From positions 1 through 46,107 of the forward strand of contig NZ_JASJOU010000029.1 of assembly GCF_030068605.1 (NCBI RefSeq): 46,107 nucleotides of DNA, written 5' to 3'. Both the position numbers and the translations under genes were made by a program. The notes below the pieces were generated by a model. The model was not told the DNA's origin. It did no database searches and worked only from the letters and a program-made list of their open reading frames with translations. This stretch comes from Xanthocytophaga agilis. Its GTDB lineage: Bacteria; Bacteroidota; Bacteroidia; Cytophagales; 172606-1. Positions 1-46,107 of this stretch are shown here, in pieces (position 1 is the stretch's first letter; the number at the start of each line of letters is the position of its first letter).

Positions 1-200
1 AAATAATATTGATTGGCATACCGCAGATGGAAGAAGAGAATAGCCAGAACAAAACCAAAAATGCTGAATGACACCATAAAGAAAGGAATACTTTTCAACA
101 GAATGCCTATTAATCCAGAGAAGGGAAGGTTAACAAACGTTATTGTCTTGTAATACTGCCAGACCATACGAAAGGTCTGTAGGTTTCGTAATTGGTTCAT
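1..200 (-). CDS. Membrane protein, N-terminal part (cut by window edge)
   Basis: An open frame runs from an ATG at 200 down to base 1 without a stop, giving the first 66 residues of a protein that continues outside the window. It begins MNQLRNLQTFRMVWQYYK, followed by a long hydrophobic stretch from about residue 27 to 57 (many F, I, L, V) that could form one or two membrane helices, then a charged HLRYANQYY segment. No family is recognised. It lies downstream of and on the same strand as the T9SS cargo gene, 318 bases away, so it is probably a separate transcript. Confidence 0.55.
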   Translation of the reverse strand, partial: MNQLRNLQTFRMVWQYYKTITFVNLPFSGLIGILLKSIPFFMVSFSIFGFVLAILFFHLRYANQYY

Positions 201-518
201 CACATTTCTGGCAACAAAGATTATAGCTCAAAACACTGATTCAATATACTATAACAAGCCTGAATTGGGGTTCAGATTAGATCTCTGAGAACCACAATAA
301 ACATACCAATTTTAGCATTTAATGAACATGTTATATTTTAAGATGTTGAGATAGGCAAAGACCAAAAGTCTTTACGCTATAATTGTGTAATATAAGTACA
401 CAAGAAGGTTATTTCTCAAGTAAGAATAGAGCAGATATGCTGACGGGAAAGGCTCGGATAAATCCAAGGTTCGTTATTTCAATTGTCAAATAGTAGAAAT
501 ATGCACAGGAATGATAGA
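201..518. other. Intergenic gap, no gene seen
   Basis: These 318 bases lie between two minus-strand genes. They are AT-rich. I see no convincing open frame, terminator hairpin or repeat. They presumably hold the promoter of the truncated membrane-protein gene. Confidence 0.5.
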
Positions 519-1697
519 TTACCGAATCACAGTAATTACTTTTTTATCAGCAGCATTGCTTCCGACAATGACGTAATTGCCCATAGGAACCAGGTTGCCG
601 GACTCATCGGTAGCATCCCATTCGGCAGGTGTAGAGAGGGTTTTGAGTAGTTGTCCGTAGCGGTTGTAGATTTTTACTACCCCCTGAGAGGGAATGTAAA
701 AAGCATCAGCTACTCCATCCCCATTGGGAGAAATGACAGGAACACAATCTGTTGGAGTGCTTACATTGATAGGTGTACTGGCTATTTGCTGGCATTGGAG
801 TGCATCTGTTATAATCAGTTCATAACTGCCGGGAATCAGATTGTCAAAGCGATTCCCGACAGCAGAAATTGTCTCATTGCGACTAGTTTCCCGTAAAGCC
901 AAACGATAGGGCTTAGTTCCACCTGTAATAGTGGATATGTCAATTTCCAGAGTGCCTTTTTGTTTCTCACAGGTAGCATCTATAAACGTAGTCACCAATT
1001 GTGTCAGATTGATACCAGGAGCAATAGAAACACTTATCTGCTGCTGTGTAAGACACACCGGAGACGAAAACGTAACGATATAATTACCCGGCTCACTACG
1101 AGTCACATCAATTGTACCTGTAGATTCATTGAGGATCAGTCCCTCTGATGAGGTATAGGTAATCTGACTCACTGAGCCTGTAAAAACAGGAGCCTGCAAA
1201 CCAGCATTCTGGCAAAACGAACTGCTGTTATAGCGGATTGTACTGGCCGTGCCCTGTAAGGTACTTAACTCACTAATACCATCTGGTGCGAACTGATTGG
1301 TATGACTAATGATTCCTCCACTGGCATAGGTCACCTGTACATTTTCACTAATACAGTTTGTACTTTTTTTCCAGACTCTGAATGTAAATACCTCCCCTGT
1401 CTTAAATCCTTTGTTTGTACCATCATCACCATACGCTGTGAGTGCAGCCGATTGTTTTTGCCACTCGATATAGCCACCACAGACTTTTACACCCAAAGAA
1501 TCGTAAAACACACCAATGGCATCTCCTGCTTCCAGTGTTACTCCGTTAACAGTAAGCGAAATGCTGTTTTTGATAAATATCGTATGATTGACACCTGTAG
1601 GACGTACTTTCCAGGGTATACTCTGTGCGGTGAGCATACAGCTCCAGCACCAGAATAAAAGTACCCAGATATGTCTGTTTGTCATCTTGTTACACAT
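519..1697 (-). CDS. Secreted protein with gliding-motility-type (T9SS type B) C-terminal domain
   Basis: This 392-residue predicted T9SS cargo protein has a hydrophobic signal peptide in the first 25 residues, ending near LTAQS; MTNRHIW at residue 5 is an alternative start. Residues of about 27-150 form a domain with the pattern GDAIGVFY, GG, GFKTGE, FRVWKK, which is also present twice in the adjacent LRR protein. Residues of about 225-315 resemble SprB-type repeats (ITGGTKPYRLAL, LIPGSYELIITDALQCQQ). The last 75 residues hold the classic ISPNGDGVADAF, VKIYNRYGQL, WDATDESGNLVPMGNYVI pattern of the CHU_C/gliding-motility C-terminal sorting domain. It lies 55 bp downstream of the LRR cargo gene and is probably co-transcribed with it. 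The biological target is unknown. Confidence 0.88.
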   Translation of the reverse strand: MCNKMTNRHIWVLLFWCWSCMLTAQSIPWKVRPTGVNHTIFIKNSISLTVNGVTLEAGDAIGVFYDSLGVKVCGGYIEWQKQSAALTAYGDDGTNKGFKTGEVFTFRVWKKSTNCISENVQVTYASGGIISHTNQFAPDGISELSTLQGTASTIRYNSSSFCQNAGLQAPVFTGSVSQITYTSSEGLILNESTGTIDVTRSEPGNYIVTFSSPVCLTQQQISVSIAPGINLTQLVTTFIDATCEKQKGTLEIDISTITGGTKPYRLALRETSRNETISAVGNRFDNLIPGSYELIITDALQCQQIASTPINVSTPTDCVPVISPNGDGVADAFYIPSQGVVKIYNRYGQLLKTLSTPAEWDATDESGNLVPMGNYVIVGSNAADKKVITVIR

Positions 1698-1752
1698 ATA
1701 ACTTTGGAAAGTAGGCGCAGCCTCTCAGGCCGCGCCTGTTTCTTCAATTTCC

Positions 1753-4653
1753 TTATTTTACAATGAGCAATTTACTTCTCAACTGCTGATCACCTGTTTG
1801 AATCACACATAGATATTGTCCCGGAGCTAGTTGCCCTACCGATAGTGTAGACTCTTGCAGTGAATTTTTCTGTACTTCCAGCACTTTTGTACCCATCAGT
1901 GTATAGATACGAACGGTAGCCGGACCGGTTTGTTCAGTCAATGTCCGTATCTGAACGCTTTCTCTGGTTGGATTTGGATACAACGTAAGCAGCTGTGTAT
2001 TTACCTTGTCGCCTGTAAGCAATGTAACCTGACTGGTAACCTGTATCGAGTTAGAGGTAAATACTCCATTGCCTTTTTTATACGTTGTAGCCACTTCTAT
2101 TTCCTGCTGACGATCCTGTTTCCATACTTTCAGATTAAATGGGGTATTGGCCTGCATTTTTTCATTTTCCCAGATAGTTACAATCAGGTTTTCGCCTGTA
2201 TACTGTCCGGCTCCTGCCAGTGTTCCTTCTGTTGTATAGACAGCTACCTCATCCCCTGCTACCAGTACCTTACCAAGAATTTCATTTGGCAACACAAGCA
2301 ATGCATTGTTAGCTGTTGTCGTTACAGGCAAATCGTAGTGACTGGTACTTTTCTCTCTGGCTGCACTTGCTCCTGTTCTCATACCTGCCAGTGATGGATA
2401 GCGAAAGTCAGGAATAGCCTTATTCATCGAAACTTTATAAGCCAAACCAGGTTTCAGTGTACCTATCTGATCAATAGGAGGATTTATAATATGAGAAGGC
2501 AGGTAGTTATAGGCGACTACATTCGCTGATCCTGCCGGATATTCGTTGCTCTGCACAAAGTTAAAGCTGTTCTCAATAGCACCCAATGCAGCTGTAAGTG
2601 AAACCGGATTACTTCCGAAATAAGGTAGAAAATACGGATAGGTAGTATAGGGAATGCTTATAGGAGTTTGCGGGTCAATCTTTTTACCACAAACCGTCAG
2701 TACCTCTTCCTGTGTTACCAATACTTTATACCCTTCCAGGATATTCCAGCTGCCATTACTGATGCCGTTCTGTGGAGCATACAATATCTTGCCTGCGGCA
2801 TCTTTTACCAGAATATTCTGAATAGAACCGAAAATAGTTTTCATAGTTGTATCTGCGGGCTGAACATTTAGTGAAATAAGGTTCCAGCCCTTGTGTAAGG
2901 ATATAACTTGTTGAACACATGGTGCCACTGTGTGTAAGGCAGAAATACTGCTAAGGCCATTGGCTGCATAGCTACCTGCATGCGTGTAAGGACTTGTTGT
3001 AGTGTAGGTTGCCACTACCTCTATTTCTTTCTGGTCTGAAGCACGCCATACTTTCAGTACAAACGATTCACCTGTTGTAAACCCGTTTTTAGGAGTAGCA
3101 GTTGTACCCCAGACATTCAGTACCTGATTGTCTCCTGTCCATTTCACCATTCCTCCATTGACCTTGTTCCCAGCATTGTCAGTGAAGAATACACCAATAT
3201 AATCTCCAACACTCAGCGGACTGCCTTCAATAGAAGAAGTCAGTGTGGCAGGCAGGATAATCAGGTGATTTTCACCTCCTCCAATCACAGGAGTCCAGGG
3301 ACCGTTTGACTCAATCTCAATCGTAACAGGATTATTGGTTAGTGTATCGTTAGGATAAGCAGGGTTGGTTACTTTAGCAGTATATACACCCGCATTTCCC
3401 AGTGTCAGAGACGAAAATACCAGCTTGTTGGTTTGTGTAGTTGCTACCAGTACTGCATTTTTATACCAGTGATAGGTACTTGTCGTAACGGTATCATCTA
3501 TATCCAGATCAATTGTATACGCATCTCCCTGTTTCAACTTGACAGTTTTTGTGGTACCGATTTCGCCCTGGTTATAGCTGTAAAACCGATTGGTTCCGTT
3601 TCCTTTTTTCAGCAGTTTCTCACGGGTAGGTACCAGTGTCAGTAAGTCATCAAAGGTTAGCTGGTTGCCCTGGACAAAAAGTTGTTCCATATTCAGATGA
3701 GAGATATCTGGCAGAGAGGTAAATTTATTATGGGCCAAACGCAGATACTGCATGTCGGGATAGTTAGTCAGATCTGGCAATGAATCCAGTTGATTGCCTC
3801 CACAGGAGATAAAGCCAAGTTTGGTATTGGCTGAAATATCCGGAAACTCAGTGAATTGATTTTGTGAAAAGTCAATTCCCCATAACACAAGATTGTGCGA
3901 TAAATCAGGTAATGAAGTTAGCTGATTGCCATGACATTGTAGCACGTCCAGCTGAGTAAGAGCAGCAAGAGAAGGCAATTGTGTCAGTTGATTGTAGGAT
4001 ACATCCAGTGTAACCAGATTTTTAAAATCGGATAGATCAGGCAGAACGGTTAATTGATTACTGTCGCATTGAATCAATGCCAGACGTGATTTGACAGGCA
4101 ACGAGAATGCAGGAAAAGAGGTAAACTTGTTTTTTCCAAACCTTAGAAAAACCAACTTGGGAAGTGACGATAAGTCTGGCAATGAACTGATCTGATTGGC
4201 AGAGCAATTCACCTCGATCAAAGCTGTATTCTGGGAAAGAGTAGGAAATACAGTGAATTGATTCCGGGAAAAGTCAAGGCTTTTTAAGTTAGTGAGTGGA
4301 GAAAGATCCGGTAAAGAAGTAAGCTGATTGCCACCACAACCCAGAAAATTCAGTCCTGTGAAGTATTGAATGCCTGCCAGATTTGAAATCTGGCGATTGT
4401 AACAGAAAATTGTATCGATAGCGGCGGCTTCCGCAACAATCAACTCACCACTGGAAGTAAGAGTGTGTGGAAACTTGTCATGCAGGTATTGACGGAAGTT
4501 CGCATCCGGAATGGGTACGGTTTGGGCAAACACCGTTTGAGCACTGGCCAAAAACAGAATCATTACACACAAAGCAGCAAAGATCTGTCTGTTTAGCAAC
4601 CGGATCGTATCACTCGTGGTAGAGTAAAAATCTCTCATGTAGTTAGTTTTCAT
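1753..4653 (-). CDS. Large secreted leucine-rich-repeat protein with Ig-like domain and T9SS type A sorting domain
   Basis: This 966-residue predicted surface or secreted protein has a hydrophobic signal segment near residues 22-44, ending FAQT. Residues of about 75-345 hold some ten leucine-rich repeats of the form GNQLTSLPDLS. An Ig-like domain follows (about 365-455, YHWYKNAVLV, NAGVYTAKVTN). Next comes a GDYIGVFF/GFTTGESFVLKVWR domain, a GWNLISLNV segment, and a second copy of the GDEVAVY/FNLKVWK domain. The C-terminus (LLTLYPNPTRESVQI, VRIYTLMGTKVLEV, LAPGQYLCVIQTGDQQLRSKLLIVK) is a typical T9SS type A sorting domain. It lies downstream of the PorP/SprF-like gene, with its own candidate ECF promoter in the 81-bp gap. 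It may act in adhesion; the ligand is unknown. Confidence 0.9.
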   Translation of the reverse strand: MKTNYMRDFYSTTSDTIRLLNRQIFAALCVMILFLASAQTVFAQTVPIPDANFRQYLHDKFPHTLTSSGELIVAEAAAIDTIFCYNRQISNLAGIQYFTGLNFLGCGGNQLTSLPDLSPLTNLKSLDFSRNQFTVFPTLSQNTALIEVNCSANQISSLPDLSSLPKLVFLRFGKNKFTSFPAFSLPVKSRLALIQCDSNQLTVLPDLSDFKNLVTLDVSYNQLTQLPSLAALTQLDVLQCHGNQLTSLPDLSHNLVLWGIDFSQNQFTEFPDISANTKLGFISCGGNQLDSLPDLTNYPDMQYLRLAHNKFTSLPDISHLNMEQLFVQGNQLTFDDLLTLVPTREKLLKKGNGTNRFYSYNQGEIGTTKTVKLKQGDAYTIDLDIDDTVTTSTYHWYKNAVLVATTQTNKLVFSSLTLGNAGVYTAKVTNPAYPNDTLTNNPVTIEIESNGPWTPVIGGGENHLIILPATLTSSIEGSPLSVGDYIGVFFTDNAGNKVNGGMVKWTGDNQVLNVWGTTATPKNGFTTGESFVLKVWRASDQKEIEVVATYTTTSPYTHAGSYAANGLSSISALHTVAPCVQQVISLHKGWNLISLNVQPADTTMKTIFGSIQNILVKDAAGKILYAPQNGISNGSWNILEGYKVLVTQEEVLTVCGKKIDPQTPISIPYTTYPYFLPYFGSNPVSLTAALGAIENSFNFVQSNEYPAGSANVVAYNYLPSHIINPPIDQIGTLKPGLAYKVSMNKAIPDFRYPSLAGMRTGASAAREKSTSHYDLPVTTTANNALLVLPNEILGKVLVAGDEVAVYTTEGTLAGAGQYTGENLIVTIWENEKMQANTPFNLKVWKQDRQQEIEVATTYKKGNGVFTSNSIQVTSQVTLLTGDKVNTQLLTLYPNPTRESVQIRTLTEQTGPATVRIYTLMGTKVLEVQKNSLQESTLSVGQLAPGQYLCVIQTGDQQLRSKLLIVK

Positions 4654-4691
4654 TAAATGACTGATAAAAGTTTGAGTAGTAGTGTATGCTA

Positions 4692-4723
4692 GTACTACAT
4701 CCTTTCTCTTTTGAAAGTAACCC
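4692..4723 (-). promoter_or_regulatory. Candidate ECF-sigma promoter of the LRR cargo gene
   Basis: On the minus strand this reads GGGTTACTTTC, and GTAGTAC starts 18 bases after the GGGTTAC box. The same two boxes occur upstream of the PorP-like gene and the sigma gene. The expected start of transcription is about 30-35 bases before the ATG at 4653. Assignment to the neighbouring sigma factor is inference. Confidence 0.55.
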
Positions 4724-4734
4724 CTGTATCTTAC

Positions 4735-5667
4735 TTATTTTTCTTCTTCTTCTCCTTTCTCTGTTATCTTCCTCTTTCTCACCATATAAAAACTAAGTGT
4801 AAACTCATACGAATTAAAGCGGGCCACCAGTCTGTTAGGTACAGGTGCTGTATAGGAAAAACCTGCCTTCACATAGCCACCCAACACAGGCAACTGTTCC
4901 AGTCCTGCCTGAAAAGTAAAATTCTCACGGTACTTCATCGATACTCCTGCCATAAACAACTCATTTAGGACCAGTCCCATAGTACCCTCCCACAAAGTTT
5001 GATAAGCTGGCACATGCCTCATCAGCAAAGCCGGATATAAGCTTACCTGCGAACTAAGAGGAATATGTTTGCGAAGGCTTAGAGTATAATATCGTTTCAA
5101 TCGGGTAGTTTCCTCAATGGGCCTGAGCTTTCCTTCAGTCAGTTGGTTGACAGATACTCCTATATGTCCGTTTTGTTTGTCATATAGCCACAAACCCAGT
5201 CCCGCATCCGGTGTAGTAGCAGATCCGGAAGGACTCACACTGGTTCCAGATACAGTATAGAAGGCGAAGCCTACAGAGGCGCCACTGGCAAGAAATATTT
5301 TTTCGGAAAGGCGAACCTGCAGGCTATACAATGCATACATCCGGTTGCGACTCAGATACTGTCCCTCTTTATCTCCTATAAAATTAAATCCTGCCACATG
5401 GCGCGGGAACTGCTCTTCCTGGTTCTTTGACGATGTAAATTTCAGCGTAGCATTGGCATAATGGGTATAAATATCACTCCACGCATTGGTATTGAATTGT
5501 CTGCCGATATTAACAGCCATATCCGATTGTGTAGAAATGCTGGCAGGATTGATTAGAAAGTAATTGTTACTGAATTGATTAAAGGCAACTGGCACACCAA
5601 TTACCTCCTGGGCATAAGTTTGTATACAGAGCAGAAACAGGACAATACACGCCCAGATTGCCTTCAT
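4735..5667 (-). CDS. PorP/SprF family type IX secretion outer-membrane protein
   Basis: This 310-residue protein has a clear signal peptide (MKAIWACIVLFLLCIQTYAQE) followed by the PorP/SprF pattern: FNQFSNNYFLINPASIS near the N-terminus, NIGRQFN, a series of amphipathic beta strands, VGFAFYTVSG, GLGLWLYDKQNGHIGVSVNQL, and a C-terminal FTLSFYMVRKR strand. The family forms outer-membrane beta barrels that partner particular T9SS cargo proteins carrying type B C-terminal domains. Here it heads a minus-strand cluster with two cargo genes, one with that type of domain, which supports dedicated pairing. The usual family length is about 300-350 residues, so it appears complete. Confidence 0.9.
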   Translation of the reverse strand: MKAIWACIVLFLLCIQTYAQEVIGVPVAFNQFSNNYFLINPASISTQSDMAVNIGRQFNTNAWSDIYTHYANATLKFTSSKNQEEQFPRHVAGFNFIGDKEGQYLSRNRMYALYSLQVRLSEKIFLASGASVGFAFYTVSGTSVSPSGSATTPDAGLGLWLYDKQNGHIGVSVNQLTEGKLRPIEETTRLKRYYTLSLRKHIPLSSQVSLYPALLMRHVPAYQTLWEGTMGLVLNELFMAGVSMKYRENFTFQAGLEQLPVLGGYVKAGFSYTAPVPNRLVARFNSYEFTLSFYMVRKRKITEKGEEEEK

Positions 5668-5715
5668 AAAAAAAATCTTTTGTTCACAAATTGACTAAAC
5701 CCTATTTCGGGTGAA

Positions 5716-5747
5716 GGTATTACAAATAAAACAATAGAAAGTAACCC
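5716..5747 (-). promoter_or_regulatory. Candidate ECF-sigma promoter of the PorP/SprF-like gene
   Basis: The minus strand shows GGGTTACTTTC, then GTAATACC starting 17 bases after the GGGTTAC box. This is nearly identical in sequence and spacing to the site upstream of the divergent sigma gene. It leaves a leader of about 40 bases before the ATG at 5667. Confidence 0.6.
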
Positions 5748-5830
5748 TTTTGAAGAAAAAAAAGTAAAAAATAGCTAAATGTAGTATTTACACTACAATC
5801 TATCATTTTCCTGAAAAAGAATAGATTCAT

Positions 5831-5862
5831 GGGTTACTTTTACTTTTTGTATGTGTAGTACC
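5831..5862 (+). promoter_or_regulatory. Candidate autoregulatory ECF promoter of the sigma gene
   Basis: GGGTTACTTTT at 5831 is followed by GTAGTACC at 5855, with 17 bases between GGGTTAC and GTAGTACC. The second box overlaps the first possible ATG of the sigma gene (5851). That ATG would then lie upstream of the transcription start, and translation more likely begins at the GTG at 5884. Confidence 0.6.
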
Positions 5863-5883
5863 TGTATACAACTACGCCAATTA

Positions 5884-6456
5884 GTGAATTATTCAGACAA
5901 AGAAATACTTCAGGCTATTCGTTCCGGAGAGGATGACAAGGCATTATCAGCCTTGTATAAGAATCTGCTGCCCAAAATAAAGAACCTGATCCGACAAAAT
6001 GGAGGTGGGCAGGATGATGCACTGGATATTTTTCAGGATGCCATTCTGATCTTCTATAAACAGGTAAAGATGAACTCCTTTAATGAAACCTACTCTATTG
6101 CCGGATTTGTCTATACTATAAGTCGCAACCTGTGGATCAATCAGGTAAAACGCAAAAAACGAAGCGTAGAAATAACAGATTCCGAAATTCCGCTGGAACT
6201 GGATGACAACATGCTGACTCAGTTAATGACAAAGGAACGGGAGGATATGGTGGTCAAACTGCTCTCTTCGCTGGGAGAGACCTGCCATCGGTTACTGACG
6301 TATGTTATCTTTCATCGGTTATCGATGAAGGAGATCAGCCAGAAAATGGAGTTTAGTTCAGAAGACGTTGCCAAGACAAAGCATTACAAATGCAAGCAAC
6401 GCCTCATTCAATTGGTAAAAAACACGCCGTATACACAGGAAATACTCAGAGGATGA
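5884..6456 (+). CDS. ECF-type sigma-70 family RNA polymerase sigma factor
   Basis: From the GTG at 5884 this is a 190-residue protein beginning (M)NYSDKEILQAIRSGEDDKALSALY. Region sigma-2 covers roughly residues 20-90 (DALDIFQDAILIFYKQV, FVYTISRNLWINQVKRKKR). Region sigma-4 lies at about 125-185 (CHRLLTYVIFHRLSMKEISQKM, EDVAKTKHYKCKQRL, a helix-turn-helix). The frame is open from an ATG at 5851, but a candidate promoter box overlaps that ATG. The stop overlaps the ATG of the anti-sigma gene (ATGA), a translational coupling typical of sigma/anti-sigma pairs. It probably directs transcription of itself and of the divergent PorP-like and cargo genes. Confidence 0.88.
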   Translation: MNYSDKEILQAIRSGEDDKALSALYKNLLPKIKNLIRQNGGGQDDALDIFQDAILIFYKQVKMNSFNETYSIAGFVYTISRNLWINQVKRKKRSVEITDSEIPLELDDNMLTQLMTKEREDMVVKLLSSLGETCHRLLTYVIFHRLSMKEISQKMEFSSEDVAKTKHYKCKQRLIQLVKNTPYTQEILRG

Positions 6457-7631
6457 ACACAGAAAACGAACGTATTGACTGGATTGAAGCCTATCTTTCA
6501 GATAGCCTGTCACCTGAGCAGAAAGCTGTTTTTACTCGACAACTACAGACAGACCCTACGCTGTCTGAAGAAGTGGAACTCCACCGGATGGCAAATGAAC
6601 TTATTGTAGATCACGCCTTACTTGATCTGAAGGCAAAGATGATCACTCAATACCGACCCCAGTATCAGCAAACCAACTACCTGAGAGGAAACCGAGGTAG
6701 TATCTGGCTGGTTACAGGTATTGTGGTACTTGTGGCATTGGTGGGGAGTGTAGTTTATTTCAAAGACAAATCCACCTCTGGCTCAAAAGAGATAAGTATA
6801 CAACCTATTCCTCAAACGGAAAAACCTGCCTCACTGCCAACTGAGAGTGTACCAGAACTAAGTACATCAAAGCCAAAAGAAGTTCCGGATAACACACCAA
6901 AGAAACCTGTGCCTGAGCATAGTGTAAGTATTGTTAAAAATAATTCGACAAACGCAAAAGATTCAGCGTTGGTGTCTATTCCGATATCAGTTATCCCTAT
7001 CCCTGAGAAGGAATCCGCAAAACCAGTTGAACATCCTGTTACAAAAGAAGGTAGTAGGTATACTCCTTCCAAAATAACACCACCAGCATTCAAACAGCCA
7101 GAAGTAAATTGTGCAGGCATACAATTTACGATAGCTGTTCAGACAGAGAAAAGCTGCTCAGATGGGTCTTCGGGAAAGATTATCTGTGACCTGGCCTCGA
7201 TAAAAGGCGGCACACCTCCGTATCAGCTTTCTATCAATAAAGGAGCTTCCTTTCGGAAAACACGTCAGTTTGAATACCTCTCCCCCGGCATATATTACCT
7301 GACGATCAAAGATGCCAGTGGCTGCCAGTATACATTGGCAGAAGGCATTGAAATCCAGGCCAAAGATTGTACTGCACCCCAGGAATATGCTTTTTCCCCC
7401 GACTTGGGTCAGGTATGGACCTTTCCGTTTGGGAATGATACAAAGGGTACCCTACAGATCTTTAACAGAGAGGGAGTACTGGTGTATCGCACAGAGATTC
7501 ATAATGGATTTCCGGGCGAATGGAACGGGCAAGGGAATCAGGGGATACCTGTACCTATGGGACACTATCGGTTCTTGTTTGATGAAGGAAAAGGAAAGCA
7601 GACACAGGGAAGTGTTTCTGTATTGAGATAA
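6453..7631 (+). CDS. Membrane anti-sigma-like protein with a T9SS-cargo-like periplasmic domain
   Basis: This 392-residue protein starts at the ATG overlapping the sigma stop; the open frame extends further upstream, but only inside the sigma gene. Residues 1-82 are a short cytoplasmic part (WIEAYLSDSLSPEQKAVF, the usual anti-sigma start). Residues 83-103 are one membrane helix. Residues of about 105-215 are a Pro/Ser/Lys-rich linker. Residues 220-306 resemble a SprB-type repeat (IKGGTPPYQLSI, LSPGIYYLTIKDASGCQY). Residues 310-392 resemble a gliding-motility C-terminal domain (LQIFNREGVLVYRTE, EWNGQGNQGIPVPMGHYRF) but lack the usual PNGDG. The order and spacing match the cargo protein encoded at 519-1697. 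It probably holds the sigma factor inactive and senses something connected with cargo export. Confidence 0.8.
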   Translation: MNTENERIDWIEAYLSDSLSPEQKAVFTRQLQTDPTLSEEVELHRMANELIVDHALLDLKAKMITQYRPQYQQTNYLRGNRGSIWLVTGIVVLVALVGSVVYFKDKSTSGSKEISIQPIPQTEKPASLPTESVPELSTSKPKEVPDNTPKKPVPEHSVSIVKNNSTNAKDSALVSIPISVIPIPEKESAKPVEHPVTKEGSRYTPSKITPPAFKQPEVNCAGIQFTIAVQTEKSCSDGSSGKIICDLASIKGGTPPYQLSINKGASFRKTRQFEYLSPGIYYLTIKDASGCQYTLAEGIEIQAKDCTAPQEYAFSPDLGQVWTFPFGNDTKGTLQIFNREGVLVYRTEIHNGFPGEWNGQGNQGIPVPMGHYRFLFDEGKGKQTQGSVSVLR

Positions 7632-7673
7632 GAGCTTTTTGGTTAGAATATAGCAGCCTGAATTAGAAATATA

Positions 7674-7707
7674 AACAGAGCTTATGCTGTTTTGTATAGG
7701 CTCTGTT
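7674..7707 (+). terminator. Terminator after the sigma/anti-sigma operon
   Basis: AACAGAGC and GCTCTGTT form a perfect 8-bp stem around an 18-base loop, 43 bases after the anti-sigma stop. The following bases are T-rich but have no long T run. Confidence 0.55.
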
Positions 7708-7842
7708 CTTCGTTTATTCAGATTCCTAATCATTCTTCTTCCATTGATCTTTGTATGTTTAGGTTCATGTGTGTCTAGTGTTCAGAAGATATCTCTTTCA
7801 CTTACATTTACTTATTGTACTGTACCTCACTCTTCCACTGAC

Positions 7843-8045
7843 TTCTTCATTTATTGCTTGCCCAAAAAACAGGGTACCAAACGAAAGTTTGGTGAGCCAG
7901 ATTTGTGTGTGAGCAAAAAAGTGACAGGGTGATAAGAATAGATAGGTCCTGGACTTTAAACCAACATGGATACAAACATGCATAAAATGAAGAAGCCGCA
8001 AGTAGGGCAGTAATCACAAATATGAAATAGTATAGGAAGCAATAA
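7843..8045 (+). repeat. Dispersed palindromic intergenic repeat (partial third copy)
   Basis: The part from about 7910 (GAGCAAAAAAGTGACAGGG, CTGGACTTTAAACCAACATGG, AAAATGAAGAAGCC) aligns with 13140-13270 and with the complement of 19540-19680. The left part (CTTCTTCATTTATTGCTTGCCC) is roughly the inverse of the right end, making the element partly palindromic. No gene is supported here. Confidence 0.6.
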
Positions 8046-8189
8046 AGACAAAAAAACTACTCTAAAAAACTTATCTCTACTAAATCTATAGATTTTATAA
8101 ATATTTCTACTAACTTGCTGCCGCACAGACAATCAGCTAGTGTATTTTTTAAATGCTTAGCCAAAATCTCAACCCTAAAAAGAAATACA

Positions 8190-10736
8190 ATGAAAAAATC
8201 ATTATTGGTAACTATCCTCATTTTCATAGGGATAGCCAATGTATTTGCTCAGGAAACCATTTCCGGATTTGTTAAAAACAGCAAAGGCGGAGGCGTAGTT
8301 GGCGCCAATGTAACAATCAAAGGAACCAACACCCATGCAGCCGCTGATAGCACGGGAGCCTTTAAAATAACTGCCAGCAAAGTTCCTTTTACACTTCGTA
8401 TCAGTTCTGTCGGTTATCGTTCCCTGGAGGTTCAGGTAGCTGAAGTATCCGCAACCCCACTGGAAATAACCCTTGTGGATGACAATATCCTAAACGAAGT
8501 AGTCGTGACCGCCCGCAGACGCAGCGAAACAGCGCAGGAAGTCCCTATTCCTATCTCTGTAGTTGGTGGAGCAGTAGTGGAAGAAACGGGTGCATTTAAC
8601 GTGAACCGTGTAAAGGAACTGGTACCTACCGTACAGCTATATTCCTCCAATCCACGTAATACGACCCTTAACATTCGTGGAGTGGGTTCAACCTTCGGAC
8701 TTACCAATGACGGTATTGACCCAGGTGTAGGTTTTTATGTAGATGGAGTTTACTTTGCTCGTCCGGCAGCAACTACGCTGGACTTTATTGACATCGAACG
8801 CATTGAAGTATTACGTGGCCCACAGGGAACGCTCTTTGGAAAAAATACAACAGCCGGTGCGTTTAATATTACCACCCGTAAACCCAGCTTTACACCTGGC
8901 GCCAGCTTTGAGGTCAGCTATGGAAATTACGGCTACATTCAGGCAAAAAGTGCGGTGACAGGGCCTCTGGGTAAAAAGTTTGCTGGTCGTTTATCGTTTT
9001 CAGGAACACAGCGGGATGGTACAATCTATAATGTAGTCTCTGAGAAACACATAAATGATCTGAACAACCTCGGTTTCCGGGCACAATTGCTTTATATCCC
9101 AAGTTCTACCGTACAGATTACACTGACTGGTGACGCATCTCGGCAACGACCAGAAGGCTATGCACAGGTTGTAGCAGGAGTAGTACAAACTCAGCGTGCG
9201 GCTTATCGTCAATTTGATCAGATTATTGCAGATCTGAACTATCAGCTGCCAAGCCGCAATCCGTTTGACAGGAAGATAGACCATAATACAACCTGGCGTT
9301 CTGGCAATGATCTGGGGGGCGTTGCATTGAATGTGGAAGCTTCAATCGGATCAGGTACACTGACTTCCACTACAGCATGGAGATACTGGAACTGGGACCC
9401 ATCCAATGACCGTGACTTTACAGGGCTTCCTGTATTGACATTGTCACAGGCAACTTCCAAACACCAGCAGTGGACACAGGAGGTACGTTATGCAGGTAAT
9501 GTGACGTCTAATCTGAGTGGTGTCATTGGTGCCTTTGTCATTGGACAAGACCTGAAAACAGATCCTTACCACATTGAAGAATCTGGTGCCGCACAGTGGC
9601 GTTTCTCTCAGAGTACTACCAGTGAAAAATGGAAAACCCCTGGCCTCTTTGATGGGTATGGTATAAAGACCTATTCCCGACTGAAAACTTTTGGCGCTGC
9701 CGTATTCGGACAATTGGATTGGGCTATTACTCCGACCATCCATGTGCTTCCTGGCTTGCGTTATAATTATGATCAGAAAGAGGTTGACTTCAACCGCCAG
9801 ACCTATGGAGGATTACAGACAGATGATCCAGACCTGATAGCCTTAAAGAGACTGGTATACACAGATCAGGCATTTAAGGCAGATGTGGATGAGTCTAACC
9901 TATCAGGTCAACTGACAGTAGCTTACAGACCTAATAAAGGTATCAATGCTTTCGTGACTTACTCAACCAGCTACAAACCGGTAGGGGTTAACCTGGGAGG
10001 CTTGCCTACTGACAAGGGTGAAGTACTAACTGATCTGGCACGAATCAAACCGGAATATGTAAATCACGTAGAAATCGGTATCAAGACAGCTCCCACCTCT
10101 AAATCATCACTAAATCTGGTATTCCATAACACGGATATCCGTGATTACCAGACTCAGGTACAAACAGCAGAAGTGGGTGTAAACCGGGGCTATCTGGCTA
10201 ATGCAGATAAGGTGCGTGTGTATGGTATTGAGCTGGATGGAAATATTCGGGTAAGTTCTTATTTCTCTCTGTATGGTGCAGCTGCCTACACCATAGGAAA
10301 ATACATTTCCTTCCCGAATGCTCCTGTACCTCTGGAAGAAACAGGTGCATCGTCTTCCTTTAAAGATATTTCTGGTGGAGAGTTACCTGGTATTTCCAAG
10401 TGGGCAGGATCTGTAGGTGGAGAACTTAGTACAGGATCAAAACGCCTCCTTAACCAGGCAGGTAAATTCTTTATCGCAGCAGATGGATATTTTCGTTCTT
10501 CGTTCTCTTCGAGCCCTTCACCTTCCCGTTATCTTAACATTGACGGATATTCCTTGTTAAATGCCAGAGCAGGGTTCCGGGCAACAGATGGATTATCTGT
10601 TTTTATCTGGTCACGCAACTTACTTAACAAAAATTATTTCGAACAACTACTTCCTGCTGCCGGTAACGCAGGTCATTATGCAGCTGTACTGGGTGATCCT
10701 GCTACATATGGCATTACGTTACGTTACTCTTTATAA
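8190..10736 (+). CDS. TonB-dependent outer-membrane receptor with CarboxypepD_reg-like domain
   Basis: The ATG at 8190 starts a clear signal peptide (MKKSLLVTILIFIGIANVFAQ) and gives 848 residues; the frame is open 25 codons further upstream without a sensible start. Residues of about 22-110 form a CarboxypepD_reg-like domain (ISGFVKNSKGGGVVGANVTIKGT). A plug domain follows (NEVVVTARRR, VGFYVDGVYFARP, IERIEVLRGPQGTLFGKNTTAGAFNITT). A 22-strand type barrel ends in FIWSRNLLNKNYFEQL and a final aromatic strand (YGITLRYSL). No SusD gene is adjacent, so this is more like a siderophore or small-ligand receptor than a glycan SusC; the substrate is unknown. A strong terminator follows. Confidence 0.93.
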   Translation: MKKSLLVTILIFIGIANVFAQETISGFVKNSKGGGVVGANVTIKGTNTHAAADSTGAFKITASKVPFTLRISSVGYRSLEVQVAEVSATPLEITLVDDNILNEVVVTARRRSETAQEVPIPISVVGGAVVEETGAFNVNRVKELVPTVQLYSSNPRNTTLNIRGVGSTFGLTNDGIDPGVGFYVDGVYFARPAATTLDFIDIERIEVLRGPQGTLFGKNTTAGAFNITTRKPSFTPGASFEVSYGNYGYIQAKSAVTGPLGKKFAGRLSFSGTQRDGTIYNVVSEKHINDLNNLGFRAQLLYIPSSTVQITLTGDASRQRPEGYAQVVAGVVQTQRAAYRQFDQIIADLNYQLPSRNPFDRKIDHNTTWRSGNDLGGVALNVEASIGSGTLTSTTAWRYWNWDPSNDRDFTGLPVLTLSQATSKHQQWTQEVRYAGNVTSNLSGVIGAFVIGQDLKTDPYHIEESGAAQWRFSQSTTSEKWKTPGLFDGYGIKTYSRLKTFGAAVFGQLDWAITPTIHVLPGLRYNYDQKEVDFNRQTYGGLQTDDPDLIALKRLVYTDQAFKADVDESNLSGQLTVAYRPNKGINAFVTYSTSYKPVGVNLGGLPTDKGEVLTDLARIKPEYVNHVEIGIKTAPTSKSSLNLVFHNTDIRDYQTQVQTAEVGVNRGYLANADKVRVYGIELDGNIRVSSYFSLYGAAAYTIGKYISFPNAPVPLEETGASSSFKDISGGELPGISKWAGSVGGELSTGSKRLLNQAGKFFIAADGYFRSSFSSSPSPSRYLNIDGYSLLNARAGFRATDGLSVFIWSRNLLNKNYFEQLLPAAGNAGHYAAVLGDPATYGITLRYSL

Positions 10737-10765
10737 GGGATAACGCAATCATCAAGACCTTCCTA

Positions 10766-10813
10766 AACATGCCTTCTGCTCTTTCCTATTTGGAATTGGC
10801 AGGAGGCATGTTT
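10766..10813 (+). terminator. Terminator of the TonB receptor gene
   Basis: AACATGCCTTCTGC pairs with GCAGGAGGCATGTT in a long stem, followed by TTTTGC, about 30 bases after the stop codon. The rest of the gap to 11167 shows no gene. Confidence 0.75.
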
Positions 10814-11167
10814 TGCTTATTTAAAGCCATAGAATAGACTATAATGGTTCGTTTGATAGAAATTGTTTAAGATGGTTAGCTGGTAAAGGCTACAAAATCT
10901 GCTCGTTCAGCCACTTTAAAAGTGCCATTCCGGGTACATAAAATACTAAATTATCAGACCTGAATCTGGTGCACATTGCTTAGCAACTGATACAAAGATG
11001 TATTATATCCTAATTGTCTTTTCCGATTTTATGCTTGGACAGCAGCTGTTTACTTACCAACCTATCCAGATACTTAGCAGCAAAATGAATTAATAACGTT
11101 TACTTTTCTTAAAGATTATTAATAGAAGAAATGTGAATAAGTACACAAAATTACATTCGCGAAAAAC

Positions 11168-11554
11168 ATGCGTACTATAAAAAATATCCTCTTTCTGTGC
11201 ACACTCGGACTTTTACCCGCCAGCTGTTCGAGGTTTGACCAAAACGACTTTATCTCAACCCAGAAGGTTGGACAGATCGGAGAGGAAACATTTCTGTATT
11301 CGGCTTTTCAGACTGGCCTTGACAATTACCGGATCGAATTCAAAGTTTCCATCGGTACCGATACGACCAATCTCTTTGATTTTTTCATCAATGATGCATT
11401 GTACACAAAGGAAAACTCCTTTCATTTTCAGACATCCCATGACACATTGATTATTTCCACACCGTTTCAGTTGTGTAAATCTTACCGGAAGACACATAAG
11501 GGCACAACCATAGAAATTACCAACAATGCCGATACAACCCCTTGCCAGGACTAA
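11168..11554 (+). CDS. Small putative lipoprotein, unknown function
   Basis: This 128-residue protein begins MRTIKNILFLCTLGLLPASC, a lipoprotein signal peptide with a lipobox ending in Cys20. The mature part has a pattern of short beta strands (ETFLYSAFQTGLDNYRIEFKVSI, TTIEITNN) and two further cysteines near the end. I do not recognise a family. It stands alone, with gaps of more than 350 bases on both sides, so it is probably monocistronic. Confidence 0.65.
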   Translation: MRTIKNILFLCTLGLLPASCSRFDQNDFISTQKVGQIGEETFLYSAFQTGLDNYRIEFKVSIGTDTTNLFDFFINDALYTKENSFHFQTSHDTLIISTPFQLCKSYRKTHKGTTIEITNNADTTPCQD

Positions 11555-11905
11555 TGTCCTTAGAAGGTATATGTGTTAGAAGGTATATGTGTCGGAAAAA
11601 AGTAAGGTACTCTCGATTTCTTGGTTTGTAAAATTTCATTGGTTAAGTCTGAAAATGCTACCTCGTAGACCAGGATAAACGTTATGTTCGTCAATTGCCG
11701 CAATCGAGTTAGGATAAAGGCTCCTCGAGAAGGTAATCTATATTAGTTACTATCAATTAATAGATTGATTAGTAATAAAAAAATAATATTATGTTGACAA
11801 AAATGCACTGACTTGTAAGCGAATGGGAAAAGGAGCAAAGCATGCATTTATTTACAAGTTAGTTGCTAATTTTGCGATAGTACACCTCAACTGACAGAAA
11901 ATACA
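11555..11905. other. Intergenic gap with short tandem repeat and palindrome
   Basis: There is no gene here. TTAGAAGGTATATGTG occurs twice in tandem near 11560-11591. An imperfect palindrome (ATTAGT...CAATT, then ATTGATTAGTAAT) covers about 11740-11778. The end of the gap holds the likely promoter of the next gene. Confidence 0.5.
11867..11874 (+). promoter_or_regulatory. Bacteroidota-type -7 box (TAATTTTG)
   Basis: TAATTTTG matches the TAnnTTTG consensus of housekeeping promoters in this phylum and lies about 32 bases before the next ATG. No clear TTTG box is seen at -33, so support is partial. Confidence 0.4.
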
Positions 11906-12781
11906 ATGACTAAGTTTATAGTATTTGTAACGACTTTTCTTCTATGGGTTACAACCTGTTTCAAACAGGACACCAACAGGGACGCGTTAACGTATGGAAA
12001 AGACTTTCCGGATACCATCAAGGTTGAACCAAGTTTTTATTACCCCAGAGACAAAGACCCCCACTGGGGAAAAGCAAAAGCTGCGAGGTTAGCAAGTTTA
12101 ACGCGTGCAAGAGAGGATATCGTTTTTTCTCCTACTTACAAACGAATTGAATACTGCTACTATTACGATAACTACAGAAATTGTTATGGAACTACCTATC
12201 AGATAACAAGCGACAGTACCTTAGACGTTTGGGATGATGACTGGGAAGTATGGCATTACAAAAAGCAAGGTAACACGTATTTTATTGAGCAGTATTACGA
12301 TAATACGTATATATGTGGCTTTACAAAATCACTGATTCCACTTGAATTTGTTGGACTATCCATAACAACAACAGTGGACAAAATAGATACCTTATGGATA
12401 ATAGATCATTCAGTAGACTATTCTCCCTTAACATTGCATAAAACAAAAGTTAAGGGCACTATATACACTAAAGACAAAGTTGACAGCCCTCCCACTCTGT
12501 TGAATGGAGACACCCTTAAAATCATTTATGGAAGCACCAATGGAATCCCCAAAAGTGTCTGTCCATCTCTTCCACCCCCTCCCCCTCCGCCGACAGATAA
12601 GGTAACATTTGTGGTTACCAAAGAAGGTAGGATCGTAAATATTGAAAACTCGTACGCTGAAAGTGAATTAGATTATTGTCCCTCCCTTATGACAGATTTA
12701 ATCAGATCTTTAATACAGTTTGGACAGATTAAGCCTGCAACACTCAATGGTCAGAATGTAAATGTTCAATGGACTCTTTAA
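11906..12781 (+). CDS. Putative lipoprotein with TonB-C-like C-terminal domain
   Basis: The N-terminus of this 291-residue protein (MTKFIVFVTTFLLWVTTC) looks like a lipoprotein signal peptide. The middle part (residues 30-215) is rich in Tyr, Asp and Lys with no recognised fold. A run of seven prolines near residue 222 separates it from a C-terminal segment of about 65 residues (KVTFVVTKEGRIVNIEN, LIRSLIQFGQIKPATLNGQNVNVQW), which follows the pattern of TonB C-terminal domains (VxFxVxxxGxI ... PAxxNGxxV). It lacks the membrane helix of a true TonB, so an energy-transducing role is unlikely. Identification rests on this pattern only. Confidence 0.6.
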   Translation: MTKFIVFVTTFLLWVTTCFKQDTNRDALTYGKDFPDTIKVEPSFYYPRDKDPHWGKAKAARLASLTRAREDIVFSPTYKRIEYCYYYDNYRNCYGTTYQITSDSTLDVWDDDWEVWHYKKQGNTYFIEQYYDNTYICGFTKSLIPLEFVGLSITTTVDKIDTLWIIDHSVDYSPLTLHKTKVKGTIYTKDKVDSPPTLLNGDTLKIIYGSTNGIPKSVCPSLPPPPPPPTDKVTFVVTKEGRIVNIENSYAESELDYCPSLMTDLIRSLIQFGQIKPATLNGQNVNVQWTL

Positions 12782-13042
12782 CTTTATTGATATTAACTCT
12801 TCAAAAGGAGAAAGCAATCAACGACATATCGGTGTAAACGAGGGGTATAGCCTGTAACTGCCAACCCTTCCAGGAAGGATCTCACACCAATGGCGAATAA
12901 AAGAGACATAGTTCAAATTTCAGTTAATGAAGGACAACATAAGTAATTCCGAATTTTGAGTAAAAGGATATCACATCCTTTAGAAGAAGAGAAACAAATG
13001 AGTTACAAAGAGAGTAAAGATAACTTCAATCGTGTGTGGTTA

Positions 13043-13370
13043 GGTAGGTGCGTAGGGATAAAAATTCCGCGGGCCTAGCGTTAGCCCTGTGGGGCGAAGC
13101 TTTGGAATTTTTTGCCTTTTTTGGTTATCACGCCGTGGGGTGACAAAAAAGTGACAAGGCGATAAAAAAAGTGATGTTCTGGACTTTAAACTAACTTGGG
13201 AAGAATAAAACAAAAAATGAAGAGGCTTGTGGAAGAGGAAGGTAGGTGACAATAAACAAATATAGGAAGAGAAATTTCTAAAAATTAATCAGCACCTATA
13301 CTCTTTTCAATAGTATAAGTGCTGATTTTGTAAAACAAACTCATATCCAAAATTAGGGATTACTCATGTT
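13043..13370 (+). repeat. Long inverted-repeat block A (mate of block B at 19425-19757)
   Basis: This block matches the reverse complement of 19425-19757 along its whole length. Shared landmarks in order are GTAGGTGCGTAGGG, CCTGTGGGG, CCTTTTTTGGTTA, AAAAAATGAAGAGGTTTGTGGAAGA (one difference), a terminator hairpin, and GTAAAACAAACTCATATCC (one difference). A shorter relative is at 7910-8045. The rest of the gap 12782-13042 holds no recognisable gene. Confidence 0.75.
13288..13326 (-). terminator. Terminator at the 3' end of the QorB-like gene
   Basis: ATCAGCACCTATACT pairs with AGTATAAGTGCTGAT around CTTTTCAAT, with one mismatch. The minus-strand side ends in a T-rich tract (AATTTTTAGAAA). 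The hairpin at 19470-19504 sits in the same place in repeat block B with a different but still paired stem. Confidence 0.7.
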
Positions 13371-13374
13371 GTGA

Positions 13375-14238
13375 TTAGGATTGGTATAGCTGCTCCAAGA
13401 ACGGTTTTAATGACATGGGTTTCCTTCCCAGAAGTTTTACCAGATCTTCACTTGCTAAATCACCTTCTCCTTGTGCCTGAGCCAATAATATATTGACATA
13501 TTCTTGCGGCATATGTATACCAGCCGTTGACAAGGTAGCCATAAACTTTTCTTTGGTAGGGGAAATATACTGAATGGGTTTACCTGTGATTTCCGAAAGG
13601 TACGTTGCAACATTCTGATAGCCGAATGTTTCGGTATTGACAAAGGTATAGATTTTATTTTCATGTCCATCTGAAGCGAGTACTGTAGCCGCGGCCTCAG
13701 CCATTTCCGACCGTAAAGCCATCCCTATTTTACCTTCGCCAGTAGGCAAATAAATCATGCCTGTTTCTAACGCATTGCCTATAAAAGCAGGAACAAGGTC
13801 CATATACAATCCATTTCGTAAAATGGTGTATGATAATCCGCTTGTTTCCAGCAACCTCTCCGTTTTGATATGTGCTTCCACAAACAACCATAACAGAGAA
13901 GTTGAATTTTCTGCTTTATGGGCACCACTTGTGTAAATCACATGTTTCACGTTGGCTTCCATTGTAGCCTTTATCATATTCTCATGGTGGGAAAAGCGAT
14001 TGGATAAATCATTTCCTGATACAAGCAAAAGCTTATCTACCCCACGGCATGCTCTTACCAATGAATCATACTCATCATAATTGCCCATGATGATATGTAT
14101 GCCTTTTGCTTGCAAATCTGTTGCTTTTTCAGGACTTCGCACCAAGGCAGCAATTTGATTTGCTTCAACTCCTTTTTGAAGCAAAAAATCAATGGTTAGT
14201 CTTCCAAAATGTCCGGTTGCTCCTGTAACTAAGATCAT
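13375..14238 (-). CDS. NAD(P)H-binding oxidoreductase, QorB/YtfG-like (quinone reductase 2 family)
   Basis: This 287-residue protein has the N-terminal dinucleotide-binding motif MILVTGATGHFG (GxxGxxG). It continues with a pattern close to E. coli QorB (YtfG): NQIAALVRSPEKA, GVDKLLLVSG, VKHVIYTSG, HIKTERLLETSGLSYTILRNGLY, and C-terminal KLLGRKP. The length matches the family. QorB-like enzymes reduce quinones with NADPH in the cytosol. It is divergent from an HxlR regulator gene, the same pairing as ytfG/ytfH, which suggests induction by quinone or electrophile stress. An intrinsic terminator follows its stop. Confidence 0.87.
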   Translation of the reverse strand: MILVTGATGHFGRLTIDFLLQKGVEANQIAALVRSPEKATDLQAKGIHIIMGNYDEYDSLVRACRGVDKLLLVSGNDLSNRFSHHENMIKATMEANVKHVIYTSGAHKAENSTSLLWLFVEAHIKTERLLETSGLSYTILRNGLYMDLVPAFIGNALETGMIYLPTGEGKIGMALRSEMAEAAATVLASDGHENKIYTFVNTETFGYQNVATYLSEITGKPIQYISPTKEKFMATLSTAGIHMPQEYVNILLAQAQGEGDLASEDLVKLLGRKPMSLKPFLEQLYQS

Positions 14239-14304
14239 CTTTTTGTCATTTTAAAGTTTACATTTTATATTTGTTACACAAAGAAACTAAAACAGTTTCT
14301 AAAA

Positions 14305-14357
14305 GTAACTTGTTACCTTTTGGTAACTGGCAAAAATAGTGGTAACGATATGGTAAC
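14305..14357. promoter_or_regulatory. Candidate HxlR operator (GTAAC/GTTAC boxes)
   Basis: Five GTAAC or GTTAC boxes lie in 53 bases of the divergent gap: GTAACTTGTTAC forms one palindrome, GTTACC-TTTT-GGTAAC another, and two more GGTAAC copies follow, the last overlapping the start of the HxlR gene. The position and symmetry fit an operator for the adjacent winged-helix dimer. Confidence 0.5.
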
Positions 14358-14712
14358 TAAGCAAGAGCACTGTAATGACTTTGAAGATTGCCCAATAACG
14401 GCAACAATGGAGGTAATCGGTGGAAAATGGAAGCCGATAATCTTGTATAATCTGACTTTTGGTACCAGGCGGTTCGGTGAAATTGCTGCACGTATTCCGA
14501 AAATATCAAGAAAGATTTTAACTGAACAATTGAAAGAGCTGGAGAAAGATGGATTGGTGGAACGCCAACAGTACAAAGAAATTCCCCCACGCGTTGAGTA
14601 TTCTTTAACTGATAAAAGCAAAAGTCTTGTTGCTGTATTTAAAGAAATTGCTCAATGGGGAAATGAGAATCTTTTAAATACCCGTGAAAAAGATGACAAA
14701 AGCTATAAGTAA
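14350..14712 (+). CDS. HxlR family winged-helix transcriptional regulator (redox-sensing type)
   Basis: The ATG at 14350 gives 120 residues; an in-frame TTG at 14320 would lie inside the operator-like repeats. The protein has the HxlR signature CPITATMEVIGGKWKPIILYNL, RFGEIAARIPKISRKILTEQLKELEKDGLVER and PPRVEYSLTDKSKSL. The conserved Cys just before PITA is the residue used as an electrophile or disulfide sensor in relatives such as QorR and YodB. It probably represses the divergent QorB-like gene and itself. Confidence 0.88.
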   Translation: MVTKQEHCNDFEDCPITATMEVIGGKWKPIILYNLTFGTRRFGEIAARIPKISRKILTEQLKELEKDGLVERQQYKEIPPRVEYSLTDKSKSLVAVFKEIAQWGNENLLNTREKDDKSYK

Positions 14713-14727
14713 CCCTCTATTTCCGTT

Positions 14728-14881
14728 GTTCTTTGGAGTATTCTACTCCGAAGCAGCTTTAAGGGAGTGTTTCATTCCCGATTAGAAGGTAACTGCTGGC
14801 CTAGAAATGGGCTTTTCTCTTCTATCCTGGGAAGAGGAACACTCCCTCAAACAAACTTCAAGGTAGAATACCACGAAGAAC
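14728..14881. repeat. Long imperfect palindrome (MITE-like or large hairpin)
   Basis: The left arm (GTTCTTTGGAGTATTCTA, GAAG, AGGGAGTGTT) is matched in reverse by the right arm (AACACTCCCT, CTTCAAGGTAGAATACCA, CGAAGAAC). The two arms fold into one hairpin of about 150 bases with a loop near 14800. It lies after the HxlR gene with no open frame inside. Confidence 0.6.
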
Positions 14882-15017
14882 GAATACGACGTAAAGAAGA
14901 ACCCATTAATTCATTTAAGTAATAAATTAACGATCCGATATTTATTTCTTGGCACAACAGCCATATTGAATAACACCAACGCCAGGTAGAGCAGGAAAGG
15001 AGGCTTCAATATGACAG

Positions 15018-15551
15018 TTACAACAAGCTTTTTTGCTTTCGTATAGCCTCATCAAGGGATTTCTGTATGTATGCGATTCCACTAATCGCTTCTGGTGAAG
15101 AGGCTCTTTTTCTAACTTCTTCAGGGTTGGTAAAATCCACCTCTTCCACACGCTGATTGATCCATAGAAGATTACCCATTGGATCTATTATCCGGCATAC
15201 CTTCTCACCAAACCAGAGTGTGGTTATCTCTGTCACAGATGTAGCTCCAAGTTCCAGGGCTTTCTGGTAAGCACTATCGATATCCTTCACATATAGATTC
15301 AGAAAAGTTGGTGTGGGTCCCCATCCATCTCTTGAGTCAAAAAGCATCATCACTGCGTTGTCAATTTTTACAACAGCATGAATGATTACACCATCTTCAT
15401 TTTTAATTCTACTGTTGGGCACTTCTTGTGCATCAAAGACAGTTGTTAAAAAATGGATCATCTTTTCAGTAGAAGAGGAAATGATCCAGGGTGTTACAGC
15501 CGTATAACCATCCGGCACTGTTTTAATTGTTTGTGTTTTGTTGCCTGACAT
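15018..15551 (-). CDS. VOC (glyoxalase/bleomycin-resistance-like) superfamily protein, PhnB-like
   Basis: The ATG at 15551 (MSGNKTQTIKTVPDGYTAVTPW) gives 177 residues; the frame extends upstream without a better start. The beta-alpha-beta-beta-beta modules of the VOC fold show as TPWIISSSTEKMIHFLTTVFDAQE, ALELGATSVTEITTLWFGEKVCRIIDPMGNLLWIN, with a DSRDGWGPTPTFLNLYVKDID strand between. PhnB-like members often have one domain of 130-160 residues and unknown substrate. The extra C-terminal 30 residues (EEVRKRASS...) are helical. It lies beside AraC and HxlR regulators, so it may be stress-induced. Confidence 0.85.
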   Translation of the reverse strand: MSGNKTQTIKTVPDGYTAVTPWIISSSTEKMIHFLTTVFDAQEVPNSRIKNEDGVIIHAVVKIDNAVMMLFDSRDGWGPTPTFLNLYVKDIDSAYQKALELGATSVTEITTLWFGEKVCRIIDPMGNLLWINQRVEEVDFTNPEEVRKRASSPEAISGIAYIQKSLDEAIRKQKSLL

Positions 15552-15657
15552 GATTGTGTGTTTTAATACATCATTTTCATACAGCAAAACTAGTTGCCTC
15601 TTTCCAGATGGTTATGATAAGAAAGTTGGATTGAATGGCAAAAATCTTGGTTTCTCG

Positions 15658-16581
15658 TCAGTGTTTTTTTGTAAATAGACCAATAGGGTTAGTCAATTTA
15701 TCCATTTGCCGATACTGAAGTGGAGTCAGAAGAAGTTCCTTTTTAAAAAGTTTTGTAAAATGAGTTGGCTCTGAAAAGTTTAAATGAAAAGAGATTTCCG
15801 AAATATCGTTATTGGTAAACCGAAGCAGGTATTTAGCCTCCTCGAGCCTTCTTTCGGTTACAATACTCTTTGCTGTTTTACCTGTTGCTTCTTTTATTAT
15901 CTGGCTTAAATGGTTCGCTGTAATGTTGAGCATGTCCGCATAGTCTGCCACCAACGTCTTATCTATAAAATGCCTGTTCACCAGATATTGAAATTGAGAG
16001 GCAAGGACCAAATTTTTCTTTTCAAGGGTTTTGGGTTTAAATTCCTCGTAAATTCTTCGAACCTTCCAGAGAACAGCCTGAAATAGAGCCCTCATTATCT
16101 GAAAATTGTAGTTGTAATAGTTTCGCTGTTCACTTACAATCTGCTGACAGTTTGGGGCCAGATCTTTGAACTCACTTTCAGTTATAGAAAACAGATTGGG
16201 TTGTTTGATGTTGAAAAACGGGAAGTCTTCTAAAAAGTTTACTTCTGATTCATACCTAGTAAAATCAGATTTAAAACAGATGCAAAAGCCAAACCAGTCG
16301 TCGTTTTTTTCCCACTTCATTATCTGGCCCGGAGCAGCACACACAATAAAATGATCCACATTTTCGAATGTGGTTGTGTTGAGTGTAAAGTTTAATCTCT
16401 TTGTACCAAAGCTAATGATAAGTATAAAAAAATCTGCTCTATGTGGAGGGTAATGATTGACTGTCAACTGGTTTGCATCACGCATGTCAAATATGTGAAA
16501 AGAGGGATTAGTTGTACGAAGTGAAAGACCAGTGCTTTCATATGCCTCGTTTATTTCCTTAAGGAGAGGTATTCCTGTCAT
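15658..16581 (-). CDS. AraC family transcriptional regulator
   Basis: The ATG at 16581 (MTGIPLLKEINEAYESTGL) gives 307 residues; an upstream in-frame TTG at 16605 is less likely. The N-terminal 180 residues form a cupin-like sensor region (FHIFDMRDA, PHRADFFILIISFGT, FIVCAAPGQIMKW). The last 100 residues contain two helix-turn-helix units of the AraC type (VADYADMLNITANHLSQIIKEATGKTAKSI, ISEISFHLNFSEPTHFTKLFKKELLLTPLQYRQ). It is upstream of and on the same strand as the VOC gene, with a gap of about 105 bases, so it may control that gene. Confidence 0.9.
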   Translation of the reverse strand: MTGIPLLKEINEAYESTGLSLRTTNPSFHIFDMRDANQLTVNHYPPHRADFFILIISFGTKRLNFTLNTTTFENVDHFIVCAAPGQIMKWEKNDDWFGFCICFKSDFTRYESEVNFLEDFPFFNIKQPNLFSITESEFKDLAPNCQQIVSEQRNYYNYNFQIMRALFQAVLWKVRRIYEEFKPKTLEKKNLVLASQFQYLVNRHFIDKTLVADYADMLNITANHLSQIIKEATGKTAKSIVTERRLEEAKYLLRFTNNDISEISFHLNFSEPTHFTKLFKKELLLTPLQYRQMDKLTNPIGLFTKKH

Positions 16582-17121
16582 TCTGTGGTTACTTTCTTTA
16601 AACAAAATTTTTAATTGATAATTCAGCTAAATAGGATTTAGAGATTACAAGGAAACCTTGTCAGTCAGGATTCATTCCAAATTCAAGATACACTATTTTG
16701 TAAGGTATTTAACGACAATCATGCTCTCTTCCCTTGCTCAAACTGATTTTTTGTTATTCTCTTTGAACTTGTTTAAAGCAACTCGCAGATTGGGATGCGG
16801 CAAGAGCATTCGTTAGAGAATGGTGCCATACCATCTATCCCAGAGGTATGGAAAACAAGTTGGTTTAGATTTAGCTCTGGTGTATTAACACTTTTGATAG
16901 AAGCCGCAGATAAAGTACCAGAAGAAGTACTCAATTTCTGGAAAGCGGATTTAACAGACAAAGCGAAAGTACCTTATCGACGGTTGTAACCTTCATTTAT
17001 CGCAACAATACAAAGCCTTAAATATTGACATTTTCCAAATTTAAATGAATCAATGTTACTTGATTAGTAGTAATTCTGATAGTAGTAATTTAACTCATAA
17101 ATTAGTGCCAATCCACTTACA
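16582..17121. other. Intergenic gap, no supported gene
   Basis: These 540 bases contain only weak open frames (for example 16795-16989 on the plus strand, 64 codons). None has a recognisable motif or clear ribosome-binding region. The gap presumably holds promoters for the divergent AraC and lipoprotein genes. Confidence 0.4.
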
Positions 17122-17622
17122 ATGAGAAACGTATATTTTACCATTTCAGGAATGATGAGTTTGGTAGTAACTCTTTTTTGGGGATGCAATTCAAATACTC
17201 AGAGAAAAGAACAGCAACCCATAGTAAAAGATTCTATTGCATTGCCAGGAATTGTACGTATTCAATTAACCAATGCACTAGCCGTTAACTGGGACATAGC
17301 TACTTCCTTTCCAGTGGAAGATTCTTTGTATGAGCATATTAAGAAACAACCCATGTATAAAAAACAACTGTGTGAGGCAATTGCAGATACAACATCTCTT
17401 AATTTTAGGGATTGTGCAAATGAAGTAATCCTTACTAAAGGAGATATTGCTTATATTACCCTTGATCGAATAGATGGTATTCCATTCTTTATGATATTTC
17501 ACTACCAAATTGATGCAATAAGTAGTGATTGTGGATCACACGCAGATGGCCTTTTTAGATATATCCATAAGAATCGTAGAAATGTAGTAAGAGAACTAAA
17601 GAAACACTCTTTAAAAGAGTGA
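17122..17622 (+). CDS. Putative lipoprotein, unknown function
   Basis: The N-terminus of this 166-residue protein (MRNVYFTISGMMSLVVTLFWGC) is a lipoprotein signal peptide with lipobox LFWGC. The mature protein has a short polar linker, then a globular region with NALAVNWDIATSFP, LCEAIADTTSLNFRDC, GDIAYITLDRIDGIPFFMIFHYQID and a basic tail. No family is recognised. The stop codon lies inside the terminator hairpin. Confidence 0.65.
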   Translation: MRNVYFTISGMMSLVVTLFWGCNSNTQRKEQQPIVKDSIALPGIVRIQLTNALAVNWDIATSFPVEDSLYEHIKKQPMYKKQLCEAIADTTSLNFRDCANEVILTKGDIAYITLDRIDGIPFFMIFHYQIDAISSDCGSHADGLFRYIHKNRRNVVRELKKHSLKE

Positions 17623-17626
17623 TTTT
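17605..17626 (+). terminator. Terminator overlapping the end of the lipoprotein gene
   Basis: CACTCTTTTAAAAGAGTG-type hairpin (CACTCTTT, AAAGAGTG), followed by ATTTTGTTC. The downstream arm contains the stop codon of the preceding gene. Confidence 0.65.
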
Positions 17627-17744
17627 GTTCTAGGATAGTTTACAAAGCTCCTCATTTTAGATGTGTATGTAGTGCTAATCATGAATAAGAACGGATGAAC
17701 TAAAAAGTATATACTGTAGTATGGATAGATTGGTAGCAGTTACG

Positions 17745-18152
17745 TTAGTGGCTATCACTTTCGACCTCATGTTCCGAAATCAAACTATTGCTTTCTGAAT
17801 TCAGCCGTTTTAAAATAACTGACCTTAAGTGCTCCTCATTTGTATCACCCCAATTTCCCAATGCAGAAATTACGGGAATTAAGGTTTTACCTAATTCCGT
17901 TAAATCATACTCTACTTTTGGTGGCACGACAGGATAAATTTTTCGTGTGATCAATTCGTGGTCTTCCAACTCTTTCAGCTGAATATTCAACACACGCCTT
18001 GCCGCATCAGGGATTCGGCGTTGCAATTGGCTTGGGCGTTTATGACCCTGATGGATAAACCAAAGCAAACGTATCTTCCATTTGCCGTAAAGGACTTCAC
18101 CTATCAGATCAAGTCCACAATTCAGATTCGGTAGTGTTTTCCTTTCATACAT
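17745..18152 (-). CDS. HxlR family winged-helix transcriptional regulator (second copy)
   Basis: This 135-residue protein follows the HxlR pattern: LNCGLDLIGEVLYGKWKIRLLWFI, RPSQLQRRIPDAARRVLNIQLKELEDHELITRK, PPKVEYDLTELGKTLIPVI. A cysteine near residue 12 sits where redox-sensing HxlR members have theirs. It is divergent from an SDR gene across a gap that contains an ATAGGG palindrome, and probably represses that gene. It is a distant relative of the regulator at 14350-14712, not a recent copy. Confidence 0.88.
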   Translation of the reverse strand: MYERKTLPNLNCGLDLIGEVLYGKWKIRLLWFIHQGHKRPSQLQRRIPDAARRVLNIQLKELEDHELITRKIYPVVPPKVEYDLTELGKTLIPVISALGNWGDTNEEHLRSVILKRLNSESNSLISEHEVESDSH

Positions 18153-18185
18153 GTTGCAAGTTAAACGTATGTCTCCATTAGTGCA

Positions 18186-18208
18186 ATAGGGGACTAATTT
18201 ATCCCTAT
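18186..18208. promoter_or_regulatory. Candidate operator between HxlR and SDR genes
   Basis: ATAGGGG and TCCCTAT form an inverted repeat with eight or nine bases between the arms, in the middle of the divergent gap. It would suit the adjacent HxlR dimer; this is inferred from symmetry and place only. Confidence 0.4.
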
Positions 18209-18280
18209 GTGAATCGTAATTCCGTACTTGTGCAAACTGTTTTTACACGCCAATTTTGTCCTTATAAACAATTCTTAACA

Positions 18281-19072
18281 ATGGAACAATTTAATTTCAA
18301 CAATGAGTTATCAGGCAAGATTGCCTTGGTAACAGGAGGTACAAAAGGCGCCGGAAGAGCCATTGCAGAACGGCTTTTACAAGCGGGTGCAACGGTTATC
18401 ATTACCGCAAGAAACGCACCGGAAAAAGAAAACAGCCAACTGCATTTTATTGCCGCCGATTTAAGTAAGGAAGAAGGAGCACAAAAAGTAGTCAGCGAAG
18501 TGCTATCGACTTATGGAAGGCTGGATATTCTAGTGAACAACCTTGGTTCTTCCGAAACACCCGCTGGTGGTTTTGCCGCATTAACGGATAAAGATTGGGA
18601 GTCAACCCTGCAAGCAAACCTATTGGCCCCCGTTCGGCTGGACAGAGGATTTTTACCGCAAATGATTGAACGAAAAAACGGTGTCATTATCCACATTGCG
18701 TCTATTCAAGGCAAGCTGCCGCTACACGATTCTACCTTGCCGTACGCAGCTTCAAAAGCAGGGTTGATCAATTACAGTAAAAGTTTATCGAATGAAGTTA
18801 CCCCGAAAGGTGTCCGCGTGCTCACTGTTTCGCCAGGATGGATAAATACCACAGCATCGATAGCCTGGTTGGGCGAGATTGCAAGAAATGCAAATAGTAC
18901 TGTAGAAGAAGCTCAGCAAAGTGTCATGGATGCATTGGGTGGAATACCTTACGGCAGACCCGCCGAACCGGAAGAAGTAGCCGAATTTGTTGGCTTTTTG
19001 GTTTCACCCAGAGCCAACTACTTAACGGGAACAAATTTCGTCATTGACGGTGGCACAGTACCAACAATCTAA
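18281..19072 (+). CDS. SDR family oxidoreductase
   Basis: The ATG at 18281 (MEQFNFNNELSGKIALVTGG) gives 263 residues; an in-frame GTG at 18209 lies next to the operator-like palindrome and is unlikely. Classical short-chain dehydrogenase motifs are visible: TGGTKGAGRAIA (cofactor), DILVNNLGSSE (NNxG), the catalytic YAASK with Ser-Ile-Gln before it, and a C-terminal NYLTGTNFVIDGGT. The family uses NAD(P)(H) in the cytosol; the substrate cannot be read from the sequence. It is followed after 23 bp by an NTF2-like gene, probably one operon. Confidence 0.9.
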   Translation: MEQFNFNNELSGKIALVTGGTKGAGRAIAERLLQAGATVIITARNAPEKENSQLHFIAADLSKEEGAQKVVSEVLSTYGRLDILVNNLGSSETPAGGFAALTDKDWESTLQANLLAPVRLDRGFLPQMIERKNGVIIHIASIQGKLPLHDSTLPYAASKAGLINYSKSLSNEVTPKGVRVLTVSPGWINTTASIAWLGEIARNANSTVEEAQQSVMDALGGIPYGRPAEPEEVAEFVGFLVSPRANYLTGTNFVIDGGTVPTI

Positions 19073-19095
19073 TCTTAATTTAAAAGCGTACAAAA

Positions 19096-19419
19096 ATGAC
19101 CTTACCTAAAGTAGTAGACGACTTAGTCGCAGCACAGAACACCTTTGATAGTGTTGCCTATGCCAATTGTTTTTCCGAAACAGCGGTAGTATCTGATGAG
19201 GGAAAAACGCACAAAGGAAGAAAAGAAATAGAACATTGGATTGCAGATGCCAACGAACGATACAAGGCTGTCATGAAGCCCGTCAGCTTTGAAAAAAACG
19301 AAACGGAAAGCCTTTTAAAAGCAGAAGTCTCAGGAACGTTTCCCGGAAGTCCAATTTTAATGACGTTTCATTTTGAAATAGCTGATGAATTGATACAGTC
19401 ATTGAAAACTACAGTTTAG
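19096..19419 (+). CDS. NTF2-like (SnoaL-type) protein
   Basis: This 107-residue protein has the arrangement of small NTF2-like folds: an N-terminal helix (KVVDDLVAAQNTFDSVAYANCFSETAVVSDEGKTHKGRKEIEHWI), then strands KPVSFEKNE, LLKAEVSGTFPGSPILMTFHFEI and a C-terminal helix. Such proteins are often isomerases, hydratases or plain binding modules. It is co-directional with the SDR gene and ends just before a terminator in repeat block B. Confidence 0.8.
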   Translation: MTLPKVVDDLVAAQNTFDSVAYANCFSETAVVSDEGKTHKGRKEIEHWIADANERYKAVMKPVSFEKNETESLLKAEVSGTFPGSPILMTFHFEIADELIQSLKTTV

Positions 19420-19424
19420 GCAGG

Positions 19425-19757
19425 AACAGGAATCATCCCGAATTTTGGATGTGAGTTTGTTTTACAAAACCAGCGTCTATTCTTTTGAAAAGAATAGACG
19501 CTGGTTTATTTTTAAGCAATCTTTTTAGTTGAGTTTGTTTATTGCCCCTTTCATCATTCTTCCACAAACCTCTTCATTTTTTGCTTACCTTTTCCCAAAT
19601 TGGTTTATAGTCTCTTACATCACTCTTCCTACCACCTGTTACTTTTTTTGCTTGCCCAAAAAAGTAACCAAAAAAGGGCACTTTTCTCCGATCCTTCCCC
19701 CCCACAGGCCAAAGGCCAACCTCGCGGAGAAAAGATTCCCTACGCACCTACACTTCC
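19425..19757 (-). repeat. Long inverted-repeat block B (mate of block A at 13043-13370)
   Basis: Read on the minus strand it gives the same landmarks as block A in the same order: GTAGGTGCGTAGGG, CCTGTGGGG, CCTTTTTTGGTTAC, the AATGAAGAGG element, the hairpin, and GTAAAACAAACTCACATCC. Both blocks touch the 3' end of a gene transcribed toward them. Confidence 0.75.
19470..19504 (+). terminator. Terminator of the SDR/NTF2 operon
   Basis: CCAGCGTCTATTCTTTT and AAAAGAATAGACGCTGG form a perfect long stem followed by TTTATTTTT. The stem sequence differs from its counterpart in block A (13288-13326), but the pairing is kept. Confidence 0.85.
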
Positions 19758-19839
19758 ATCCGAGATTGAAGGTATCATGTTTTTCTTTGTACCGATTAAA
19801 AAACTCTCTTCATCCCTTCAGAACCACCTTCCCCTCTCT

Positions 19840-19972
19840 ATCCTCCTGAAAGAATCTCGTGACAAATAGAGACATGCTTGTTTTTTGAGATATAAATTAT
19901 CTCCAGTCGGAAAGTCGCCGGTCTTGTCACGCCTGTCCCGACAAGGGCGGGAAGGTCCTTTCAGGAGGACAG
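19840..19972 (+). repeat. MITE-like dispersed element, copy 1
   Basis: It starts TCCTCCTGAAAGAATC, with GTGACAAATAGAG following, and ends with CCTTTCAGGAGGA, so the ends are inverted repeats. The inner TATCTCCAGTCGGAAAG stretch is shared with copy 3 (35971-36086, opposite strand); the ends and the GTCTTGTCACG part are shared with copy 2 (28011-28150). No gene is seen between 19758 and 20203. Confidence 0.75.
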
Positions 19973-20203
19973 GAATAAGATTTTCTTTGTTTATAGACCT
20001 CTTTTCCAGATGTAGATTTTCAGGTATTGAGACAGCCTTATATAGTAAGCAGATTGAACAGTAATATGGTATCAAAATAAAATAACGTTACAGAAAGAAA
20101 AACATTTATATCGGAAACAGATACGTTTCCAATAAAGGAAAGTGGGCTGAAGAGTTCATTCACACAAAGGGACTTTAGTCTGTTTCTTTATAAGAAGCTG
20201 TAT

Positions 20204-21607
20204 TTAGTCAAATGTGACCTTACAGGTAGGCAACCAGGATTTAATCTGCTCTTTTTCCTCTGCTGGAAGCGGATTATTTTCCAATGATAATTCCTGTAAG
20301 TGGGTCAATGCCGCGATTTCTTCTCCAATATGTAGTAGTTCATTGTTTCGTAATGACAGCTTTTCCAGTTTAACCAGGCAACTGATCTCAACAGGAACAC
20401 TGGTTAACTGATTCCTCCTGGCTTCCAGATGGGTAAGCTTTTTCAGCTTTTTTATCGCTGAAGGTAGTTCTTTCAGCAAGTTTTTATCCAAATGGAGTCC
20501 TGTAAGTCTGGTTAACTTTCCTATTTCTGATGGAAGTTCACTCAGTTGATTTGTACTTATATTCAACCAGGTTAGCTTACGTAGCTTTCCTATTTCCTTA
20601 GGAAGCGAACTAAACTGATTATCGGGTATACTTAGGCTGGTAAGTTGACTCAGCATTCCTATCTCAGCAGGTAAGGAAATCAATTTATTACTTTCCAGGG
20701 ACAGTTTTGTAAGTTTGGTAAGTTTGCCAATTGTTGAGGGTAATTCAGCCAGATGTGCACGACTTACATTCAACTCTGTTAGATTCTTTAAATCAGGTAT
20801 TGCAGAAGGAAAAACAACCAACTTGTTTCTGTCTAAATTTAAAGACTCAAGTCCGGTTAAATTAGCTATTTCAGAAGGAATAGCAGTTAGTTTATTGTAA
20901 CTGATCCATAATGTTTTCAGCTTAGTCAGATTTCCTATTTCTGTGGGAAGCAGTGTTAGTTTATTATGGCTTATATCTAAAGTCACAAGTTCAGTCAGGT
21001 TTCCTATTTCCTTAGGTAGTGAAATGAGTTGATTCGAACCTACATACAGCGTTACAAGTTCACTTAGATTACCTATTTCCTGTGATAGTGAACGGAACTG
21101 ATTCCCACTTAAGCCTAAATATGTCAGCTGAGTAAGATTGCCAATCTCCGCTGGCAATGACTGTAACTTATTAGAGCTTAGTTTTAAGGTTAAAAGACAA
21201 GTAAGTTTTCCAATTTCAACAGGCAAGTGCGTAATCTGGTTATCGGACAAGTCCAGATGAATCAGATTCCTAAGCATTCCTATCTCTGCAGGTACTTCCG
21301 TTGCCTGACTACGGCAAATGCTTAATTCCTGCAGATTTATCAGATATTTAATTTGTGGAGGAATAACCTTCCAGTCACAATCTGGCAAACTCACTATTTT
21401 TTGCGAAGAAACAAACTGGAATTTTTCCGCCAAAGTCAATACTGTTTTTATTGGAAACCAACTACATACCAACTCAATATCCCGTGTCAATTCTTCGTAG
21501 TTCATTTGTAACGACTGCGCAATAACCAATCCAAGCTCTATACTTTCCAGTTGACCAGAAAATAATAGTCTCATTAAGTTTTCTTCTTCGCTGTGTTCTG
21601 ATAACAT
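20204..21607 (-). CDS. Leucine-rich-repeat protein, cytoplasmic type
   Basis: This 467-residue protein has no signal peptide. After a helical N-terminal region of about 75 residues (LSGQLES-like, ELVCSWFPIKTVLTLAEKF), about sixteen leucine-rich repeats of 23 residues fill the rest (LPAEIGNLTQLTYLGLSGNQF and close variants). It ends LENNPLPAEEKEQIKSWLP, a common LRR cap. This repeat type is the one also found at the start of Roco proteins and in many Bacteroidota LRR-only proteins, thought to bind other proteins. It lies 62 bp downstream of the M1 peptidase gene on the same strand and may share its transcript. The function is unknown. Confidence 0.88.
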   Translation of the reverse strand: MLSEHSEEENLMRLLFSGQLESIELGLVIAQSLQMNYEELTRDIELVCSWFPIKTVLTLAEKFQFVSSQKIVSLPDCDWKVIPPQIKYLINLQELSICRSQATEVPAEIGMLRNLIHLDLSDNQITHLPVEIGKLTCLLTLKLSSNKLQSLPAEIGNLTQLTYLGLSGNQFRSLSQEIGNLSELVTLYVGSNQLISLPKEIGNLTELVTLDISHNKLTLLPTEIGNLTKLKTLWISYNKLTAIPSEIANLTGLESLNLDRNKLVVFPSAIPDLKNLTELNVSRAHLAELPSTIGKLTKLTKLSLESNKLISLPAEIGMLSQLTSLSIPDNQFSSLPKEIGKLRKLTWLNISTNQLSELPSEIGKLTRLTGLHLDKNLLKELPSAIKKLKKLTHLEARRNQLTSVPVEISCLVKLEKLSLRNNELLHIGEEIAALTHLQELSLENNPLPAEEKEQIKSWLPTCKVTFD

Positions 21608-21669
21608 GGGGAGCTATTCGGTAGAAAAATGGGTTTAAACTCTACAGATAAACATAGGAAAAAGGGCTT

Positions 21670-23550
21670 TCAATGCTTGGCGGGTTCCCATATATTATCC
21701 GACAAATTGCTATCTGCATCATACGGCTTACCAAGTACTAATTTCTGTATCACTTTGATAGATTTAAACGTAAGCGTTTGTCTGTCTTTTCCGTCAGACC
21801 AACTGGCTATACTCGAACTTACCTCCTGCTTAGTTCCATCTGTAAATAGAACCGTGAGATGAACGGGTAGCATGCATCCGCCTTTGTTCAGAATGACTAC
21901 CTTATACTGATTACGTTTCCTGACTACCTGTTCAATAGCTAAATCGGGAGTAAACTTTTCGAAAAACCAGTTTTTCCAGAACCAGTTCAGGTTTTTACCA
22001 GAACCCGCATTGAAGCAATAGAAAAAATCATACGGAGTCGGATGTTTTCCCTGCCACTGCTGGATATAATAGCGAAGAGCCTTTAAAAAAAGGCTATCCC
22101 CCAACATTTCCCGAACGTAATGCAAGCCTAAAGCAGGTTTTAGATCTTTATCGGAATATCTGGCTTTTCCATATAACTGCGGGGTAAGCGTCATAATAGG
22201 CACATCCTGATCCGAACCCGCACTGCTGGTGAAAGGACTTATATCGTACATATCGGCCAGTGACGGTTTTATCATAGGTGCTAGTGTAAATTCTGACCAG
22301 GTTGCCCAGCCTTCATCCATGAAAGAATGCTTGGTTTCGTTACTCCCTACCACAAAGGGAAATAGCGAATGAAATATTTCATGAACGGTAAAGTAAATAG
22401 CCTCATCGGCTTCAAAAGGAAGGTTGTTGACCATCATTGGGTATTCCATAGCATCCAATCCTTCGAATATACATTGTGTAGCGTATGGGAATGGAATACC
22501 TGGAAGCGAATAGCTGATGAGTTCCACTGTCTTTCGGGCATAATCAATGACAGGCTCAAAGGCTTTGTGCTCGGGATTATAGACCACATCCACACGAGTA
22601 CGCCTATGCGTGAGTGTATCCACTGTTATACCGGAAGCCTTCCAGATATAGTGATTACTCACTGTAAAGGCAAAATCGGATACGTCTTTGGCTTCAAACC
22701 TCCAGGTGTTTACCGATTTTTTTTGAGTAACAGCCTCTTTTGTCAGATCCTCTGTAGTAATAATGTCTGTAATGCCATCACCATGGAGAGCAGCCTCAAT
22801 GCGTTGCTGAATGATAGGTTGATAGACTTCCTGCGGATTACGAAGTGTACCTGTTGCCCAGCACTGGTAGTTTCCGGGCAGGGCAATAGTGACCTGAAAA
22901 TTACAGAAGTCATTGTAAAACTCTTCTTTTCCGGTATAGGGATATTGGTCCCATCCGTCCAGATCATCATACACAGCTATACGTGGAAAAAAATAGGCGA
23001 TTACAAATGCACCTGAATCAACCTGACCAGTTCGAACAAATGAAGTTTTGTTTACAACATACGCAAAAGATACCTTAATCTGTATTAGCTGTCCCGGATG
23101 TATCTCTGTACCTCTGATATACATGTTTGTGCCTCGGATTACCTGATTTTTGGAGGCGATAGATTGTCCTTCCAGTAGCAGGGACTTTATCTCAACACCA
23201 TCGGTCAGATCGTTAGCTTGAAGTGAAGTACTTCGCATGGCCCCTGCTTTATATAGATTAGGGAAGAGCTTAAAAACGAGTTGTGTCAGTGTATCCGGAC
23301 TATTATTTTGATAAGAGATAGTCATATCTCCTGCCAATTGTCTTGTAAGGGGATCAAAGGTAAGCTGAATAGTATAATCTACTTTATTTTGCCAATAGGA
23401 TTTGCTTGGCGAACCATTTAAACTTCGGGTATGCGTAGTGTATGCTTTGGTTAAGTTGGTTGCTATTGGAAGCGAAACCTGTTGCGCAAAGAGCAGATTG
23501 GATAGAAAGAAAAAATAAAGAAGTAGAAATCGCTTTTGATCTGTAAACAT
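21670..23550 (-). CDS. M1 family (gluzincin) metallopeptidase, secreted
   Basis: This 626-residue protein has a signal peptide (MFTDQKRFLLLYFFFLSNLLFAQQ). The N-terminal half has the beta-rich M1 fold (YTIQLTFDPLTRQLAGDMTISYQN). The exopeptidase-loop equivalent is GLDAMEYPMMV. The zinc site is HEIFH near residue 390, followed by a glutamate 19 residues after the second His (FMDEGW), the exact M1 spacing. The C-terminal region includes LNWFWKNWFFE, also typical of M1 proteins. It probably cleaves peptides in the periplasm or at the cell surface. It is upstream of the LRR gene. Confidence 0.92.
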   Translation of the reverse strand: MFTDQKRFLLLYFFFLSNLLFAQQVSLPIATNLTKAYTTHTRSLNGSPSKSYWQNKVDYTIQLTFDPLTRQLAGDMTISYQNNSPDTLTQLVFKLFPNLYKAGAMRSTSLQANDLTDGVEIKSLLLEGQSIASKNQVIRGTNMYIRGTEIHPGQLIQIKVSFAYVVNKTSFVRTGQVDSGAFVIAYFFPRIAVYDDLDGWDQYPYTGKEEFYNDFCNFQVTIALPGNYQCWATGTLRNPQEVYQPIIQQRIEAALHGDGITDIITTEDLTKEAVTQKKSVNTWRFEAKDVSDFAFTVSNHYIWKASGITVDTLTHRRTRVDVVYNPEHKAFEPVIDYARKTVELISYSLPGIPFPYATQCIFEGLDAMEYPMMVNNLPFEADEAIYFTVHEIFHSLFPFVVGSNETKHSFMDEGWATWSEFTLAPMIKPSLADMYDISPFTSSAGSDQDVPIMTLTPQLYGKARYSDKDLKPALGLHYVREMLGDSLFLKALRYYIQQWQGKHPTPYDFFYCFNAGSGKNLNWFWKNWFFEKFTPDLAIEQVVRKRNQYKVVILNKGGCMLPVHLTVLFTDGTKQEVSSSIASWSDGKDRQTLTFKSIKVIQKLVLGKPYDADSNLSDNIWEPAKH

Positions 23551-23968
23551 ACTGCTTTGTACATATAAGTACTGTAGGGTTTGAATGGATTCTTTCGCAC
23601 TTCAGAGAGCGAAAATACTTGTGGCTATAACGAAAGGTTTATAGTGATATTTTCTTTTCGCCAAATTTCCAATAGCAAATATAATCCGGAAGATGGTTTT
23701 ATAATGATTCCGTACTTATTCTAAATCAACGAGGTCTGCTAGAGTGTAGCATACTTCCTTCTCCTGACAAACCTAGTCCCAATCGTGTAGGGCTTTCTGA
23801 AAATATAGTAACTTACCAAAAAATAGTGTAATGTAAGTATCCAAACGCAAAACCAAGGACAGGTGAAGAATTCTAAACTTGTTTATCTAAACTCCAATTA
23901 CTCTTTATGAGACCCTATCAACTGGTATGATATCATCAGAGACCCGAGCATTTCAATAAATAAAACAA
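23551..23968. other. Intergenic gap, no gene seen
   Basis: There are 418 bases of AT-rich sequence between divergent genes with no supported open frame, terminator or repeat. It should contain the promoters for the M1 peptidase (minus) and the small frameshifted gene (plus). Confidence 0.4.
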
Positions 23969-24474
23969 ATGAAAAACGACAGAGTTGACAGGTATTTTTA
24001 TTTAGGATGTATTACCCTTTTGCTAAGTGTGTTCGGGTATGTATTTTACAAAGAAGAACGTAAGCCAAGACCCAAAGAAGATGAGCAATTTGAAAAAGCA
24101 TTTACGCAAGAAGCCAGAAAGATAGAAGGGATGACAGAAAAGATAGTCTGATAATCCATGTAGGTACCTTAACCACTTTTAAATGGGATTCACTGAGAAT
24201 CTTTAAATGGCCTAGTTCAGCCTATGATATACAGAAAATGACAGGTCATGAATGGAAAGGGGCCTGTGATGTAGATGAAAGAGATCATATGTTTGTTTTC
24301 CTCAAAAGCAGGAAGGTGGTAGCTTTTGTGTACTTTAACGGTAGAAATAGCGAGAAGAAGGGGCTGGCGTTTAAAAGTTACTTTGGGTATGATGGAAAAG
24401 AAGCATTTACTCCACAATCTGCTGTTTTTATCGCAAAGAAAAATGCATCAGGTGAAATTTTAATTGATTATTGA
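23969..24474 (+). pseudogene. Frameshifted small membrane-anchored protein gene
   Basis: Two adjacent frames make sense only together. The first (23969-24151) encodes MKNDRVDRYFYLGCITLLLSVFGYVFYK, an N-terminal anchor and an acidic helix ending at a TGA. The second is open from before 24140 and reads VGTLTTFKWDSLRIFK, then EWKGACDVDERDHMFVFLKSRKVVAFVYFNG, to a stop at 24474. The TFKWDSLxxF motif followed by a compact beta domain is also found in the decayed copy at 24691-24744. A one- or two-base shift near 24130-24150 would join the two. Sequencing error or programmed shifting cannot be excluded. Confidence 0.55.
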
Positions 24475-24690
24475 GATATACTTACATAAAATACCTACCT
24501 GGTTCTATTTTGGACAAGACATTTGCAGAATTCAGCCCTTAATAAGTAGAAAGGAATATTTAAATTGAGAAATCGTCTTGGAAAAGTATGTACAATTTAA
24601 TTCACGCTCAATTTCTGTTTTAGCTCTGTTGTAAGTAAAGAAGCTTCAATCAATTCTTTTACAATTCTCTTTGGTTCATTAGGCATCCAA

Positions 24691-24744
24691 GTAGATTCTT
24701 TAACTACTTTCAAATGGGATTCGCTGCTTGTTTTTGGAGCATAG
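24691..24744 (+). pseudogene. Decayed relative of the preceding gene (fragment)
   Basis: Translating from 24691 gives VDSLTTFKWDSLLVFGA and then a stop. At DNA level it matches 24160-24200 closely (TTAACYACTTTYAAATGGGATTC). No start or downstream frame completes it. The remaining part of the gap 24475-24880 has no other feature. Confidence 0.5.
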
Positions 24745-24880
24745 ACAAAGGATGAAAGAATAGGATCTAGTTGGGGAGAATATCATGATCTGTTTACAAA
24801 ATCTGAGAAAAAAATAACAGATGACTCAGTTAGTAAAAAGTGAAGCCGGAAAATTAAACAGAAAACATTATCCCCGTTCA

Positions 24881-25282
24881 ATGCAGACTAAAGTAGTCCG
24901 TTTTTGTTATTGCGTAGCTCTTTTCTTAATGAGCTGCTCTGACCAGAATATAGAGATGATACAAGCTGATCTTGGAAGATTGAAACCGTTCCCAACATCT
25001 GATGAGGGTATTCCAGTTGTTATCTTGGAAAGTTTTGAAGCTGCACCTTGTAAGCAAGATGCGCTAAGTGCTACTGTTTACAAGGTTAAAATCGCTCACC
25101 AGTTGGACACATTATTTGTATTTGAGACTTGCAAAGAAATACTACCAACAAATAAAGACCAGGGTCTGTTTATGGTTGAGAAATCTTCTAAGGTGAGCAG
25201 TCAATTTTTGATACCTGCAAAGTCTACTATACCCAAGGGTTCAAAATATGTATTTGGTACTTTGAAGCGAGCCATATTTTGA
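24881..25282 (+). CDS. Small putative lipoprotein, unknown function
   Basis: The ATG at 24881 (MQTKVVRFCYCVALFLMSC) gives a 133-residue protein with a lipoprotein signal peptide; the frame is open 20 codons upstream with a basic, non-signal sequence, so the downstream start is chosen. The mature part has two cysteines that could pair (APCKQDALS, FETCKEILP) and beta-strand-like stretches. No family is recognised. It may form a group with the preceding broken genes. Confidence 0.6.
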   Translation: MQTKVVRFCYCVALFLMSCSDQNIEMIQADLGRLKPFPTSDEGIPVVILESFEAAPCKQDALSATVYKVKIAHQLDTLFVFETCKEILPTNKDQGLFMVEKSSKVSSQFLIPAKSTIPKGSKYVFGTLKRAIF

Positions 25283-25477
25283 AATCCTAAAGCAGATAGC
25301 ATCTATAATGCTCCCTGACTTAGTAAAAGTCTTTTCCTCAATTTTCCGGACACATTTCTTGTTTTGTCAATCAGATACATCATACGTTTGAGTGTACATC
25401 ACTTTGTCACCTCAAACCAGGAGATATTGAATTTACCTTTGTGCAGGTGTACGTTCACTACCTGATGACAGATTGCT

Positions 25478-27004
25478 TTACTGAAATTCTTCCAGCGGAA
25501 TTTTACTCAGATGCAGATTGTCTTTGGACAGGTATTGCAACAGCACATCTCCATTGGGAAGCATAAGCCAATCGATGGATCTGATTTTTTTCTCTTCTAC
25601 AATCAAATCGGTCAGCATTCTGGTTTTAAGTTGAAAGGATGTTGCCTGCTGATCCATGCTGATACAGCCAATGCGGGGTGTACCTTGATTTTTGGCAGGA
25701 TTTTCTTTCAAAAGAACGTGATACATAGATCTGGTATCATCTTTATGATAGGAGCTGGCATCAAACACCGAAAAAGCATCAAGAAGGTTGATCGCAACTT
25801 CATTTATCGGTATCGGTGTTGTTTTAAAAGAGGTATATTTGTCTACCCTGGTAATTTTTTCTAACTGACCACCAACGTTAAAGGAAAAGAAAAGCATGTC
25901 CTGTACTTTATAGGCTGCCCCCTGAGGTATGATTGCCAGAGGAATACCTATCATACCCAAAGCAATACCACTAGCCAAGCCAATGGCGAAATTACCTTTG
26001 GGAACTTTATCTACTGTCTCTGCACAAAGAATCAATCCCTGTTGGGTCGGTATCAGAAAGCGGGGTAAAATCTTACGGGCTTCTTCCCGCATGGTCTCTT
26101 TGGGTAACAAAGAAGCGATCTGTGAATCAGCAGCATAATAGTGAGTAAATAGTTTGTCTCCTTTTATATTCGTAGCAGTCAGAAAAAGTCCATCATGTTT
26201 ATGTTTCTTTGAGCCTTTCTCAAAATAGACTCCCATCTGATAGATCAGACTATCTTTCACTACCACATTGGTCAGAATATTTTCCTTTTCTGTCTTAGCC
26301 GCTTTTTGGTAAAATGGGGTATTGGAAACAATACTACCATCGATTGCATTCATCTGGACCAGGTTTCGTCCAATGCCATCTTTGGGGGAGTAGTCAAACC
26401 GGAGAATATTATTTTCAATCCCACTCATAAAGGAAGCAATCGTACCTAGCCGAGCGGTTTGTAACTCTGTTGTCCAGAACAAGTGTCCGTTTAAATCAAA
26501 CTTTTGAATCTGAGAGACTTTCTTTTTTTTGGGATGAACCAGATAAAACCCTTTCTCCTGAGGATTACTGAACAATGTTATATCTCCAAAGCGATAGTGT
26601 ACCGGCATGCGCATCAGATTGGCCACTGTGCCATTGCGATGAATGGTAAGCATATGAATATCTGCCTGCGTGTCAGAATAAAACAATATACCATATCCTT
26701 CTGAATCAACTAAGACTTTTACCGGCCGGCTCTGCATAGAAATGCTGCAAGATGATTGCCCGATAACTTGTAATGCCGGGTTATAAAGGGTTATTTCCGC
26801 AAAAGTCAACGCGGTATTAACACTCTGAGAAGAAGACGAAGTACCATGTTTTAACTTAATAGTTATCAGCCTGCCACTATCTACCGCAAAACTTGACACT
26901 GACGGCCTTCCGGAACCAAAGGAGATAGGAATGCTGATAACCTGTGAAAAGGATTGTTGTGTTAGACTCCATAAAAGAAGCAGCACCAAAAGAAATTGTT
27001 TCAT
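25478..27004 (-). CDS. Large secreted protein, unknown function
   Basis: The ATG at 27004 (MKQFLLVLLLLWSLTQQSFSQ) gives 508 residues with a clear signal peptide; an in-frame TTG at 27013 is less likely. The mature sequence has repeated beta strands with DSEGYGILFYS, NPQEKGFYLVHPKK, FDLNGHLFWTTEL and DWLMLPNGDVLLQYL. This suggests a propeller-like or WD-like arrangement, though I do not recognise a family. There is one Gly/Ile-rich stretch near residue 340 (GLASGIALGMIGIPLAIIPQG) that could be a buried or membrane-associated segment. There is no T9SS sorting domain at the C-terminus. Confidence 0.72.
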   Translation of the reverse strand: MKQFLLVLLLLWSLTQQSFSQVISIPISFGSGRPSVSSFAVDSGRLITIKLKHGTSSSSQSVNTALTFAEITLYNPALQVIGQSSCSISMQSRPVKVLVDSEGYGILFYSDTQADIHMLTIHRNGTVANLMRMPVHYRFGDITLFSNPQEKGFYLVHPKKKKVSQIQKFDLNGHLFWTTELQTARLGTIASFMSGIENNILRFDYSPKDGIGRNLVQMNAIDGSIVSNTPFYQKAAKTEKENILTNVVVKDSLIYQMGVYFEKGSKKHKHDGLFLTATNIKGDKLFTHYYAADSQIASLLPKETMREEARKILPRFLIPTQQGLILCAETVDKVPKGNFAIGLASGIALGMIGIPLAIIPQGAAYKVQDMLFFSFNVGGQLEKITRVDKYTSFKTTPIPINEVAINLLDAFSVFDASSYHKDDTRSMYHVLLKENPAKNQGTPRIGCISMDQQATSFQLKTRMLTDLIVEEKKIRSIDWLMLPNGDVLLQYLSKDNLHLSKIPLEEFQ

Positions 27005-27210
27005 ATAGGACAAAGGCCAGAGAATCGTTTTTTGTGCATTAATATAGGTAAAAGTTTACATCCTAAAACATGCTTATTCAGAACCATATGTAAGTTTTCC
27101 AGACTATTTTTACCTTTGAAGGCAATTTTATCACTAATACATCAGCGGGTTTCTATCCAGCTATACACAAAAGTGACATTCACAAACATAAAGCGCCACA
27201 AATGAAATTG

Positions 27211-27468
27211 TTACTTGCAATTCTCTGGTAGTATCATCCAAAAAACACAATCTATTTTTTTACAAATCCAACTCACATCCGATATGTCTGGGATATTACT
27301 TTGGCTATTCCAAACATATTGGCCCTCTTTGCCAATGTCCCCCTTGTATTCCGGAAACAAATCATTGGCGGAGAAAGAACAAAAATTAACTAACAAATCA
27401 GGAAACTGAGTAAACCTCTCAAACCAATGGAGTGTGGAACAGGAAACTCTCCTTAGTAAAAACAACAA
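27211..27468 (-). pseudogene. Possible remnant of a small protein gene
   Basis: An 85-codon frame starts only with TTG and has a partly protein-like composition (DLFPEYKGDIGKEGQYVWNS, DVSWICKKIDCVFWMILPE). No family is recognised, and there is no clear upstream ribosome-binding region. It may be the tail of a decayed gene. Confidence 0.25.
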
Positions 27469-27863
27469 AATTCTCTATTTTTAAATGATATAATAGCACA
27501 AAAATATCCATTCAAAAAACATACTATATAAACTCCGGATCAGCAAAAGCGCAAAACATTTAAAATCAGATAGTTACCGGTGTCTATCTACAAGTCTGGC
27601 TATTTCGCATATCTCAATCTCTCACCTACTTAGAGTACATTAGAAGCCATTAGAGCGATTTAACCAAGTTTTGGAACTATTAATCGACTCGCAGCGGAAA
27701 ATGGCCTATAAGCGATTTTTCATGCCTTAAATCGTATTTCTGAGCCAAATCGCGCAGACCCCTAAAAAAATATATAAACCCAAACGCGCCAGAATCGCAT
27801 ATTTGAGAGAAATCCTGACCCAGAACGCGTATACTCCATTCTCAGACGGTTTAAAGCTGCGAT

Positions 27864-27899
27864 AACTTCTTTTTTTTGTGCTCACAAAAGAAAGAAGTT
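27864..27899. repeat. Short palindrome in the intergenic region
   Basis: AACTTCTTT and AAAGAAGTT are arms of a hairpin with TGTG-CTC-ACA near the centre. Confidence 0.5.
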
Positions 27900-28010
27900 G
27901 TCCCACTAAAAGGTTACCCTTCTCTGTCCCTATATCGGGAACACTTCCTCCCTGTACTCCTGGAAAGAACACGCCTTTCCTTGCAGTTCTTCTATATAGA
28001 ACATACTTCC

Positions 28011-28150
28011 CTGTCCTTCTGAAAGAATCCTGTGACAAATAGAGCGATGTTTGTTCTCTGAGAGAGAAATATCCCCAAAAGGAAAGGCCCCCGGTCTTGT
28101 CACGGGATTCTTTCAGAATGACAAAAAGGGAATGTACTATCAGAAGGACA
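28011..28150 (+). repeat. MITE-like dispersed element, copy 2
   Basis: It begins CTGTCCTTCTGAAAGAATCC, then TGTGACAAATAGAG, and contains GGAAAGGCCCCCGGTCTTGTCACG and TTCTTTCAGAATGACA. It matches copy 1 (19840-19972) in the same orientation and copy 3 (35971-36086) in the opposite one. A further end-like piece (ATTCTTTCAGAAGAACA) lies at about 28220-28240. Confidence 0.75.
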
Positions 28151-28770
28151 GGAAAAGGGTTTTCTTTTTTTACAAATGTCATTTCCAGAAAAGAAATGAG
28201 ACAAGGTAAAGGCGGAAATATTCTTTCAGAAGAACAAAAGAGTGTTTTAGTATAAGAAGAGGGTACTCCTATCAGGAAAAGAAGCCCTTTCTTTCACAGG
28301 AAAGACTTTTTTAGTGTACAGTAGAAGCTTGCGAAGAAGCTTTTATTCTTTGAAAGGTGGACCCCTCAGAACAGGATTTAGGGAAAACCCATTTTAGTAC
28401 ATTTCGCTTTTAGAAGGCATTAGAACGCTTCTGAGGAAAAGTACCTGCTAAAAGACCTAAGACATAGACAGTGGGGTGATAATCGTTTATAGCGCCTGTA
28501 TGAGGCCTCAAATCCGATTTAAAAACCGTATACCGTTTCCGACATGGCTCCCAATGGAAACCAAAAATAGATTCACTTATAGAATAAATGCAATTCAACT
28601 ATTTTTCCAATACACTAATACTCCGCACCTTTATCAGAATAAAAGCCCAACAGAAATCTTAATTATTATAATGATCAAAATATCCAACTTCTTAGTTTCC
28701 TGTGTAACAGCGGAATCCATAATTAGTCCTTTTATTTTTTCTTATTTCTGCGAAAATTTATATTCGTGAA

Positions 28771-28801
28771 TTTGCAAACTATCTTTTCGTGCGTAAATTT
28801 G
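28771..28801 (+). promoter_or_regulatory. Isolated housekeeping promoter of Bacteroidota type
   Basis: TTTG at 28771 and TAAATTTG at 28794 are separated by 19 bases, an exact match to the TTTG-N19-TAnnTTTG promoter. The nearest supported gene downstream starts 750 bases away. A small hairpin with TTTTT (AGCC, GGCTGGCTTTTT) at about 28860-28886 could end a short RNA. Confidence 0.5.
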
Positions 28802-29048
28802 CTGTCGAGTTACTACAGAAGCACATTTGTACAAATTCAGGTACAAAAACAACCAAACTAGCCTGTTATCCGGCTGGCTTTTTAGTTAAAAAGAATCGAA
28901 GTAACTCAACGCATACTTTCAACACACCGTTTACTTTCAAATTTTTCGTTACTTTTTACAGTTTTTTTGCATGATTTTTAGAGTTCTTACCTCCGGTTTC
29001 TGGTCTGGTGTTTTTCACCTCAAACCGTATTTTTCTTATACGCTTTCA

Positions 29049-29093
29049 TTGCATATCTATTTGCATACTCGTTGTATACAGTATTGTATACAG
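29049..29093. repeat. Four TTGYATA direct repeats (operator or iteron-like)
   Basis: TTGCATA at 29049 and 29061 and TTGTATACAG at 29072 and 29084 repeat at 12, 11 and 12 bases. The last two contain the palindrome GTATAC. They lie about 460 bases upstream of the first gene of the element. Confidence 0.55.
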
Positions 29094-29142
29094 CCCCTAA
29101 CGGCTAGTGCCTATCCAGTAAAAAACCTTACTCATAAACAAT

Positions 29143-29173
29143 AAAAAAGGACCTCCCCTTTTGTGAGAGATCC
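29143..29173 (-). terminator. Terminator-like hairpin on the minus strand
   Basis: On the minus strand GGATCTCTC pairs with GGGGAGGTCC (with G-U pairs), followed by TTTTTTATTG. No minus-strand gene ends here, so it may belong to an unannotated RNA. Confidence 0.45.
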
Positions 29174-29555
29174 TGATAGTAGGCCAATGTAGCGAAGTTT
29201 GGCGACAGAACTACAGTTGGACTTAGAATCAACCTTCTGTTTTACAGAAAGGCTGCTTTATCTTTAGTCAGAAACAAAGCAAAAGAGTATTCCTTTCGAA
29301 TGCTCTGCACTATATATGAAGTAAAAATCTATTGGAATGTCAATGGAGACTACATACGTATTCTGATGCTGACAAAACAAAGGTAGCAACATTGTCAGTA
29401 AAAGTAAATAGGCTTAGGGCTTTTTCATCGAAAAGGCAACAGTCGCTATTTGCTGAGCTGATCGTAGTTGCCTGCGTTTTGATCTGTACTGTTTCTGGTT
29501 ATCCTCACAAGAGGGGGTTCTGTGTAATTAATTTTTACCACAACCTCATCTATTC

Positions 29556-29927
29556 ATGTTTAATCCCTTTGAAGAGCTTCAACTGAGGCTTATTCGCCTG
29601 GAGGCTATACTAGTAGAGCTCCAATCCGTGACTATTCCTGTTGCCCCAACTGACAAGCAGCTTGGTGGCATCGAACTCGCCATGCAGATTACCGGCCTGG
29701 CACAATCTACTATTTATAATCTGATATCCGAAGGCAGGTTTCCGCATATTAAGCGGGGACGCAAGCTGTATTTTAGCAAGCCACAATTAGAGGCCTGGAT
29801 TCTGGAAGGCACCCTGCAAACGCTCTACGAACTGGAAGAGGAGATACAGCGCCATCTGTCAGAAGAAGGCAATTCAGATAAGCCGGATCAGGCAAACGGG
29901 AACCCATCAGCCACCCAAAACAGCTAA
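29556..29927 (+). CDS. Excisionase/MerR-type helix-turn-helix DNA-binding protein
   Basis: In this 123-residue protein, residues of about 35-90 form a HTH_17-type winged helix (GGIELAMQITGLAQSTIYNLISEGRFPHIKRGRKLYFSKPQLEAWI), the fold of phage and ICE excisionases and small regulators. The flanking N-terminal helix (FEELQLRLIRLEAILVELQS) may dimerise. It is the first gene of the element and lies 3 bp before the helicase gene, so the two are probably co-transcribed. It could be an excision or replication control protein. Confidence 0.85.
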   Translation: MFNPFEELQLRLIRLEAILVELQSVTIPVAPTDKQLGGIELAMQITGLAQSTIYNLISEGRFPHIKRGRKLYFSKPQLEAWILEGTLQTLYELEEEIQRHLSEEGNSDKPDQANGNPSATQNS

Positions 29928-29930
29928 TCC

Positions 29931-31538
29931 ATGAGACAGGATATGTTTTTACATCACGCTAGTAGCGTGAGTGGCGGAGCTTTGCCCTTACCGAACGAAA
30001 ATGTTGCGCCTGTATCTAGTGCATCTGTATCTAGTGCGCCTGTACAGGCAGGTAAAAACAAACTGGCTTTGCGGGACTATCAGCACGAGTGTATCCAGAC
30101 TCTTGCCGACAAACAGCATGGAGGCACCAAACGTGTGATCCTGTGCCTGCCTACCGGTGCAGGGAAAACCGTAACCTTCTCTGAGATTACCCGACGTACC
30201 CTGAAAACAGTGGCGAAAGGTCGTGTATTAATACTAGTAGATCGGATTGAACTATTAGCTCAGGCAGCAGCGACACTCAAGAAAGCAGGCTTACAGGTGG
30301 GTATACTCAGCGCCGGAGCCAAAGCGATGCCTCGCCAGCGGGTGGTGGTAGCCATGGTCGAGACGTACTACCGTAGAGCCAAGAAAGGCTGGACTATGCC
30401 CAATCTTCACCTTATGATTATAGACGAAGCCCACAAAGGTAGCTTCCGGAAGGTGATTGGCTTGCATCCGGAGCTGTCTATTATTGGAGCTACCGCGACG
30501 CCCGTGGCTGCCAGTAAGCAACAACCACTCAAAGACTATTTTGAGGATATCGTAGTCGGTACTGAGATCCACCTGTTGATCGAATCAGGCTATTTAGCCA
30601 AACCGCGCTACTTTGCTGTGCCGATGGAAATCACCGCCTCGAAAGGCTATGACGGGGATTATAAAAGCAGTGAGCTCTATAATGACTTTAATAAGAGTAT
30701 CCTCTATCAGGGGTGTGTAGCCAATCAGCAAAAGCATGCGGCAGGTAAAAAGACACTGATCTTTTGTGTCAATATTGCCCATACGTTTCATACCGCCCAG
30801 GCTTTCGCTCAGGTGCATGAGCAGGTACGCACGCTGACTTCTGATACACCTGAGCCCGAACGGCAAGCTATTCTACACTGGTTTGCGAACACTCCGGAGG
30901 CCATTCTGGTTAACTGTGGCATTCTCACAACAGGGTTCGACGAACCGACTGTAGAGTGTATCATCCTTAACCGGGCTACTCAGTCGCTGCCTCTATACCT
31001 ACAAATGTGTGGCAGAGGTTCACGCACTACAGCTCAGAAGAAGGAATTCATTCTGATTGACATGGGCAATAACTTCTCAGAACATGGGCTGTGGCATGAT
31101 GTGCGTGACTGGAGCGGGCTGTTCTGGAATGGTAAGAGTCAAAAAGCGCTGGATATAGCACCCACCCGACAATGCCCGGCCTGTGACTCGATCATTGCCT
31201 TAAGCAGTGTTAGCTGTCCTCATTGTAAGTATGTGTTTGAACGCACTACTCAGGACCAACAGGATAAAGTAGAAGTTCACACTCAGGAAGTGGATGTAAA
31301 CTGGCCATCTCTCAAACAAAAAAGCTGGTCACAGATGAGTGTCAAAGAGCTTATGCTTCGGGCACAGTTAGGCAATCCACGCACAGGCAGACCCTACAAG
31401 CAGCAATGGATTCTGTATTGCATTATGGAGCGGGAAAATCCGCGTCCCTTGCTGGAAGAATTTGCCCGCATCAAGGGCTACCGCCCCGGCTGGGTAGACA
31501 AGTTCATGCAGGAAAATGCCTACAGGCGATACCTGTAA
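29931..31538 (+). CDS. SF2 DEAD/DEAH-box helicase with C-terminal zinc ribbon
   Basis: This 535-residue protein has LRDYQHECIQTL (Q-like region), LPTGAGKTVTF (motif I, near residue 75), IIDEAHKG (motif II, DEAH, near 165), GATATP (motif III), LVNCGILTTGFDEP (motif V) and QMCGRGSRT (motif VI, near 360). A Cys4 ribbon (CPACDSIIALSSVSCPHC) is near residue 415. The C-terminal part (QMSVKELMLRAQLGN, WILYCIMERENPRP) is typical of helicases in Bacteroidota phages and satellites. It probably unwinds DNA during replication of the element. Near-identical VSSASVSSAP repeats in residues 25-38 look like recent short duplications. Confidence 0.92.
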   Translation: MRQDMFLHHASSVSGGALPLPNENVAPVSSASVSSAPVQAGKNKLALRDYQHECIQTLADKQHGGTKRVILCLPTGAGKTVTFSEITRRTLKTVAKGRVLILVDRIELLAQAAATLKKAGLQVGILSAGAKAMPRQRVVVAMVETYYRRAKKGWTMPNLHLMIIDEAHKGSFRKVIGLHPELSIIGATATPVAASKQQPLKDYFEDIVVGTEIHLLIESGYLAKPRYFAVPMEITASKGYDGDYKSSELYNDFNKSILYQGCVANQQKHAAGKKTLIFCVNIAHTFHTAQAFAQVHEQVRTLTSDTPEPERQAILHWFANTPEAILVNCGILTTGFDEPTVECIILNRATQSLPLYLQMCGRGSRTTAQKKEFILIDMGNNFSEHGLWHDVRDWSGLFWNGKSQKALDIAPTRQCPACDSIIALSSVSCPHCKYVFERTTQDQQDKVEVHTQEVDVNWPSLKQKSWSQMSVKELMLRAQLGNPRTGRPYKQQWILYCIMERENPRPLLEEFARIKGYRPGWVDKFMQENAYRRYL

Positions 31539-31598
31539 TAACGCCTCATTTATCATTCTCTAATTCTATTTCTAACCTTTTATTCTCTTATCAATCAT

Positions 31599-32114
31599 AT
31601 GTCAACGATTAGTTTCTTTTCCTCTATCGATGCGGTTACTACCCAATCCTATCCACTAGACTTATACCTGTCACATGTGCAGGATGGGGCCTGGCGTCCG
31701 ATGGTGGAAGGGGTACACCTGTCCCCTGAAAAAGATGAAAAAATCTCGCTACCAGTAGTAGCCTTGTCAGGTCTGTTTACTATCCATAAAGACGGTATCT
31801 CACTAAACAGACATTCAGGCTTCATCGGCATCGATGTAGAAGGGTTCCGTGATTTGTATCGGGGCAAACAGATGCTGGCCGAAGATCGGTATACCTATGC
31901 CGTGTTTGACAATTATTCGGGTAATACGCTAACGGTGCTGGTGCGTATTGGATCATCAGAACATGGACTGGCCTATCAGGCGCTTAGCGAGTATTATGAG
32001 GCAGTCTATGGACTTATTACTGATCCGATGGATCAGCTAGTCACCAAGCTGCGGTTTGTCACCTATGATCCGGATCTGAGAGCAAATCCCCAGGCAGAAG
32101 TTTTCTATGTCTGA
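31599..32114 (+). CDS. Stand-alone BT4734/VirE-N-like (primase-like) domain protein
   Basis: This 171-residue protein aligns along its whole length with the first 185 residues of the next protein: SGLFTIHKDGISLNRHSGFIGIDV against SGLFKGGKSDSDLQKHSNFLAIDLD, YTYAVF in both, and LRFVTYDPDLRANPQAEVF against LRFVSYDPDLFLNEESKVF. In the larger protein this domain has DxD (IDLD, residues 85 and 87) and SCRGKG, likely the primase-type active site and nucleotide loop. Here DxD is D-V-E and the loop is NYSGNT, so catalysis is probably weakened or lost. A regulatory or dimer-partner role is possible. Confidence 0.8.
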   Translation: MSTISFFSSIDAVTTQSYPLDLYLSHVQDGAWRPMVEGVHLSPEKDEKISLPVVALSGLFTIHKDGISLNRHSGFIGIDVEGFRDLYRGKQMLAEDRYTYAVFDNYSGNTLTVLVRIGSSEHGLAYQALSEYYEAVYGLITDPMDQLVTKLRFVTYDPDLRANPQAEVFYV

Positions 32115-32201
32115 ATCAGCTATCTCACAGGGACGATTCTTGTGATCGTCCCTGCACTACCCACAAAGAGCAGAATTAAATAATCAACCTCACAACCATT
32201 C

Positions 32202-34382
32202 ATGACTAACCATACGATCACTCTATTTTCAGACGCCTACGCCAAAACCGGACAGGAATACTCCCTGAACACTTTTCTGGAAAACATTAACAACGGAACC
32301 TGGAAAAAAGCTGTACAAAAAGTGCGCAACTCTACCAATGAAGACATTCAGAAAAAGCTAAAGGAAAAGTTGCCTGCTGTGACTATTTCGGGACTTTTCA
32401 AAGGAGGTAAAAGCGATAGTGACCTTCAAAAGCACTCCAACTTTTTGGCTATTGACCTGGACTATGTAACCGATGTGGAAAAGGTGAAAGCCTTTCTGGA
32501 AGAAGACCCCTACACCTATGCTGTCTTTACCAGTTGCCGGGGCAAAGGGTTGTGTATTGTAGTGAAGATTGAAGGTAAAAAACACAAGCCAGCCTTTGAT
32601 GGACTGACACAGTATTATTTTCAGCTGTACGGACAAATCGTTGATCCATCGGGTCGTAATGTTTCGCGTCTACGGTTTGTCAGCTATGATCCGGACTTGT
32701 TTCTCAATGAAGAGTCGAAGGTATTTAAGCAATACCCGGAGAAAGAAAAGAAACGCCCGGATACACGGAATATATTCTTTGGCTCCCATGACATTGACCA
32801 TGTCTTTGACCAGATCCAGAGTCGCCAGATCGATATTACAGGAGGCTATCATCAGTGGTGTACTATTGCCTTTGCCCTGGCTGATTATTTTGGGGAAGCA
32901 GGTAGAGAACGCTTTCTGGCTGTGAGTCAGTATTCGTCTTTGTATGATGCCAAAAAGGCGGACATGCAGTTTAGTGCCTGCCTCAGACATAATGCTACCA
33001 GTGTGAAGAAGGTCACCATTGCCACCTTTCTGTGGTATTGCAAACAACAAGGTATCAGCATTATTTCCGACCAGACCAAAGCCATTGTGCAGTCAGCCAA
33101 ACTGGGTAAGAATGGAAGTAATACAGCAGAGGGTACTGTCAATGTATTGCAGGAAGTATACGGCATGGACCCTGAGATCACCCGTCCTATTGTAGAACAG
33201 GTCTATGCGTCTCCTTCCGAGAAGTCCGATGATCAACTGCCGATTGTGGTACAGCTTCAGAAATACTGGAAAGAGTACCAGACAGATGTACGGCGTAATG
33301 TAATCAGCAAGAAATGCTACCGGGGCAATATACAGCTTACCGAAAGGGATCTGATGGACATTTATATGGATGCATCTCAGAAGCTCAATATCAATGTACC
33401 CAAAGAGACGGTTGCCGACATGATGAAATCGTCTATGGTGCCAGAGTTTAATCCCCTGTGTGAGTTTTTTGAGGGAATGAGCAATCCAAAGTCTGGTTAC
33501 ATCCGGCAAATGGCCGAATGCCTCAGAAGCCCTCAGGGACATGACTATGCCGAGTATATGCTCACCAAATGGATGATGAGTTGCATTGCCTCTGTCTATG
33601 GCAGGTCCAGTCAGGTCATGCTGACTCTTTGTGGAGAACAGGGAAAGGGAAAAAGTGTCTTCTTTTTGAAGATCCTTCCTGAATCGTTTCCTTTTCGGAG
33701 TGAACTGATTTGTGAAGACAACTTCAAACGGAATGACTCTCAGAATAACAAGCTGCTGCTGATTACCCGCTGGATCGTAGTGGATGACGAATTTAAATCC
33801 ATCGAACAAATTGGTGAAAATGCCCTCAAAGCCTATATCACCCAGACAAGTGTAAACGTTCGTTTTGCCTTTGAACGGGTGCCTGAAAACATTCCCCGTT
33901 TCTGCAACCTGGTAGGAACCAGCAATGAAAACACGTTTCTGAAAGACCCAACCGGAAACCGTCGCTTTCCTATCATTGAAACAGGAGAAATAGACCAGGA
34001 CCGTTACAATACCATTGATAAATATGAACTCTGGAAAGAGGCTTACTTTATTTATCTGCAAAATCCGGATTCAAAATTTGATGCAAACGATTTCCAGCTG
34101 ATCAATGAGGTGGCAGACAGCTATCTGCGTCGTACACCTGAACAGGAACTGTTATTAAAGTTCTATGAAGAAGCCGATGAAGAAACAGGCATATTCCGAA
34201 CTACTACTGAGATTCTGAATATGCTGTTAGGAAGTAGCAACATCAAAAACATGAATACAGTCAATCTGGGTAGGGCGATATCGGCACTCAAGTGGAAAAA
34301 AATCACTCAGGGGCGAGATCGAACCAAGCGATACGGGTACTGGGTAAAAGAACGGAGTTTCTCACTAAGTAAGCTGGGGTAA
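32202..34382 (+). CDS. Primase-helicase of the VapE/VirE type (BT4734-like N-terminal domain)
   Basis: This 726-residue protein has, at residues 1-190, the primase-like BT4734/VirE-N domain (IDLD, SCRGKG). Residues of about 190-300 look like a primase C-terminal region (QIDITGGYHQWCTIAFALADYFGEAGRERFL). Residues of about 400-640 form a VirE/VapE P-loop ATPase: LCGEQGKGKSVFF (Walker A near 480), ITRWIVVDDEFKS (Walker B near 525), NLVGTSNENTFLKDPTGNRRFPII. The C-terminal 80 residues look like a winged helix. Such proteins start replication of satellites and small phages. Its stop codon lies inside the first arm of the candidate origin, a common place for a replication origin. Confidence 0.9.
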   Translation: MTNHTITLFSDAYAKTGQEYSLNTFLENINNGTWKKAVQKVRNSTNEDIQKKLKEKLPAVTISGLFKGGKSDSDLQKHSNFLAIDLDYVTDVEKVKAFLEEDPYTYAVFTSCRGKGLCIVVKIEGKKHKPAFDGLTQYYFQLYGQIVDPSGRNVSRLRFVSYDPDLFLNEESKVFKQYPEKEKKRPDTRNIFFGSHDIDHVFDQIQSRQIDITGGYHQWCTIAFALADYFGEAGRERFLAVSQYSSLYDAKKADMQFSACLRHNATSVKKVTIATFLWYCKQQGISIISDQTKAIVQSAKLGKNGSNTAEGTVNVLQEVYGMDPEITRPIVEQVYASPSEKSDDQLPIVVQLQKYWKEYQTDVRRNVISKKCYRGNIQLTERDLMDIYMDASQKLNINVPKETVADMMKSSMVPEFNPLCEFFEGMSNPKSGYIRQMAECLRSPQGHDYAEYMLTKWMMSCIASVYGRSSQVMLTLCGEQGKGKSVFFLKILPESFPFRSELICEDNFKRNDSQNNKLLLITRWIVVDDEFKSIEQIGENALKAYITQTSVNVRFAFERVPENIPRFCNLVGTSNENTFLKDPTGNRRFPIIETGEIDQDRYNTIDKYELWKEAYFIYLQNPDSKFDANDFQLINEVADSYLRRTPEQELLLKFYEEADEETGIFRTTTEILNMLLGSSNIKNMNTVNLGRAISALKWKKITQGRDRTKRYGYWVKERSFSLSKLG

Positions 34383-34637
34383 GTGGGGACAAGTGGGGCA
34401 AGATTCAGGGGTAGGTTAACTACCTGATACTGAGGCGGGGTAAGAGGGGGAGCATTTTTGGCCGGAAACTCTCCTGGAACAGACGGGAATAGTGGGGTAT
34501 GTATATACTATATATAGTATTTTTTATAATATTCTTTATATACATATATAAGGGAATCTTACCCCTCTTACCCCGCACTCTGTATCAGGCAGTTAAGTCT
34601 ACCCCAAATTCTACCCCTATCATACCCCACTTACCCC
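34376..34637. other. Candidate replication origin (inverted GGGGTAAG iterons around an AT-rich core)
   Basis: The left arm (34376-34450) contains GGGGTAAGTGGGG, AAGTGGGGCAAG, AGGGGTAGG, TTAACTACCTGATAC and GCGGGGTAAGAGGGG. The right arm (34559-34637) is the reverse order of the complements: CCCCTCTTACCCCGC, GTATCAGGCAGTTAA, TACCCC repeats, CCCCACTTACCCC. The arms enclose a very AT-rich core (34497-34555) that includes a perfect 16-base palindrome, ATACTATATATAGTAT, at 34505. Iteron sets flanking an AT-rich stretch next to a primase-helicase gene match the layout of satellite (SaPI-type) origins. Confidence 0.65.
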
Positions 34638-34685
34638 ACCAGTAAAAAAACACCATTTCCATCATCTAACTCTCTGATTTACAAT

Positions 34686-35033
34686 ATGCAACCAAACGAA
34701 TCTCGTTTACAGGGCCTGTGCTTCCAATGGCACTGGAACACATTTCCTCACTACAGAGGCTTATTACATATGAACAACAACACCGCCCAAAACGCCATTA
34801 AAGGCGCTTTAAACCGCTCAATGGGAGTTGTCAAAGGAGTAGCAGACCTGGAATACTTCTTTGCTTCTACAGGCCATTTTATAGAGTTAAAATCACAAGA
34901 GGGCATTCAGAGTGAAGAACAGAAACTATTCCAGTCCAGAATTGAAGAACAAGGTGGAAACTATCACATTATTCGCAGCTATGAGGCTTTTAAACAATTG
35001 ATCACCACTATTCATACAGGCCACCACCGATGA
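34686..35033 (+). CDS. VRR-NUC domain nuclease
   Basis: This 115-residue protein has the order of a stand-alone VRR-NUC nuclease: an N-terminal helix with Glu (ESRLQGLCFQWHWNTFP), GVVKGVADLEYF (the GxPD-like strand, here GVAD), HFIELKSQEGIQSEEQKLFQSRIEEQGGNYHIIRS (catalytic ExK followed by the Q-containing helix). VRR-NUC proteins are PD-(D/E)xK nucleases common in phages and related to Holliday-junction or flap nucleases. It sits just after the candidate origin and probably processes replication intermediates of the element. Confidence 0.88.
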   Translation: MQPNESRLQGLCFQWHWNTFPHYRGLLHMNNNTAQNAIKGALNRSMGVVKGVADLEYFFASTGHFIELKSQEGIQSEEQKLFQSRIEEQGGNYHIIRSYEAFKQLITTIHTGHHR

Positions 35034-35077
35034 AAAAAATACAATCACACACAATCTATGATGACAATCCGAACCCT

Positions 35078-35326
35078 GTAGGGGCAGGGCTCGCCCCTGC
35101 CCAGATTCCCACCGAACGATTGGGATGATTCCGACCCAATGTAGGGGCGATTGGCAGATCGCCCACATTCCCACAGACACGGCATGGGATACATCCGAAA
35201 GGATTGTCTGTTAAATCTGATCCTTCGCGAATGGAACCAGGGCGACCGCCAGTCGCCCCTACAGGTGTCGGATTAATCCAATCATAGCCTTTGGGACACC
35301 GGGCGCACACATGGGTGCGCCCCTAC
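35078..35326. repeat. Cluster of four GTAGGGGCG palindromes (REP-like)
   Basis: Copies are at 35078-35102 and 35141-35164 (GTAGGGGC start) and, in opposite orientation, at 35240-35262 and 35301-35326 (ending GCCCCTAC). Each folds into a short hairpin around GCxxTCGCCC-type arms. The whole gap 35034-35405 has no open frame of interest. GTAGGGGCG-type REPs are known in many bacteria and are often spread by REP-associated transposases; none is in the window. Confidence 0.7.
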
Positions 35327-35405
35327 AAATACAATCACACAAAATCCTATTATCCAATTACCAAAAACACAACATCTATTATTCACCCTAAAACCCACAA
35401 CCCAT

Positions 35406-35855
35406 ATGTATTTTGACGCTGAAGCCTACGAGCAATACCAACAAAGTCACCAATCATCGACCAACTTCTGGCGCAGAGCCACCCAAACCTATGAAAACGC
35501 TTACCTGCATTTTCTCGAATGGGGGCTGCAACATCCAGACCCGCAAAAGTCACCAATACGCTTATCGATCACAGGCAAAAACAGACGCTATTCGAGTATG
35601 GTCTATGAGTTCTTCCAGTCCAAAGGGTTAGTGATAAACATCCTTGGTCAACTACAAGACAAACAGATCGTCTATACCTTCCAGATCCTACAAGACACCA
35701 ATGCCAACTACCAGATCACCGATCCCGACGACCTGGCCTGCAAACGCGGCTACCCTACCCGATACGATGCTGAAACGGCTGCCTTCAAGCTGGCATTCAC
35801 AGCGCTGGACAACTGGATAGAAGAACAGCAAAGTTTCGGCTTTAAACTTCGGTAA
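35406..35855 (+). CDS. Element protein, unknown function
   Basis: This 149-residue protein has a start at YFDAEAYEQYQQSH and a rather conserved-looking C-terminal stretch: DPDDLACKRGYPTRYDAETAAFKLAFTALDNWIEEQQ. Such a tail is seen in short proteins of Bacteroidota phages and mobile elements, but I cannot name a function. There is no signal peptide or membrane segment. It lies between two repeat clusters, with codon use like the genes before it. Confidence 0.55.
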   Translation: MYFDAEAYEQYQQSHQSSTNFWRRATQTYENAYLHFLEWGLQHPDPQKSPIRLSITGKNRRYSSMVYEFFQSKGLVINILGQLQDKQIVYTFQILQDTNANYQITDPDDLACKRGYPTRYDAETAAFKLAFTALDNWIEEQQSFGFKLR

Positions 35856-35970
35856 ACCAGGTCTTGCATTGAATTTACCGAAGTGCCAACTCCTATCGTG
35901 TCCGATAACTTTACTCAAAATGGAGACTGTAAATAAAGGAAAAACATTTTCATAGAAGAAATCCCTTTTT

Positions 35971-36086
35971 TGTCCTTCTGAAAGAAACTTTTGGCAAGGT
36001 TAGCGGCCTTTCCGACTGGAGATACTTGTTTTTCTCAGAACCCAGGCATGGCTCTATTTGTCACAAGATTCTTTCAGAAGGACAGG
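35971..36086 (-). repeat. MITE-like dispersed element, copy 3
   Basis: Read on the minus strand it starts TGTCCTTCTGAAAGAATCTT, then GTGACAAATAGAG, contains TATCTCCAGTCGGAAAGG and ends TTTCTTTCAGAAGGAC. It is the best match to copy 1 and lies inside the satellite-like element, so insertion followed the arrival of that element or came with it. Confidence 0.75.
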
Positions 36087-36168
36087 AAGGAGGTTGAGAG
36101 GGTAAAAGTGAATTTTTCCCTAAAACCCTCAAAATTGAAAAATTTATCGGACCAGATAAGTACCAACC

Positions 36169-36397
36169 TTGCGGTGTATTCCACGCATCGGATGGTTTGC
36201 GGTTTATTCAAGGCAGAAATTTTTCTGCGGTAAATTCAACGCAGAAATAAAACTGCGGTTTATTCACTGCAAACACAGATGTGATCGGAATACACCGCAA
36301 ATGCTATCAGCCACAGATACAGCGAGTGGAGTTCACCGCAAAACTGTCCCTGCGGTTTATTTACCGCAAAACATTTCGTGCGGTGAATAAACCGCAA
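36169..36397. repeat. Array of TGCGGT repeats with 28-bp spacing, in two orientations
   Basis: TTGCGGTGTATTCC, TTGCGGTTTATTCA, CTGCGGTAAATTCA and CTGCGGTTTATTCA begin at 36169, 36197, 36225 and 36253, exactly 28 bases apart. The inverse, ACCGCAA, lies at 36294 and then at 36335, 36363 and 36391, again 28 apart. The array ends 50 bases before the XRE gene. It is not a CRISPR array: the repeated core is short and the spacers are partly alike. It suggests an origin, partition site or operator set. Confidence 0.75.
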
Positions 36398-36446
36398 CAC
36401 ACATATCCATTTATTTACCCATCAATTCATCTAAAAAACTTTGACC

Positions 36447-36692
36447 ATGAACTTACAGGAAATAGGCCAACGCATACACCATGTACGCACCGAAATAACG
36501 GGACTCTCTCAACGCGAATTCGTCCGCCGTATGGGAATTAATCAAAGCAATATCTCTACCCTGGAAAAAGGCCAGAGCCTACCCTCCTGCTTCTTTCTGT
36601 TTAGCATGCATATTACCTATGATGTGAACCTGAATTGGATCATGACAGGTGCTGGGGAAGTGTCTTGTAAAACAAACAGTAACTCAAAGTAG
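36447..36692 (+). CDS. XRE family helix-turn-helix regulator
   Basis: The ATG at 36447 (MNLQEIGQRIHHVRTE) gives 81 residues; a TTG two codons earlier is less likely. The helix-turn-helix is ITGLSQREFVRRMGINQSNISTLEKGQSLPS, in which the second helix and the ISxxExG motif are typical. The tail VNLNWIMTGAGEV is the usual end of short XRE proteins in Bacteroidota phages. It may bind the repeat array just upstream and control the genes that follow. Confidence 0.88.
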   Translation: MNLQEIGQRIHHVRTEITGLSQREFVRRMGINQSNISTLEKGQSLPSCFFLFSMHITYDVNLNWIMTGAGEVSCKTNSNSK

Positions 36693-36714
36693 ATAAAAGT
36701 AAGTCAAACCCCTG

Positions 36715-36753
36715 TTTTGAGCGTAGTTCTGATAATCAAAACAACGCTCAAAA
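36715..36753 (+). terminator. Terminator after the XRE gene
   Basis: TTTTGAGCG and CGCTCAAAA form a stem of about 9 pairs; symmetric T/A tracts allow it to act in both directions. Confidence 0.6.
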
Positions 36754-36850
36754 ACGTGTGTGTTTAATGCCGATATTTGTAAAGTCAATCAGCAAGTAGT
36801 CCGGACACTGACTGGTGATTAGGTTTCACTATTCAACTACTTATACAATT

Positions 36851-37267
36851 ATGGCATTAACACTAACCTTATTGACATCCAAAGCAGATTGTGACAAAGT
36901 ACTCGACGATCTGAGTAAACAAAAAAGCGAACTGGAATACAAGCAGATTTCCGTAACCCGTAGTCGGGATAATTCATCTGATAGAGCCAGTGACATCGAA
37001 GCAACTCTGGCCTCTGCTACAGCAGAAGTAGATTCGCTGACAGCTATTATCGCTGTATTGCCCGAAGGCTCTACCAAGACCGAGATGGAGACGCGTAAAG
37101 TGAAGGCAGAGTACAAGTTGTTCACGGCTGAGCAACGTAAGTTGCAGTATGGTACCACAGCGGTCATTCTCTACGAATCGCAGCTGGACGAGATCGAGCA
37201 ACGACTGTTTGTAATTGATGGCTCGATGTCTTCTATCACCACTCACAAGGCTACACTACCTGCCTAA
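36851..37267 (+). CDS. Small coiled-coil protein of the element
   Basis: The ATG at 36851 (MALTLTLLTSKADCDKVL) gives 138 residues; the frame is open 12 codons upstream. Nearly the whole chain is helical with heptads (DDLSKQKSELEYKQISVTRSRDN, ASATAEVDSLTAIIAVLPEGS, AEYKLFTAEQRKLQYGT, LYESQLDEIEQRLFVIDGSMSS), which suggests a helical hairpin. No family is recognised. It has its own terminator on each side, so it is expressed alone. Small abundant helical proteins at this position occur in Bacteroidota phage-like elements; the role is unknown. Confidence 0.6.
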   Translation: MALTLTLLTSKADCDKVLDDLSKQKSELEYKQISVTRSRDNSSDRASDIEATLASATAEVDSLTAIIAVLPEGSTKTEMETRKVKAEYKLFTAEQRKLQYGTTAVILYESQLDEIEQRLFVIDGSMSSITTHKATLPA

Positions 37268-37313
37268 CCCAAGGTAGTACTGTTGAGTTTGTATGATAAC
37301 GATGTGATAACGG

Positions 37314-37346
37314 GAAGCAGTAGACTAGTAACCTACTGCTTCTTTC
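37314..37346 (+). terminator. Terminator after the coiled-coil gene
   Basis: GAAGCAGTAG and CTACTGCTTC form a perfect 10-bp stem followed by TTTCTTTC. Confidence 0.8.
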
Positions 37347-37414
37347 TTTCAGGCCGCACTGTCAGTACACCGTCTAATTCCATTTCCATTTCTTCCATTT
37401 AACGACTCTATTAA

Positions 37415-37741
37415 ATGCAGATACGTATTTTACTCAGTGCCCTATGTTTTGTGCTCGGATTAGCTGTAGGCGTCTTTACAGAACACAGGCTTAACCCGGA
37501 TGAGGTCTACTCCTGTGAGGTAATTGACTATAGTCAGATTGAGCAGATTGTGGCGAAACAAGTAGCAGCTCACACGGTACAACCGTTGGACGTGGAAAAG
37601 ATCAAACATGTAAAAAGTTTTACTTACGCACCTGTCTATTCAGTGCAACTTGCCCCACCGTGGGCAGGAATAGTGGCTCAGGATTCAGTTCTCAAGCAGA
37701 TCATTACTCAATCAGCATTTCTTCACCCTAAACCCAAGTAA
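37415..37741 (+). CDS. Small inner-membrane-anchored protein of the lysis cassette
   Basis: In this 108-residue protein, residues 1-20 are one membrane helix or uncleaved signal (MQIRILLSALCFVLGLAVGVF), and the rest is periplasmic and moderately charged. The next gene (holin-like) starts 3 bp after the stop and an amidase follows, an order in which phages often place Rz-like spanin components. I see no clear spanin motif, so this remains inference. Confidence 0.5.
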   Translation: MQIRILLSALCFVLGLAVGVFTEHRLNPDEVYSCEVIDYSQIEQIVAKQVAAHTVQPLDVEKIKHVKSFTYAPVYSVQLAPPWAGIVAQDSVLKQIITQSAFLHPKPK

Positions 37742-37744
37742 CCG

Positions 37745-37930
37745 ATGGCAAAATCGATATACGATTACCTCCAGTTTGTGTTAGACAACTGGAAAACCTC
37801 AACCCTGGGTTTATTTACCTTCTCAGGATATATTCTCTGGCTGGCTAACAGAATCGATACACAAGCTTTCGTTTCGCTGCTGGCCTTCATTTCAACAGTA
37901 GGTTTCTTCTCCATGAGAGACCCTAAATAA
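37745..37930 (+). CDS. Holin-like small membrane protein
   Basis: This 61-residue protein has two hydrophobic segments: about 20-34 (TLGLFTFSGYILWLA) and about 42-56 (FVSLLAFISTVGFFS), with a charged MAKSIYDYLQ start and an RDPK end. Size, topology and a place just before an endolysin gene fit a holin, but such short proteins cannot be assigned by sequence alone. A strong terminator follows. Confidence 0.5.
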   Translation: MAKSIYDYLQFVLDNWKTSTLGLFTFSGYILWLANRIDTQAFVSLLAFISTVGFFSMRDPK

Positions 37931-37933
37931 TGC

Positions 37934-37968
37934 AACAGGACGGCTTCACAACCCGTCCTGTTCTCTTT
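37934..37968 (+). terminator. Terminator after the holin-like gene
   Basis: AACAGGACGG and CCGTCCTGTT form a perfect 10-bp stem followed by CTCTTTC. Confidence 0.8.
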
Positions 37969-38006
37969 CAATAAACCACTACGCATAATAAACCACCACC
38001 TACACC

Positions 38007-38495
38007 ATGCCCTTCCAATACCTGATTATCCACTGCACCGCCACTCCTGCCGGACGCTGGGTCTCTCCTGAAGATGTTAAACGCTGGCATACTGCACCTA
38101 ACCCCTACGGCAACGGCTGGAAACAAGTCGGCTACTCTGATCTGATTCTATTAGACGGCTCCCGTCACCAGTTCGTCAAACACAACAACGACCTGACTAT
38201 AGACCCCTTCGAGATTACCAACGGAGTAGCAGGCATCAACGCTATTTCCCGCCATCTGTGCTATGTAGGCGGACTGGACAAAACTTTAAAACCGGAAGAC
38301 ACCCGTACCCTTCAGCAAATCGAAACGATGTTAGCCATTATCCATGAAGTACTCGCCTATGCTCCTAACATCAAGATTGCCGGACATAACCAATTTGCCA
38401 ACAAAGCCTGTCCAAGCTTCTCCGTGCCTAACTGGTTGAGGAAGGTGGGGATTGCGGAAAGGAATATTGAGGAAAAACTTTATAGTGGGATATAA
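38007..38495 (+). CDS. N-acetylmuramoyl-L-alanine amidase (phage endolysin type)
   Basis: This 162-residue protein has the amidase_2 (T7 lysozyme-like) pattern: LIIHCTATPAGRWVSPEDVKRWHT with the zinc-binding His, GYSDLILLDGS, GINAISRHLCYVGG, and GHNQFANKACPSF with the second His and Cys of the zinc site. There is no signal peptide, as in endolysins that depend on a holin. It is the last gene of the element before the AT-rich region, and would cleave peptidoglycan in host lysis or in release of the element. Confidence 0.92.
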   Translation: MPFQYLIIHCTATPAGRWVSPEDVKRWHTAPNPYGNGWKQVGYSDLILLDGSRHQFVKHNNDLTIDPFEITNGVAGINAISRHLCYVGGLDKTLKPEDTRTLQQIETMLAIIHEVLAYAPNIKIAGHNQFANKACPSFSVPNWLRKVGIAERNIEEKLYSGI

Positions 38496-38595
38496 AGGCT
38501 ATTCACAGCACTAAATCAATAAATAATATTATACCTACAAAGTCTGAACGTAAAATAAACTAAGCTTCATACATGTGAAAGTCCTATAAAAACAT

Positions 38596-38623
38596 AAAAA
38601 ACGCATACCAGCATTGCGTTTTT
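38596..38623 (+). terminator. Terminator after the amidase gene
   Basis: AAAAACGCA and TGCGTTTTT pair across a short loop, with T-rich sequence after. It separates the element from the AT-rich Roco gene. Confidence 0.75.
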
Positions 38624-38685
38624 GCAGAATAAATACCTATTTGAGTTATAGACAAGACTAGTATTTACACACTTTTTTATAACCA

Positions 38686-41343
38686 ATGAAAAGTCGATAT
38701 CAGGAAGCTCTGGATAAAATTCAAGAAGTAAAAGAGAAAAGATTAGATTTTTTAGATTTAAGCTTCATGTATTTGGGAAAAATACCAAGCGAAGTCGGAC
38801 AATTAACTCACTTGAGATTCTTGAATATTAGCCATAATTACCTATATCAAATTCCAGATGAGATTTATGATCTTCCATACTTAGTTGAATTAAATCTCAC
38901 TTACAATTATCTAAGCTTTGATACTTTTCAGAGTCTTAGCAAACTTCAACATATTAACTTTTTGTACCTGTATGGCAACCCTGCTTTTGAAAAAATTCCG
39001 GATGAAATAAAATACCATGGAATTGATGCTATTTTGAATTACAGTGATGATATAACCTTTTATCAAAATACAACTACTTTATTTGAGTTAAAATTATTAC
39101 TGGTCGGAAATGGAGAAGTTGGCAAAACTACTTTGATGAAAAAACTGATGTCCAATTTCTCACATAAAGTTATTGTTGGGCAAGAACCTACAACTCATGG
39201 TATTAATATTCATACATGGAAAATTAAATCTACGTTTCCAGCTGTTGAACCATTTTTTAATTTAAAAGCAGAACTATATGAAAAAGGTTTAGATATTTCT
39301 GATTACTATAGGATGATGGCTTTCGAAGATCTTAATCTTATATATGAGGAAGAAGAGGAAGAAGAGGAAGAAGAGGAATATTTTGATAGCTATGATGACT
39401 ATAAGGAGTATCTCGATTTTGATTTTAAATCGAATAGACCTAATAAATCTAAGAAAAATCTTATTGCCTCTTTAATTAATGGGTATGATGCTGAAGAGGA
39501 AACTATAAAAAAAGAGGTGAAAATAAATATTTGGGATTTTGGAGGTCAAGAGATATATCATTCCACACATCAATTTTTCTTAACTAAAAGACCAATCTAT
39601 CTATTAGTATGGGAAGCGAGAAAGGAAGAAGATTATAATATGTTTGACTATTGGTTAAATATAATTAAATATTTAAGCCGTAATAGTCCTGTAATAGTAG
39701 TTATGAACAAATGCGATGTACGATTAAAAGACATAGATGAATTTGGGCTTAAAAAAAAATTCAACAATATAATTACATTTACTAAGGTAAGTTGTTTGAC
39801 TGGAGAAGGTTTAATGCAGCTCATGGAAATGATTCAAAGAAACTTGGTTCATTTACCACATTTGGCAGATAGACTCCCTAAAACCTGGGTCAATATTCGA
39901 GATAACCTGTATGAGTTAAACAAAGATTATATAACATTAGAAGAATATTTTAGTATTTGTAAGGAGTATAACTTAACCACAAAAAAAGCTCTTTTTCTAA
40001 GCGAATACTTACATGATTTAGGATCAATACTTCATTTCATAAAGGATACAATGTTGGAAAACATAGTTATACTAAATCCTGAATGGGCAACAGAGGCAGT
40101 ATATAAATTGATTGATACAAAGATAATACAAATTAGCAAAGGTAGGTTTAAAATTCGTGATCTAAGAAATATTTGGGATAAGGAGAAGTATCCTACTGAT
40201 AAGCATCATACATTAGTCCGCTTAATGGAGAAATTCGACATATGCTTTAATATAGTAAGTACTGAGGATTACATAATTCCAGAGTTATTACCTTCTGCTA
40301 AACCTATAAATTTTGATTTAACTAGTCATGATAGTATAAATAACTTACGATTTGAATATCGATATAACTTCATGCCAGCAGGAATATTGAGCAGATTTAT
40401 ATGTAGACTTTACTATTTAATTGAGAATGAAATTTTTTGGAGGAATGGAGTTCTTCTTAAACATGAAGAAACATTTGCATTAGTAATTAATGAGCCTTAC
40501 GATAAAAAAATAAGGTTATCGATTTTTGGTTCAGACAAATATGGAACTCTATCAATTATTAGGAATGAGTTTGAGAACATCCATAAAACGCTCAATTTGG
40601 AAAAGTATGTAGACTACAATGAAATGATTCCATGTATCTGTCCTTCTTGTATTTCTTCAAATGCAGGATACTATTTTAAATATAACGTTGTTAAGAATTT
40701 TGAACGTAAAGGAAAGCGTACTATTGATTGTCAACAAAGTACCTATGATGTTTCTATAAATGACTTATTAACTGGTTACGATATAAGAAATACAAAGATT
40801 AGTTTATTACAAAACATTATTGCAGCGTTGGCTAGACTACAAGGAAATTATAAAATAGTTAACAGGCAGGAAGATAGTAGAAACAGTTATGTAGCTGGGC
40901 TTATTGATAATGGAAATTTTATCAGTAAAGATCAAACAAGATGGGGACAATCAGAATCAGGATTATCTGCCGGTGAGCTAGATATAAAAATTGAAAATTC
41001 TAATCGGATGACTATAGGAATTTTTGAAGGATTCAATCTATCATATTTAGACAAAATAACTATAAGTAGACATTTGAAAAAAATATTTAATTATGACGCA
41101 AATGGTTTAAAAGAAAATTACATAGTTATATATGCTGAAACCTCTAGCTTCATAGACTTATGGAATAAATATTTAAATTATATAAAAGATATCGATTTTG
41201 ATTACCCTTTAATTGGAAACATCAAAGATGTGTCAGACTTATATAGTCCTGGCGCAGAAATAAAAATATGTTTATCGTATCATGAGCGAAATACCGAAAA
41301 AAGTCGTTTGTACCATTTTTTTGTAAATATGTTCACCAAGTGA
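38686..41343 (+). CDS. Roco protein: LRR, Roc GTPase, COR, extra C-terminal domain
   Basis: In this 885-residue protein, residues 18-110 hold about four leucine-rich repeats (SEVGQLTHLRFLNISHNYL). The Roc GTPase has GNGEVGKTT (P-loop, 141-149), a long acidic insert with eleven consecutive Glu (221-231), DFGGQE (G3, 284-289) and NKCD (G4, 341-344). COR follows from about 395 to 640 (ILNPEWATEAVYKLI, FMPAGILSRFICRLYYLI). After a Cys pair (CICPSC, about 652), residues 715-885 form an additional domain with DQTRWGQSESGLSAGELDIKI and IGIFEG, which has the look of a PD-(D/E)xK-type core. The gene is clearly more AT-rich than the element before it. It may sense and act in defence; no direct proof. 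Confidence 0.88.
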   Translation: MKSRYQEALDKIQEVKEKRLDFLDLSFMYLGKIPSEVGQLTHLRFLNISHNYLYQIPDEIYDLPYLVELNLTYNYLSFDTFQSLSKLQHINFLYLYGNPAFEKIPDEIKYHGIDAILNYSDDITFYQNTTTLFELKLLLVGNGEVGKTTLMKKLMSNFSHKVIVGQEPTTHGINIHTWKIKSTFPAVEPFFNLKAELYEKGLDISDYYRMMAFEDLNLIYEEEEEEEEEEEYFDSYDDYKEYLDFDFKSNRPNKSKKNLIASLINGYDAEEETIKKEVKINIWDFGGQEIYHSTHQFFLTKRPIYLLVWEARKEEDYNMFDYWLNIIKYLSRNSPVIVVMNKCDVRLKDIDEFGLKKKFNNIITFTKVSCLTGEGLMQLMEMIQRNLVHLPHLADRLPKTWVNIRDNLYELNKDYITLEEYFSICKEYNLTTKKALFLSEYLHDLGSILHFIKDTMLENIVILNPEWATEAVYKLIDTKIIQISKGRFKIRDLRNIWDKEKYPTDKHHTLVRLMEKFDICFNIVSTEDYIIPELLPSAKPINFDLTSHDSINNLRFEYRYNFMPAGILSRFICRLYYLIENEIFWRNGVLLKHEETFALVINEPYDKKIRLSIFGSDKYGTLSIIRNEFENIHKTLNLEKYVDYNEMIPCICPSCISSNAGYYFKYNVVKNFERKGKRTIDCQQSTYDVSINDLLTGYDIRNTKISLLQNIIAALARLQGNYKIVNRQEDSRNSYVAGLIDNGNFISKDQTRWGQSESGLSAGELDIKIENSNRMTIGIFEGFNLSYLDKITISRHLKKIFNYDANGLKENYIVIYAETSSFIDLWNKYLNYIKDIDFDYPLIGNIKDVSDLYSPGAEIKICLSYHERNTEKSRLYHFFVNMFTK

Positions 41344-41554
41344 TTAAGGCATCAAAGGTAGATGAATCGCCTCAGAGTAAGAGTTTGCCTATTAAGAAGG
41401 TAGTGTAATAGCTCTTATGTTAAGAAACTATTCTGAGAAAAGTGTGTCAGTAAATGACTGATGAAGGTTGCGACACACCTCGTTGTTATACCAAATTTTC
41501 TTTTAAGAATAGAGAGTAATTCTGATATTGTTCTACATACTTATCTAACAGAAT

Positions 41555-42109
41555 ATGGATACATCTACCAATACCGAATTTGAATGGATTGAGAATTTCT
41601 TTCCACAAGGTTCCATTCTTAAAAATATGAAAGACAAAGAAAGGATTCTTAGTTTCTGTTTGCTTTGGATGTCATTCGAAAAATATGCTTGTAATACAGA
41701 GGCGAACTTTCCGGCTCTAACACAAGTAGTCAATGATAAACTTTTAACTAGTTCAACAATTGACTTCACAGTTTTTGAAGCGCAGATTAAGTATTTTAAA
41801 AATAGGTATATCCTTGCAGATGGAAATCTGGATGAAATTAAACTAACTAGTCTATACGGTACAAAAGCAAAGAAGGGAAATGATTTACAGATAGCTATCG
41901 AAGAATTTTTAAAGGACACCTCAAATAATGTTGGAATTAATCTATTAGGATTGCTTTGCATTGTCTACAGATTGAGAAATAACCTGTTACATGGTGTAAA
42001 AGATCCGTCAAACCTAACCGAACAGATGGAGAATTTCAAGTTTTCCAACCAAGTGTTGATGAATGTTTTAACATCTCTAAAAAAGGATAACTATACACCT
42101 TTCCAGTAA
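41555..42109 (+). CDS. HEPN-like protein (RNNLLH motif)
   Basis: This 184-residue protein is predicted all-helical, with the key motif VYRLRNNLLHG near its C-terminal third (R141, H146, an R-x4-H), the usual RNase active site of HEPN domains. Preceding helices (ILSFCLLWMSFEKYACN, FTVFEAQIKYFKNRY, NDLQIAIEEFLKD) fit the HEPN four-helix arrangement. HEPN RNases act as toxins or defence effectors, often with a partner. It lies after the Roco gene and convergent with a PLD-like nuclease gene. The exact subfamily is not identified. Confidence 0.72.
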   Translation: MDTSTNTEFEWIENFFPQGSILKNMKDKERILSFCLLWMSFEKYACNTEANFPALTQVVNDKLLTSSTIDFTVFEAQIKYFKNRYILADGNLDEIKLTSLYGTKAKKGNDLQIAIEEFLKDTSNNVGINLLGLLCIVYRLRNNLLHGVKDPSNLTEQMENFKFSNQVLMNVLTSLKKDNYTPFQ

Positions 42110-42142
42110 TCCAATTGTATATCATTCGTTTTTTTCAAAAAA

Positions 42143-42166
42143 ACTGGTCAAAAACCGGGCTTTTTC
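42143..42166 (+). terminator. Terminator between HEPN and PLD-like genes
   Basis: AAAAACTGGT and ACCGGGCTTTTT pair around CAAAA with one G-U pair, placed between two convergent genes. Confidence 0.5.
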
Positions 42167-42181
42167 GTTCATCATATAATA

Positions 42182-42835
42182 TCAATTAATGGATTTACAA
42201 TCGTAACATATAGGCTTACTATATGTAATACCGTTTCTCTTATTACCACACTTGTTGCAATATGTTTCTACTCTATTATTAGGCTTCCCATCATTAACCC
42301 AGTTAGTATAACAAATAGTGCAGTAAGGTTGCCAACTGGTTAAACCACGTGAAGCTTTACAACTAATACAATGTGTAGTTTTAACAAATGTGAATTTTTT
42401 ATAGAATTCTGCTGAATGGTCATGAATGTCATTACATTCTTCAAATATTTCGTTATATAATTCTTCATCTTCTTTCTTTTCCCTATTAACCAATATACCC
42501 ATTTCTCTATTATTTAACTCTGAATACTCATACAGGTTCATAGATGCAATAATAGCCGTTTTTTCATTTAGATAGCATTTTGCATGCAACTCCTGATAGT
42601 AGCTTATTTCCAGATTCTTTATTGTTCTAAGTTGCTTTATCTCATCTTCAGAAGGCTTTTCTTTACCAATGATGAAATGTATATCAACATTTTTATTTCC
42701 TGCTGTTCTTAACCTTTGTATTAGTAGTGGTCTTAGTTTAAGATAAGGTGACATAATAACTATGTACTCTTTAGCTTTTACAATTACATCTGATATAGCA
42801 CTGCTTATATTGGATGTGTTTAAGAATTTAGCCAT
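42182..42835 (-). CDS. Phospholipase-D-like nuclease with zinc fingers
   Basis: The ATG at 42835 (MAKFLNTSNISSAISDVIVK) gives 217 residues; the frame runs 12 codons further but the upstream part is unlikely coding. The core has the single HKD motif of PLD-type nucleases: LHAKCYLNEKTAIIASMNL (His84, Lys86, Asn100) and NNREMGIL (Glu111), so it probably works as a dimer. The C-terminal 75 residues contain paired cysteines (CISC, CTIC, CNKC, CYDC), at least two zinc ribbons that may bind nucleic acid. It is convergent with the HEPN gene, and a TAGATTTG box about 45-50 bases upstream may be its promoter. Confidence 0.85.
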   Translation of the reverse strand: MAKFLNTSNISSAISDVIVKAKEYIVIMSPYLKLRPLLIQRLRTAGNKNVDIHFIIGKEKPSEDEIKQLRTIKNLEISYYQELHAKCYLNEKTAIIASMNLYEYSELNNREMGILVNREKKEDEELYNEIFEECNDIHDHSAEFYKKFTFVKTTHCISCKASRGLTSWQPYCTICYTNWVNDGKPNNRVETYCNKCGNKRNGITYSKPICYDCKSIN

Positions 42836-42879
42836 ATAAAAGAAATTAAAAGTGCAGACTTTAAAGATCATAAATAAAA

Positions 42880-42887
42880 CAAATCTA
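42880..42887 (-). promoter_or_regulatory. Candidate -7 box of the PLD-like gene
   Basis: TAGATTTG on the minus strand matches TAnnTTTG and leaves a leader of about 38 bases. A clear -33 box is missing. Confidence 0.4.
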
Positions 42888-42930
42888 GACTTTCAATTTA
42901 TATTAGTAATAACACTAATGTAAGATTGTA

Positions 42931-43033
42931 TAGATATCTATTTTTTGGTAGCCAGTCACCTGGAGCTGCTAAAATAGATATCTTTTTTGGTAAAATGCCT
43001 GGTTTCAGGAACAACAAAAAGATATCTATTTTG
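42931..43033. repeat. Three copies of a GATATCTATTTT box
   Basis: AGATATCTATTTT at 42932 and its exact complement AAAATAGATATCT at 42971 form a hairpin with 13-bp arms. A third copy, GATATCTATTTTG, follows at about 43021. It lies in the divergent gap between the PLD-like gene and the secreted protein gene, and could be a regulatory site. Confidence 0.6.
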
Positions 43034-43077
43034 AGTATATTTGACTGTCTCTTGTTAAACTGTACTTTATATTGCTC

Positions 43078-43785
43078 ATGTGTAGGAATTCACTTTCTTT
43101 TATTATCAAAAGCCTAGTAGTATTTATTCTATACCAAGTTGTTTCAAAAACTTGCTTGGGTCAGAATAATATTTCAAAAATCGACGAAAAGAATGGCTTT
43201 CAAGACTTGAAACTGGGAAGTAATGTTTACAGTTATGGAGAGTTTGAGTTTCTGCCTATGGATGCATTTAGCAGAAAATATCCTATGCCTGGAATATCTG
43301 GATTTACGTTAGTTAAAGCAGATCATAAATATGCTAGTGGCTTTAGAAAATCCGTCTATTTTCATTTTGTATCACTTGATGGCCTGGATGAATATATTTA
43401 TGATGGAAAGAAATATACTCATATTGGAGACAGTGAGATATACTATATAAAAGTAGAAGCTTATAAGGAAAGTATTTACGGGATTGAGGTAATATGCCAA
43501 TATGATCCAGATATCATTACAAGTTTAAAAGAGTATTTTGGACCACCTCTTAATAACCAGCATCATATATGGAAAGAAAAGCATTCTGATTCAGAACAAT
43601 GGAACTGGAAAAGTCAGAAAGCTAGTTTAAGGGTTACTCAAACAGTTTACAAAGAAAGACAATCTGAAGAAGCGGAAGATTATATTAGCTTATACTTTAA
43701 GTCCTCAGAAAGAGAAGAGTTAATTAAAAATATAGAACACCTTAGAAAAGAAGAAAAATCAGAGAAAATAAAAAAAGATTTTTAA
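43078..43785 (+). CDS. Secreted protein, unknown function
   Basis: The ATG at 43078 (MCRNSLSFIIKSLVVFILYQVVSKTCLGQ) gives 235 residues with a signal peptide; an in-frame TTG two codons earlier is less likely. The mature part is Tyr- and Glu-rich with FHFVSLDGLDEYIYDGKKYTHIGD and SIYGIEVICQYDPDIITSLKEYFG, and a long charged helix at the end. No family is recognised. A perfect terminator starts at its stop codon. Confidence 0.6.
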   Translation: MCRNSLSFIIKSLVVFILYQVVSKTCLGQNNISKIDEKNGFQDLKLGSNVYSYGEFEFLPMDAFSRKYPMPGISGFTLVKADHKYASGFRKSVYFHFVSLDGLDEYIYDGKKYTHIGDSEIYYIKVEAYKESIYGIEVICQYDPDIITSLKEYFGPPLNNQHHIWKEKHSDSEQWNWKSQKASLRVTQTVYKERQSEEAEDYISLYFKSSEREELIKNIEHLRKEEKSEKIKKDF

Positions 43786-43786
43786 T

Positions 43787-43815
43787 AAAAGTGGCTCTAT
43801 AGCAGAGCCACTTTT
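43787..43815 (+). terminator. Strong terminator after the secreted protein gene
   Basis: AAAAGTGGCTCT and AGAGCCACTTTT form a perfect 12-bp stem around TATAGC; flanking A and T tracts make it effective on both strands. Confidence 0.85.
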
Positions 43816-43857
43816 ATTATTCCAAAAGTCCGTTTTTCTGGCAACTCCACTGGATAG

Positions 43858-44100
43858 CTTCATTCTAATACCGCAAATCTTAGCAATATTGCAGGCTCTG
43901 AACAGGGCAAATCCCATCCAGCAGGATACTTACCTACTGTAACCATCCAAGCCACACTATACTCTAAGAGAGCAGTTGAGTTGATAGCTGTGCGGAATGA
44001 AAGACAGCTTACCTTTACAAGCTCGAATGTTTCGGCTATTTCAACGTTTCAAGCAAAGCAATCTAACCCGAGCAGCTTCCTAGCTGTTGGAAAAAAATAA
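43858..44100 (+). pseudogene. Possible gene remnant with no start codon
   Basis: A frame open from just after a TAG to a TAA at 44098-44100 translates as a protein-like chain (NLSNIAGSEQGKSHPAGYLPTV, AVELIAVRNERQLTFTSSNVSAI, SFLAVGKK). No ATG, GTG or TTG is well placed at the beginning. It may be the tail of a decayed gene. Confidence 0.25.
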
Positions 44101-44120
44101 GGTAACGCCAGTTGAAAGTC

Positions 44121-44480
44121 TTATTCGGAGGGAGAGGTATCAAGTATACTTTCAGTGAACTTTTCACAAATCACAAACCCACCCATCCCTACTGAAGCAT
44201 CTAAAATAACAAGTGTATAATCATACTCCTGTATTGCTTGTAAATAAGACTCAGGAATATCATTAATATCTGCCACGGTTTGAGGAACAGGCACCCTTTT
44301 ATCATACACATGAAGATCAAACAATTCATTTTGTGTACTAAATGGTGTAAACCCCCAGTCATATATTCCTGTAAAGGAAAGCTTAATTTTAGTTTTTAAG
44401 GGTGTTAAGAGCAGAATCACTAACTCATCAGCAGAAAAGTGTTCCAGTGTAATTATGGCGGCATCATGATAAACTGCCAT
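44121..44480 (-). CDS. Small cytosolic protein, unknown function
   Basis: This 119-residue acidic protein has no signal peptide or membrane helix. It starts MAVYHDAAIITLEHFSADELVILLLTPLKTKIKLSFTGIYDWGF and ends with VGMGGFVICEKFTESIL. The acidic alpha/beta character and its place beside other short unknown genes would fit an immunity-type protein, but no toxin gene is adjacent. No family is recognised. Confidence 0.55.
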   Translation of the reverse strand: MAVYHDAAIITLEHFSADELVILLLTPLKTKIKLSFTGIYDWGFTPFSTQNELFDLHVYDKRVPVPQTVADINDIPESYLQAIQEYDYTLVILDASVGMGGFVICEKFTESILDTSPSE

Positions 44481-44778
44481 ACTTTATATAATTAATAAGC
44501 AGGAAAAGTATTCTATTTAGGCTAACTGGCAAACACATTCCTGTTCAAATGCTTACCATATACGCAATTGCAAGCTATATGAAATGATACTTTATTCCTA
44601 AAAAGCAAAAGTCAGACAATAACGCCTGACTTTGCAAGGTTGATGAAGATAATTATTTCGGCAACAAAGGTCGTCCAAGTTTTTTTGCCCCTACCTAGTT
44701 CAAGGAGTTAGATATTCTCGAACATTGATGCCTTTATTCGAGATACAAAAGCCAAACAAGCTTCCGTATCTCCTAAAA

Positions 44779-44811
44779 CAAAACGGCACAGATTCATACC
44801 TGTGCCGTTTT
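44779..44811. terminator. Bidirectional terminator-like hairpin
   Basis: AAAACGGCACAG and CTGTGCCGTTTT form a perfect 12-bp stem around ATTCATAC. No gene ends immediately beside it. Confidence 0.75.
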
Positions 44812-44839
44812 ACTTTATGTACTTGGTTGAGCTAAAAAC

Positions 44840-44929
44840 AGCTCTACCCTACTACCTGACTGCAACGCAGAACCCATTGCAAATGGGTCAGAAGAACTGT
44901 TCGGGAATACAAATCCCGAATGTAGAGCT
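44840..44929. repeat. Nested hairpin structure (REP-like or structured RNA)
   Basis: An outer 8-bp stem (AGCTCTAC, GTAGAGCT) encloses two perfect hairpins: ACCCATT-GCA-AATGGGT at 44872-44888 and TTCGGGA-ATACAAA-TCCCGAA at 44900-44920. It has no T-arm motif, so it is not a tRNA. Hairpins of the type xTTGCAAAx and xATACAAATCCCGx recur in Bacteroidota genomes and are probably mobile REP-like repeats. Confidence 0.5.
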
Positions 44930-44964
44930 GGGGTGGTATGCCGTAGAAATCAATTTATATTCAA

Positions 44965-45729
44965 CTAAATAATCCTTGTAGACTCTAAGTCTTGATTCCA
45001 AGAAGTTAATACTCTTTGAATCGTTTTTCTTACTCGTTCATCTGGATGGTCTTGCTGTCTGACCAGTACTTCATATGCTTCAGGTGTACCTATTTTTTTT
45101 AGTAAAAACACTGTTTTCATAAAATGATCCCACTTACGAAATGTTTTACTATTATGTGCTCCTTCCAAAAGACCAAATACGCTTGAAGCAGATTTGAGCA
45201 AACGATTATCAACTTGCGCATCTCCCTCTGCTGCAAAATCAACAATACCTTCGACTAAGCCAACATATTGTTCCTTTTGATTATTTGTAGTATTTTTCAA
45301 ATGATATTCTCCAACTAACCTGTCAATTAAAGCAGCACAAACGAGTGATATGTTTTTACCATGAAAAAAATAAAATAAATCAAAAAGATAGCTCATTCGA
45401 ATAAAGAACTCATTTTTTGAATAGTTCCTTTCTATTTCATTTAAAAGGTGTTCAACAAATTTTTGAACGAAGAACCTATTGAACTCATATTCAGAATCAC
45501 TTTCCTGATATTCTTTGTAGCACTGTTGCTCAAAAGCATTAAAATACTTTTCTACACTCTCTTGACTTAAAAGCCTAATTTTTGCTGACATCGCACCCAA
45601 GTCAAAGATTGAATACAAATCTTTATTGCTATATTTATAGAATGTGGCTTTATCAAAAAAAAGTCCAAATGATCTTCTCAGTTTATAAAAGCTTTTATAA
45701 AGCAATTCATACTCCTTATTTCTTTTCAT
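44965..45729 (-). CDS. Helical protein, unknown function (immunity-like position)
   Basis: This 254-residue protein has no signal peptide. It is predicted nearly all-helical (EYELLYKSFYKLRRSFGLFFDK, VQKFVEHLLNEIERNYSKNEFFIRMSYLFDLFYFF) and ends in a HEAT-like repeat (TPEAYEVLVRQQDHPDERVRKTIQRVLTSW). It starts three bases after the stop of the gene at 45733, so the two are co-transcribed. No family is recognised. The pair order (small protein with conserved C-terminus, then a helical protein) resembles toxin/immunity arrangements. Confidence 0.6.
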   Translation of the reverse strand: MKRNKEYELLYKSFYKLRRSFGLFFDKATFYKYSNKDLYSIFDLGAMSAKIRLLSQESVEKYFNAFEQQCYKEYQESDSEYEFNRFFVQKFVEHLLNEIERNYSKNEFFIRMSYLFDLFYFFHGKNISLVCAALIDRLVGEYHLKNTTNNQKEQYVGLVEGIVDFAAEGDAQVDNRLLKSASSVFGLLEGAHNSKTFRKWDHFMKTVFLLKKIGTPEAYEVLVRQQDHPDERVRKTIQRVLTSWNQDLESTRII

Positions 45730-45732
45730 AAT

Positions 45733-46065
45733 TTATCTTCTCCAAATTATTTCTGGACTTCCTATAGCCTTAGGTTTCAAGTGAATTCTTACTGTTTCTT
45801 GTGTTCTAAACCCAAAGTTTAAAGCCCCTCCTGTAATTCGTCCACTGCCTTCTCTCTTAACAAGCGGAATATGCTTTGCTTCCAGTGTTTGTGTTTCTTT
45901 AGAACCTGAGGTCCCCGATTTAAGACCAACTGTTTCAAGAGTAGTAATAGTTCCTTTTTTTAATTTATATCTTACAACTAGATCGTATTCATCTGGTCTC
46001 TTCATAATAAAAGAACGTTGGTCATTTATGTAATTTAAATCAGTAGTTACAAAAGGTAATCCCAC
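45733..46065 (-). CDS. Small protein near window edge, possible toxin-like C-terminal fragment
   Basis: A frame of 110 codons starts at a GTG; it stays open 13 codons further upstream to a TAA at the window end, and an internal ATG lies at 46005. The sequence is basic and Gly-rich (RPDEYDLVVRYKLKKGTITTL, HIPLVKREGSGRITGGALNFGFR, GSPEIIWRR), resembling the ends of polymorphic toxin proteins. Whether it is whole, cut off or frameshifted from a larger upstream gene cannot be told from this window. Confidence 0.4.
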   Translation of the reverse strand: MGLPFVTTDLNYINDQRSFIMKRPDEYDLVVRYKLKKGTITTLETVGLKSGTSGSKETQTLEAKHIPLVKREGSGRITGGALNFGFRTQETVRIHLKPKAIGSPEIIWRR

Positions 46066-46107
46066 TACTTGTAAATACGTATTTGAAGCATTAGTATTAT
46101 TATATTA

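Follow-up and report, generated by a model that had tools for sequence, protein, structure and literature searches.

A putative anti-sigma factor encoded directly behind an ECF sigma gene in Xanthocytophaga agilis ends in domains that resemble those of a T9SS cargo encoded nearby, which raises the question of what such a protein would read in the periplasm. The window, by which we mean the whole stretch of DNA analysed (46,107 nt), holds the sigma and anti-sigma genes, a gene for a PorP/SprF-family carrier and the cargo gene. The reading that we weighed against its alternatives makes the protein a trans-envelope sensor, which would dock on a PorP carrier of its own and report whether cargo is loaded. 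We give this reading an even chance of being right.

A putative anti-sigma factor with a cargo-like tail

The ORF at 6453–7631 (plus strand) encodes 392 amino acids and overlaps by 4 nt the upstream gene for an ECF sigma factor (5851–6456, plus strand; Pfam Sigma70_r2, 4.7e-8; Sigma70_ECF, 9.2e-5). The two reading frames touched or overlapped in 71 of 75 gene modules of the kind described below. The real start of the sigma gene may lie some 30–45 nt downstream of the listed one, because most homologues start later and a promoter-like element overlaps the listed start.

An AlphaFold2 model built from 17 diverse sequences placed helices at residues 3–67 of the putative anti-sigma factor, followed by a membrane helix, a disordered stretch and two confident beta domains from about residue 222 to 392. 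The helices at 3–15, 21–33 and 35–67 would form a cytoplasmic anti-sigma domain (residues 1–67; 6453–6653, plus strand, as are all parts of this gene), and the membrane helix spans residues 84–104 (6702–6764). No signal peptide was seen at the N-terminus, where the model has the helical domain and then the membrane helix. In the homologues, the most hydrophobic 19-residue window had a mean of at least 1.6 in 59/75 and at least 1.4 in 71/75. The predicted linker (about residues 105–215; 6765–7097) had pLDDT <50 at residues 103–215. From the membrane to the first beta domain it measured 85–128 aa (median 98.5) in 70 homologues bearing a SprB-like domain and 103–130 aa in the five without one; its length was kept, but its sequence letters varied among homologues.

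Named anti-sigma models matched weakly (NF052375 in 2/17 members, zf-HC2 in 1/17), and the label comes from the position of the gene, the membrane-anchored helical domain, and an N-terminal domain common to sigma-adjacent genes at control loci. On these features of sequence and model, the ORF looks like an ECF anti-sigma factor.

The outer part consists of a SprB-like domain (about residues 220–306; 7110–7370) and a type-B-CTD-like domain (about residues 307–392; 7371–7628). Pfam CHU_C matched residues 330–388 of the latter (E 1e-6, 29.2 bits, above the cut-off of 27), and the Pfam SprB match to residues 228–265 was weak (16.8 bits against a cut-off of 28). Across the 17 anti-sigmas of one alignment (A4), CHU_C was found in all 17 at E ≤ 0.01 and SprB in 11. 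The cargo gene at 519–1697 encodes a SprB-like domain and a CTD matching CHU_C (8.1e-8), and CHU_C was found in 11 of 14 cargos scanned at E ≤ 0.01. The type B model of NCBIfam, TIGR04131, scored 13.5 bits on the anti-sigma and 27.8 bits on the cargo, both under its cut-off of 35, and the two CTDs are therefore called type-B-like by homology. The cargo gene lies on the minus strand, a detail absent from the preliminary description of this DNA.

That description had proposed that the periplasmic part repeats the two C-terminal modules of the cargo in the same order. A phmmer search among 872 ORFs matched anti-sigma residues 206–377 to cargo residues 209–380 (E 4.4e-13), and hhalign aligned residues 218–392 co-linearly with 226–392 of the cargo (probability 98.8%, E 7.7e-17, 159 columns). 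The proposal thus held: each domain in the periplasmic part of this membrane-anchored putative anti-sigma factor has its homologue at the end of a CTD cargo. In the predicted structures, the two proteins both finish in Ig-like beta domains, and PorU 6za2 and GhpA fragments were within the first ten PDB matches of both, consistent with a common fold. This agreement is weak: unrelated Ig proteins matched in large number, TM-scores were low, and the cargo model (mean pLDDT 52.5 overall) was good only over roughly the final 150 residues.

A defining feature of T9SS type B CTD cargo is a PNGDG-type motif where the CTD begins, and the loss of this motif from the anti-sigma factor had been pointed out before. 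When identical patterns were run on both protein sets, the strict form P[ND]GDG was found in 0/75 anti-sigmas and 43/75 cargos, a looser form in 0/75 and 48/75, and the loosest, P[ND]x[DE], in 2/75 and 60/75. Near the same place, 29 of the 75 anti-sigmas carried [FY]xPxx(G)(E/Q)xW and 50 the looser P..(G/E/D)..W, neither of which occurred in any of the 75 cargos. The loss was thus confirmed, and the presence of another motif near the same place argues that PNGDG was replaced and did not merely decay.

The closest relatives in plan are the Dma (dual membrane-spanning anti-sigma) proteins of Bacteroides, which are described as having the same N-terminal anti-sigma domain and single membrane helix, a long disordered tether and an outer-membrane-directed C-terminal part; Dma2, like the protein here, has its ECF sigma encoded next door (PMC13088901). 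Dma proteins carry their own C-terminal beta-barrel, whereas the barrel at this locus, PorP, comes from a separate neighbouring gene. The ORF was not assigned to the Dma proteins, as it ends in two beta domains matching SprB and CHU_C in place of a barrel. The Dma-like plan and the conserved tether length would suit a protein that spans both membranes as Dma does, with its N-terminus anchored in the inner membrane and its CTD exported or passed through the outer one. Against such an exported tail stands the absence of PNGDG from the anti-sigmas: mutating any of the five conserved type B CTD motifs of Flavobacterium johnsoniae SprB, of which PNGDG is probably one, reportedly stopped secretion (PMC12618676). 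We consider this arrangement quite improbable.

Known pairs of T9SS type B cargo and PorP/SprF carrier (SprB–SprF and PG1035–PorP), as they are described in PMC9143113 and PMC12618676, share with the present system a homologous CTD (CHU_C), a SprB-like domain and an adjacent PorP-like gene. Unlike such cargo, the anti-sigma factor has a cytoplasmic domain and a membrane anchor, with no signal peptide seen and no PNGDG, and on these grounds it was not taken for an ordinary type B cargo.

A recurrent module of four genes

Between the cargo and sigma genes of the window lie two further genes. The one at 4735–5667 (minus strand) encodes the PorP/SprF-family carrier (PF11751, 1.8e-27; TIGR03519, 4e-26; both above cut-off). 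The other, at 1753–4653 (minus strand), encodes an LRR protein with a type A sorting domain (LRR_4, 4.1e-26; Por_Secre_tail, 4e-11), which has a domain in common with the cargo (stretch about 452–581). A TonB receptor at 8115–10736 (CarbopepD_reg_2, plug and barrel) was set aside as a partner, the recurrent neighbours of the anti-sigma gene being PorP and cargo instead.

We scanned the flanks of 109 loci and the window with home-made profiles. At the 88 loci with a CTD-bearing anti-sigma, the sigma gene was adjacent in 87, a PorP gene lay within 4 kb in 84, and in 81 a CTD cargo was encoded no more than 5 kb away. All four genes were present at 79 of the 88 loci, where the modules are related by descent and some are near-duplicates, so that neither these linkage counts nor the Mantel tests below are independent trials. 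The association with porP and CTD-cargo genes therefore recurs in other genomes, and the proposal withstood the test by which the preliminary description would have rejected it, a lack of such recurrence. On sequence evidence, ECF sigma factor, CTD-bearing anti-sigma, PorP/SprF carrier and CTD cargo, the last often an LRR protein, form a recurrent module.

Six of the nine incomplete loci were cut by contig ends (L040, L046, L084, L085, L087 and L114), and at L052 an LRR giant was cut by the contig end and no type B cargo was present. The remaining two count against docking on the carrier: L112 had a PorP and no CTD cargo, and L055, with 17 kb examined on a 1-Mb contig, had a CTD anti-sigma and no match to PorP or cargo. 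One of the 18 non-CTD anti-sigma loci in this first set, the frame-shifted L113, had both PorP and cargo, which also counts against it.

To avoid choosing loci by their anti-sigma, we picked a second set by sigma factor alone. Among the best 80 of 211 relatives, PorP was found at 16/16 CTD anti-sigmas, many of which had already been counted in the first set, and cargo at 13; at anti-sigmas without a recognised CTD, PorP was found at 3/59. The other five of the best 80 had neither a recognised anti-sigma nor a PorP. At two of the three exceptions (L149 and L150) PorP was kept beside an anti-sigma with SprB and no CTD match, which speaks against docking, and at the third (L153) the anti-sigma was frame-shifted; all three look like altered copies of the module. 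A CTD protein near a non-CTD anti-sigma, with no PorP (L217), is a further point against docking.

The order of the genes varied. PorP was mostly divergent and sometimes collinear, and cargo stood on either side; in the window the cargo lies beyond PorP and adjoins the LRR protein. Two genomes outside the order carried all four genes in another, collinear order (PorP, cargo, sigma, anti-sigma, all in one direction; L220 and L221). This varied order, together with the full set in two genomes outside the order, makes functional coupling of the four genes likely. The same near-complete CTD–PorP linkage across differing gene orders, and the retention of the CTD where SprB was lost (L143, L157 and L120–L122), tell against an ordinary anti-sigma factor that acquired its CTD by domain shuffling and has no working link to PorP or cargo. 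Related anti-sigma domains do carry quite different outer parts (among ten scanned, a trypsin-like protease in two, and cytochrome c with TonB_C in two), as shuffling would predict, but we regard a tail without function toward its neighbours as very remote.

A query of 59 relatives with the protein found, among others, a homologue with 85% identity. This query and a profile search of the order (291 genomes, each with only six candidates scored) together gave full-length homologues in four families (f1, f15, f16 and f20) and shorter ones in two more (f14 and f18). Holders included Chryseosolibacter histidini, Sporocytophaga MAGs, and MAGs labelled Cytophagaceae, Chitinophagaceae and Cytophagales. 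Outside the order there were at least two full-length cases (G318 and G587) in 395 genomes of the class, with five candidates scored in each. In 12 homologue-bearing genomes, for which nearly all candidates were scored, full-length copies numbered from 1 to 11 per genome: 11 in G103, 10 in G055, nine in G153, six in G065, five each in G078 and G021, four in G090, three in G037, two each in G129 and G068, and one each in G000 and G001.

Carriers, co-variation and a shared promoter-like element

In a FastTree phylogeny of 101 PorPs, the best split united 75 of 78 module PorPs and none of the 23 others (support 1.0). The PorP of the window falls in the module group. The three left out (L120–L122), whose genes are also arranged differently, suggest a second recruitment or a change of partner. 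Within G078, a PorP gene lay within about 1 kb of each of the five full-length anti-sigmas. Neither a sigma nor an anti-sigma gene of the module type was present within about 3 kb at 20 other PorP loci (15/15 non-module PorPs in G078 and 5/6 in G000), many of which have an adjoining CTD protein as ordinary carriers do.

This separate grouping bears on a broader reading, in which the general machine (the SprA translocon or the GldK/PorK ring) reads the CTD, and the anti-sigma factor follows overall secretion activity. The CHU_C-like domain present in every one of the 17 anti-sigmas scanned would be expected on that account, and in Porphyromonas gingivalis a CTD-bearing surface protein, PorA, is reported to feed PorXY–SigP (PMC7712824). 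A private PorP for each copy would be needless for such a load sensor, yet module PorPs group apart, and up to 11 full-length copies in one genome (G103) fit it poorly. Because of this grouping, and because type B CTDs are reported to pair with cognate carriers (PMC12618676), the anti-sigma factor is more likely to have the module's own carrier as its partner than the general machine, and we think a gauge of overall secretion very unlikely.

The module PorPs also differ at their C-termini. The tail past the last aligned strand had a median of two residues in module PorPs and 18 in the others, and unlike the carriers of ordinary type B cargo, module PorPs mostly have no C-tail. Cysteine occurred in the tail of 1/78 module PorPs and 12/23 others; the last 45 residues of the PorP in the window have none. 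In F. johnsoniae, the cysteine pair in the SprF tail is reported to form its bond with GldK only once SprB has been exported and loaded (PMC12635249). By analogy, module PorPs appear disconnected from the gliding track, and for a related carrier it is already known that loading can be sensed from the periplasm. The argument from the tail is analogy only, since the Cys-X-Cys of F. johnsoniae SprF was absent from module PorPs and from the 23 comparison PorPs alike, and cysteine in the last 40 residues was counted in 13/78 module PorPs against 11/23 others.

Mantel tests compared distances beyond the signal of the sigma factor and the anti-sigma N-domain, in 75 complete modules and then in 42 thinned ones. 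In the 75 modules, the anti-sigma CTD gave a partial r of 0.28 with PorP and 0.36 with the cargo CTD (0/500 permutations). The thinned set gave 0.32 and 0.38, respectively (0/1000 permutations). Cargo CTD and PorP were correlated at a partial r of 0.48 in the 75 modules and 0.23 in the 42. With the cargo CTD held constant, the correlation of the anti-sigma CTD with PorP fell to r 0.13, a value reached in 9/500 permutations. SprB–SprB covariation was above all permutations in the 75 modules and not in the thinned set (129/1000), and was dropped. The correlations are modest, which counts against the strength of the docking model; they support joint evolution of the set, with direct contact not singled out.

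One version of trans-envelope docking is a decoy, a role already suggested in the preliminary description; here the anti-sigma and cargo CTDs would compete for one site on the carrier. Cargo piled up before export would then displace the anti-sigma factor, and the circuit would be a home-keeping loop that matches the supply of carrier and cargo, not a response to an outside signal. The homology of the two CTDs (hhalign) and the stronger covariation of the anti-sigma CTD with cargo CTD than with PorP in both sets agree with competition, as does the reported need for type B cargo and carrier in matching amounts (PMC12618676). Since the anti-sigmas have replaced PNGDG (present in 0/75), however, the same contacts may not be used, and the varied outer domains of the cargos (LRR_4 in 8/14, Laminin_G_3 in 3/14) fit an outside sensor at least as well. 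We consider competition for one site unlikely.

Two copies of a promoter-like element, GTTAC-N16-TGTA, were found in the window by pattern count: one at 5833–5857 (plus strand) ahead of the sigma operon, and one with the same spacing at 5721–5745 (minus strand) ahead of porP. The strict pattern had one further match in the 46-kb window, inside the LRR gene. Ahead of the sigma gene, TTAC-N16/17-[TC]GTA occurred in 36/75 modules (shuffled mean 1.0, maximum 3) and a second pattern in 35/75 (shuffled mean 0.5), the element having first been spotted, by dyad count, in the same 75 regions later used for counting. Among the 36 matches listed, 26 stand 30–40 nt from the start of the sigma ORF. Ahead of porP, the element was found in only 6/75 regions (shuffled maximum 4), and control of porP by the sigma factor is thus suggested for the window and not for the family. 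Control of the cargo through the TTAC element was discarded, with matches at 5/75 cargos (shuffled mean 0.7, maximum 3) being too few.

A proposed sensor docked on its own carrier and what it would mean

Docking on the module's own carrier, the reading weighed throughout, would work as follows. The N-terminal domain would hold the ECF sigma factor in the cytoplasm, the single helix would cross the inner membrane, and the flexible linker of roughly 100 residues would span the periplasm, so that the SprB and CTD module could touch the dedicated PorP-like barrel from its periplasmic side. That barrel would also be the one expected to collect CTD cargo, often an LRR protein, and hold it on the cell surface. 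The state of the carrier (empty, cargo-loaded, or cargo-loaded with a surface ligand bound) would determine whether the anti-sigma factor keeps or releases the sigma factor. Once free, the sigma factor might use the shared element to transcribe the operon that encodes it and, in the window, also porP. Published binding of SprB to SprF is thought to take place at the cell surface, and as the CTD of the anti-sigma factor should be periplasmic, this counts against the docking model.

Cell-surface signalling by FecI–FecR–FecA, where an inner-membrane anti-sigma reads an outer-membrane protein for an ECF sigma factor, resembles the proposed circuit in its ECF sigma, its inner-membrane anti-sigma with a periplasmic domain, and its gene cluster. 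The partner here would be a PorP-like carrier with exported cargo, not a TonB-dependent receptor. The ORF was not counted among FecR proteins, as no FecR match was found in Pfam or NCBIfam. In the PorA–PorY–PorX–SigP pathway of P. gingivalis, a CTD-bearing protein likewise feeds a T9SS-tied ECF sigma pathway; PorA is described as a surface protein thought to work through a two-component system (PMC7712824). Unlike in that system, the CTD here is part of the putative anti-sigma itself. No mention of an anti-sigma factor with a CTD was found in the titles and abstract openings listed by searches of a literature that excludes subscription papers and preprints, and the literature surveyed gave no account of how Bacteroidota sense the export and mounting of surface proteins.

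Extended to the group, the docking reading would mean that Cytophagales and a few relatives use a private PorP with an LRR or other surface cargo as a receptor, read by an anti-sigma factor that carries a non-exportable copy of the cargo CTD, with up to about 11 parallel channels per cell. We hold this extension tentatively, at somewhat under an even chance.

TonB-dependent transducers are an outer-membrane input for ECF signalling. If the proposal is true, the module would provide another such input, beside these transducers and the Dma barrels. It would also give each carrier–cargo pair its own gene switch, and would explain why one group of PorP-like genes lacks the usual tail. Surface signalling would then have been built from secretion parts, giving these bacteria a new way to feel what is mounted on their surface.

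Sigma gene start and flanking receptor gene

The true start of the sigma gene is probably downstream of the listed one (window 5851-5900, +), since the listed start is overlapped by the promoter-like element GTTAC-N16-TGTA and the majority of sigma homologues start about 10–15 residues further in than the listed ORF. Downstream of the putative anti-sigma gene (window 6453-7631, +) lies a TonB-dependent receptor gene (window 8115-10736, +), which is apparently outside the module of ECF sigma, CTD-bearing anti-sigma, CTD cargo, and PorP/SprF carrier genes.

LRR proteins of the window

The LRR protein encoded at window 1753-4653 (-) has a type A sorting domain, and a ~130-aa domain of this protein (residues about 452–581) also occurs in the adjoining type-B-like cargo (519-1697). 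Another LRR protein (window 20204-21607, -; 467 aa) resembles the LRR part of the 1753-4653 protein.

Variant anti-sigmas and module loci

Among loci in other genomes, related anti-sigma domains were followed by a trypsin-like protease domain (L173 7566-8651 and L206 7519-8634) or by cytochrome c plus a C-terminal TonB domain (L177 7572-10229 and L219 7606-10554). The CTD-bearing anti-sigma of L055 (8326-9276, -) lacked SprB and was accompanied by a sigma gene, and the 17 kb of sequence at this locus gave no PorP or CTD cargo matches. In the Sporocytophaga loci L149 and L150, the anti-sigma had the SprB part and no CTD match, yet PorP and a CTD protein were still present. L120, L121, and L122 carried collinear genes for sigma, a CTD anti-sigma without SprB, a CTD protein, and PorP; their PorPs fell outside the module group of the PorP tree, a placement that looks like the result of either a partner exchange or a second recruitment event.
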